Below the pieces are notes generated by a model. The model worked only from the letters and a program-made list of their open reading frames with translations, had not been told where the DNA came from and searched no databases. Below, piece after piece: positions 1-38,957 of a stretch of DNA of 38,957 nt. The DNA is from a virus. A program made the translations under genes and the position numbers. Position 1 is the first letter of the stretch. The number at the start of each line of letters is the position of its first letter. The stretch lies in the IMG/VR virus record IMGVR_UViG_3300021962_000259, positions 1 through 38,957 of that record. One strand, written 5' to 3'.

Positions 1-87
1 AGTATAAGGAATGGAAGCTCTACTACCGGTCTGTCCAAACCTGTATAAAAAACTTGCTAATGGATTTCCAAACGAACGAACGCTCAT
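1..87 (-). CDS. Partial probable virion protein (5' end only)
   Basis: A reading frame opens with ATG at 85-87 and stays open to the window edge (29 codons, start MSVRSFGNPLASFLYRFGQT). It starts 2 nt after the stop codon of the 132-residue gene on the same strand, the same tight spacing as its neighbours, so it is probably the next gene of the fibre/structural operon. I do not recognise a family from the visible residues. The rest lies outside the window, so function and length cannot be judged. The call rests on spacing and on the absence of stops only. Confidence 0.5.
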   Translation of the reverse strand, partial: MSVRSFGNPLASFLYRFGQTGSRASIPYT

Positions 88-89
88 AA

Positions 90-488
90 TCAGACTTCAA
101 CATCGCCGTTTACTAGGAAATTAACCGCAGAACCAATACCAGTTCCACCTGCATCAGGAGCATTAACTTCTACTGAAATTGCATCAGTTGGTGTCAGAAC
201 GATTGGATAGTTAGTTTCGAAGAATGTTGTCTCACTTGGAGCAAGGTCAACTCTTAAAATACGATTTGCAGTGATTCCATATCCAGTAATAACAGGATTG
301 GTATCAGGGTTAATGTAGAGAGAAACCCTTGCAGTTCCCAATCCAGTGTTATGCATTACAACACTTCTTACATAAGTGGTTGATGCTGTTCCTGCATCAG
401 TAGCAGTGACACCAGCAGTAAAGATTCCAACAGTGCTAATGCCTGTAACTGATGCGATACTTAATACCTTGGTCTTCTGGAGTGCCAT
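90..488 (-). CDS. Small virion-associated protein of unknown function, 132 aa
   Basis: This 132-residue protein is rich in Thr, Val, Gly and Ala with alternating hydrophobic residues, consistent with an all-beta protein. The N-terminus (MALQKTKVLSIASVTGISTV) is mildly hydrophobic but lacks the positive-hydrophobic-cleavage pattern of a convincing signal peptide. It lies directly downstream of the fibre genes with an ATAAATA late-promoter element at 506-512. From context it is probably a small fibre- or capsid-decorating protein expressed late, but I do not recognise a named family. The start is the first ATG and leaves an 18-nt leader after the promoter element, which is short. Confidence 0.7.
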   Translation of the reverse strand: MALQKTKVLSIASVTGISTVGIFTAGVTATDAGTASTTYVRSVVMHNTGLGTARVSLYINPDTNPVITGYGITANRILRVDLAPSETTFFETNYPIVLTPTDAISVEVNAPDAGGTGIGSAVNFLVNGDVEV

Positions 489-505
489 CTTTTTATCTTT
501 TTATG

Positions 506-512
506 TATTTAT
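506..512 (-). promoter_or_regulatory. Late promoter element ATAAATA
   Basis: Reading the minus strand, the sequence is TAATAAATAC. The first TAA is the stop of the 81-residue gene and its last A begins the ATAAATA element. T4-like cyanophages use NATAAATA-type late promoters recognised by the gp55/gp33/gp45 system. The element lies 18 nt before the ATG at 488, a short but possible leader. Confidence 0.55.
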
Positions 513-757
513 TAAATGAACAGTGATGATGTAATGTCAAGAGAAGTGATTCCACCTCCTCCACCACCTTGAATACTGATATCAACTGTGTTTCCGTTGA
601 CGGCAAAAGTATTTCCAGTACCAACAAAGTTGAGTTGAGTGATGCCAGCACCAATGGTTGTTCCTGCTGACTGAATACCTACACCCAACCCAGAATTAAT
701 ATTAACTAGATTTCTACTGTCATCAATGACAGTAGTTCCTGAAATCTTAATTGCCAT
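512..757 (-). CDS. Short fibre-like virion protein, 81 aa
   Basis: An 81-residue protein starting MAIKISGTTVIDDSRNLVNI and containing a run of six glycines near residue 68. The opening resembles the N-termini of marine phage tail-fibre proteins (recalled similarity, not searched). The middle is glycine- and valine-rich in fibre style. It sits between the S74-type fibre and the 132-residue protein and shares the six-glycine tract with the neighbouring 1009- and 813-residue proteins. It may be an accessory fibre piece or the remnant of a larger fibre's N-terminal region. A late promoter element lies just upstream, overlapping the stop codon of the preceding gene. Confidence 0.7.
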   Translation of the reverse strand: MAIKISGTTVIDDSRNLVNINSGLGVGIQSAGTTIGAGITQLNFVGTGNTFAVNGNTVDISIQGGGGGGITSLDITSSLFI

Positions 758-784
758 CTTCGTGTAACCACTCGGCTATTTTTA

Positions 785-3700
785 CTATTTAGTATTCTTA
801 AGTTCTTCTACTTCTGCTTTAAGTTCTTTGATTGCCTCAATTAGAACCCCAATGATACCGTTATAATTCACAGTTTTTGGTTCATTACCATGTACAAGTT
901 CTGGTAATACTTGCTCAAGTTCTTGTGCAATCACACCATAAGATGGATTACCAGATTCTTTCCAATCAAACTTTACACCACGGAGTTGTTCAACTTTAAG
1001 AAGAGCATTATTAACGGTGTTGATATTCTCTTTGTAGTTAATATCGGACAGTGCATCAAAGTCTTGTGCTGTTACAATACCAGTAACAACAACACCACTT
1101 GGATTGATATTAAGAACAGAAGCACCTACAGAAACAAAGGTTTGTTGTCCCGCACCTGGAGAGAATAAACCAGTTGTTGTATCACCAATGAAAGAAAGAC
1201 TTGGTGTTGCTGCTGTTTGTGGAGCAAGAGTGAGTGATGTAATCAGAGAAGTTACAATACCAATATTAAATGGAGCAGCATCAACCCATTGAGCACTATC
1301 AACATCTTGATAGTAGATAAACAATCTACCAATATCTGTGTTGTACCAAAGATTTCCTGCAGTTACAACACCAACAAATGCATCTCCTGGAGTAGATCCA
1401 ATTCCAATACTGGCACTTCCACCACCACCACCACCTTCAAAGAAAATAGTAGCAATGCCAACATCTCCATTATAATAAGCAGTAGATACTCCAGCACCTC
1501 TAAGATCTAAGAAAGAAACACCATATCCAACTACACCACCAGAAGTTCCAATACCAATAGTGGCAGTTAGGTTTCTGGCATTTCCTGTTAGGTAAGAACC
1601 ATCACCATAAAATGCAGTAGCACTAATAATACCCGTTGATGGGTACATAGTAATTCCTGTACCAACTGATGCAATGCCTGCAACAATATTAATGCCACCA
1701 GAAAGAACATTAATTCCAGATCTTGCAGTGATAACTCCGATAGAATCAATATCAGTTACATCTTCATAAGTTAATGTTCCACCAATGGAAACATTTCCAC
1801 TAAAATATGCATTTGTTGCTGTTAAAAATCCAGATACATTGACATCATCAAGTTCAGTATGACCATCAACATCTAGATCACCATTTGCATCAATTGTCCC
1901 AGTAAAAGTAGAAACACCAGATACTGTAAGAGTAGTAGTTGTAGCTCCAACTCCTAAGAATTCAGAACCTCCAGCAAAAGTTGACAATCCAATAAAAGTA
2001 GAGACACCAGATACTCTTAAGTCAGTAAATGTATTTGGTGCATTGGCAATTGCAGACTCAATTGTTGCTGTAGTCGTTGCATCAAGAGAGGCAATATTCT
2101 GCAACTCTCTACCAGAACTGATAACTTGAGTTCCATTAATTGCGTATGCATTTGATGTCGTGATTCCACCTACATTTAATCCATCCTGAACAAAAACATA
2201 ATCATTAAACGTAGCGAATCCTACAAAAGTAGATGCTCCTGAAACATTTACTTGTGGAGTATTGATGGTATCATCAGTAAACTGAATTTCACTGACTGCT
2301 AAACGTACTCCATTTGGTACTAGTGTAGATCCAATGCCAACTCCATAGTTAAACAACCATGCATCGGTTGTTCCAAATCCATATGAGTCTGCTTTAGACC
2401 ACATGATTTGTTTATAGGTATCGGGAATGGTATTGATACCAGTAAGAGTAAAGTTTACTAATGGATTTCCTTCAGTAGATGCAATCGCAATTCCACCATG
2501 ATTTGCAGTATTATCATTAGAAACATCATTATTAGAAGTATCTGTAGTAAAACCAAGTATGAGATCTTTGTCAGATACTCTTAAGTCCTCAACAAAGACT
2601 GTTGCTAGAGTTCCACCAATACTTAAATTTCCAGAAATAAGTACATCATTATGGAAAGTTGCCTGAGAATCATAAACATCAAAGTTAGACTGAACATCTA
2701 AACTAGTAATTGTAGCAACACCACTAACATTTAAATCATCAAGTTCAGTGTGCCCATCTACATCAATATCACTATTAATATCTACTAAACCTGCAAATGT
2801 TGAGAATCCTGTAACATTAAGATTGTCAAGTTCAGTGTGTCCATCAACATCAATATCGCCATTAACATCTAAAGTAGTACCAATGGTAGCAATACCAGTA
2901 ACTTCTAAGTTGGTAGAAGTTGCTTGAGCATATGAAACATTACCGTCTACAAAAAGGTCTCCACCAACATAGAGATCGCTTTGGAATGTACCAATTCCAG
3001 TAAAAGTTGATACTCCCGATACATTTACATCATCAAGTTCAGTATGACCATCAATATCAATATCACCGTTAGCATCAATATTTCCACTAAATGTTGATAC
3101 TCCGGAAACATTAAGTGTTGTGGTTGTTGTACCAGAACCAGTTACTACAAGTCCGTCATTAATTAATGCAAAATTAGTAACCTCAAGTGTTCCAATTGTT
3201 GCTATACCAAGAATACTTAGATTAGTATCAAGAGTAATATTTTCTTGAATGTAAAGATCTCCAGCAACATAGAGATCGCTTTGGAATGTACCAATTCCAG
3301 TAAAAGTGGATAGTCCAGAAATCTCTAAAGTTGTTGCAGTAATTCCCGTTCCTGTTACATTTAATCCATCTTGGATATAAACATAATCAGAAAAAGTAGA
3401 AAATCCTACAAATGTAGAGATACCACTAACATTTAATTCATTAACAGTAAAGTCATCAATAGTAAGATCACCAGTGATCTCAGCATCACCATACACATAT
3501 AATGCCTTTATACCTGTACTGACAGGACCACGAACATCTAAGGTATATGCGGGTACAGAAGTACCAACACCAACTAAATTATTAGTATCACTTACATAAA
3601 AAACACTACCAGACGTACCTACCTGCAAATCATTTGCAAAGGTGGAAAATCCAGTAATAATAAGATCTGTTGCACCAATTCCACCTTTTACATCAAGCAA

Positions 3701-3814
3701 ATACTGGGGGGTTGTCGAACCTATACCAACTCTTTTAGTATCAGTATCTACAACTAAAGAATCAACAGCAACTTCTAATCCGTTCTTAACGACAAAATTC
3801 TTACTAATTGCCAT
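785..3814 (-). CDS. Tail fibre protein with C-terminal S74 autocleaving chaperone
   Basis: A 1009-residue trimeric-fibre-type protein. Residues 1 to about 880 are repeats built on phrases such as NVSGVSTFTGIGTF and DVDGHTELDD, typical of elongated beta-structured fibre shafts. The C-terminus (about 905-1009) is an intramolecular chaperone of peptidase family S74, ending in a coiled coil (IEAIKELKAEVEELKN). The catalytic pair is visible as SDINYK, with Ser923 and Lys928 spaced as in endosialidase-type S74 domains. Cleavage is expected just before Ser923, releasing the chaperone after trimer folding. The protein probably binds a host surface receptor or forms part of the fibre. A late promoter lies 34 nt upstream. 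Two exact 43-nt repeats 300 nt apart lie inside the shaft-coding part. Confidence 0.88.
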   Translation of the reverse strand: MAISKNFVVKNGLEVAVDSLVVDTDTKRVGIGSTTPQYLLDVKGGIGATDLIITGFSTFANDLQVGTSGSVFYVSDTNNLVGVGTSVPAYTLDVRGPVSTGIKALYVYGDAEITGDLTIDDFTVNELNVSGISTFVGFSTFSDYVYIQDGLNVTGTGITATTLEISGLSTFTGIGTFQSDLYVAGDLYIQENITLDTNLSILGIATIGTLEVTNFALINDGLVVTGSGTTTTTLNVSGVSTFSGNIDANGDIDIDGHTELDDVNVSGVSTFTGIGTFQSDLYVGGDLFVDGNVSYAQATSTNLEVTGIATIGTTLDVNGDIDVDGHTELDNLNVTGFSTFAGLVDINSDIDVDGHTELDDLNVSGVATITSLDVQSNFDVYDSQATFHNDVLISGNLSIGGTLATVFVEDLRVSDKDLILGFTTDTSNNDVSNDNTANHGGIAIASTEGNPLVNFTLTGINTIPDTYKQIMWSKADSYGFGTTDAWLFNYGVGIGSTLVPNGVRLAVSEIQFTDDTINTPQVNVSGASTFVGFATFNDYVFVQDGLNVGGITTSNAYAINGTQVISSGRELQNIASLDATTTATIESAIANAPNTFTDLRVSGVSTFIGLSTFAGGSEFLGVGATTTTLTVSGVSTFTGTIDANGDLDVDGHTELDDVNVSGFLTATNAYFSGNVSIGGTLTYEDVTDIDSIGVITARSGINVLSGGINIVAGIASVGTGITMYPSTGIISATAFYGDGSYLTGNARNLTATIGIGTSGGVVGYGVSFLDLRGAGVSTAYYNGDVGIATIFFEGGGGGGSASIGIGSTPGDAFVGVVTAGNLWYNTDIGRLFIYYQDVDSAQWVDAAPFNIGIVTSLITSLTLAPQTAATPSLSFIGDTTTGLFSPGAGQQTFVSVGASVLNINPSGVVVTGIVTAQDFDALSDINYKENINTVNNALLKVEQLRGVKFDWKESGNPSYGVIAQELEQVLPELVHGNEPKTVNYNGIIGVLIEAIKELKAEVEELKNTK
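786..792 (-). promoter_or_regulatory. Late promoter element CTAAATA
   Basis: The minus strand reads ACTAAATAGT. The element shares its last bases with the TAG stop codon (785-787) of the 1009-residue fibre gene and lies 28 nt before the ATG of the 81-residue gene. It is a one-base variant of the cyanophage late consensus NATAAATA. Confidence 0.5.
2965..3007 (-). repeat. Direct repeat copy 1, 43 nt, in the fibre gene
   Basis: Exactly identical to 3265-3307. The two copies are 300 nt apart, which is 100 codons, so recombination between them would remove or add exactly 100 residues of fibre shaft in frame. Confidence 0.9.
3265..3307 (-). repeat. Direct repeat copy 2, 43 nt, in the fibre gene
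   Basis: Second exact copy of the 43-nt stretch at 2965-3007, encoding the same shaft phrase around GIGTFQSDLYV. Confidence 0.9.
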
Positions 3815-3847
3815 TTGGGTTCACTCTCCCCCAGGTTACTTTTTTAT

Positions 3848-3854
3848 TATTTAG
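3848..3854 (-). promoter_or_regulatory. Late promoter element CTAAATA
   Basis: The minus strand reads CACTAAATAATAAAA, 34 nt before the ATG of the S74 fibre and 5 nt after the TAA stop (3860-3862) of the polyglycine protein. It resembles the cyanophage late consensus with C in place of the first A. Confidence 0.55.
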
Positions 3855-3859
3855 TGTTG

Positions 3860-6301
3860 TTATACAGCAAGTCTTAAAACAACCTTTGCGGTTTCAGTGC
3901 TTCCTCCAAGTTGGGTATCCACAACTGTTACAGTTCCATCAGTATATCCAGATCCACCACCACCGCCGGCACCATTTTCCCCACCCGTACCACCAGTGGT
4001 TCCATGTCCACCATTACCACCATTTGCAATTCCTTTTCCACCAGTTCTGTTAATATTGTATCCAGATTTAAATCCTCTCTGAATTGCGGCAGTAGCATCC
4101 ACAATTGTTCCATCAGATAATCTAAATTTAACAGTTCCAACATCAGAGCAAGGTGAAATTCCCTGATCTTTCCAATAAACACCCTTAGTACACTTAATTG
4201 ATGTTCCTCCATTGGGAGAGACTGCCTTAGTATCTGGAGAAACTGCAGTTAAAGTTGTGTTGGACCCAAAAATTCCATCAACTGCTAATGCACCATCTGC
4301 CACTGATATTCCACCATTTCCAGCATTTCTTCCCAATCCTTTAGATCCACTAACACCAATACCACCACCAAATCCACCTTTTCCTGAAGTTCCAGCGTGT
4401 CCTCCACCACCAACATTAGCAATTAATGCACCTTTTCTATAGAGGAATGGGGAATTAACCTGAGGAGTTATTCCAGTAATGACATATTCTACATTTTGCT
4501 CCATTGTAAATCTAATTCTAGAAAATCCACCTTCTCCTCCAGAATATCCTCCATTATCATCACCTTTTCCACCATAAAGGTCCATCTCAACATTAATATT
4601 TTTATCTGGAGAATAGAGAACATATGCTGTTGTAGCTCTACCAGACTCAATATCTCCAGAATCTTGCTGCTGAATAGTTAGGTCACCATTAGATAAGTTT
4701 TGATTTGATATTGTTGCATCATTCGTATTTGATATAGTTTCAAGTATTATATTATTTTGTACAGTAGCATCTACGAGTGTAAAATACGCAGTATCACTCG
4801 TAATAGGAGAATTTGTTGCAGTTGGGTGAGATACTATACAATGAACAGATTTTACAGAAGCAAAATTAGCATTATCAGAAACAATACTTAAAGTATCCGT
4901 TGTTGTTCCTGTAAAAGTTGTATTTTGATACTCTAAAGTATCTATTATTCTTTCAGTAGTTGTAGTAAATTTATAAGCAATATTTGCATATCCATCTCCA
5001 TTGTTTGTAAATTCGCTAGTTATTGTTGAGAGATCACTTCTATATCGGCTTCCGCCTCCTCCACCAGCACCACCACCACTGCTGTTATCTTGTCCTGATC
5101 CACCTCCACCGCCACCAGGGACTCCACCACCTCCAGCACCGCCTCCACCACCATCTCCAAATTTGGTGGCTCCATTACTACCACTACTTGCAGTAAATGC
5201 AGATGTAGATGCACTCAAACTACCACCAGTTCCTCCACTGGCAGCTTGTCCAGTGGACAATGAAGCGCCGCCGCCACCACCTCCACCACCAACAACTATA
5301 AGTTGGGTCCCATCTCCTCTTACAACACCGGAAGCACCTCCGCCTCCTCCGCCGCCTCCAGACCATCCAGATTCACCTGCTCCACCACCTTTACCACCTG
5401 CAGCTAAAGTACTACTACCAGGGGGACCACCAACTGGATGGTTTCCTGTTCCACCGCCACCACCAGCACGACCAATTCTAAAGTTTAAAGTACCTCCTGC
5501 ATTTAGGTTATTGAGAGTAAAATTTGCTGCTCTACCGTTTCCACCACCTCCACCAGAACCACCGGCATCACCCCCACCCCCGCCACCTCTAGCAGCAGCT
5601 ATAGATCCAGTAATATCATATGAAGTATCAGGTAAAGTTACTGATCCATCTCCATTAAAACTCTGGTCCCTAGTGTTTACAAAAATTTCCTCAATAATCT
5701 CAAATGTACCATTCTCTAACTGAATAGTACTTCCTTCTTCAACAAGAGCATCATTTACATACCATTGGTATGTTACCGCACCATCATCTAAGTAAATATC
5801 ATCGGTCAAACCTGAGTTTATATTAAAAGTCGCAATAACATTCTTACCAACAACTCTATTTGCAGGTTGTGCAATAATTTCTAACTCAGGACGTACAGAA
5901 AGAGTTGCTGAATCTGATGCTAAAGGTCCATTAAGTGAGGGTCCTGTTCCACTTGCAGCAGTATCATATTCATTATTGGGAGTATAGTCAATTTGACAAT
6001 AGAATTGTCTACCTTGATCTACGGGAGTATTTAAAGTTAATACAGTTAGTGTTGGAGTTGTAACACCAGTGAACTTAGATCCTTCAGAAAGAGCACTCCC
6101 ACCAACCTCATACCATTGATAAGTAATAGTTCCTCCATCTTCTGCTCCAGGATCTCCAGGAAAAAGAGCCTCAGCAGCAACGGTAAATGTTACAGAACTG
6201 TCTTTGTTTCCAATTGCATCCGATGGTTGCGTAGTGTATGAAAGAACTGGACCATTAAGGTCCAAATCTGTCGGGATTCTTCTAAAAAAGTTATTTTCCA
6301 T
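3860..6301 (-). CDS. Ig-like and polyglycine-rich fibre/adhesin protein, 813 aa
   Basis: An 813-residue protein with two Ig-like segments (about 18-135 and 138-205, each with a YQWY strand at 61 and 177). A first glycine-rich cassette follows (about 239-418, runs of up to eight Gly), then a third beta segment (445-510) and a second glycine-rich cassette (about 576-786). Such glycine-rich domains can pack as polyglycine-II helices, as in the T-even adhesin gp38, where they expose receptor-binding loops. Its place between two fibre genes supports a host-recognition role. The start ATG is 6 nt from the stop of the 1977-residue gene, so the two are probably co-transcribed. No enzymatic motif is visible. 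Which bacterial surface it binds cannot be told from sequence. Confidence 0.78.
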   Translation of the reverse strand: MENNFFRRIPTDLDLNGPVLSYTTQPSDAIGNKDSSVTFTVAAEALFPGDPGAEDGGTITYQWYEVGGSALSEGSKFTGVTTPTLTVLTLNTPVDQGRQFYCQIDYTPNNEYDTAASGTGPSLNGPLASDSATLSVRPELEIIAQPANRVVGKNVIATFNINSGLTDDIYLDDGAVTYQWYVNDALVEEGSTIQLENGTFEIIEEIFVNTRDQSFNGDGSVTLPDTSYDITGSIAAARGGGGGGDAGGSGGGGGNGRAANFTLNNLNAGGTLNFRIGRAGGGGGTGNHPVGGPPGSSTLAAGGKGGGAGESGWSGGGGGGGGASGVVRGDGTQLIVVGGGGGGGGASLSTGQAASGGTGGSLSASTSAFTASSGSNGATKFGDGGGGGAGGGGVPGGGGGGSGQDNSSGGGAGGGGGSRYRSDLSTITSEFTNNGDGYANIAYKFTTTTERIIDTLEYQNTTFTGTTTDTLSIVSDNANFASVKSVHCIVSHPTATNSPITSDTAYFTLVDATVQNNIILETISNTNDATISNQNLSNGDLTIQQQDSGDIESGRATTAYVLYSPDKNINVEMDLYGGKGDDNGGYSGGEGGFSRIRFTMEQNVEYVITGITPQVNSPFLYRKGALIANVGGGGHAGTSGKGGFGGGIGVSGSKGLGRNAGNGGISVADGALAVDGIFGSNTTLTAVSPDTKAVSPNGGTSIKCTKGVYWKDQGISPCSDVGTVKFRLSDGTIVDATAAIQRGFKSGYNINRTGGKGIANGGNGGHGTTGGTGGENGAGGGGGSGYTDGTVTVVDTQLGGSTETAKVVLRLAV

Positions 6302-6307
6302 TTTTTA

Positions 6308-9300
6308 TCAGTTCTGGAAGTTTTGTCCACCTACGACACCGTAGAGTCCTGATGTTGTTGGATTGTCTCCATCAAAGATCTTAAACGAATAAATGTCAGA
6401 TCTGCTTGCAATTGTTGTAACAATTGGAACAACATTACCTGGCCAATAAACTGGAATTGATGTTCCACCAACATTCTTAAATGTATCTATACCAACAGAA
6501 CGACTTCCTGTAGAATCTTGATCAATTCTAATTGAGAATGATGTGGATCCTGAAGGAGCATTGGTCAACGTAAACTGAGTAATATTAGAAGTTGCAGTAC
6601 AAATAAATGTTTGTGCCTGTGAAAGGTCAACGGTTACTACATTGGCAACAATATCAAGATACTTAACTCTTTCGGAATAAGTCTTAAATTTAGTATGACC
6701 ATTAATATCAAGTTTTGCCGTAGGAAGTGTGGATCCAATACCAACATTCGCACCATAAGACATTATGACTGTCGCACCAGATCCAACTTTAATATTTGTT
6801 GTGGTAACAATACCAGCAGTAATTCGTCCAGAAGCACTTTGCAAGTTATATGCAACTGCGGTAACAAATCCAACAACGTTAAGATCTCTGACTGAAATAA
6901 TTCCAACAAAGTTTGCTTGACCATGAACAACCATTGTGGTAGTTCCTACTCCAGCAACAGAATCACCAACTGTCAGATTTACAGAGGTTACTGATGTTCC
7001 AAGACCAACAGAACCTAAATCTGTGTTGTATATAATTCCATCCGCATTTGTCCATCCAAGAGCAGATGTATTGATATTGGTGATTAAAGATCCATCTCCA
7101 GAGAATGCAGCAGCAGTTACTGTTGCCCCAACAGAAAGTGCTCCAGAAATTGTCGTGATTCCAGAAATATAAGCACTTCCAGAAATGTTGGTGTTTCCAT
7201 TAACGTTCAGTTTATATCCATTTGCAGTTGTGCCAATACCAACACCGTCATTATCAACTGTCAATTGAGTTGTTCCTGCACCAACCTTAAATGTTGCTTC
7301 ACCCGGAGTGGTTGTACCAACACCTACCTTATTAAAGATAGCAATATTTTCATCTTTACTGAGACTTACAAATCCAAAACGACGCCAGTCATTTTCCGTG
7401 CTATAAATCCAACCAACATATCCACCTTCACTTGGGTTTGCAAAGTAAACAACATCTCCAGGGTTACCTGCAAGAGCAGGTGTCGCAATTCCTACAGTAT
7501 ATTTTCTAGAAACAGTCGTATCACCTTGTAAGAAAAGATTATTTGCCTCAAGACCTTTGGTAGAATTAACAGTTAACTTATTGTTAACAATAACTGGACC
7601 ATTAAATTCCGAAGCAGCTTTAGAATCGGATCCTCCTTCTATACGAATTGATCTTGAGAAGATGCCCTCAACAGGAGTGATAACATTTAAACTTGGAAGA
7701 ATACTAATATCTTCTCCAGTGACCGTTTGGAAAGGAGTATCAAATATTTCTTCACGACCTGTAACGGTACTCAATCTCTTATTACCAGAGTATGAAATAC
7801 CCTTGTCATTCATACCAGTGTAGAAGTTGATTCCACCACTACGCTTAGTTGATTGAGCAAGTAGTTCTTCTCCTGCTGTAATAGAGCGATCGTGTCTATC
7901 TGGAAGTGCAGTAGAATAATTACCAGGACCAAATCCAACATACTCAAATGTATGACCAGATGCTCTGTTGATTGAGTGTCTTCTTAATTCTACAGGGTCA
8001 ACTCTAACTCTTCTTAAAACTGTGTTGATTAAGTGCGATGTTGGTCTTGTTCCAAGAACACCACGAATAACGCTAATTGGATTTCCAGTTACTGATTCTT
8101 TGACTCTTACCAACTCATCACCAATCATTAAATAATCCCCAATATTAATATCAAGAGAAGTTACATTTGCAATATTAACTTCATCAGTGGTTGCATTAAT
8201 GATTGCAACAGACAATGTTGTTGTAATTCCAGCATAAGTTGGAATCATTCTACCATTGAGATTTTCATTACCAATAGAAATAATACCATCATTTGATGAC
8301 AGTCCATCTCTTAAGGCATAGAGAGTTCCAGAAACAGCAGGTGATGTTGTACCAACACCAATTCTAATTGAGAATTCTGTTCCGTTAGTGCCAATAATTT
8401 CAGTTACTACATGAGATCCATTATATACAGTTGCTCCATCTCCTGTAGCACCTGTAATAGTGATCTTTCCATCAACACTTAATCCATGCCTATTGCTAGA
8501 TATAATTGTTGCGATTCCAGAATTTTTATCATAAGTAAGGCTAGAAATTCCAATTGATTGTCCAGTTAATTGGAAATAAGATCCAGTAGCAAAAGTAGCA
8601 CCAATTCCAGATGAAGTATATCCACCAACAGAAGATGCAGAAGATACTGTGAATGAAGTTGTATTTCCTACAGGAACATCTGTAATTCTATAGAGTTGAT
8701 TATACTCACCAAATCCTTCAGATCCAACTCCACTAATTCTAATAACATCACCAACATTATTATAAATCCCACTAACAGTTAATATTGCAGAAGAGAATCC
8801 AGTATATGTTGCAACTCCTGCTACATGTAAAGTATCTCCAACCGCATAAGAACTACCACCATCCATGATCTTAATGGCATTAATAGATCCACTTCCATCA
8901 ACAGTAATCTTTGCTGTTGCATAATTTCCAGTTGTAGATCCAGTACTAATCAGAGATACATTATAATAGTCTCCAGCAGTTCCAGATCCATATCCAGCAC
9001 CAGAATTAGAGATTGTCAGAGAGGTAATTCTGTTTAATCCATGATCATAATTTGTATATACGGTATGTGCTGTTCCACTTTGAGATCTAATATTAGTAAT
9101 ACCAACACCAACGTCAGTATCTCTAAGATACTTATTCGCTGTTTCTTTTGTGATACTATTTTTTGGATCATTAATAACAACTTCACCAACTAAAGATGAA
9201 ACTGCAAAACATTGAGATTCTTTAGGATCAGATACTGGAGTGTCTCTATCGGTTTGTGGGAATAATTTTGATACTGGCTGAGAATATTTTTCATTATTAA

Positions 9301-12241
9301 ATGGACTTACTGTTGGTTTTAGATTAGAACCAAGAACAGTCAGATAGTAAACTCCATCTTGTCTTCCAGAAACATATTGCTGTTCCTCAGTTACTCTATA
9401 AATGTAGAAATTATTTTCGTATTCTTTCTTTTTAAAATAAGGAAGTGATGGGGTTCTTTGAGAAACATCATTTGTGAATGAACCAGGATTTGTGTTTAAT
9501 CCGACATTAAAGGATCTGGCACTATTAATTCCCACAACATAATATTCTGAGTTAAATCCAGAATTTCCTGCTCCAGTAGTGTTATTTGTACTTGTAATAT
9601 TAGATAACTCAACTTTAGTACCAACAACTAAGTCATGTGGTTTTTCTGTGACAATAGTTGCCTGATTTCCACTCCAATTGGCACTAGCAATAATTCTGGG
9701 GTTTCTTATTTGATTAATATTTGAGATAGATCCACTATCACTATAGATGGCAGAAATTTCACTATCAGTAGATCCAATAGAAGTATTTGATTCTTGAATA
9801 ATAAATCCTTCTACAGGAGGTCTTGCAGTTGCCCCAGATGAAGCAGGAATGACATATCTCATTCTATAGAGAGTGTCCTCTGCATTTCTATTATCAGTTT
9901 TTCTTCTAATAAACGTTCTTGGGGTTGATGCGCCAAATCCAGTAGAACCTAATCCAACAACAATAGGATAGATGGTATTATCACTAGAAGCAGTAGAAAC
10001 GTTAACATACCATTGAGAATTGGTAACATCATACTGAATAGGATGCCCAATATCTCCAGAATTCTTATCAGAAACTTTACTTACAACTTTCAGAAGTCCA
10101 CCCTTTTCATTAATGGTTAATTCATTTCCATTAAGAGCATCTTGGAAGGTTTTTGCGAGTTTGATATTTCTAGTGGTAGATAATCCACTAGAAATCGCAT
10201 AATAGATCGAATTAGATTGTAAACCATCAGGAAGTTGTCCACTCTCACTAATTACACGTACAGACTCCCCATCAAGGAAATCATGTATACTTACTAAAGT
10301 AATTTCATTTGATACACCACCTTCACTATAAACACCAATACTATTGATACCAGTAACACTACGTTCTACATTAAATGATTTTTCAGAACTCTTTTGAGAG
10401 TTTGGCATTACAATTCTTGCACTATATTCTGTAACAGAACCTGCGGAAGAAACAAGAACTCTTAATTTATCATTTTCCCTTGCACCAATTCTATATCCAT
10501 CAATGACATTTTCTGGTGGAACATCTGGATTAGTTTCACCATAGAGATAAAGATGACCAGTCGAACCAACACCAACCGACGAATATCCAGTGGGAAGTGT
10601 TTTTAATACATCGATTGCATTAAACTCAAGGGCAGATTCTGTTAATGGAATTTCCTTAGGTGGAATGATATGAGTAATGTATCCCTGATCATCTTGTGGG
10701 AATGCTTGTTCTCTAAATCCATCTGCAATCAGTGCTCTTGCACCAAAGTTGGAGTTAGAGTTGGTGATAGACATATCACCACCATTTTCAGCAACAAAAT
10801 GTTCGGCATATCCAATTGCAAAGATAGAAACACACTGAATGAAGGAATTGTTTGTTGCCTTAATATGGAAGTTTCTATATTGTGGTTTAAATACTGATCT
10901 TGAGTTTGTGCTTAGAGTTTCATTTCCAGAAACCGTGTTGTCTTCGTATGTTCCAGAAGTTGAGTTATATTTAACAAATGCTCTATCATCCTTTTGGAGT
11001 CCAATACCTGTAAATTGAGCAACAACCATGGATTTAAATCCACTTGCTTTATTGCCATCAGCAAGAATTCCGCACATACCAAAAACAGATCTCAATGAAA
11101 TGTTAAAGATGTATGGAGATGCAGAGGTAACCGTATCTGATTGAAGAACGAGAGTTGCACCTGCCACAGTTGGAAGTGGATTTGTTGGCGCATCTTGTAC
11201 TTGATATTTTATTTCAGTATCACTGACTTTTTCAGAAACAACATACTGTCCATTATATCCAGATGCAGTAATTCCATTAACACGGAAAGGAGTATCTACA
11301 TCTAATCCAGATAATGGACTATTTGTTGTTAATGTAATTGTTGTATTTGTAAATGTACCGTCTCCTGCTTTGACGCTACTAATACCAACAGAAGCACCAG
11401 TCGATCCTACAATTCTATATTCATCAATTTTTGTTTGGATATCGAGACCAGAAGATGGGTAATCAGGTTCGATAGCACGTCCAGAAGATTGTCCATATAC
11501 TAAACTGATTTTCTCATAGTACATATCCAAATCAGTTCTAGTTGCAGAGAACTGTTGGAATTCATCATTAATATCTACAGTATTTTTTCCGTCAGCATAC
11601 TCAAAACATGAAAGTTTATTATGAGAAAAGTTTGGTACAAAAGTATTTGATGTATAGTCCTTGTAGCAAAGGCTATTAGGATCAGCATCAAATAATGAAA
11701 ACTGCCAGAAATAACATCCACCAGTAATTCTAAAGATTGCAGATCTTTCAATATTATCGTTTTCAGGATTAGGAATATACTTTGGGCGAACTTTGGTCTT
11801 TCTAAGGTCTAAACCAACAATAGAAGTTCCCCTAGGAACAAAAACTCCACCATGAATACTATTAAGCTTGTATAATTCGTTATCTTTTGAGTCTAAGTCT
11901 AAATTAGAAGTTAAATCATATGGAGGAAGATCGTTTACAATCGCTCCAGCTCTTGTTCTATAATTATTGAGTCCATCTGGAATATATCCAGGTCTATTAT
12001 CAACGATGTGGTCTCCAGGATACAAAAGAATTGTAGTCTTACCAAATCTATCGTTACTTAATCCTCTTTGATATGAAAATCTAGCGGACTCCATTAAAGC
12101 ACGCTGGATTGTTTTAAAAGGACGAGTAAGAGAGTTACCTTGATTCTCAATACTGTCTGTAGAATCTAAGTCATTCGGATCAACATAAAGAATAGTACCA
12201 CGCGAAGACTTCAGAAAATTATCTAATCTGGAAAGACCCAT
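6308..12241 (-). CDS. Giant virion fibre/spike protein, 1977 aa
   Basis: A 1977-residue structural protein. The N-terminus (YVDPNDLDST, then PFKTIQRAL at 41-49, then ILLYPGDH) has the hallmark opening of right-handed parallel beta-helix proteins, as in pectate-lyase-like tail spikes. The long middle is beta-rich with many GSG, GVGSTG and similar turns. From about residue 1550 onward the sequence takes on fibre-shaft style, including VGIGTTANGYKLNVNGN, which echoes VGIGSTTPQYLLDVKG in the S74 fibre. A similar large protein is common in marine T4-like phages and annotated as a virion structural protein. It is first in its operon, with its own ATAAATA promoter and a terminator just upstream. No glycosidase motif could be assigned, so binding versus depolymerase activity stays open. 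Confidence 0.82.
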   Translation of the reverse strand: MGLSRLDNFLKSSRGTILYVDPNDLDSTDSIENQGNSLTRPFKTIQRALMESARFSYQRGLSNDRFGKTTILLYPGDHIVDNRPGYIPDGLNNYRTRAGAIVNDLPPYDLTSNLDLDSKDNELYKLNSIHGGVFVPRGTSIVGLDLRKTKVRPKYIPNPENDNIERSAIFRITGGCYFWQFSLFDADPNSLCYKDYTSNTFVPNFSHNKLSCFEYADGKNTVDINDEFQQFSATRTDLDMYYEKISLVYGQSSGRAIEPDYPSSGLDIQTKIDEYRIVGSTGASVGISSVKAGDGTFTNTTITLTTNSPLSGLDVDTPFRVNGITASGYNGQYVVSEKVSDTEIKYQVQDAPTNPLPTVAGATLVLQSDTVTSASPYIFNISLRSVFGMCGILADGNKASGFKSMVVAQFTGIGLQKDDRAFVKYNSTSGTYEDNTVSGNETLSTNSRSVFKPQYRNFHIKATNNSFIQCVSIFAIGYAEHFVAENGGDMSITNSNSNFGARALIADGFREQAFPQDDQGYITHIIPPKEIPLTESALEFNAIDVLKTLPTGYSSVGVGSTGHLYLYGETNPDVPPENVIDGYRIGARENDKLRVLVSSAGSVTEYSARIVMPNSQKSSEKSFNVERSVTGINSIGVYSEGGVSNEITLVSIHDFLDGESVRVISESGQLPDGLQSNSIYYAISSGLSTTRNIKLAKTFQDALNGNELTINEKGGLLKVVSKVSDKNSGDIGHPIQYDVTNSQWYVNVSTASSDNTIYPIVVGLGSTGFGASTPRTFIRRKTDNRNAEDTLYRMRYVIPASSGATARPPVEGFIIQESNTSIGSTDSEISAIYSDSGSISNINQIRNPRIIASANWSGNQATIVTEKPHDLVVGTKVELSNITSTNNTTGAGNSGFNSEYYVVGINSARSFNVGLNTNPGSFTNDVSQRTPSLPYFKKKEYENNFYIYRVTEEQQYVSGRQDGVYYLTVLGSNLKPTVSPFNNEKYSQPVSKLFPQTDRDTPVSDPKESQCFAVSSLVGEVVINDPKNSITKETANKYLRDTDVGVGITNIRSQSGTAHTVYTNYDHGLNRITSLTISNSGAGYGSGTAGDYYNVSLISTGSTTGNYATAKITVDGSGSINAIKIMDGGSSYAVGDTLHVAGVATYTGFSSAILTVSGIYNNVGDVIRISGVGSEGFGEYNQLYRITDVPVGNTTSFTVSSASSVGGYTSSGIGATFATGSYFQLTGQSIGISSLTYDKNSGIATIISSNRHGLSVDGKITITGATGDGATVYNGSHVVTEIIGTNGTEFSIRIGVGTTSPAVSGTLYALRDGLSSNDGIISIGNENLNGRMIPTYAGITTTLSVAIINATTDEVNIANVTSLDINIGDYLMIGDELVRVKESVTGNPISVIRGVLGTRPTSHLINTVLRRVRVDPVELRRHSINRASGHTFEYVGFGPGNYSTALPDRHDRSITAGEELLAQSTKRSGGINFYTGMNDKGISYSGNKRLSTVTGREEIFDTPFQTVTGEDISILPSLNVITPVEGIFSRSIRIEGGSDSKAASEFNGPVIVNNKLTVNSTKGLEANNLFLQGDTTVSRKYTVGIATPALAGNPGDVVYFANPSEGGYVGWIYSTENDWRRFGFVSLSKDENIAIFNKVGVGTTTPGEATFKVGAGTTQLTVDNDGVGIGTTANGYKLNVNGNTNISGSAYISGITTISGALSVGATVTAAAFSGDGSLITNINTSALGWTNADGIIYNTDLGSVGLGTSVTSVNLTVGDSVAGVGTTTMVVHGQANFVGIISVRDLNVVGFVTAVAYNLQSASGRITAGIVTTTNIKVGSGATVIMSYGANVGIGSTLPTAKLDINGHTKFKTYSERVKYLDIVANVVTVDLSQAQTFICTATSNITQFTLTNAPSGSTSFSIRIDQDSTGSRSVGIDTFKNVGGTSIPVYWPGNVVPIVTTIASRSDIYSFKIFDGDNPTTSGLYGVVGGQNFQN

Positions 12242-12271
12242 CTTATTAATGCTTATAGTTCCGTTATGGAT

Positions 12272-12278
12272 TATTTAT
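12272..12278 (-). promoter_or_regulatory. Late promoter element ATAAATA
   Basis: The minus strand reads GGATAAATAATCC, 30 nt before the ATG of the 1977-residue gene and immediately downstream of the T-tract of the terminator at 12281-12308. It should restart late transcription of the fibre operon after the early island has been terminated. Confidence 0.7.
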
Positions 12279-12280
12279 CC

Positions 12281-12308
12281 ATAAAAAAACCTCCCCGAAA
12301 GGAGGTTT
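12281..12308 (-). terminator. Rho-independent terminator of the early island
   Basis: On the minus strand an 8-bp perfect stem AAACCTCC / GGAGGTTT with a 6-nt loop (12287-12308) runs into a T tract (GGAGGTTTTTTTAT). It lies 36 nt after the stop of the Mom-like gene. The stem ends with T residues only on the minus strand, so it acts in that direction. Confidence 0.88.
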
Positions 12309-12344
12309 AAAGAAGCACAACGACTTCATTCACACGGAAGGAAG

Positions 12345-12959
12345 TTATATTATACCATACTTTTCTTCTTTCCACAATACCTTTAATTTTTTATCAAAAA
12401 TCATTAAATATCTATGCTTTCTGGTTCTTTCTCTCCATTCACCTTCAGAACCTTTTATTTTTCCACGAGAGTGTTTAGTTCCGTCTGAATAATAGAAATC
12501 TTTTTTTCGATCCGTAAGACCGTAGTACTTAAAATTGCAAGCTCTATAAATTGTACCAGAATGGTGACCTGAATCAGCATAAGAAAGGATTGCTTTGACT
12601 TCAGTATCTTTCCGAAATTGTCTAATCGCTTTTGATACAAACCAAGAAGTGATGTTATATTCTCGTGACTGCGTAACAGGCTCGATGCAAAGTCTTGAAA
12701 GTTCGAATAATCCTTGTTGTTCATAACGATCTAATCCAAATGCTCCTACGGCAATTTCTGGAACTGGGAGACTAGTAAAAATGCAAGTACCAAGACACCC
12801 GCCAATTCTAAGGGGACATTCCCAGTCAGAATACTTGAAAAGTCCATAGTTATACCCTGATTTGAAATCTTTAGATTCGTCTTTTAGATAATGATGAGTG
12901 CAAAGGAGATCTTTTATCTCATCTTTGCTAACTTTATCTATGTAAAAATCAGATTTCAT
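12345..12959 (-). CDS. Mom-like adenine-modification protein (GNAT fold)
   Basis: A 204-residue protein whose sequence pattern matches the phage Mom family (GNAT-fold enzymes that add a carbamoylmethyl-type group to adenine N6 in DNA and block restriction). Visible landmarks are THHYLK at 21-26, ELSRL at 86-90, YN followed by TSWF at 101-107, LSYADSGHHSGTIYRA at 125-140 and NFKYYG at 142-147. The length is close to other Mom-type proteins. It is the last gene of the early island and is followed by a strong terminator. A general N-acetyltransferase with another substrate is the main alternative. No methyltransferase motif is present. Family assignment is by recalled pattern, not a search. Confidence 0.65.
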   Translation of the reverse strand: MKSDFYIDKVSKDEIKDLLCTHHYLKDESKDFKSGYNYGLFKYSDWECPLRIGGCLGTCIFTSLPVPEIAVGAFGLDRYEQQGLFELSRLCIEPVTQSREYNITSWFVSKAIRQFRKDTEVKAILSYADSGHHSGTIYRACNFKYYGLTDRKKDFYYSDGTKHSRGKIKGSEGEWRERTRKHRYLMIFDKKLKVLWKEEKYGII

Positions 12960-12969
12960 TTAGGTATTT

Positions 12970-13143
12970 TTACTCACTTTGTTTGCATTCTAACATATAT
13001 TCTACAGTGTTTGCTACGTCATTCATAGCATCACGAAGAAATGGTCTTTGACCAGATTCTTGACGAACAATAGGTCTTGAACCATCAGTTAAAGTCCAAC
13101 GCCACTGCTTCATATCATCACAATACCAAAGATTAATTTTCAT
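12970..13143 (-). CDS. Small conserved-looking protein, 57 aa
   Basis: A 57-residue protein, MKINLWYCDDMKQWRWTLTD at the start. I chose the ATG at 13141-13143 because the longer open frame runs back through the adjacent gene and the tRNA, and because this ATG overlaps the stop of the 52-residue gene by 11 nt, as expected for translationally linked genes. It is rich in aromatic residues near the N-terminus and ends in an acidic helix (RDAMNDVANTVEYMLE). The fold and role are not recognised. Its stop is 10 nt from the ATG of the Mom-like gene, so the two are in one transcript. Confidence 0.65.
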   Translation of the reverse strand: MKINLWYCDDMKQWRWTLTDGSRPIVRQESGQRPFLRDAMNDVANTVEYMLECKQSE

Positions 13144-13291
13144 TTTTGTAATGCTCCAGTTCAACCCAGTTGAGGAGGGTTTGGAATGCTGTGATGGAAG
13201 CATCTGTGCAATTATCATCCTTAAGTTTTTGAACATAATATTCAAGTGCTTCGATGACCATTTGGCGGTCTTGTTGAGAAATAAGTGACAT
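13133..13291 (-). CDS. Small helical protein, 52 aa
   Basis: ATG at 13289-13291 opens a 52-codon frame ending TAA at 13133-13135. The protein starts MSLISQQDRQMVIEALEYYV and continues as amphipathic helices (KLKDDNCTDASITAF, then LLNWVELEHYKNEN). It fills the gap between tRNA-Thr and the 57-residue gene exactly and overlaps the latter by 11 nt, which favours a real gene. A GGAG-like sequence precedes the ATG. Function unknown; short two-helix proteins of this type in early phage operons are often host-takeover factors, but nothing in the sequence proves that here. Confidence 0.6.
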   Translation of the reverse strand: MSLISQQDRQMVIEALEYYVQKLKDDNCTDASITAFQTLLNWVELEHYKNEN

Positions 13292-13310
13292 TTGGAGTTA
13301 TAGAACTCAG

Positions 13311-13382
13311 AGCCCCCGATCTGATTCGAACAGACGACCAACGGTTTACAAAACCGTTGCTCTACCACTGAGCTACAAGGGC
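13311..13382 (-). tRNA. tRNA-Thr (anticodon TGT)
   Basis: A 72-nt cloverleaf on the minus strand. The 7-bp acceptor stem is GCCCTTG / CGGGGGC with two G-T pairs. The D stem is GCTC / GAGC. The anticodon stem is ACGGT / ACCGT with loop TTTGTAA, and the anticodon TGT is at 13348-13350. The T arm is GTCTG-TTCGAAT-CAGAT. The discriminator is T and CCA is not encoded. It reads ACA, a frequent codon in AT-rich phage genes. It sits between two small genes of the early island. Confidence 0.93.
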
Positions 13383-13385
13383 AAA

Positions 13386-13655
13386 TTAATCAACAGGTAA
13401 CATTTCTGGATTTTCCAGTTCTACTTCAAACATTAAAGGATGGCACAATTCATCAATCAAGTAAAGTGATGACTTATATAAATCCTCTGGTTCGTAGCGT
13501 CTTTCATTATCTGCTATTTCAATAATATCCAGATCATATAAACCATCATCTGGGACATCATCAAAAGTAAAAGGAACTTGATTTATGAAATACATGAGGA
13601 CTATCTGAGTTCCCTTATTGTACCAAACATATCTGGTATCTATTCTGTATTTCAT
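13386..13655 (-). CDS. Acidic conserved-looking protein, 89 aa
   Basis: An 89-residue acidic protein (start MKYRIDTRYVWYNKGTQIVL) with a beta-rich N-terminal half and a DEL- and EVELENPE-rich C-terminal tail. It lies between the two tRNA genes, and its stop is 3 nt from the 5' end of tRNA-Thr. A CTAAATA element 23 nt upstream suggests it can also be expressed late, independent of the early promoter. No family recognised. Confidence 0.75.
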   Translation of the reverse strand: MKYRIDTRYVWYNKGTQIVLMYFINQVPFTFDDVPDDGLYDLDIIEIADNERRYEPEDLYKSSLYLIDELCHPLMFEVELENPEMLPVD

Positions 13656-13677
13656 GGGTTTACCCCATACTTAAGTG

Positions 13678-13684
13678 TATTTAG
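13678..13684 (-). promoter_or_regulatory. Possible late promoter element CTAAATA
   Basis: The minus strand reads CCCTAAATACAC between the 3' end of tRNA-Leu and the ATG of the 89-residue gene, 23 nt upstream of that ATG. Spacing matches the other late elements in the window, but a single 7-mer in AT-rich DNA is weak evidence. Confidence 0.4.
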
Positions 13685-13689
13685 GGTAA

Positions 13690-13774
13690 TAGGACGAGGG
13701 GGACTTGAACCCCCACGGGCGTAATGCCCAACAGATTTTAAGTCTGGTGTGTCTACCACTTCCACCACCGTCCC
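13690..13774 (-). tRNA. tRNA-Leu (anticodon TAA)
   Basis: An 85-nt class II tRNA. The acceptor is GGGACGG / TCGTCCT, closed by a G-T pair at positions 1-72 and another at 7-66, with discriminator A (a leucine identity base). The D arm has GTGGTAGAC. The anticodon loop is CTTAAAA with anticodon TAA at 13738-13740. The long variable arm is TGGGCATTACGCCC. The T arm is GGGGG-TTCAAGT-CCCCC. The bottom pair of the anticodon stem is a C-T mismatch. No CCA is encoded. It reads TTA codons. Confidence 0.92.
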
Positions 13775-13776
13775 AG

Positions 13777-13795
13777 AAAAAACCTATTCAGGTTT
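13777..13795 (-). terminator. Possible weak terminator or processing hairpin before tRNA-Leu
   Basis: On the minus strand a 6-bp stem AAACCT / AGGTTT with loop GAAT runs into a T tract and then the tRNA. The stop codon of the 51-residue gene (TAG, 13784-13786) lies inside the hairpin. With only three G-C pairs it may attenuate rather than terminate, or mark the 5' boundary for tRNA processing. Confidence 0.4.
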
Positions 13796-13939
13796 ATAAG
13801 TAGGAGGATTGAGACGACAATACTCATTAAAAGTAATTTTCATCTCTTTCCAAGTCAAACCACAATTTTCGGCTGCTTTAGGAACATTCCACTTAGCAGC
13901 AAAGAGCATTTCCATTGCTTCTCGTGTTTCTGGTCTCAT
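13784..13939 (-). CDS. Tiny HTH-like protein, 51 aa
   Basis: ATG at 13937-13939 opens a 51-codon frame (start MRPETREAMEMLFAAKWNVP) ending TAG inside a small hairpin. The pattern helix, NVPKAAENCGLTWKEMKITF, then a short tail, is like a helix-turn-helix in which KAAENCGLTWKEM would be the turn and recognition helix. This is pattern reading only. It lies downstream of the sigma70-type promoter between the 60-residue gene and tRNA-Leu, so it is probably expressed early. It could be a small DNA-binding regulator. Length and context fit a real gene, though no database support is available here. Confidence 0.6.
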   Translation of the reverse strand: MRPETREAMEMLFAAKWNVPKAAENCGLTWKEMKITFNEYCRLNPPTYKPE

Positions 13940-13962
13940 TTAAAAAAATCTAATAGGGTTAA

Positions 13963-13993
13963 ATTTTTGCCGGGATTTTTTCCCCCCAAAAAT
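13963..13993 (-). other. Imperfect stem-loop in a 76-nt noncoding gap
   Basis: ATTTTTG and CAAAAAT form a 7-bp inverted repeat around a nested GGGA / TCCC pair, lying in the 5' leader of the 51-residue gene. The G-rich run (six G) followed by A6 is unusual for this window. It may be an mRNA structure or may carry no function. Confidence 0.35.
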
Positions 13994-14015
13994 GGAATTA
14001 AAAGTTGATTTTCCC

Positions 14016-14198
14016 TCAGAGAGGACTTGCATAAGCAAGTGTCTCTTCATCAACAGTAGCACGAACAAACTCAAGGACACTCATAAATTGTTCCACGGTT
14101 TCACAGGTCACGGTTTTCTCATCACCCTCACTAGAATACATATGTACACTGCGCTTCACAGGATCCACGACACAGCGGGTGAGATACTCGTCTTGCAT
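14016..14198 (-). CDS. Small early protein, 60 aa
   Basis: A 60-residue protein, start MQDEYLTRCVVDPVKRSVHM. It is the first gene after the sigma70-type promoter at 14224-14252, with a leader of roughly 20 nt, so it should be expressed immediately on infection. It has a beta-hairpin-like N-terminal half with one Cys at residue 9 and a second Cys at 32 (VTCETVEQFMSVLEFV), then a helix. No family recognised. Position as first gene of an early operon is typical of host-takeover proteins, but that is inference. Confidence 0.72.
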   Translation of the reverse strand: MQDEYLTRCVVDPVKRSVHMYSSEGDEKTVTCETVEQFMSVLEFVRATVDEETLAYASPL

Positions 14199-14223
14199 TG
14201 GGTTGTCTTTTGATTACCTAGGT

Positions 14224-14252
14224 ATCATAGCACTGTCAGGGGGTGGCGTCAA
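14224..14252 (-). promoter_or_regulatory. Sigma70-type early promoter
   Basis: On the minus strand TTGACG (14247-14252) and TATGAT (14224-14229) are separated by exactly 17 nt. That is one mismatch from each of the bacterial -35 and -10 consensus boxes at optimal spacing. The -35 box overlaps the TGA stop of the upstream 220-residue late gene. Transcription should start near 14217, leading into the 60-residue gene. A GGGGT/ACCCC hairpin potential also spans the -35 region. Confidence 0.85.
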
Positions 14253-14911
14253 CCCCTCACATCATAATCATATCCAGAAATCGAATACTGAGAATCATCA
14301 CCTGGATATTCTGCTGGAGTTTCTCCCTCATACTCCACAACTAGAGGCTCACCATCAATTCTTGCTGCTTGTATGACGTAATAACAATCAATGGTGGCGG
14401 CATTTCCAGAACGAATTTTAATTCTTGATCCCCATTCGATTGCCTCAACAATTAGATCTTGAGATGATCCAATTTGTGTAAGCGCAACTGTAATTGATTC
14501 TGGATCAATCAGTCCTCTCCAGTAACTGGGGAGTTCGATTACGTTTGAGTTAGTAATCCTCCCTCTATGATAAACACCTGCCTCTGGTCCTTCTAAACAA
14601 ATATGTCTCAGACGATGATTTTCTTTATTTGGATGTTTAATATCAAATCCTTTCCAAGATTGAACATTGATAGTTCCTTGGAAAGTTCCATTATGTGTTC
14701 CATCAAATCTTCCCGTTGCCGTTCCATTTACCTGAAGGTTATCAATCTGAGCATTTCCATGATACCTGGGAGGACATGCATCTTCAGGATAAGTTCCCTG
14801 ATCAATATCACCCTTCCAAATATAATCATATCTAGAAGATTTTAATCCCCATCCACCTGCTTTTTCAGAACAGTCTTTACCATCTGTACCTGGTACAAAT
14901 TCATCTGCCAT
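14249..14911 (-). CDS. Virion structural protein, 220 aa (paralogue of its neighbour)
   Basis: A 220-residue protein with a variable N-terminal part (1-88, with NLQVNGTATGRFDGTHNGTF repeats typical of fibres) and a C-terminal domain (89-220) starting FDIKHPNKENHRLRHICLEG. That domain is closely similar to residues 130-259 of the protein encoded immediately upstream, and both end in SGYxYDVR. The domain recurs in marine phage virion proteins as I recall; its biochemical role is unknown. A strong AAGGAG ribosome-binding site lies 7 nt before the ATG and overlaps the upstream stop codon. It is the last gene of the baseplate operon before the early island. Confidence 0.75.
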   Translation of the reverse strand: MADEFVPGTDGKDCSEKAGGWGLKSSRYDYIWKGDIDQGTYPEDACPPRYHGNAQIDNLQVNGTATGRFDGTHNGTFQGTINVQSWKGFDIKHPNKENHRLRHICLEGPEAGVYHRGRITNSNVIELPSYWRGLIDPESITVALTQIGSSQDLIVEAIEWGSRIKIRSGNAATIDCYYVIQAARIDGEPLVVEYEGETPAEYPGDDSQYSISGYDYDVRG

Positions 14912-14918
14912 TTTAAAT

Positions 14919-14924
14919 CTCCTT
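14919..14924 (-). promoter_or_regulatory. Strong Shine-Dalgarno AAGGAG
   Basis: AAGGAG lies 7 nt before the ATG of the 220-residue gene and overlaps the TAA stop (14923-14925) of the upstream paralogue. Most other junctions in this window lack so good a site. Confidence 0.8.
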
Positions 14925-15702
14925 AACGAACGTCATAATGGTATCCAGAAACAGAATATTCATCGTTGTTTCCTGGATAATCTGCTGGACTTTCACCCTC
15001 ATATTCTGGGATGAGTCTTTCTCCGTCTTTTCTTGTTCCATATATGTGGAAGAAACAATCAATTGGCATTCCTCCCTGTGCCTGAAGATAGATTTTTTTC
15101 TCATCCATCCTCTTTACAATCACATCTTGGTGAGCACCAACCGGAGTTAGATTAACTGTAATTGTTGTCCAATCAACTAGTCCTTCCCAATAATCTGGTA
15201 AGATAATTTCTTTTTTACCAGTAACTCTTCCACGATAATAAACATCATTAGATGGACCTTCTGGACAAGTGTGTCTCAGTCTCCATCCTTCTTTTGTTGG
15301 ATGCTTTATATCAAAGTTTTTCTTTGCAGCGAGAATATGTCCCCCGCAATTTGATATAACATGTCCCTGTGCCAAAAGGTTTCCACCAACAGTTACGTTT
15401 GAGGCAGTATCAACAGCAGACATAAATGCCGATGGACCAACTACTGCTAACGAATATGGATTATTTACTCCATAACACAGAGAACCAGGAATAGTAGGAG
15501 TCGGTGAATCCTCATTGGTTAATGGTGCAATATTTACTGTTGCATATGGGAATGGAAAAGTAGTTGGTGATCCAAAAACAGATGGACCTTCGATCATTGA
15601 TGATCCATTAACTTTTGTTGGACCCTCTCCTGCAGCAGGACAAATTCCAACACCAACTTTTAATTGTCCTCCTATAACAGCGTCGTCTAAATTAAATGCC
15701 AT
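14923..15702 (-). CDS. Virion structural protein, 259 aa (paralogue of its neighbour)
   Basis: A 259-residue protein. Residues 1-129 are Gly/Pro/Val-rich with fibre-like turns, including SNVTVGGNLLAQGHVISNCG. Residues 130-259 form the domain shared with the 220-residue protein (FDIKHPTKEGWRLRHTCPEG, VYYRGRVTG, LPDYWEGLVDWTTITVNLTP, EYEGESPADYPG). The pair looks like a tandem duplication whose N-terminal halves diverged. AGGAG precedes the ATG by 7 nt. It lies downstream of the baseplate hub genes, so a baseplate or fibre-attachment role is likely, but the family function is not known to me. Confidence 0.75.
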   Translation of the reverse strand: MAFNLDDAVIGGQLKVGVGICPAAGEGPTKVNGSSMIEGPSVFGSPTTFPFPYATVNIAPLTNEDSPTPTIPGSLCYGVNNPYSLAVVGPSAFMSAVDTASNVTVGGNLLAQGHVISNCGGHILAAKKNFDIKHPTKEGWRLRHTCPEGPSNDVYYRGRVTGKKEIILPDYWEGLVDWTTITVNLTPVGAHQDVIVKRMDEKKIYLQAQGGMPIDCFFHIYGTRKDGERLIPEYEGESPADYPGNNDEYSVSGYHYDVR

Positions 15703-15712
15703 TTGTTAACTC

Positions 15713-16420
15713 CTATCCTGCAGAACTATTTGCTACTTGAATTTTTTGGTGTGCGTTTTTAGAATCTTTTAATGCACATGCATCACTCACTCCACGAATA
15801 ATAGATGAATATATTTTCATTTGAGAGTTTGCAACAACTTCAGCAGATCCAGACGATGCCAACTTATAAAAGTTCTTTGCATTCATCAGCAATTTTTTAG
15901 AATCTGTCTCGATATTTTCTGTTGCTTTTAGTCTAATATTACCCTTGCTTCCTCCTTCACCAACAGCAATTAACTCAATATCAGTTGCTTGCATTCTAAT
16001 TTTACCATTAGTTGCAACAATTACAATATTACCATTAGCGGCATGAAGAAACATAGAATCTTCTGCTTCTTCATTTCTATGTCCACAAGTGACTTGGAAA
16101 TTATTAGGACTTACTGATGAAGTCCAACCCTTTCGTTGTCCATCACCATCCATAAAGAATTTATGATCTCCCTCATGGGTTTGGAGCATAACACCAGCAG
16201 TTACATCACCTGGTTTATGAATATGTCCAAAGGATATTGATCCTTTGTCATTACCATATCTCAGTGCTGTATAATTTTCCTTTGCTGTATCTGTAGGATT
16301 ATTAGAATTCCCAAAAGAGTTTGCCTCTTCACTACTAATTATACCATCATTATTCGCATCTATATTCTTTTTTAGTCTGTCATTGACTTTATTCTTAGAG
16401 GTGGGTGCTGGATTTGTCAT
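15713..16420 (-). CDS. EF-hand plus beta-helix spike-like virion protein, 235 aa
   Basis: A 235-residue protein. Near the N-terminus is a textbook EF-hand calcium loop, DANNDGIISSEE (21-32, ligand positions D21, N23, D25, S29 and E32). From about 115 to 205 there are short repeats of alternating hydrophobic residues (NGNIVIVATNGKIRMQATDI, then NIRLKATENIETDSKKLLMN). These resemble the triple-stranded beta-helix of the T4 gp5 C-terminus and VgrG-type spikes. The gp5-like protein upstream in this operon appears to lack such a helix, so this gene may supply the membrane-piercing spike as a separate polypeptide. Late expression as part of the baseplate operon is expected. Confidence 0.68.
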   Translation of the reverse strand: MTNPAPTSKNKVNDRLKKNIDANNDGIISSEEANSFGNSNNPTDTAKENYTALRYGNDKGSISFGHIHKPGDVTAGVMLQTHEGDHKFFMDGDGQRKGWTSSVSPNNFQVTCGHRNEEAEDSMFLHAANGNIVIVATNGKIRMQATDIELIAVGEGGSKGNIRLKATENIETDSKKLLMNAKNFYKLASSGSAEVVANSQMKIYSSIIRGVSDACALKDSKNAHQKIQVANSSAG

Positions 16421-16422
16421 GT

Positions 16423-19400
16423 TTAAATAAGATTTTCTGGAGTACCTGGAATATTGAGTCTTGGATCATTACTACGGATGTCTGTACCCTGTCTCTGAAT
16501 TGCTGATGGAGGTGTAGTTACCTCAGCATCAATACTTTCTTGTAGTGTATCATAAACTTGTACAAGTTGTCCAGGGGTTTCATAAAGACCAGCATAACGA
16601 ACGTTATCCTTATAGAAGACGGCACCATAGTAAGGTCTTCCTCTATAGTATCCAGTCTGTTTGAGACCAACCAAATCAGTAACCTGAATCAGTTTGTCTG
16701 GATCATCAAGGATAGCGATAGGATCTCTAATAACTTCAAATATTGGTCTAAATTCAGCATTAACTCCAGTGAGAGACGGCATAGTAATTTCGGGATACGT
16801 TGTATATCCAATCGCTGGAGTATCAACATTCACTCTTACAATTCTACCAAAACTATCACATTCATATGAAAGTTCTATACCATTGCTTGGTGTGACTTTA
16901 ATTTGATCTACTCCACAATTGTAATTAATTCCTGGATTAATAACTTCTATGGCAGCTAACCTCAAAGTAGCTGGATATCCTGGTCCAGGTGTGATTGGGA
17001 ATCCATTTCCAGGATCATCAACAATTACTTTACAAATTCTACCTTTTCCAATAACTTCTTTTGGACAAGGTGGTGGAATCAAAATTGCAGATATTCCCAT
17101 AGGATTTGTTGACCAAGGTTCTGATATGCCAGAATCAACGGAAACTTGTGTTGTGATGTCGATTTCCACTCCTGTTGGGTTTTGTTGGAATCCTGTGTTA
17201 GAGAGTCTAATATTAAACAATTCAATTTCTACAGTTCTCTTTCCCGCTGAAGCATTAAATTCTAAGTAACGAAGTTCACCAGCACCCAATAGTCCTTCAT
17301 ATATTTTAAGTTCAGCAACTTTTTCACCGTCAACTCTAACAATTGCTGCATCATCAACATTCCCTCTAATTTTATATCTACCACTCACAGGAAAATCAAC
17401 ATTATTCCATCTAAATAACCAACTTCTTCCCTGAATTTCCTCACTAGGAAATGAATTTACATTCTGCAAAAGGGGAGATATCATGCCTGGAATATAGTTT
17501 GCAATTTCTGTTGGTCCATCATAAACAGTGCCACCTCTGGTTGTTCCTGATTTGAGACCAGTAGGAGGTCCCTCAGGAATAATGAATTTGCATTTATTAC
17601 CATCGAGTTTATAGAATTTTCCAATGCTACACGAAGCAATAATATCAGTAAAATCATTGTCTGTTGCATCTTCCATCTCAACAACACTTTCACCTCTATT
17701 CCTCAATACAATATTCCTAGTAGCATTTTTGGGTATTCTACCCCACTTTGGATCGGCAAGAAATTGTTTCATTTTTTCGCCAATGAGACCTGGAAAATCG
17801 TTTTCCAAATAGTATCTAATATCAGAATCACTAAATCCTTGTGCTTTTGCATTGGGATAATCAACTCCATACCCGAAGTATTGATCACCACCCCTACCAG
17901 ATTCATCAGCAGTTCCTTGAGAGTAATCAAAACCTTTCATACTCTTAACAACATTCTTTGCATTACTAGTCATGACCACATCATACTCAACACCAACCTG
18001 CAAATTACGAGTCACTGTTTCATTGAGTTGAGCACCTTTGTATTGTTTGCCAAAAGAAAATTGTCCTACCATCTCAATTGTATTTGCATAATCTGCTGCA
18101 GAAGTAATTTTAAAAGTGACATCTTTAAATTCTGCTTGTTGTGTTGGTTTTGTAATCCAATCTTTGGTACTAAAAACTACTTTTTCTACATTTTCATAGG
18201 TTTTTGTTATACCATTTTCAACTTCGACTGTGATTTTATGAAGTCCTTCTTGTAGGAATATTTTTTTAACCTTGGGATTGTTTTCTCTCCAGTTATAAAT
18301 TAGTCCACCTTCGATGTCCTCAATTCCACTTCTTCTTTGGAATCCATCCCCACCTCTTGTATTTACAAGAGAAGTTGGAATATAATTTGCCTGCATTACA
18401 GGTATTCCATCGATCAATATTCTTCCAGCATTATCTACCGTAGATTTAAAACCATAATATCCATTATATGGAATCTCAACATCCCATTCATTTCTATACA
18501 CAATACCACCACTATCTGACCCAGGAATAGAAAGTGGTGCAACTGGAGAAATAGCATATCGATTCATAAAATCGCTCCATCTATCTCCGCCAGAAGGATT
18601 TCTAGTAAATGTAACTGGATACCATTTCTCTTTAGAATTTGGGAATCTTGTTGTCCAGATAGGATTATTTGGACATCTTCCTTCAGAAATAGGTTTTGGT
18701 TCTTGAGGAATAGGTGGGAAAGGTGCATCGATTGTCAATGCAACACCCATTGGATTTTCATTCCAAGACTTACTAGAAACAATTTCTACTTCATTAAAAG
18801 TAGAACTAATATTAATAGCAAGAGCCATTGGATTTCTTCCTCCAAGAGGATTCCCACTGATTTGAGTTAACTCTGCTCTGATTCTATATTTTCCAGCTTT
18901 AAAGAATTTTGTATAGGTACTCTTTCCTGTGCTTTTACCTTCACCTCTTCTCCCATTACCTCCACCCACATATGTGAATCCTTGCTTTCTAATAATAACC
19001 TCATCTCCACCCTGTTCGATGTCACGCAATCCATTTCCAATTTCCTTTGCCCCGCCACCATCTCTATTACCAATATAGATTACAACATCGTCGTCCACAC
19101 CCACTTCGATATTATAATTTCCATCAGTAGGAAACTCAATATATTCCCATCGAATAACATGCGTTCCAGCAAAATCAGAATTTTGTGCTTGCTTACTTCT
19201 TGGATCAAAAGGAAGAATTCCATATCGATTTATAAACGCAGCATCTCTACCAGCACCAGGATCAATTCTCCAAAGTGCTCTATCTGCCTTATCAATGTAG
19301 TCAGCAGTGTTAAAAATAACCTTTGTTACTTCAGAACTACTACTTGAGGAATATTTTGGTTTTGGTCTCTCTGTTGCAACAAATTTGCATTTGTTTCCAG

Positions 19401-21381
19401 ATATTTTAATAAATTTTCCACAACTTGCAGATATAGTAAGATCTGACCAGTCTTCATCCGTTGCATCTTCTGTCTCGATGATACTTTCACCTCTATTTCT
19501 TAATCTAACATTTCTGTTATTGTTCGTAGGAATTTTACCCCACTTTGGATCCGAAAGAACTTTTTGCATCTTTGGACCAATAAGTCCAGGAAAATCGTTT
19601 TCCAAATAGTATCTAATATCGGAGTCACTAAATCCCTCGGACTTTGCTTTTGGGTAGTCAACTTCATATCCAAAATAAACTCCAGCATTATCTTGATTAC
19701 CTTGGGAGTAATCAAAACCAATCATACTCTTAACGATATTCTTTGCGTTACTAATGATTGTTACATCATATTCTTTTCCAAACTCTATAGTTTTTGTTAT
19801 TGTTTCGTTTATATTTGCTGCCTTATACTGTTTACCAATATCAATACCAAGTTCTGGTATCAATATTCTATTTGCATATTCAGCTTCGGTTTTTATATTA
19901 AACGTAATTTCATTCGAAGTGCATCCTTCGGTACTATTTTGTACTACAATCTTTTCTTTAATCGGAGCATTTATGAGATCGACTCTAATTCTATGAACTC
20001 CAGACTCAATATTTCTTTTAATAGGTTGTGGAGTTCCATTAAATTTTTGAAGATCTGCAACTTTTTGATTATCAAGATAAAGAGTCGCTACGTTGTCACA
20101 TAAACCCTTAAAAATATAATCTCCTTTATAAGGAAAATCTTCTTCCCACTCGATTGTAAAAGGAATGCTTGCATAATCACTTCCTGGAACGTTCGATGGT
20201 GGAACAGGAGAGATTGCATTCTGATTCATAAAGTCACTCCACGGACTTTTACTATCAGGAAGCCTTCCCCAATTAGGATCGGCAAGGATCTCTTTCATCT
20301 TTGGACCGATAAGTCCCTTAAAATCATTTTCTAGATAATATCTAACTTCAGAATCAGTGTAACCTTGATTCTTTGCGTTCTGATAATCTACTCCATACCC
20401 AAAATATTGATCTCCACCACGACCAATAGAATCAGAAGATCCTGGAGAGTAATCAAATCCAACCATGCTTCGGAGACTTTGATTACCATAATAAGATACA
20501 CTATGTACAGTTCTTGTTTTTTTTGTCGAAGAAGTAACAGCAATTGGTGTATTTTTTCTTGCTGTCCACCAATTATAAATTGTTGCTGAATTAACATCAA
20601 CACTAGTTCCACCTTTTAGCAACTGAAGATAATCTTGATATCTTTGTATTTCTAGTCTGACAGGATCGTTATCAAAGTTTGCATATAAAGTTGGATCCCA
20701 TTCTCCAATATCTTTACCTTCCGCATTATATCTTCTACCAGCACTGACTTTTGGTGGAGCAAAAGATACAAGATCATACTCCTCAAAGTCATCTTCTTGG
20801 TCAAACACTTCAAAAGTGCGAGTAAAAGTACAATCTGGATATTTAGGATCCCCAACAAGACTAGATCTTACACCTGCACCAGCAGCAATTCCATATGGAT
20901 CCAATACAGTTGTAACGGGTGCATATTTGTATCCCCATCCACCATCAATTAAATCAACAGCAAGTAAAGATCCATCATTACCAAAAACTGGATTGGCAAC
21001 GGCACCAACTCCACCACCACCACTAAAAATAACTTTTGTTGGTCTCTCTTGAAAAACTTCTGGTTTAATATTTGTTCCCGATCCACCATCTCCAAAAGAT
21101 CCAACAGGAGTATCTCCATAGATATCGAGTCCAGTTACCCCATCACAATTTTCAGAAGAACTTGATGGCAATAAGTCTTTTGGTGTTAATGCATTAACCT
21201 CATTAATATTTAAATATTTTATTATATCTCTATTTTTAAAAACAAAAGTTGTTCCAGGATTTAATTTTGCATATACATTTGCTTCGTGCAAAGTAACATC
21301 TGATACGAATCCCCTTTCAGGATCAACATATCCAACTCTAATATCTTTTTTTGATGCTGATCCAAAGATATCAAACGACAT
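16423..21381 (-). CDS. Giant baseplate-region structural protein with PA14-like repeats, 1652 aa
   Basis: A 1652-residue protein. Four segments match the PA14-like beta-sandwich pattern (Trp, then P-x-G-x-Y, then a VDD- or CDN-type strand, then a DG or DN turn) at about 405-480, 743-850, 960-1060 and 1320-1400. Between them a conserved unit recurs at about 309, 556 and 1151 (FDYS, GDQYFGYGVDY, RYYLENDF, then DPxWG). The phrase WSDFMN with AISPV appears at 381 and 935. PA14 domains often bind carbohydrate, so host-glycan binding is plausible. Large proteins of this kind are annotated as virion structural proteins in marine T4-like phages. A late promoter lies about 40 nt upstream. Repeats at DNA level include an exact 32-nt pair. 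Confidence 0.8.
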   Translation of the reverse strand: MSFDIFGSASKKDIRVGYVDPERGFVSDVTLHEANVYAKLNPGTTFVFKNRDIIKYLNINEVNALTPKDLLPSSSSENCDGVTGLDIYGDTPVGSFGDGGSGTNIKPEVFQERPTKVIFSGGGGVGAVANPVFGNDGSLLAVDLIDGGWGYKYAPVTTVLDPYGIAAGAGVRSSLVGDPKYPDCTFTRTFEVFDQEDDFEEYDLVSFAPPKVSAGRRYNAEGKDIGEWDPTLYANFDNDPVRLEIQRYQDYLQLLKGGTSVDVNSATIYNWWTARKNTPIAVTSSTKKTRTVHSVSYYGNQSLRSMVGFDYSPGSSDSIGRGGDQYFGYGVDYQNAKNQGYTDSEVRYYLENDFKGLIGPKMKEILADPNWGRLPDSKSPWSDFMNQNAISPVPPSNVPGSDYASIPFTIEWEEDFPYKGDYIFKGLCDNVATLYLDNQKVADLQKFNGTPQPIKRNIESGVHRIRVDLINAPIKEKIVVQNSTEGCTSNEITFNIKTEAEYANRILIPELGIDIGKQYKAANINETITKTIEFGKEYDVTIISNAKNIVKSMIGFDYSQGNQDNAGVYFGYEVDYPKAKSEGFSDSDIRYYLENDFPGLIGPKMQKVLSDPKWGKIPTNNNRNVRLRNRGESIIETEDATDEDWSDLTISASCGKFIKISGNKCKFVATERPKPKYSSSSSSEVTKVIFNTADYIDKADRALWRIDPGAGRDAAFINRYGILPFDPRSKQAQNSDFAGTHVIRWEYIEFPTDGNYNIEVGVDDDVVIYIGNRDGGGAKEIGNGLRDIEQGGDEVIIRKQGFTYVGGGNGRRGEGKSTGKSTYTKFFKAGKYRIRAELTQISGNPLGGRNPMALAINISSTFNEVEIVSSKSWNENPMGVALTIDAPFPPIPQEPKPISEGRCPNNPIWTTRFPNSKEKWYPVTFTRNPSGGDRWSDFMNRYAISPVAPLSIPGSDSGGIVYRNEWDVEIPYNGYYGFKSTVDNAGRILIDGIPVMQANYIPTSLVNTRGGDGFQRRSGIEDIEGGLIYNWRENNPKVKKIFLQEGLHKITVEVENGITKTYENVEKVVFSTKDWITKPTQQAEFKDVTFKITSAADYANTIEMVGQFSFGKQYKGAQLNETVTRNLQVGVEYDVVMTSNAKNVVKSMKGFDYSQGTADESGRGGDQYFGYGVDYPNAKAQGFSDSDIRYYLENDFPGLIGEKMKQFLADPKWGRIPKNATRNIVLRNRGESVVEMEDATDNDFTDIIASCSIGKFYKLDGNKCKFIIPEGPPTGLKSGTTRGGTVYDGPTEIANYIPGMISPLLQNVNSFPSEEIQGRSWLFRWNNVDFPVSGRYKIRGNVDDAAIVRVDGEKVAELKIYEGLLGAGELRYLEFNASAGKRTVEIELFNIRLSNTGFQQNPTGVEIDITTQVSVDSGISEPWSTNPMGISAILIPPPCPKEVIGKGRICKVIVDDPGNGFPITPGPGYPATLRLAAIEVINPGINYNCGVDQIKVTPSNGIELSYECDSFGRIVRVNVDTPAIGYTTYPEITMPSLTGVNAEFRPIFEVIRDPIAILDDPDKLIQVTDLVGLKQTGYYRGRPYYGAVFYKDNVRYAGLYETPGQLVQVYDTLQESIDAEVTTPPSAIQRQGTDIRSNDPRLNIPGTPENLI
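17792..17823 (-). repeat. Direct repeat, 32 nt, copy 1
   Basis: Identical to 19589-19620. Both encode the DIRYYLENDFP segment of the repeat unit in the 1652-residue protein. Such DNA identity within repeated modules allows in-frame module loss or gain. Confidence 0.88.
19589..19620 (-). repeat. Direct repeat, 32 nt, copy 2
   Basis: Second exact copy, 1797 nt (599 codons) from the first and in the same frame. Confidence 0.88.
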
Positions 21382-21420
21382 ACCCTTTCTATACTTTATT
21401 ATTTTCGTATTTCATAATCA

Positions 21421-21427
21421 TATTTAT
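21421..21427 (-). promoter_or_regulatory. Late promoter element ATAAATA
   Basis: The minus strand reads TAAGATAAATATG. It begins one base after the TAA stop of the gp5-like hub gene and lies 39 nt before the ATG of the 1652-residue gene. Confidence 0.65.
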
Positions 21428-21428
21428 C

Positions 21429-22940
21429 TTACTGAGCAAGGTTAACATTCGGTTGTGAAGAGGTTGGAGTAGCAAATGGAGTATCTTTTTTAGGTTCTAA
21501 TGGAGGTTCGTTTTCTCTATTAGATGCATTCTCAACAGATTTATTACTTGGTTCTGCAGAATCTGGTTGTGCCTGTCCACCAGTTGCCAAAGTATAAAAA
21601 TCTGAAACTGAAACATTAGGTGATAATTCACACCCAAAAATATTTAATTTAAGATTCTCAAAGTTGAGGGCAGCTGTGATACTGGTAGTAATTCCATTAA
21701 TTAAAGACGAAATATCTCCAAGAACACCGCTTATCCCAGCAAGTTCTTCCTGAACATCTTCTAAAAAATTGTTTATATTATTAAGCAAATTATTATTTGC
21801 TTCGTTAATTTGGTCTTTACTAGAATAAAGAACTTTTCCTACCATATCTTCAGCAGAACACATTGGAACATTCGGTTTTCTTTTAACCGCACTGTTTAAA
21901 GGATCATTAACATTATCTCGTGCCTTTTGTTCTGCATTTTTTATATCCAAAATATCATCAAGTATTCCTTGGATTAAAGCACATAGACCATTTGTAATTT
22001 TATTATATAAACACAATATTAGTTCAGTAATTAACTCTTTAATATCGGCAAACTTTGCTCTCATATGAGAGGGTAATGCTGCTACAATCTTAGTAAGTTG
22101 TTCATTTAAAACCTTCATAACATACTCCATAACCTTATCAAGGAGTATTTTCATATACTTTGCAATTTCGCAAGCAGCATCTGAAATAATTTTTTGTATG
22201 TCATCGATAACTGAAGAAACTGCATCAATATAACTTGAGATCGCACTCAAGTAACCATTTAACTTTTCGGTCAGATTATCAATAGTTGTCTGAATTGCTT
22301 TTGTTGCAGAAGAAACAGTATTATCTGGTTTTAATTCTACAACTTTTTCTCTTATTCTTGTTTCTAATTTTACATCACCTGCAGATAATCTGTGGATACT
22401 ATCTGGGTCCTCAATTGTTGCTCCAGTCGTAGCACCAGTAGTAACAAGACCTTCATCAGGAACTACCTCTTTTCTTGTTCCCTCTTTTGGTACTCTACCT
22501 TCTGCAAAACCACTAGTCGGAGCAAAGTTAGATTCATTATTACCAATTGTCTTTTTTAATTCTATCTGGGCATTAGTTCCCAAAACTCCCATGATGACAG
22601 GAACTTCTTGTTCCTGTCCATCAAGAAAAAATCCAAATACAAAATTGCCCTGACGAAGATTTGGAGTTTGAGATGATTTAGTTTGCCCACCACCTGCAGT
22701 GATAGGATACATAACATTTGCCCAAGGAAGATATTGAGACTCAATAGTTTCCTCTTCCCTATCATGGATTCCCATGATACGAACTTTATATCTTCTACCC
22801 CATCCAGGAATAGAATTTTTGTCCTCAAATTTTCCTGGGAGAATGTTATCTCTCCACTCGGAATCATCAGCGATCTGTCCGATCCACCAATAAAAATTAT
22901 TACCTAAGAACCCAGAGTTAAATAATGCTCCTCCTTCCAT
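21429..22940 (-). CDS. 5: Baseplate hub protein, gp5-like OB-fold, without lysozyme
   Basis: A 503-residue protein. Residues about 15-125 match the OB-fold domain of T4 gp5 (FYWWIGQIADD, RYKVRIMGIHD, LPWANVMYPITAGGG, RQGNFVFGFFLDGQEQEVPV, IMGVLGTNA). T4 gp5 continues with a lysozyme and a C-terminal triple beta-helix. Here the rest (about 200-420) is predicted helical (IDNLTEKLNGYLSAISSYID and following) and ends in a Pro/Ser-rich tail, with no lysozyme signature seen. The muralytic function may instead lie in the tape-measure protein with the GRYQFI domain, and the spike in the 235-residue protein. The ATG overlaps the stop of cp12 by one base. Confidence 0.75.
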   Translation of the reverse strand: MEGGALFNSGFLGNNFYWWIGQIADDSEWRDNILPGKFEDKNSIPGWGRRYKVRIMGIHDREEETIESQYLPWANVMYPITAGGGQTKSSQTPNLRQGNFVFGFFLDGQEQEVPVIMGVLGTNAQIELKKTIGNNESNFAPTSGFAEGRVPKEGTRKEVVPDEGLVTTGATTGATIEDPDSIHRLSAGDVKLETRIREKVVELKPDNTVSSATKAIQTTIDNLTEKLNGYLSAISSYIDAVSSVIDDIQKIISDAACEIAKYMKILLDKVMEYVMKVLNEQLTKIVAALPSHMRAKFADIKELITELILCLYNKITNGLCALIQGILDDILDIKNAEQKARDNVNDPLNSAVKRKPNVPMCSAEDMVGKVLYSSKDQINEANNNLLNNINNFLEDVQEELAGISGVLGDISSLINGITTSITAALNFENLKLNIFGCELSPNVSVSDFYTLATGGQAQPDSAEPSNKSVENASNRENEPPLEPKKDTPFATPTSSQPNVNLAQ

Positions 22941-23152
22941 CAGTCGTCATACACTCGACACTCTAATGCTTCTGGATTTGCATCACAGTACAACTCCAGA
23001 GGAGTTGGATCATGATGATCTTCTGGATGACGCTCTGCGTATGCTCTCAACTCTTCCAATTCTCCCTCTGTATGACGACGCATTTGCGGAGATAAAGTTG
23101 GATCATCAAGTATCTCTCTATCTTTTTGAATGTGCTTTTCGATGCTTTCCAT
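22940..23152 (-). CDS. cp12: CP12 Calvin-cycle inhibitor (auxiliary metabolic gene)
   Basis: A 70-residue protein. The C-terminus HDPTPLELYCDANPEALECR with VYDD carries the CP12 hallmark C-x8-C (Cys56 and Cys65) ending in ECRVYD. The helical N-terminus MESIEKHIQKDREILDD resembles the short CP12 form of marine picocyanobacteria, which lacks the N-terminal cysteine pair. CP12 bridges GAPDH and phosphoribulokinase into an inactive complex when its cysteines are oxidised. Phage copies are thought to shut the Calvin cycle and favour the pentose phosphate pathway for nucleotide and NADPH supply. I chose ATG 23150-23152; the longer frame runs into the gp27-like gene. TGATG couples its stop to the hub gene start. 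Confidence 0.9.
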   Translation of the reverse strand: MESIEKHIQKDREILDDPTLSPQMRRHTEGELEELRAYAERHPEDHHDPTPLELYCDANPEALECRVYDD

Positions 23153-23172
23153 ATGTGTTAATCTGCAAAGGA

Positions 23173-24444
23173 TTATTTTCTTCCAAAAGAATCTCTGACT
23201 AACGTAAGATTTGTCAGACACTCTTTCGGAGTAACGTAATGACAAAGTGCTGCTATAATATATAGTCCACCTACTTGCTTGTCAACATCATCATTTTTTA
23301 AATTTTCCTGCTGTGAGGGTGCATCAAAACGAACTGTATCACCTACATGTAATGTATAATCGGATGGAATGGTAATACTAATTTGAGAAATAAAGAGTTG
23401 ATTATATCTCATTATAGCCTGATTACGAATCTCAGATATTTTAAAATTTTCTTCTTTTGACTTTTCTATCTGCTGTTGAGTGGTTCCAGATGGAAGAGTT
23501 CCAATATCACGAAGATAATAAGTTGTTCTGGTAAAATCAGTTTCTTGCACTGGCATGGTTTTGCCAGCAAGAGTATATGCACCCATGAATTCTTGTGCAT
23601 TATATACATTTACCTCATAAAGAAAATCAAAAGGATTAAAGTTGACTATACGATTTGCATATGCTCCGATCTCTTCTTTTAGAACAACATCATTTCTATT
23701 AGATTTGTGATATGAAAGTGCTGTCGTATCATAACCAGGAGGAATTTTTTCTCCTCTTTTATCGGGGGTTTCATTATAGATGATTTTTGATTTTGGTTCT
23801 TGTCCCATCAAAAAATCTATAGACTTAAACTTAATTCCCTCAGATGTTTCAAAGTAGAAAAATCCTGCTGTCTTTCCGTAAGCATCACTCGTTGCGCTAG
23901 GAACTGAATGTTGTGCTAACCAATTTATCAAATAAATTGGTTTCTTATTTGCACCATAAAAATTGCGGGGAATTAAAGTATCCTCAATGTCAAGATTTTT
24001 AGTTGTCTTCAGATATTCTGTCAGAATTTGTCTGACATGATCAGATGGTTGACCATCGAAACGTATAGGAACTCTTACTCTATTATTCTCTCTAATTTCT
24101 TCCGAAACCATTATCAAATTATAGATACCAGTTGTTGTTCTATCTCCAGTGGTTGGATTATTTTTTAAAAATAATTCTGCATTTATAGTCACACCATTAG
24201 CATCTTTAAAAGATACTTTTGTTTTTTCGCCACCAACAACAGGAAGTCCCTCAAAAACATTTTTTCCGCCAGGACCACGAACACCACTATCAGCATAAGT
24301 TGCAGTTACTACGATAGAGTCCTGTAATAGACTTTCATAATAGCAAAAAGTAATTATACCTGGGTGAATACCAACTCCCTCAATAGTAACTTCATTCAGC
24401 CCATAACTAAAAGGTCCAGTTTGTGATGTGGTAACTCTTGCCAT
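23173..24444 (-). CDS. 27: Baseplate hub protein, gp27/VgrG-like
   Basis: A 423-residue protein, close in length to T4 gp27 (391). Features that fit the gp27/VgrG hub fold are a beta-rich N-terminal domain, a central SDHVRQILTEYLKTTKNLDI segment with NWLAQHSVP (about 172-180), GFFYFETSEGIKFKSIDFL, and a late barrel-like region SQISITIPSDYTLHVGDTVR with GGLYIIAALCHYV. It lies immediately upstream of cp12 and the gp5-like hub, the order expected for a gp27-gp5 pair. The family assignment is by pattern and synteny. It would sit at the tail tip, trimeric, joining tube to spike. Confidence 0.62.
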   Translation of the reverse strand: MARVTTSQTGPFSYGLNEVTIEGVGIHPGIITFCYYESLLQDSIVVTATYADSGVRGPGGKNVFEGLPVVGGEKTKVSFKDANGVTINAELFLKNNPTTGDRTTTGIYNLIMVSEEIRENNRVRVPIRFDGQPSDHVRQILTEYLKTTKNLDIEDTLIPRNFYGANKKPIYLINWLAQHSVPSATSDAYGKTAGFFYFETSEGIKFKSIDFLMGQEPKSKIIYNETPDKRGEKIPPGYDTTALSYHKSNRNDVVLKEEIGAYANRIVNFNPFDFLYEVNVYNAQEFMGAYTLAGKTMPVQETDFTRTTYYLRDIGTLPSGTTQQQIEKSKEENFKISEIRNQAIMRYNQLFISQISITIPSDYTLHVGDTVRFDAPSQQENLKNDDVDKQVGGLYIIAALCHYVTPKECLTNLTLVRDSFGRK

Positions 24445-24465
24445 TTTAAAATTTTCTTATATGTA

Positions 24466-24472
24466 TATTTAA
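24466..24472 (-). promoter_or_regulatory. Possible late promoter element TTAAATA
   Basis: The minus strand reads CGTTAAATATAC. The TAA stop of the 938-residue gene (24469-24471) lies inside the element, and the gp27-like ATG is 22 nt downstream. One base differs from ATAAATA. Confidence 0.45.
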
Positions 24473-27285
24473 CGCATGTAAAGAATGTCTCCAGAATCAT
24501 CAGATGAAGATGATGATCCAGAAAGAGAAATAGAAGAATCTTGAGAGTTTCCTGCATTGCCACCGACAGGAATTAAAACAGGAACTTGAATAGGAATGGC
24601 AATAGTCTCAGACAGTTCATATTCAGCATAAGTCCTAAGAACATCAATTGCAGCTTTTCCATCTGCTTTATTAATTGCATTTAAGAATCCAGGGAAAGTT
24701 CCTTCTATTGCTTTTGTAGAATCTGCATCAATAACAAACTCTCTACCTTCTTCACCTAAGGTTGCTTTATGAGAAAATGCTTTAGTAAATCCACCTAAGC
24801 TATATGCAATATCACCATGACCTGTCATTGCTACCCATTTACCTGATGAATCATAGATGTCTGCACTCTTACCATAACCACCGTACAATTTACCAACTTT
24901 AATTTTACCACCAAAATTCGGAACAAGAATATCAGCACCTTCTGCGGACTTACCAAATCTTCCTCTAGGATCATTTGCCTTTGGAATGTAATAATCAAAA
25001 GGTAAGAATCCTTCTGCTCTCATAAATCTCGAATGACTATGAGAATCAATAGCACCTTGCATCAAAGATCTTTTCTTATTAGTATCTGCCTTGTGATTAT
25101 ATTTTTGCCCAGCAACCATATGACCAGACATCTCAATAACTCTTCCTTGATTAGCATACGCTTGAGATAATTTATCCATTGCAGATATCATACCACCCAT
25201 ACCAATACTCTTGTGGAATTTGGTGTCAACATGATACTCAGCACTTCCACCAATTCTGCTACTTGGACCCGTTCTCAATGATTTACTACTAGCTCCAGCA
25301 GCAGGAGTTCCTGTTTCTGGTTCTCCCCCAGAACGCAAATATCTATTAGCAGGTGGTGTCCTTTTTTCTGGTTCATCAGATTTAGATGGCACTTCACTCT
25401 TTCCAGTAAAGACTCCCAATGGATCCCACCATGCTTTTTTATTTTCATTTTTACCCATAAGTCCATCTGCAATTTCAGAAAGGTTTGGAAGTTTTTTAGC
25501 AAGATCACTAACCTGAGTCTGGATTCCACCAAGACCCAATGAGGAAATAACTTTATCTTCTCCTTGCTGTATTTGTGGAATAAAGTCTCTTGCAAAAAGA
25601 TATGCATCCAGTCCTAAGGAAATACCTGGACCTGGGAGAAAACCAAATGCGCCAGATATATCAAGAATACCAGAAGTTGCCTCAAGTAATCCACCAATTA
25701 TATCACCTTCAGCAAGACGATCATATGCAAATAATAAATTAACAAGACCACCAAGAATTGGTATTGCTTTTGGACCAACCTTCTTTAAGAGTCCTTTTGC
25801 ATCACCAAGTCCTTGGATTCCATTCTTCTGTAAAACTTTTGTTACATTGCCGAATCCTGGAATTTTTGACAATTGTTTCATTATTATATCACCAATACTT
25901 TTCACCTTATTCAGTAATGGTTTAAAGAATGGTTCTAATGGTTTTATAATACTCTCAACTATTTTTCTCTTTGCAGATTCTGCGACACTAGCAGCTGCAT
26001 TTTTTAACTTACTTGCTCCCTCAGTAAACTTGCTCTTGATTCTATCACCAACTGATACGACTTTATCATATTGTCTTCTTACAGTAGCAGATGCATTACT
26101 ATACTGACTTTTTAGAGCATCGCCAAGTTTTCCAAGATTTCCACCAGAAATTTTATTCAGACCAGTTCCAACTTTAGCTGCTAAATCTTTTGTACCCTGA
26201 ACTAACCTACCAAAGAATCCTTGTGGTTTTACTGGTGCTGGTTTTGGTTTAAATTTCTTTGCTTGTGCCAATGCTTGGGGGGCATTAGCACCACCTTGTC
26301 TTGCCTTTTGATATACTTTTATCTGATCATCGGAAAGACCTTGCTTCTGAAGTAATTTTTCTGTCTTTGTTTTTGCTCTAACCTTACCAGTTACTGGATC
26401 AATAATCTGACCTTTCCTTGGTTTTGCTGTTGGTTTCTTTCCATCAGGAACTTCTCCCTTTGGGGTTTTAGGTGTTCTCTCACGAAAAGCCAATGCACCC
26501 ATGGCAGCAATCAATGCCAGGTTAAGCATTGTATTGACATTCTCCATGAGACTGTCAAAATTCTTTTGTGCGGTTTCTCCTAGTTTGTCACCAATAAATC
26601 CACGAGCAGAATCGTAAACTTTATATCCCCAATCAACTAGTGTAATTAATCCGTTTAATAATTTACCTCCGATATCAATAATAAAGTCTCCAACACCAAC
26701 AATGACAGAAAAGACCTTAACTAATTGCGGTAAAAGATCCATGAAAGGATCTACTAAAGATGCAAGTATTGTATTAAATATAAATTTTTTGATCGCATCA
26801 AAAAAACTTAACTGAGGTAATTTGAGTTTAGATTTTGATTCTGATTTTTTCTTTCCTTTACCTTTTGATTCTAACTCTTCTTCTTTCTCTGTACGACTTT
26901 CTTTTTCTTTCTGCTTCTTTTCTTGATCTCTTCTTTTCTTTTCTTCAACAACAGATCCTTTAAGTAACTTGTCAATCTCAATGACTTTTACTTTAATTTT
27001 TATAATTGGATCATCTTTAGTTTCTGTAGATACTTTTATCTTTTCTATCTTATAATCAGAAACAACTCTTGGTGTAATAGCAAAGTTTGACCTTACTAAT
27101 GCTCCACCTCTTCCCCCATCAGAATAATTCTTTGGTTTGTCTGATTGAGTTTTTACTATTGCCCCACTTTTTACATTTTTTTTCTTTAATATCTTTGATG
27201 CAATTTCTGCACCAGTTTTTGTTTTTCCAGCAGATTTGGAAGAACCTGTAAGTAGTTTTGACCCGCCCTTTAAAAGTCCTGCCAT
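24469..27285 (-). CDS. Tape-measure-like tail protein with degenerate LytM-like domain, 938 aa
   Basis: A 938-residue protein with a Lys/Glu-rich N-terminal coiled region (about 110-155), hydrophobic helices (about 160-215 and 252-266, 505-560), and a basic Gly/Lys-rich linker. A C-terminal segment at about 775-830 reads like an M23/LytM fold: EGADILVPNFGGKIKVGKLY, GGYG, then TGHGD. Its first zinc-ligand histidine appears replaced by Ala781, while Asp785 and His823 remain. The end carries LGEEGREFVIDADSTKAIEG, a phrase common at tape-measure ends. It follows a second tape-measure-like gene by 4 nt. I infer it is part of the tail channel or hub interior; true peptidase activity is doubtful. 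Confidence 0.6.
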   Translation of the reverse strand: MAGLLKGGSKLLTGSSKSAGKTKTGAEIASKILKKKNVKSGAIVKTQSDKPKNYSDGGRGGALVRSNFAITPRVVSDYKIEKIKVSTETKDDPIIKIKVKVIEIDKLLKGSVVEEKKRRDQEKKQKEKESRTEKEEELESKGKGKKKSESKSKLKLPQLSFFDAIKKFIFNTILASLVDPFMDLLPQLVKVFSVIVGVGDFIIDIGGKLLNGLITLVDWGYKVYDSARGFIGDKLGETAQKNFDSLMENVNTMLNLALIAAMGALAFRERTPKTPKGEVPDGKKPTAKPRKGQIIDPVTGKVRAKTKTEKLLQKQGLSDDQIKVYQKARQGGANAPQALAQAKKFKPKPAPVKPQGFFGRLVQGTKDLAAKVGTGLNKISGGNLGKLGDALKSQYSNASATVRRQYDKVVSVGDRIKSKFTEGASKLKNAAASVAESAKRKIVESIIKPLEPFFKPLLNKVKSIGDIIMKQLSKIPGFGNVTKVLQKNGIQGLGDAKGLLKKVGPKAIPILGGLVNLLFAYDRLAEGDIIGGLLEATSGILDISGAFGFLPGPGISLGLDAYLFARDFIPQIQQGEDKVISSLGLGGIQTQVSDLAKKLPNLSEIADGLMGKNENKKAWWDPLGVFTGKSEVPSKSDEPEKRTPPANRYLRSGGEPETGTPAAGASSKSLRTGPSSRIGGSAEYHVDTKFHKSIGMGGMISAMDKLSQAYANQGRVIEMSGHMVAGQKYNHKADTNKKRSLMQGAIDSHSHSRFMRAEGFLPFDYYIPKANDPRGRFGKSAEGADILVPNFGGKIKVGKLYGGYGKSADIYDSSGKWVAMTGHGDIAYSLGGFTKAFSHKATLGEEGREFVIDADSTKAIEGTFPGFLNAINKADGKAAIDVLRTYAEYELSETIAIPIQVPVLIPVGGNAGNSQDSSISLSGSSSSSDDSGDILYMR

Positions 27286-27289
27286 GATT

Positions 27290-29902
27290 CTATATCATTA
27301 TTCCTAAAGTTTTTATTTTTCTTGGAGAAATCATTGCCATGGAATCAAAATATGGAATATCAGTTCTTACTCTTTGAGAAGGGTTGATAGGTCCTCCAGG
27401 AGAGGATCCTCCATAACTCATTTGCTGAGATTGTCCTGGAGATATTAATGTAGATGGTTTAGATGATTTGGAGACAGATTCTACTTTACTATTCAAAGAT
27501 TGTACGGATTCAAGTTTTGGTGCAGATGAGTATTCACTCTCAAAAATTCTTTTAGTTTTCTCATCAGATGCTTCATTACTCACACCCAATGCTGTTCTCA
27601 TTGCTGCCCAATCAAAAGTTTTTACCTTTTGGCCACTACTTTCTCCACCTTGGATGATATATGAATCAGATGCTGCATCATAAACTAATTTTTGCTCTTC
27701 GACACCTCCATCACTACTAATATCAGCATCAGATCCAGATGAAGATGCAATATCCACATCTGCACCTACAGATGATCCTGTTGGCATTGATGGATCAAAT
27801 TTAATTGGTTGCTTTCTTGCCTGAGCAATAATTGCCCTTTCTGCGTTAGTTGCCTTATCACTAGGACCAACCCAAGGCGATATACCACGTTCCTTCATTA
27901 ACTGAAGTGCCATCAAATCTTGTACACCTGCAGTAAATTTAGCATTGTCTGGTATACCTGCTCTCTTTGCAACACCTGGAAGAGTGTTTCCAATGAATTG
28001 ATATCTTCCAACGGCATGTAACTTACCTGCTTTGATCCATTGAGAATCACTCATACTCTTATTTTCACGTTGAAGTGCTTTGATTTCACCAATAGTAAAA
28101 TCGGTTAATGATCTGCCCTTGTGCTGTGACATTTTACGAATGTCACCAGAGAATCCTTTGACTCCCCTACCACCAGATGTTCCGATTTGATTCACTGCAT
28201 TATATCCAGCTGCGCCAGATTCATACTTAGCAAGAACTGCTAATGCTCTCTTCTGAATATCAGTCAATCCACCACTTTTGGGTTTTGCTGCTGCTGGTGT
28301 CGCTGGTGGTTTTGATCCTCCACCAAATAGATTTCCCATCCAACTCATGGGTCCTCTCTGTTCTTTTGTTTTAGCTTCGTCTCCTCCAGGAACGCTACCA
28401 CCCCCTTGGAATCCCATCAATCCATCAGAGAAAGAGGGTATGTTTGTTCCACCACCCACAGAATTCATTGATGCAAGAGTGTTTGTTCCATACTTTGCAA
28501 CTGCTCCCTTGCTCATGACAAACTCACCAGGAGTAAGCATTGCAGGAATAGTATCTCTATTACCAGATCCAGGAACACTTCCACCCTTGGAAAATTCCAT
28601 TGGTTCGGGTGTCGTACCATCAGATTGTTTTGATTCTCCCTGATCTGTTTGGGACTGTGAAGTTTCTTCTCCAGAAGTATCTTCATCTTCACCACCAGCC
28701 TCTTTATTTGTTAATATCCTAGCACCCAGATATCCAGCACCAGCTAGAAGTATAGCAGTTCTTGGATTTTTAGATATAAATCTAAGAAGTTTTGGTATTG
28801 CAAATTTTGCAATCTGAACTGCCCATTTACCTATTGTCCTAATAAGTTTTCCAAACTTAGTTCCGAATAGTAAATATGCACCAGCAATAACAGGCCAAAA
28901 ATCAGATAAGAATCTAATAAGACTTTTTAACTTCTGTTGATTTTCTCTATCTCCTAACCAGTCAAAGATTTTTGTAACTATTCTGGCAAAAAATATTGCG
29001 GTAAAGAAATCAAATATTTTTTTAAAAATAGACTTTACTGGTTGTAAGACTTTATCTACTCCTTTTGCAAGTCCTTTAAAGATCGATGACTCTAATTTTT
29101 CTTCTTTCTTCTTTCTTCTCTTCTTTTCTCTTTCTCTACTATCCTCTTTATCTTTTTTCTTCTTTGCTTTCTCCTCGTTTTTTATTGTATCAAGAATGGA
29201 ATCAATCTTATCTAATATGTCATCAAGATTTTCTTGAGTCTCTTCAGATGCTGGTGATACTACTTGTTCTGGTTCAGGTTTCTGTATAACTTTTTTATCA
29301 TCAACTTTTGGTGTTGCAATTGCTAGAGGGCTTTTTATTTGAGCACCAGAAAGTTTCTTTTTTTCTTGCGATATAAATTGGGATTCTTTCCTATCAAGAA
29401 TTTTTTTAACAAAATCCTCGAATGCAATTTTATCTCCTCTCTTCTTAAATCCCTCTTTTCTCTCTGCAGGAGATAGTTGTTCACCATCTATCGTTCCACT
29501 AGAAGTCAATTCATCAATATATTTTTGATATTTACTTTCTCCAAAGAACTTTTTACCATCAACTTTTTTTCCACTGCCACCAACAGCAACAAGTGCCGAT
29601 GATGTTATTTTTGTAACCTTAGCTTTTGGTGCTCTGATTGAATTCAGAAGATCATCAAGACCTTCTGGCATTTGTTCACTGTCTTCTTCTTCCTCAATAA
29701 AACCTCTTGCCATTTCATGCAAGTCGGTATTAGTTTTTCCTTGTACAATCGCACTATCGATATTACTTTGTTCGCTATCGCTTAAAGAATTATAATACTT
29801 GGAAATCAGTTTTATTTGATCATCGGAAAGTTTAGACACCAAGTTTTTACCGAGCTTGGACTCATATGCTTTTCTTAATCTTTCCGATTTACTGATTGGC
29901 AT
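27290..29902 (-). CDS. Tail tape-measure protein with lysozyme-like domain, 870 aa
   Basis: An 870-residue protein. The N-terminal third is charged, with a coiled-coil-prone Lys/Glu stretch (about 240-270), then hydrophobic helices (about 284-345 and 383-397). FSKGGSVPGSGNRDTIPAML with TPGEFVMSKGA (437-466) is a phrase widespread in phage tape-measure proteins. Residues about 546-700 look like a lysozyme or transglycosylase domain of the GH104 sort, with candidate catalytic Glu561 (KYESGAAGYN), GRYQFI (632-637) and DLMALQLMKERG. Such tail-borne domains thin the peptidoglycan during DNA entry. The gene overlaps the chaperone extension by 14 nt, and gp26, extension, tape measure is the classic G-GT-H order of long-tailed phages. 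T4's own tape measure is gp29; orthology is not shown. Confidence 0.7.
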   Translation of the reverse strand: MPISKSERLRKAYESKLGKNLVSKLSDDQIKLISKYYNSLSDSEQSNIDSAIVQGKTNTDLHEMARGFIEEEEDSEQMPEGLDDLLNSIRAPKAKVTKITSSALVAVGGSGKKVDGKKFFGESKYQKYIDELTSSGTIDGEQLSPAERKEGFKKRGDKIAFEDFVKKILDRKESQFISQEKKKLSGAQIKSPLAIATPKVDDKKVIQKPEPEQVVSPASEETQENLDDILDKIDSILDTIKNEEKAKKKKDKEDSREREKKRRKKKEEKLESSIFKGLAKGVDKVLQPVKSIFKKIFDFFTAIFFARIVTKIFDWLGDRENQQKLKSLIRFLSDFWPVIAGAYLLFGTKFGKLIRTIGKWAVQIAKFAIPKLLRFISKNPRTAILLAGAGYLGARILTNKEAGGEDEDTSGEETSQSQTDQGESKQSDGTTPEPMEFSKGGSVPGSGNRDTIPAMLTPGEFVMSKGAVAKYGTNTLASMNSVGGGTNIPSFSDGLMGFQGGGSVPGGDEAKTKEQRGPMSWMGNLFGGGSKPPATPAAAKPKSGGLTDIQKRALAVLAKYESGAAGYNAVNQIGTSGGRGVKGFSGDIRKMSQHKGRSLTDFTIGEIKALQRENKSMSDSQWIKAGKLHAVGRYQFIGNTLPGVAKRAGIPDNAKFTAGVQDLMALQLMKERGISPWVGPSDKATNAERAIIAQARKQPIKFDPSMPTGSSVGADVDIASSSGSDADISSDGGVEEQKLVYDAASDSYIIQGGESSGQKVKTFDWAAMRTALGVSNEASDEKTKRIFESEYSSAPKLESVQSLNSKVESVSKSSKPSTLISPGQSQQMSYGGSSPGGPINPSQRVRTDIPYFDSMAMISPRKIKTLGIMI

Positions 29903-30071
29903 TCCGTTGCTTTTGCTTTAATTCCTCTTCTTCAAGATGCTGTTGCAATAATCCAACATAGATGTCTCGTTCCCAAGGCATCATATTTTCAATTTCAGTC
30001 AATGAATATTTATGGTACTGAATCAAAGCAAAGTTGAGTCTATAATAATTAACAAGATCCATATGGATCAT
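29889..30071 (-). CDS. Chaperone extension frame, 60 aa (probably read by -1 frameshift from gp26)
   Basis: Sixty codons, MIHMDLVNYYRLNFALIQYH and following, with the acidic helix LLQQHLEEEELKQKQRNANQ at the end. It is in the -1 frame relative to gp26 and begins 2 nt after the gp26 stop. The frame is open upstream through a T TTT TTC heptamer at 30080-30086, so slippage would append Arg-Ile-Gly plus these 60 residues to gp26 (301 residues in total). This matches the T part of G/GT tail-assembly chaperones, and the next gene is a tape measure. Independent initiation at ATG 30069-30071 is the alternative; no good Shine-Dalgarno is visible. It sits where T4 has gene 51, but I cannot claim homology. 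Confidence 0.7.
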   Translation of the reverse strand: MIHMDLVNYYRLNFALIQYHKYSLTEIENMMPWERDIYVGLLQQHLEEEELKQKQRNANQ

Positions 30072-30073
30072 GC

Positions 30074-30793
30074 CTATGCGAAAAAAGACGCTAATCCCTC
30101 AAGAACAACTTCGCTTTCTTTTTTAGTTTTTGGATTCTTTACTTTAATAGTATGTGAAAGTTTTGGCATAGTCTCAAAGAACTTCTCAATCTCTTTAAAC
30201 TGAGAAGAATTCATTTGCTCCAAGAATTCTACAATTTCTTTCTTAGTACAATCGGCAGCTGCCCATACCTCTTCCTCAGTATAAATTTTATCAATACATG
30301 ACGCAATCAAATCAAAGGATTGCTCCATTGCATTTCCATCTTCGAAGTCAAAATTGTTCTTAATAAACTGATCAAGAGATGGATACTTCATCTCCATCAT
30401 AATAGAAGAATCTAATTTAATTTGTTTAGAATGATTATCATTTTTATTAACTTTAATTTCATCCAAATTAATAATCATATTAACTTGAGTTTCTCCATCA
30501 TCTGGGCAGGTGACTTTAACATCAAGTTCTTCTCCAACAGACTTACCACGAATATTAAGGAACAAATATTCGATATCAAAAGTTGGAAGTTCTTCTACTT
30601 TGATTCCTTTAGTTTTAATGCAATTTGAGATTACTGTTTTAATTGCTGTCGTAATTTGCTTAGTATCTTCACTCTCTAAAGCAATTACAAGAACTTTTTC
30701 TTCTTTTACAAGAAAAGGTCTATACTGAATTGTCTCTCCTGTTGATGGCAATTCGAGTTCATACAAAGGGGTGGCAATTTTTGGTAAAGGCAT
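30074..30793 (-). CDS. 26: Baseplate hub / tail-assembly chaperone protein gp26
   Basis: A 239-residue protein matching the T4 gp26 type (T4 baseplate family) in length and style: MPLPKIATPLYELELPSTGE, then QYRPFLVKEEKVLVIALESE, with LFLNIRGKSVGEELDVKVTC in the middle and a helical C-terminal half. In T4, gp26 is a hub component or assembly factor. Proteins of this family in other myophages act as tail-assembly chaperones of the tape measure, made with a frameshifted longer form. Here a slippery heptamer lies at codons 236-238, just before the stop. A late promoter 31 nt upstream overlaps the gp54 stop codon. Confidence 0.78.
   Translation of the reverse strand: MPLPKIATPLYELELPSTGETIQYRPFLVKEEKVLVIALESEDTKQITTAIKTVISNCIKTKGIKVEELPTFDIEYLFLNIRGKSVGEELDVKVTCPDDGETQVNMIINLDEIKVNKNDNHSKQIKLDSSIMMEMKYPSLDQFIKNNFDFEDGNAMEQSFDLIASCIDKIYTEEEVWAAADCTKKEIVEFLEQMNSSQFKEIEKFFETMPKLSHTIKVKNPKTKKESEVVLEGLASFFA
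30080..30086 (-). other. Candidate -1 ribosomal frameshift slippery site T TTT TTC
   Basis: In the gp26 frame the codons are TCT TTT TTC GCA TAG. The heptamer T-TTT-TTC has the X-XXY-YYZ form of canonical -1 sites and is one codon from the stop. The -1 frame then runs CGC ATA GGC ATG into the 60-residue extension without a stop. Confidence 0.68.
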
Positions 30794-30823
30794 AATGTCC
30801 TAAAAATATATTTCAGATGTGAT

Positions 30824-30830
30824 TATTTAT
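30824..30830 (-). promoter_or_regulatory. Late promoter element ATAAATA
   Basis: The minus strand reads TAATAAATAATC. The gp54 stop TAA ends at 30830 and its last A begins the element. The gp26 ATG is 31 nt downstream. It probably drives the whole hub cluster gp26 to gp27-like. Confidence 0.7.
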
Positions 30831-31657
30831 TAGATACCAGAGAAAGGTGCAATAGGTCCAATATTTCTTCCAACATAAGGAAGACCTGCTTCTACTCTCC
30901 TATCAATAGCATTTCCAGACGTTTTAGCAACATCTTTAGAGATTCCTCCAGTAGTAAGAAGATTCTCTCCCTCAAATCCAGGAATAGTCAGATTACTTGA
31001 GTTAAATTTTGCTTGTTCGATCGGACTAAAATAGTCTGTATTTGGTTGTGTTGATCTTAGTGGAGATTCTGATCCAGATGATTTAGAATCTGTTATAAGA
31101 TATCTAATATAACTCATTGAGACAGTACATTTTAATAATGATGACGTGTCGTAAGAAACTGGCATCGATGAGATGCTGACGGGAAAACTTCTTACAAATT
31201 CATAAGTGAGTTGAGCCTGATAATCTCTTTCAAATTTTCTAACGATCAATCCCTGATCCATAATATAATCATCTGGATATCTTGAGTTATATGCATAGTC
31301 TTTACTCATGGCCTCATTGACATCCTCATCCATAATATAACGAATCCATGACTCAAATGCTCTAATTGGCAAATAATTTCTAGCATCGACATAGAAAGTA
31401 AGATCGATGCTATCATCAAAAATTCTTCTATAAGCGTGTCTCTCCGTCACACCAGTACGGCTATTATCAATTTCTGCCGTCGCTAAGCGAGATCCAGGAA
31501 GACTTGCTTCAGAACATGATAAAAGAAGAGATTCTTTTTGAGATCCTATAGCAGATTGGACGCTACTAGGAAAAGGAATCTCAACCTCAAAGTGAGAAGT
31601 TAATGCAGGTCGCAGTAAACTAGATTTAATTTGAGAAATTCTTTTTGGGCTAGGCAT
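30830..31657 (-). CDS. 54: Baseplate tail-tube initiator gp54-like
   Basis: A 275-residue protein with a tail-tube-like fold pattern: LLLSCSEASLPGSRLATAEI (45-64), RRIFDDSIDLTFYVDARN, AFESWIRYIMDE, and the paired strands AQLTYEFVRSFPVSISSMPV and KCTVSMSYIRYLI. Both gp19 (tube) and gp54 (tube initiator) share this fold. The hub cluster next door, gp48 across the divergent junction, and a length well above gp19 favour gp54. gp54 sits on gp48 at the top of the baseplate and nucleates tube polymerisation. It diverges from gp4 with a 32-nt gap. The C-terminal 70 residues are a low-complexity extension. Confidence 0.7.
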   Translation of the reverse strand: MPSPKRISQIKSSLLRPALTSHFEVEIPFPSSVQSAIGSQKESLLLSCSEASLPGSRLATAEIDNSRTGVTERHAYRRIFDDSIDLTFYVDARNYLPIRAFESWIRYIMDEDVNEAMSKDYAYNSRYPDDYIMDQGLIVRKFERDYQAQLTYEFVRSFPVSISSMPVSYDTSSLLKCTVSMSYIRYLITDSKSSGSESPLRSTQPNTDYFSPIEQAKFNSSNLTIPGFEGENLLTTGGISKDVAKTSGNAIDRRVEAGLPYVGRNIGPIAPFSGI

Positions 31658-31658
31658 C

Positions 31659-31666
31659 TATAAATA
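31659..31666 (+). promoter_or_regulatory. Late promoter TATAAATA (full T4 consensus)
   Basis: TATAAATA on the plus strand lies 23 nt before the ATG of gp4, in the 32-nt gap between the divergent gp54 and gp4 genes. This is the only full 8-base T4 late consensus found at a gene start in the window. It should drive gp4 through gp53. Confidence 0.78.
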
Positions 31667-31689
31667 GTTTTTGACCTTATATATTATGT

Positions 31690-32130
31690 ATGGCAGAAAG
31701 TAATAAAAGTATCTACAAACCGTCATATCCACAAAAATATAAGGGCAATCCAAACAATATTATTTGTCGAAGTAGTTGGGAGCGTCATTTCTGTCGTTGG
31801 TGCGACCTAAATGAAAACATAATAGAATGGGGTAGTGAAGAATTTTATATACCATATGTCTCTCCAGTTGATAATAGAGTCCATCGTTACTTCCCAGACT
31901 TTATTATAAAGGTCAAGGAAAGTTCTGGTCAGGTCAAAACATATGTTGTTGAAGTGAAACCAAAGAAGCAAACGAGACCACCAAAGCAACCAAAAAGACA
32001 GACAAAATCATATCTGTATGAGTGCAAAACTTATGCTGTAAATCAAGCAAAGTGGAAAGCAGCAAAAGAATTTTGTGATGATAGAAGAATAGACTTTAAA
32101 ATCATCACAGAAGAGGAGTTATTCAGTTAA
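31690..32130 (+). CDS. 4: Head completion nuclease gp4
   Basis: A 146-residue protein of the T4 gp4 (50/65) head-completion family with a PD-(D/E)XK nuclease core like TnsA. The candidate residues are Glu31 in SSWERHFCRWCDLN, Asp70 in YFPDFIIKV and the EVK pair Glu88/Lys90 in TYVVEVKPKK. It is thought to finish the packaged head so that tails can join; the nuclease may trim DNA at the portal. It heads a plus-strand cassette surrounded by minus-strand genes. Its TAA overlaps the next ATG by one base. Confidence 0.85.
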   Translation: MAESNKSIYKPSYPQKYKGNPNNIICRSSWERHFCRWCDLNENIIEWGSEEFYIPYVSPVDNRVHRYFPDFIIKVKESSGQVKTYVVEVKPKKQTRPPKQPKRQTKSYLYECKTYAVNQAKWKAAKEFCDDRRIDFKIITEEELFS

Positions 32131-32519
32131 TGGCAGAAGGTTTCGGTCAATACAAAGGAACAGGAACAGCAAGAACTAGAGAACTTCTTAAAAGAGTGGA
32201 TCAGTCTGGAACCAAAGATCCAGAAGAAATCATGTTGATGATTATGGATATTTTTAAAGAAGAAGTATTATATCCAGAACCAGGAAAGTTTTATACCTTT
32301 ATATACAATCCAAAAACACCTGATATTGAATATGATCAGCACCCATTAATTGCTTGCACTTCATTAGAGAGATGGGGATTTAAAGCAATCAACTTTCATT
32401 GGAGAGAAGGAAGACAATACACATGGGAAGAAGTTGCAGGAAAACTTCATGTCGTCAAATATAACGAACTTGATGAGTTGTTATCATTACAATATGGAAA
32501 GTTCCGTCTAAATAAATAA
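32130..32519 (+). CDS. Conserved-looking T4-like protein of unknown function, 129 aa
   Basis: A 129-residue protein, start MAEGFGQYKGTGTARTRELL, with a helical N-terminal third and a beta-rich centre (GKFYTFIYNPKTPDIEYDQH, then LIACTSLERWGFKAINFHWR). It lies between gp4 and gp48, with TAATG coupling to gp4, so a head-tail or baseplate assembly role is plausible. It is much shorter than T4 gp2 (274), which neighbours gp4 in T4, and I see no similarity. Its stop codon is embedded in the late promoter of gp48. Confidence 0.75.
   Translation: MAEGFGQYKGTGTARTRELLKRVDQSGTKDPEEIMLMIMDIFKEEVLYPEPGKFYTFIYNPKTPDIEYDQHPLIACTSLERWGFKAINFHWREGRQYTWEEVAGKLHVVKYNELDELLSLQYGKFRLNK
32512..32518 (+). promoter_or_regulatory. 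Late promoter element ATAAATA
   Basis: The plus strand reads CTAAATAAATAAA. It contains the TAA stop (32517-32519) of the 129-residue gene and lies 16 nt before the ATG of gp48. Two overlapping TAAATA registers are present. Confidence 0.55.
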
Positions 32520-32534
32520 AAAACACCATATCTA

Positions 32535-33854
32535 ATGGCAGTCACTAAAGAATCGACAAGATCTATATCTGGTATTCCAACTAGAATGATAGTGAATACC
32601 GAAACTGGTGCAGCAGATTTATATAGTGACGAAGGGATTTTTGGAAGAACTCTAATCGCATCTGGAAGTGCAGTAGGAAATAATTGGACTGTCAACGACT
32701 CATTTGTAAAGAAGTACAATAATAAAAACGGAACAAATCTAAATCAACAACAATTGCAAAAAGTTTTCAGTACTCAATATCAAAAAACTGCAAATAGTGA
32801 TAGAGCAAATATTATCAATACACATTCTCCATACAATACAAGAACATACTTACAAGAAAAAGCAGGTTTACCTGGGGTTGTAAATCCAAATACTGGAAAA
32901 AAACCTGGAGATACAACGCCAACCCCAACAACTGCAGACAAAGGTGCAGCTCCAGCTGGTGGTGGGGGTGGAGCAGCAGATACTGGAGATTCTGAAGGAT
33001 CATCAACAGCAGCAGCAGTAGATAACAACCAAAATAATATAAAGTCCATAGAGAATCCAAAAACAAGAACCGAATATGGAAATACTGTTTTTCCAAAAGA
33101 AGCAAGAGGTGGTTCTCAGGGTTTAATTAAATTTACTGTATTAAAATATAACCCAATAGGCAAATCAGCTCCTATGGGATCTGTGACTCTTCCCGCATCA
33201 AACGGATTATCGGATAGTAATTCAGTTGATTGGGCAGGTCAAAGATTAGATGCAGTAAAAGCAGAACTTGCAAACATAGCAATGGCCACTGCCGAAGGTG
33301 GAGTAAAAGAAGGAGTTCAAGCTGCAAACGCTGCTGTAGATAGAGTTTTACAACAAAGAAAGATGTCATCGGATTTCTTTAGAAATGCTTTGATTGCAAA
33401 TGCTGTTGGAACTGATCAGCAACTTTTCACAAGACAAACAGGTGCCATAATCAACCCAAATTTGGAATTGTTATTCTCCGGTCCAACATTGAGACAATTC
33501 CAATTCCAATTTAAGTTATCAGCAAGAAATGCACCAGAAACAGAGGAAATAGCACATATTATTAAATTCTTTAAGCAGGGATCTGCTGTCCAAAGAACTA
33601 CAGGAAATTTATTCTTAAAATCCCCCAACACTTTTGCAATAGAATATATACACAATGGGGGAATTAATCCTTACATTAACGTAATAAAAGAGTGTGCATT
33701 GCAATCAGTTTCTGTAACCTACACCCCAGAAGGAACATATGCAGTACACCCAGATGGAGCAATGATATCTTACGAAATCAGTCTAGCATTCAGTGAACTA
33801 GAACCAATTTTTGAAGATGATCATAGCGCAGCAAAAAATAAAGTAGGTTACTAA
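32535..33854 (+). CDS. 48: Baseplate tail-tube cap protein gp48-like
   Basis: A 439-residue protein. The C-terminal region (about 300-430) carries NPNLELLFSGPTLRQFQFQF (307-326) and EEIAHIIKFFKQGSAV, features of gp48-type tube cap proteins whose core resembles the tube fold. T4 gp48 is 364 residues. The extra length here is a low-complexity linker (about 125-165, PTPTTADKGAAPAGGGGGAA). gp48 sits on the hub under gp54 and starts the tail tube. It lies 1 nt before the gp53 start and shares the plus-strand cassette with it. Confidence 0.75.
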   Translation: MAVTKESTRSISGIPTRMIVNTETGAADLYSDEGIFGRTLIASGSAVGNNWTVNDSFVKKYNNKNGTNLNQQQLQKVFSTQYQKTANSDRANIINTHSPYNTRTYLQEKAGLPGVVNPNTGKKPGDTTPTPTTADKGAAPAGGGGGAADTGDSEGSSTAAAVDNNQNNIKSIENPKTRTEYGNTVFPKEARGGSQGLIKFTVLKYNPIGKSAPMGSVTLPASNGLSDSNSVDWAGQRLDAVKAELANIAMATAEGGVKEGVQAANAAVDRVLQQRKMSSDFFRNALIANAVGTDQQLFTRQTGAIINPNLELLFSGPTLRQFQFQFKLSARNAPETEEIAHIIKFFKQGSAVQRTTGNLFLKSPNTFAIEYIHNGGINPYINVIKECALQSVSVTYTPEGTYAVHPDGAMISYEISLAFSELEPIFEDDHSAAKNKVGY

Positions 33855-33855
33855 G

Positions 33856-34524
33856 ATGTCAAATTACTTTAACCAAATCCCAAACTTCGAATACGTCAGC
33901 AGACTGCCAGGTGCTAAAATATCTGACTATATTACTGTAAAAAACTTTTTTAAAAAAGGAAAATTAAGAGACGATATTTTTGACGACTTATCAGTCTTTA
34001 CAAAATATCAAATTATAGGAGATGATAGACCAGATAATGTTGCATATGATTACTATGAAGACGCAAGTTTAGATTGGTTAGTCTTAGTATCAAATAATAT
34101 TATCAATATTCAAACAGAGTGGCCTCTCAGTCAAAGAGATTTTGATCGTTATATGCTAGCCAAATATGGAGATTATAATACTCTATATAATGGAATTCAT
34201 CATTACGAAACTTTAGAAGTTAAAGATAGCAATGATGTTACTATTCTACCAGCAGGATTGCAAGTAGATTCAACATTTAGTATCCAACATTTTGATGTTC
34301 AACTCGAAAGAAATATGGTATACAATAATGTCACAAAAGGAATTACTAATTATGAATATGAAATTGAGATAGAAGAAAACAAGAGAAATATCTTTTTACT
34401 CAAGAGAAATTATGTCAACATCGCAAAAGATGGTCTGGAACAAATGATGAGATACCAAAAAGGTTCCACTCAATATAGGAGTGAAACCATGAAACGTGCT
34501 GATAATATTAGACTTTATGAATGA
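33856..34524 (+). CDS. 53: Baseplate wedge protein gp53
   Basis: A 222-residue protein matching gp53, the wedge subunit that joins wedges around the hub. Diagnostic are YDYYEDASLDWLVLVSNNII and TEWPLSQRDFDRYMLAKYGD, as in T4 gp53 and the related LysM-type wedge proteins. Its TGA abuts the TGA of convergent gp32 with no base between them (TGATCA), so there is no room for a terminator at this boundary. Confidence 0.85.
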   Translation: MSNYFNQIPNFEYVSRLPGAKISDYITVKNFFKKGKLRDDIFDDLSVFTKYQIIGDDRPDNVAYDYYEDASLDWLVLVSNNIINIQTEWPLSQRDFDRYMLAKYGDYNTLYNGIHHYETLEVKDSNDVTILPAGLQVDSTFSIQHFDVQLERNMVYNNVTKGITNYEYEIEIEENKRNIFLLKRNYVNIAKDGLEQMMRYQKGSTQYRSETMKRADNIRLYE

Positions 34525-35466
34525 TCACTCTTCAGCAAGACGCTGGAAATAAGAGAGAGCATCATCCTCGTCCTCATCAGAATTAGAAGATCCAAGATTA
34601 TTAAGTTGAGCACTCAATTCTTCTGGAAGTTCCGACTTCTGTGAACGGGAAGAAAAGTCGGGAGCATAAGAACCGCGATCATTATCTTCATCATTAGTCT
34701 CTTCATCATAACTAGGACGAGAAGAAGACTTCTGACCAAGAACCATCTTCAGACGTGTTTCGAGTTGCTCATAAGTTTTAAACTGATCTGAAGCAGTCAG
34801 AGCAGTCAAAGAATACTGCTTTTTCCAGAGTGCTTCGAGAGCATCATCATCGTCCAGAAGTGGAGAAATGCGGTCAAACTCAGAAGAATCATAATTCCAA
34901 TAACCTTGGACTTTCTTCAGTTTGAGTTTGAAGTTAGCACCTTGCCAGAAGTCAAAAGGATTGATTGGAGTTTCATCTTCGAACTCTGGTTGCATTGCTT
35001 CCATGATCTTGTCAAAGATCTTTTTACCAAACTTATACAGAAAGACTTTACCTTCATTCTGAGGATTTGCTTTGTCTTGGACAACGTAAATGTTCGCATA
35101 GTACGACAGTTTACGCTTCTGCTTACGAACAGTGTCCTTATCAGAATCAAGACCAGTGTTCCACAGTTCACGATTGTACTCGGATACTGGATCTTTTTGT
35201 CCAACAGTAGTCAGGGAGTTCTCAATGTACCAACCACCAGGACCTTGGAAGGCATGAGAATAGATCTTTGCCCAGGGAAGTTCTTCCCCTTCAGGTGCGG
35301 GCAGGAAACGGATGACTGCAAAACCATTGCCAGTCTTGTCCATTTCGGGTTTCCAGAGACGGTCATCACCACCGCCACTAGTATTATTCATCTTCTCAAC
35401 TTCCTTTACCAGTTTGGAAGTCAGTGAACCAAGAGAAGATTGCTTCTTAAGATTTGCGAATGACAT
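34525..35466 (-). CDS. 32: Single-stranded DNA-binding protein gp32
   Basis: A 313-residue gp32. The basic N-terminus (KKQSSLGSLTSKLVKEVEKM) is the cooperativity region. The core follows T4 closely (KRKLSYYANIYVVQDKANPQ, NEGKVFLYKFGKKIFDKIME, WQGANFKLKLKKVQGYWNYD), and the C-terminus is strongly acidic (SNSDEDEDDALSYFQRLAEE), which in T4 recruits partner proteins. The protein contains no cysteine, so the T4 zinc site (His64, Cys77, Cys87, Cys90) cannot form. His71 remains. It coats ssDNA during replication and recombination. A GAGGT site lies 7 nt before the ATG. Confidence 0.95.
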   Translation of the reverse strand: MSFANLKKQSSLGSLTSKLVKEVEKMNNTSGGGDDRLWKPEMDKTGNGFAVIRFLPAPEGEELPWAKIYSHAFQGPGGWYIENSLTTVGQKDPVSEYNRELWNTGLDSDKDTVRKQKRKLSYYANIYVVQDKANPQNEGKVFLYKFGKKIFDKIMEAMQPEFEDETPINPFDFWQGANFKLKLKKVQGYWNYDSSEFDRISPLLDDDDALEALWKKQYSLTALTASDQFKTYEQLETRLKMVLGQKSSSRPSYDEETNDEDNDRGSYAPDFSSRSQKSELPEELSAQLNNLGSSNSDEDEDDALSYFQRLAEE

Positions 35467-35473
35467 TCGGATT

Positions 35474-35478
35474 ACCTC
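35474..35478 (-). promoter_or_regulatory. Ribosome-binding site GAGGT of gp32
   Basis: GAGGT lies 7 nt before the gp32 ATG. In T4, gp32 represses its own translation by binding its leader; a specific autoregulatory pseudoknot is not evident in this 50-nt gap. Confidence 0.6.
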
Positions 35479-35516
35479 GGATTTGTTTGGATTTGGCCTT
35501 TGTGTACTTCGTTATT

Positions 35517-35861
35517 CTACTGGTTAGAACCAGTTTTGTCAATCTGCTGCTTCATGACTTCGAGCATCTGAGACATATTGTTAAACAAAATGTTCATATC
35601 TACATCCTTTGGGAGTCCCATCAAAGTAGCAGAGTCAATAATGTTTTGTTTCATTAATTTTGCTTCAGGATCATCAGATAAACTCAAACGAGTATAAAGA
35701 ATTTTTTGTTTATCTAAGAGTTTCTCCAACATAGAGACATGAAAGAGTTGTTCTTCTTTAGTCATTGTAGAAAATTTAAAGACATTTTTATAAATGTCTT
35801 CTTGCAATTCACTTATTTCTGTCATCTCAGCACGGACAACATCTGAATTAAAGAAACTCAT
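35517..35861 (-). CDS. DUF1825-like protein, 114 aa
   Basis: A 114-residue helical protein. The first 80 residues (MSFFNSDVVRAEMTEISELQ, YKNVFKFSTMTKEEQLFHVS, KQKILYTRLSLSDDPEAKLM) read like DUF1825, a small family widespread in cyanobacteria. The recalled match is in the FF-S opening, the Y-x-x-F-x-x-M motif and the RLSLSDDPEA end. Function is unknown. It lies between gp59 and gp32, where T4 has no gene. Its ATG overlaps the gp59 stop by 4 nt (ATGA), so it is translationally coupled to the replication genes. Confidence 0.7.
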   Translation of the reverse strand: MSFFNSDVVRAEMTEISELQEDIYKNVFKFSTMTKEEQLFHVSMLEKLLDKQKILYTRLSLSDDPEAKLMKQNIIDSATLMGLPKDVDMNILFNNMSQMLEVMKQQIDKTGSNQ

Positions 35862-36454
35862 CTTTCTCCTAAAACAATCTCTTTTAAAATTTTTTTATAA
35901 CGAAATACATCTATATGTAGGAAAGAAGAATATTTTTTCATTCTCATACTGACGGTTTCCCACACTGGGTCTTTTAGTTTTTTATCAAAGTCATTCCCGA
36001 ACAGGAATATTTTGTCATAGATGACCATAGTTTCAGGGCTAATATTCCCGCTCAGGAAACTTTTTAAAACTGGCGGGTGACCCTTGGAACAATCAAAAAT
36101 AGTATCAACTTTTTGATTGCGAAATAAATTTTCAGTCTCTTCTTTAAAAACATACGAAAGAGACTGATTTCTTTTCTTCCATGCAGTGTATCTACTTTCA
36201 CCTTCTCGTATCATCTCTCCTATCCAAAGTTTACCTGGATCAGTACAGGTGATAAAGTTAGATACAAAAAACTCAATTACTTCTTGATCGGTCTTATTTC
36301 TTGCTAGTTTTTCAAACCAGAATCTATCTTTTCTTTTGTAGAAAGATTGTACAGTCGCACGACTCTTTCCACAATATTTGTGGTAGTCATACTTATCTTT
36401 CGTAAAGTGATTCTTTAGAGAAAGATATTGTCTATAAGCGTCGAAGGGCATCAT
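35858..36454 (-). CDS. 59: Helicase loader gp59
   Basis: A 198-residue gp59, near the T4 length (217). Recognisable parts are DAYRQYLSLKNHFTKDKYDY, KYCGKSRATVQSFYKRKDRF, FEKLARN and KLWIGEMIREGESRYTAWKK. gp59 binds fork DNA and gp32 and loads the gp41 helicase. The longest frame starts at a TTG (36455-36457); I chose the first ATG, 36452-36454, with a further ATG at 36449-36451. The gene order gp33, gp59, gp32 matches T4. Confidence 0.9.
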   Translation of the reverse strand: MMPFDAYRQYLSLKNHFTKDKYDYHKYCGKSRATVQSFYKRKDRFWFEKLARNKTDQEVIEFFVSNFITCTDPGKLWIGEMIREGESRYTAWKKRNQSLSYVFKEETENLFRNQKVDTIFDCSKGHPPVLKSFLSGNISPETMVIYDKIFLFGNDFDKKLKDPVWETVSMRMKKYSSFLHIDVFRYKKILKEIVLGER

Positions 36455-36508
36455 CAAAAAATAATATAAAGATTTCTTGTCGAAAAAATTTTCGCCCTAA
36501 AAATAAAT

Positions 36509-36766
36509 TTAAAGAGGAAGTTTTGCTCTAGAACTTCTCTTTAAAAAGTTAAGTTCTATTGCTTCGTATTTAATTTTTTCCTTTAATGGTTTTGATACAA
36601 GTTTTGGAACTGATTCCAAGTCTATGCCATTTTGCTCACAGAAATAAATGATAGCATCAATATAACTCATATCACTATTAACATGAACTAGACTTTCGAT
36701 TTCTTGTGCAAAACGAGATGGACAAAAGAACTTATTTTCTAGTGCTTTTTCTAACTCATTCTCCAT
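36509..36766 (-). CDS. 33: Late transcription coactivator gp33
   Basis: An 85-residue protein aligned by eye with T4 gp33: FAQEIESLVHVNSDMSYIDA, IIYFCEQNGIDLESVPKLVS and PLKEKIKYEAIELNFLKR correspond to the T4 segments around EEFGMSYLEATTAFLEENSI and IIEKIQSEAIDENLL. gp33 bridges RNA polymerase and the sliding clamp gp45 and, with gp55, activates ATAAATA-type late promoters such as those in this window. The first ATG is at 36764-36766; the longer frame would need a TTG at 36793. It overlaps the upstream nuclease gene by 11 nt. Confidence 0.85.
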   Translation of the reverse strand: MENELEKALENKFFCPSRFAQEIESLVHVNSDMSYIDAIIYFCEQNGIDLESVPKLVSKPLKEKIKYEAIELNFLKRSSRAKLPL

Positions 36767-37439
36767 TCTCTGACCTAAGATTGTGAGATACAAATTCTTT
36801 AATATACTTAACTAATAACTTAATATAATCCCCTTTGTTTCTTTTGTCAAATACTTTGACTTCACCACCAGGGGTAACCATCAAAGTAATAAGTTTTTTG
36901 ATGGGGATCTCTGTCATTTCATAGTATGCTGCGGCATAGAACATCTCTTGAACAAAATAGTTCTCAATCCATTTTTCTGGTTTGATTTTTTCAGATGTTT
37001 TAAAGTCTATTACCGCTAATTCTCCGTCATATTCGGCAATACAATCAACTCTACCAGCTAACCCAAAGTATTCTGAATAGAGTGTTCTTTCGATTGCATG
37101 AATATTATTTATCTTATCTAGTTCTGGTTTTAAATGATGAAACATAAACTTTGATGCTGGAAGATAATTGTTCCAGTCCAGTTCTTTGTTTAGTAGATAG
37201 TCTTGTGCTACTTCATGAAAGTCAGTACCACGAGTTGTTGCTTTTTTGGTGATACGATTTGCTTCCTCAATACCGACTCGCTTACGCCAGTCAACAAAAA
37301 TTTGTCGATTATAAAAAGAAGTCACAGATGTAATAGAAGGCACCCATGCTCCACTAGGAAGATTGTAGAGACGGATGCCATTTGTTTCTTTCTTTTCTAA
37401 TTCAATATCACCGAGATAATTATGATGAATAAAACTCAT
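36756..37439 (-). CDS. PD-(D/E)XK exonuclease, RecB/MGME1-like
   Basis: A 227-residue nuclease. RGTDFHEVAQD (70-80, His75), GLAGRVDCIAEYDGELAVID (126-145) with Asp132, DFKTSE (Asp145, Lys147) and Gln164 in YFVQEMFYAAAY form the RecB-type active site, as in MGME1/Ddk1-like exonucleases. It probably processes ssDNA ends in recombination or host DNA breakdown. The start codon overlaps the phoH stop by 4 nt (ATGA), and the 3' end overlaps gp33. Confidence 0.88.
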   Translation of the reverse strand: MSFIHHNYLGDIELEKKETNGIRLYNLPSGAWVPSITSVTSFYNRQIFVDWRKRVGIEEANRITKKATTRGTDFHEVAQDYLLNKELDWNNYLPASKFMFHHLKPELDKINNIHAIERTLYSEYFGLAGRVDCIAEYDGELAVIDFKTSEKIKPEKWIENYFVQEMFYAAAYYEMTEIPIKKLITLMVTPGGEVKVFDKRNKGDYIKLLVKYIKEFVSHNLRSENGE

Positions 37440-38191
37440 AAATTTAATTCCATTTTAGCAACAAGGTATTCTTTACAAAGACCAGAACGTACAATATCTT
37501 CTACACCAAATTCGATAAGATCGATCGATGGCATAACACGAAGAATTTTCATGAAATCAATAATACCATTCTTCTCATTTGTTTTTATCAAATCAGACTG
37601 AGTAGCATCACCACAGAACATGATCTTTGAGTTCTCACCAACCCTTGTGATTATACTATCAAGTTCATGAAAATTCAAGTTTTGGAATTCATCAACAATA
37701 ATAATACAATTGTCAAGAGTTGTGCCACGAATAAAAGAAGTACTCCAGAAAGAAATAGTTCCTTGAGTTTTAAGATTACCATAAAGCATTTCGAAGTCTG
37801 CTTCAGTTGGTAACTCAAACATATACTTCACCATATTCTTATATGGAATTTGGTAAAGGGAAGACTTATCCTCATGGTCTCCAGGAAGAAAACCAATCTC
37901 TCTTGTTGCTACAAGCGAACGCACAATGTAAATCTTTTCATAAGGAGTCTTTTCATTTAAGACATCTCTAAGTGCATTATAGAGAGTAATAAAAGTTTTA
38001 CCCGTACCTGCTGCGCCATAGGCAACAATGTTCTGATCGTTTTTGTAGCATCGGAAAAGTTCTTGTTGATTCTCTGTAAGAGGATCAATTGGTTTCATTA
38101 AATCTAAATTGATTGGTTTCTTTCTTTTCATGTGCTTGTTACTCATTCCAAATGGAACTATGGGGGTGGAAGTCTTTCTTTTTGCAGGCAT
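37436..38191 (-). CDS. phoH: PhoH-like P-loop ATPase
   Basis: A 251-residue PhoH-family ATPase. Walker A is GAAGTGKT (59-66). Walker B is IIIVDEFQN (163-171, Asp167 and Glu168). FCGDATQSDL is the conserved sensor segment, and RSLVATREIGFLPGDHEDK is diagnostic for PhoH. phoH is very common in marine phages; its role is unproven, with RNA helicase or RNA decay functions proposed for the family. The basic N-terminus (MPAKRKTSTP) may bind nucleic acid. Confidence 0.93.
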   Translation of the reverse strand: MPAKRKTSTPIVPFGMSNKHMKRKKPINLDLMKPIDPLTENQQELFRCYKNDQNIVAYGAAGTGKTFITLYNALRDVLNEKTPYEKIYIVRSLVATREIGFLPGDHEDKSSLYQIPYKNMVKYMFELPTEADFEMLYGNLKTQGTISFWSTSFIRGTTLDNCIIIVDEFQNLNFHELDSIITRVGENSKIMFCGDATQSDLIKTNEKNGIIDFMKILRVMPSIDLIEFGVEDIVRSGLCKEYLVAKMELNL

Positions 38192-38206
38192 AGGATTGAG
38201 AAAAGA

Positions 38207-38455
38207 TTAGACGGGGCGGACGTTAGAACCAGGCACTTTAGATGCCTTTCGAAGTACATCATTCCATCCAGGATGAGACTTCTTCAGTTTGTCATAGACT
38301 TCACCAACTTCTCCAAAATTTGGAAATGTTGATGGATCCGAATAGTCTCGCTCCCAGGTTGGATTATCCTTTCTCCATTGGTCCCAATCGTGAACGCTCA
38401 TCTTAACTTCTTTTTGTTCACCAGTTTCTCTATTAATAACAGGATATACAGCCAT
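38207..38455 (-). CDS. Small conserved-looking protein, 82 aa
   Basis: An 82-residue protein, start MAVYPVINRETGEQKEVKMS, with a beta-hairpin-like N-terminus, a Trp-rich centre (SVHDWDQWRKDNPTWERDYS) and a helical, basic end. The opening faintly recalls FmdB-type zinc ribbons but has no cysteine, so that is not claimed. I moved the start to ATG 38453-38455; a longer frame would begin inside thyX, and the ATAAATA element at 38478-38484 lies upstream of this ATG but inside the longer version. Function unknown. Confidence 0.72.
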   Translation of the reverse strand: MAVYPVINRETGEQKEVKMSVHDWDQWRKDNPTWERDYSDPSTFPNFGEVGEVYDKLKKSHPGWNDVLRKASKVPGSNVRPV

Positions 38456-38477
38456 AAAAATCAATAAACTATAAGGA

Positions 38478-38484
38478 TATTTAT
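38478..38484 (-). promoter_or_regulatory. Late promoter element ATAAATA
   Basis: The minus strand reads GAATAAATATCC. The TAA stop of thyX (38481-38483) is inside the element, and the chosen ATG of the 82-residue gene is 22 nt downstream, which supports that start. A late element ahead of phoH and replication genes implies they are also transcribed late. Confidence 0.6.
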
Positions 38485-38957
38485 TCGATAGTAATAGACG
38501 GTGCATCTACGCATTCGGAGCAACCATCACGAGTCCATCCAAGGGCTTCAGATACAGCAGGGAACTGACAAGTAAAGATACAACGTACTAGTTCAGCAAT
38601 CTCCATGTGTTCCTTCTGTGTTCCATGAGCAGACCGTAGATCAATATAATGGATCCATGACCGCACAGAGCCAGTCATATAGAGTCTTGTAGGCGTCGCT
38701 AAGGGCAGTACAAACCTTGCACACTCTTTTGCCACTCCTGCCTCTAGGAGACGATTATAGAGTTGCATTCCACGATCAAAATAAAGACGAATCTCCTCAG
38801 TCATCTTTAATTTCAGATAATCGGGAATATCATCAATACTATTCTGACGATTCTTATCATCCTGACGACGAAGTTCAGGAAGGGGAATAGACTTACCAAG
38901 AAGAGTGCTATCTGCATAGCGTTGTGAAAATTCTTGATATGTGAAAGACCTATGCCG
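38481..38957 (-). CDS. thyX: Flavin-dependent thymidylate synthase ThyX (3' part)
   Basis: 158 codons are visible; the 5' end is beyond the window. The first residues are RHRSFTYQEFSQRYAD, the ThyX signature RHR-x7-S. Also diagnostic are KECARFVLPLATPTRLYMTG, SVRSWIHYIDLRSAHGTQKE and HMEIAELVRCIFTCQFPAVS. ThyX uses FAD, NADPH and methylene-tetrahydrofolate to make dTMP from dUMP, supplying thymidine to an AT-rich phage. Its stop codon is embedded in the late promoter of the next gene. Confidence 0.95.
   Translation of the reverse strand, partial: RHRSFTYQEFSQRYADSTLLGKSIPLPELRRQDDKNRQNSIDDIPDYLKLKMTEEIRLYFDRGMQLYNRLLEAGVAKECARFVLPLATPTRLYMTGSVRSWIHYIDLRSAHGTQKEHMEIAELVRCIFTCQFPAVSEALGWTRDGCSECVDAPSITIE

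Follow-up and report, generated by a model that had tools for sequence, protein, structure and literature searches.

Promoter-early-stem-loop cassettes (PeSLs) of T4-like phages are reportedly the subject of Arbiol 2010 and Comeau 2014. As we use the term, following the description in a citing paper (PMC4503421) and general knowledge, a PeSL is a composite motif of a promoter and a stem-loop. In cyanophages, the relevant passages of Sullivan et al. 2010 (PMC3037559) speak of a hot spot 'near gp5 with tRNAs', and a g15-g18 hyperplastic region of cyanomyoviruses is credited to Millard 2009 in the corresponding part of PMC2984593. Cyanomyophages lack the polymerase-modifying genes of T4 and are thought to use the unmodified host sigma70 polymerase early in infection and NATAAATA promoters late (PMC2984593). 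The mom gene of phage Mu is treated as a late gene in the account given by PMC4461284.

Here we describe a gene island in a 39-kb viral record, analysed over its whole length of 38,957 nucleotides (hereafter, the window), that belongs to a T4-like cyanophage whose closest annotated relatives are the Synechococcus phages S-SM2, Bellamy and SynMITS9220M01. The island lies on the minus strand at 12281-14252, with the gene at 14249-14911 on one side and the fibre gene (6308-12241) on the other. Its site matches the published hot spot near gp5 with tRNAs: gp5 was not identified within the 39-kb window, and in SynMITS9220M01, S-CAM9, S-B05, P-TIM68 and S-SKS1 it lies approximately 2-4 kb from the island, which likewise contains tRNAs and variable small genes. 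However, the hot spot as those passages describe it comes without the conserved promoter, the DUF7294 head and the Mom cargo reported here. With PeSLs, as described in the citing paper, the island shares an early promoter in a spacer, stem-loops, conserved intergenic motifs and a setting of gene shuffling; but the island has a single promoter for a multi-gene operon, and our terminator scan found no stem-loop joined to that promoter, the terminator standing instead at the opposite end, ahead of the late promoter, in 13 of 47 relatives. The g15-g18 region, so far as its description goes, resembles the island in being a variable insert within the structural gene module, and differs from it in position and content. 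Thus the site is already known as a variable spot, whereas to our knowledge the conserved promoter, the fixed first gene and a terminal Mom gene have not previously been described together.

Content and conserved signals of the island

Since the window alone gives signals that are no better than chance, we gathered relatives of the locus: 80 environmental viral loci retrieved via the upstream flank protein, together with annotated phages. Among these, 67 complete islands were compared, of which 48 were distinct, and the flanks were constant, with the tail fibre gene (6308..12241, minus strand) on one side and a gene for a phrog_28536 protein (14249..14911, minus strand), which is part of a late-type operon, on the other. 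Island length in the 48 distinct cases ranged 14-fold, from 266 to 3725 bp, and the variable content included Mom (10 islands), CpeT, several 2OG-Fe(II) oxygenases, homing-type nucleases (HNH, NUMOD3 and NUMOD4) and differing tRNAs. Close relatives formed pairs with and without a given gene. Loci L075 and L076 are 98-99% identical save for approximately 1 kb with a NUMOD4 gene, and in three loci (L060, L066 and L068) the fibre gene is immediately preceded by a nuclease gene that L063 and L067, related to them at 90% identity, do not have; the majority of islands lack nuclease genes altogether. The first-pass annotation had proposed comparing the fibre-baseplate junction among relatives, and the outcome was as it anticipated, with content that varies between flanks that stay; the range of lengths, the variable genes and the in/out pairs exclude an identical, fixed content in all relatives. 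Nevertheless, a scaffold consisting of the promoter and DUF7294, usually with tRNA-Leu and small genes, is nearly fixed, and because it is almost constant, only part of the island is cargo. Compared as sequences, the relatives thus show a fixed site with conserved signals and variable content.

The head of the unit had been assigned a near-consensus promoter, and this sigma70-type, early-type promoter, TTGACG-17-TATGAT, is present on the minus strand at 14224..14252, with its -35 box overlapping the TGA stop of the upstream gene. In the window, promoter-like sites were not more frequent than chance (34 observed against 35.7 +/- 6.8 expected from shuffled sequence), and many further 10/12 matches occur elsewhere. 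We therefore take the promoter as real on the strength of its conservation in the relatives and not of the window statistics. Upstream of DUF7294, TTGACA-17-TATAAT was matched at 10/12 or better in 60 of 63 distinct sequences, 28 of them perfectly, a level attained by approximately 2% of shuffled controls, and the regions before the flanking genes and before the other island genes scored at shuffle level. The copy in the window (10/12) is weaker than that of most relatives. The relatives further share a conserved GTAATCAA (14210..14217, minus strand) between the -10 box and the ATG, the first base of which falls on the predicted transcription start at 14217; in 47 thinned promoters its GTA had frequencies of 0.96-0.98 and its CA 0.91. 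In these phages, other early-type promoters also have GTA at equal spacing. When the promoter pattern was extended with the start motif, each of four complete phage genomes had 10-15 matches, compared to 1-4 for the reversed control. The island's promoter is the sole exact match to this extended pattern in Bellamy and one of three in both S-SM2 and SynMITS9220M01; matches also lie upstream of gp32 and gp33.

The island promoter has a host-type sigma70 sequence, as does the early promoter class of cyanomyophages, and by this criterion it fits the early host-sigma70 class while the fibre promoter fits the late NATAAATA class; from this we infer that the island is expressed early. The two smallest islands, those of P-TIM68 (L011, 266 bp) and AG-345-E08 (L006, 587 bp), retain DUF7294 and have no promoter, and they look as though promoter and cargo travel together. 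In P-SSM2, it is piuC and not DUF7294 that lies downstream of the promoter-like site.

Four tiny genes, an 89-residue gene, two tRNAs and a Mom-like gene had been read from the sequence, and all were found in place on the minus strand. The first is DUF7294 (PF23966, phrog_662; 60 aa, 14016..14198), which is present, in first place, in 43 of the 48 distinct islands, where the gene order recurs. Its predicted fold, from a structure prediction built on alignment rows from viral contigs only, is beta3-alpha-beta; fold matches were weak (FtsH periplasmic domain, E 0.011; eL38, Z 5.9) and were not used to assign a function. There follows a 51-aa phrog_1920/1308 protein (13784..13939), predicted to form a three-helix, helix-turn-helix-like structure, for which the fold matches listed are mostly helix-turn-helix domains; because none reaches significance, a regulatory role is only suggested. 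This protein is annotated as a Rob transcription factor in S-SCSM1, and the gene at the equivalent position in S-SKS1 is annotated as a Phd-like antitoxin. The remaining features before Mom are tRNA-Leu(UAA) (13689..13775), the 89-aa phrog_4134 protein (13386..13655), tRNA-Thr(UGU) (13310..13382), a 52-aa protein with no family match and with homologues in relatives (13133..13291), and a 57-aa phrog_2818 protein (12970..13143). In an Rfam search of the island for further RNAs only the two tRNAs passed, and by analogy with their family these probably support the translation of phage codons.

The last gene of the island (12345..12959, minus strand) encodes a Mom-family DNA modification protein of 204 aa. 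Its match to PF25680 is full-length, with residues 4-193 aligned to positions 1-190 of the 202-position profile, and scores 74 bits against a curated cut-off of 27.1; a search by sequence against solved structures returned no match. Mom was the terminal gene in all 10 distinct complete islands that carry it. Relatives with 72-84% identity come from environmental contigs. Among the phage records listed, Roseobacter phage CRP-212 has the best match, at 52% identity, which suggests that the gene has passed between marine phages that infect different hosts. Three Synechococcus phage records match Mom, and among the matches listed the protein of the cultured cyanophage S-SSM7 is 30% identical. The flanks of the closest Mom-bearing and Mom-free islands are only ~75% identical, so no recent event that added or removed Mom was observed. 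To judge from its family, the probable role of Mom is to protect phage DNA from host nucleases by modifying it. It shares its Pfam family with the mom product of phage Mu, but whereas mom is a late gene in Mu, here the gene closes an early-type unit.

At the far end, the strong intrinsic terminator that had been claimed is indeed present (12280..12308, minus strand), as a 9-bp stem (12308-12287) followed by a T-tract. However, terminator-like sites in the window did not exceed chance (6 against 4.7 +/- 2.1 expected by shuffling), and in the relatives a terminator was found before the fibre gene in only 13 of 47, nearly always directly upstream of the late motif, compared to 1 of 47 for a coding control; this count is a lower bound, since a simple scan may miss imperfect stems. 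Insulation of the island by a terminator is therefore not general. Adjoining the terminator is the late motif of the fibre gene, ATAAATA (12272..12278, minus strand), and in all 47 loci a NATAAATA-type late motif stands 34-44 nt upstream of the fibre ATG. The first-pass annotation had placed ATAAATA promoters on both sides of the island, which is accurate for the fibre side and holds only loosely for the other, because the upstream motif sits 7 kb away at 21427, ahead of the gene at 16423-21381. The window scan found no terminator-like site separating the island promoter from the late operon upstream, and late read-through into the island is for this reason likely.

Proposed expression and exchange of the island

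These findings are probably best explained if T4-like cyanophages carry, at one constant position flanked by the tail fibre gene and a structural gene on the baseplate side, a gene island of variable content, with a conserved head of sigma70 promoter and DUF7294, exchangeable cargo, and the fibre's own late promoter at its end. In such an arrangement, unmodified host RNA polymerase would use the conserved promoter to transcribe DUF7294 and the genes behind it, presumably early. The near-constant head would be followed by a recurrent set (the helix-turn-helix-like protein, tRNA-Leu, phrog_4134, tRNA-Thr and phrog_2818) and by cargo that can be exchanged, for example Mom, CpeT, 2OG-Fe(II) oxygenases and homing nucleases. 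Because the fibre gene has its own late promoter directly at the island end, island genes could be gained or lost without harm to its expression, and in some phages, including this one, a terminator may additionally part the island from the fibre unit. The original idea of a cargo island with its own transcription signals is thus borne out in its variable content, fixed flanks and conserved promoter, and needs correction in that the terminator is not general and the head is near-constant.

How specifically early such an island would be is a separate matter, and we put at about even the chance that its expression lasts the whole infection, driven early by its own promoter and again late by read-through. 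The genes are almost contiguous, no terminator-like site separates the upstream gene from the promoter, and a late motif is available upstream at 21427; nothing speaks directly against this reading, which is compatible with the promoter and with the variable-island explanation and differs from the latter in timing alone. That the promoter match is instead vestigial, with transcription of the island confined to late infection, is very improbable: the match does not exceed chance in the window taken alone, but both boxes, the exact 17-nt spacing and the start-site motif are strongly conserved.

The nature of the island itself can also be read differently. A conserved accessory operon located here by happenstance, and not an inserted island, would account for the 43 of 48 islands with DUF7294, the recurring gene order and a base composition near that of the flanks (0.38 compared to 0.36-0.37), but it is hard to reconcile with the 14-fold range in length, the variable genes and the in/out pairs, and we regard it as rather doubtful. 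Less probable still is that the island serves mainly as a landing site for homing endonucleases or other selfish genes, with useful cargo incidental. HNH, NUMOD3 and NUMOD4 genes do occur in several islands, with clean presence/absence pairs, yet most islands are without a nuclease, and conservation of the scaffold and promoter extends across genera.

If the variable-island explanation is correct, a lytic phage can house exchangeable early cargo within a late gene cluster, held between a fixed early-type promoter with its leader gene at one end and the late promoter of the next gene at the other. The site would also be a defined place at which to follow cargo turnover among ocean phages, and the Mom-type gene, which is late in Mu, here belongs to an early-type unit of uncultured cyanophages.

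A dispersed intergenic element

Behind DUF7294, the window contains one clear copy of a dispersed conserved intergenic element (13935..14014, minus strand), and a weak copy is found at 36452..36523 (minus strand). The element comprises approximately 75 bases with the core GGAAAAAATCCCGGCAAAAATTT, and in relatives it is found at the DUF7294, gp33 and gp32 stop codons. The exact 23-base core occurs in 20 viral stretches, mostly outside this island, and a sequence model detected the element in seven out of nine complete phages, each with 1-3 copies; these lie downstream of DUF7294, in the gp33-gp59 interval, behind gp32 facing gp53, or amid small genes. A loose regular expression recovered the element downstream of DUF7294 in 18 of the 43 islands, compared to none of 96 control windows. 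It had no match in Rfam. We first considered an attenuator, a model left unsupported by any conserved RNA structure, since RNAalifold gave zero consensus pairs and the z-scores of single sequences lay between +1.2 and -2.7. Its role could be in termination, in protein binding or in recombination. Tentatively, it may represent an undescribed cyanomyophage regulatory element at the stops of certain early and replication genes (DUF7294, gp33 and gp32) that sets how much transcription or translation is passed to the next gene, possibly when bound by a phage protein. In another early-type cluster (L093, L095, L098, L107, L110 and L112), the element is followed by TTGACT-17-TATAAT and then by several small genes, some of which have a common YRG motif.
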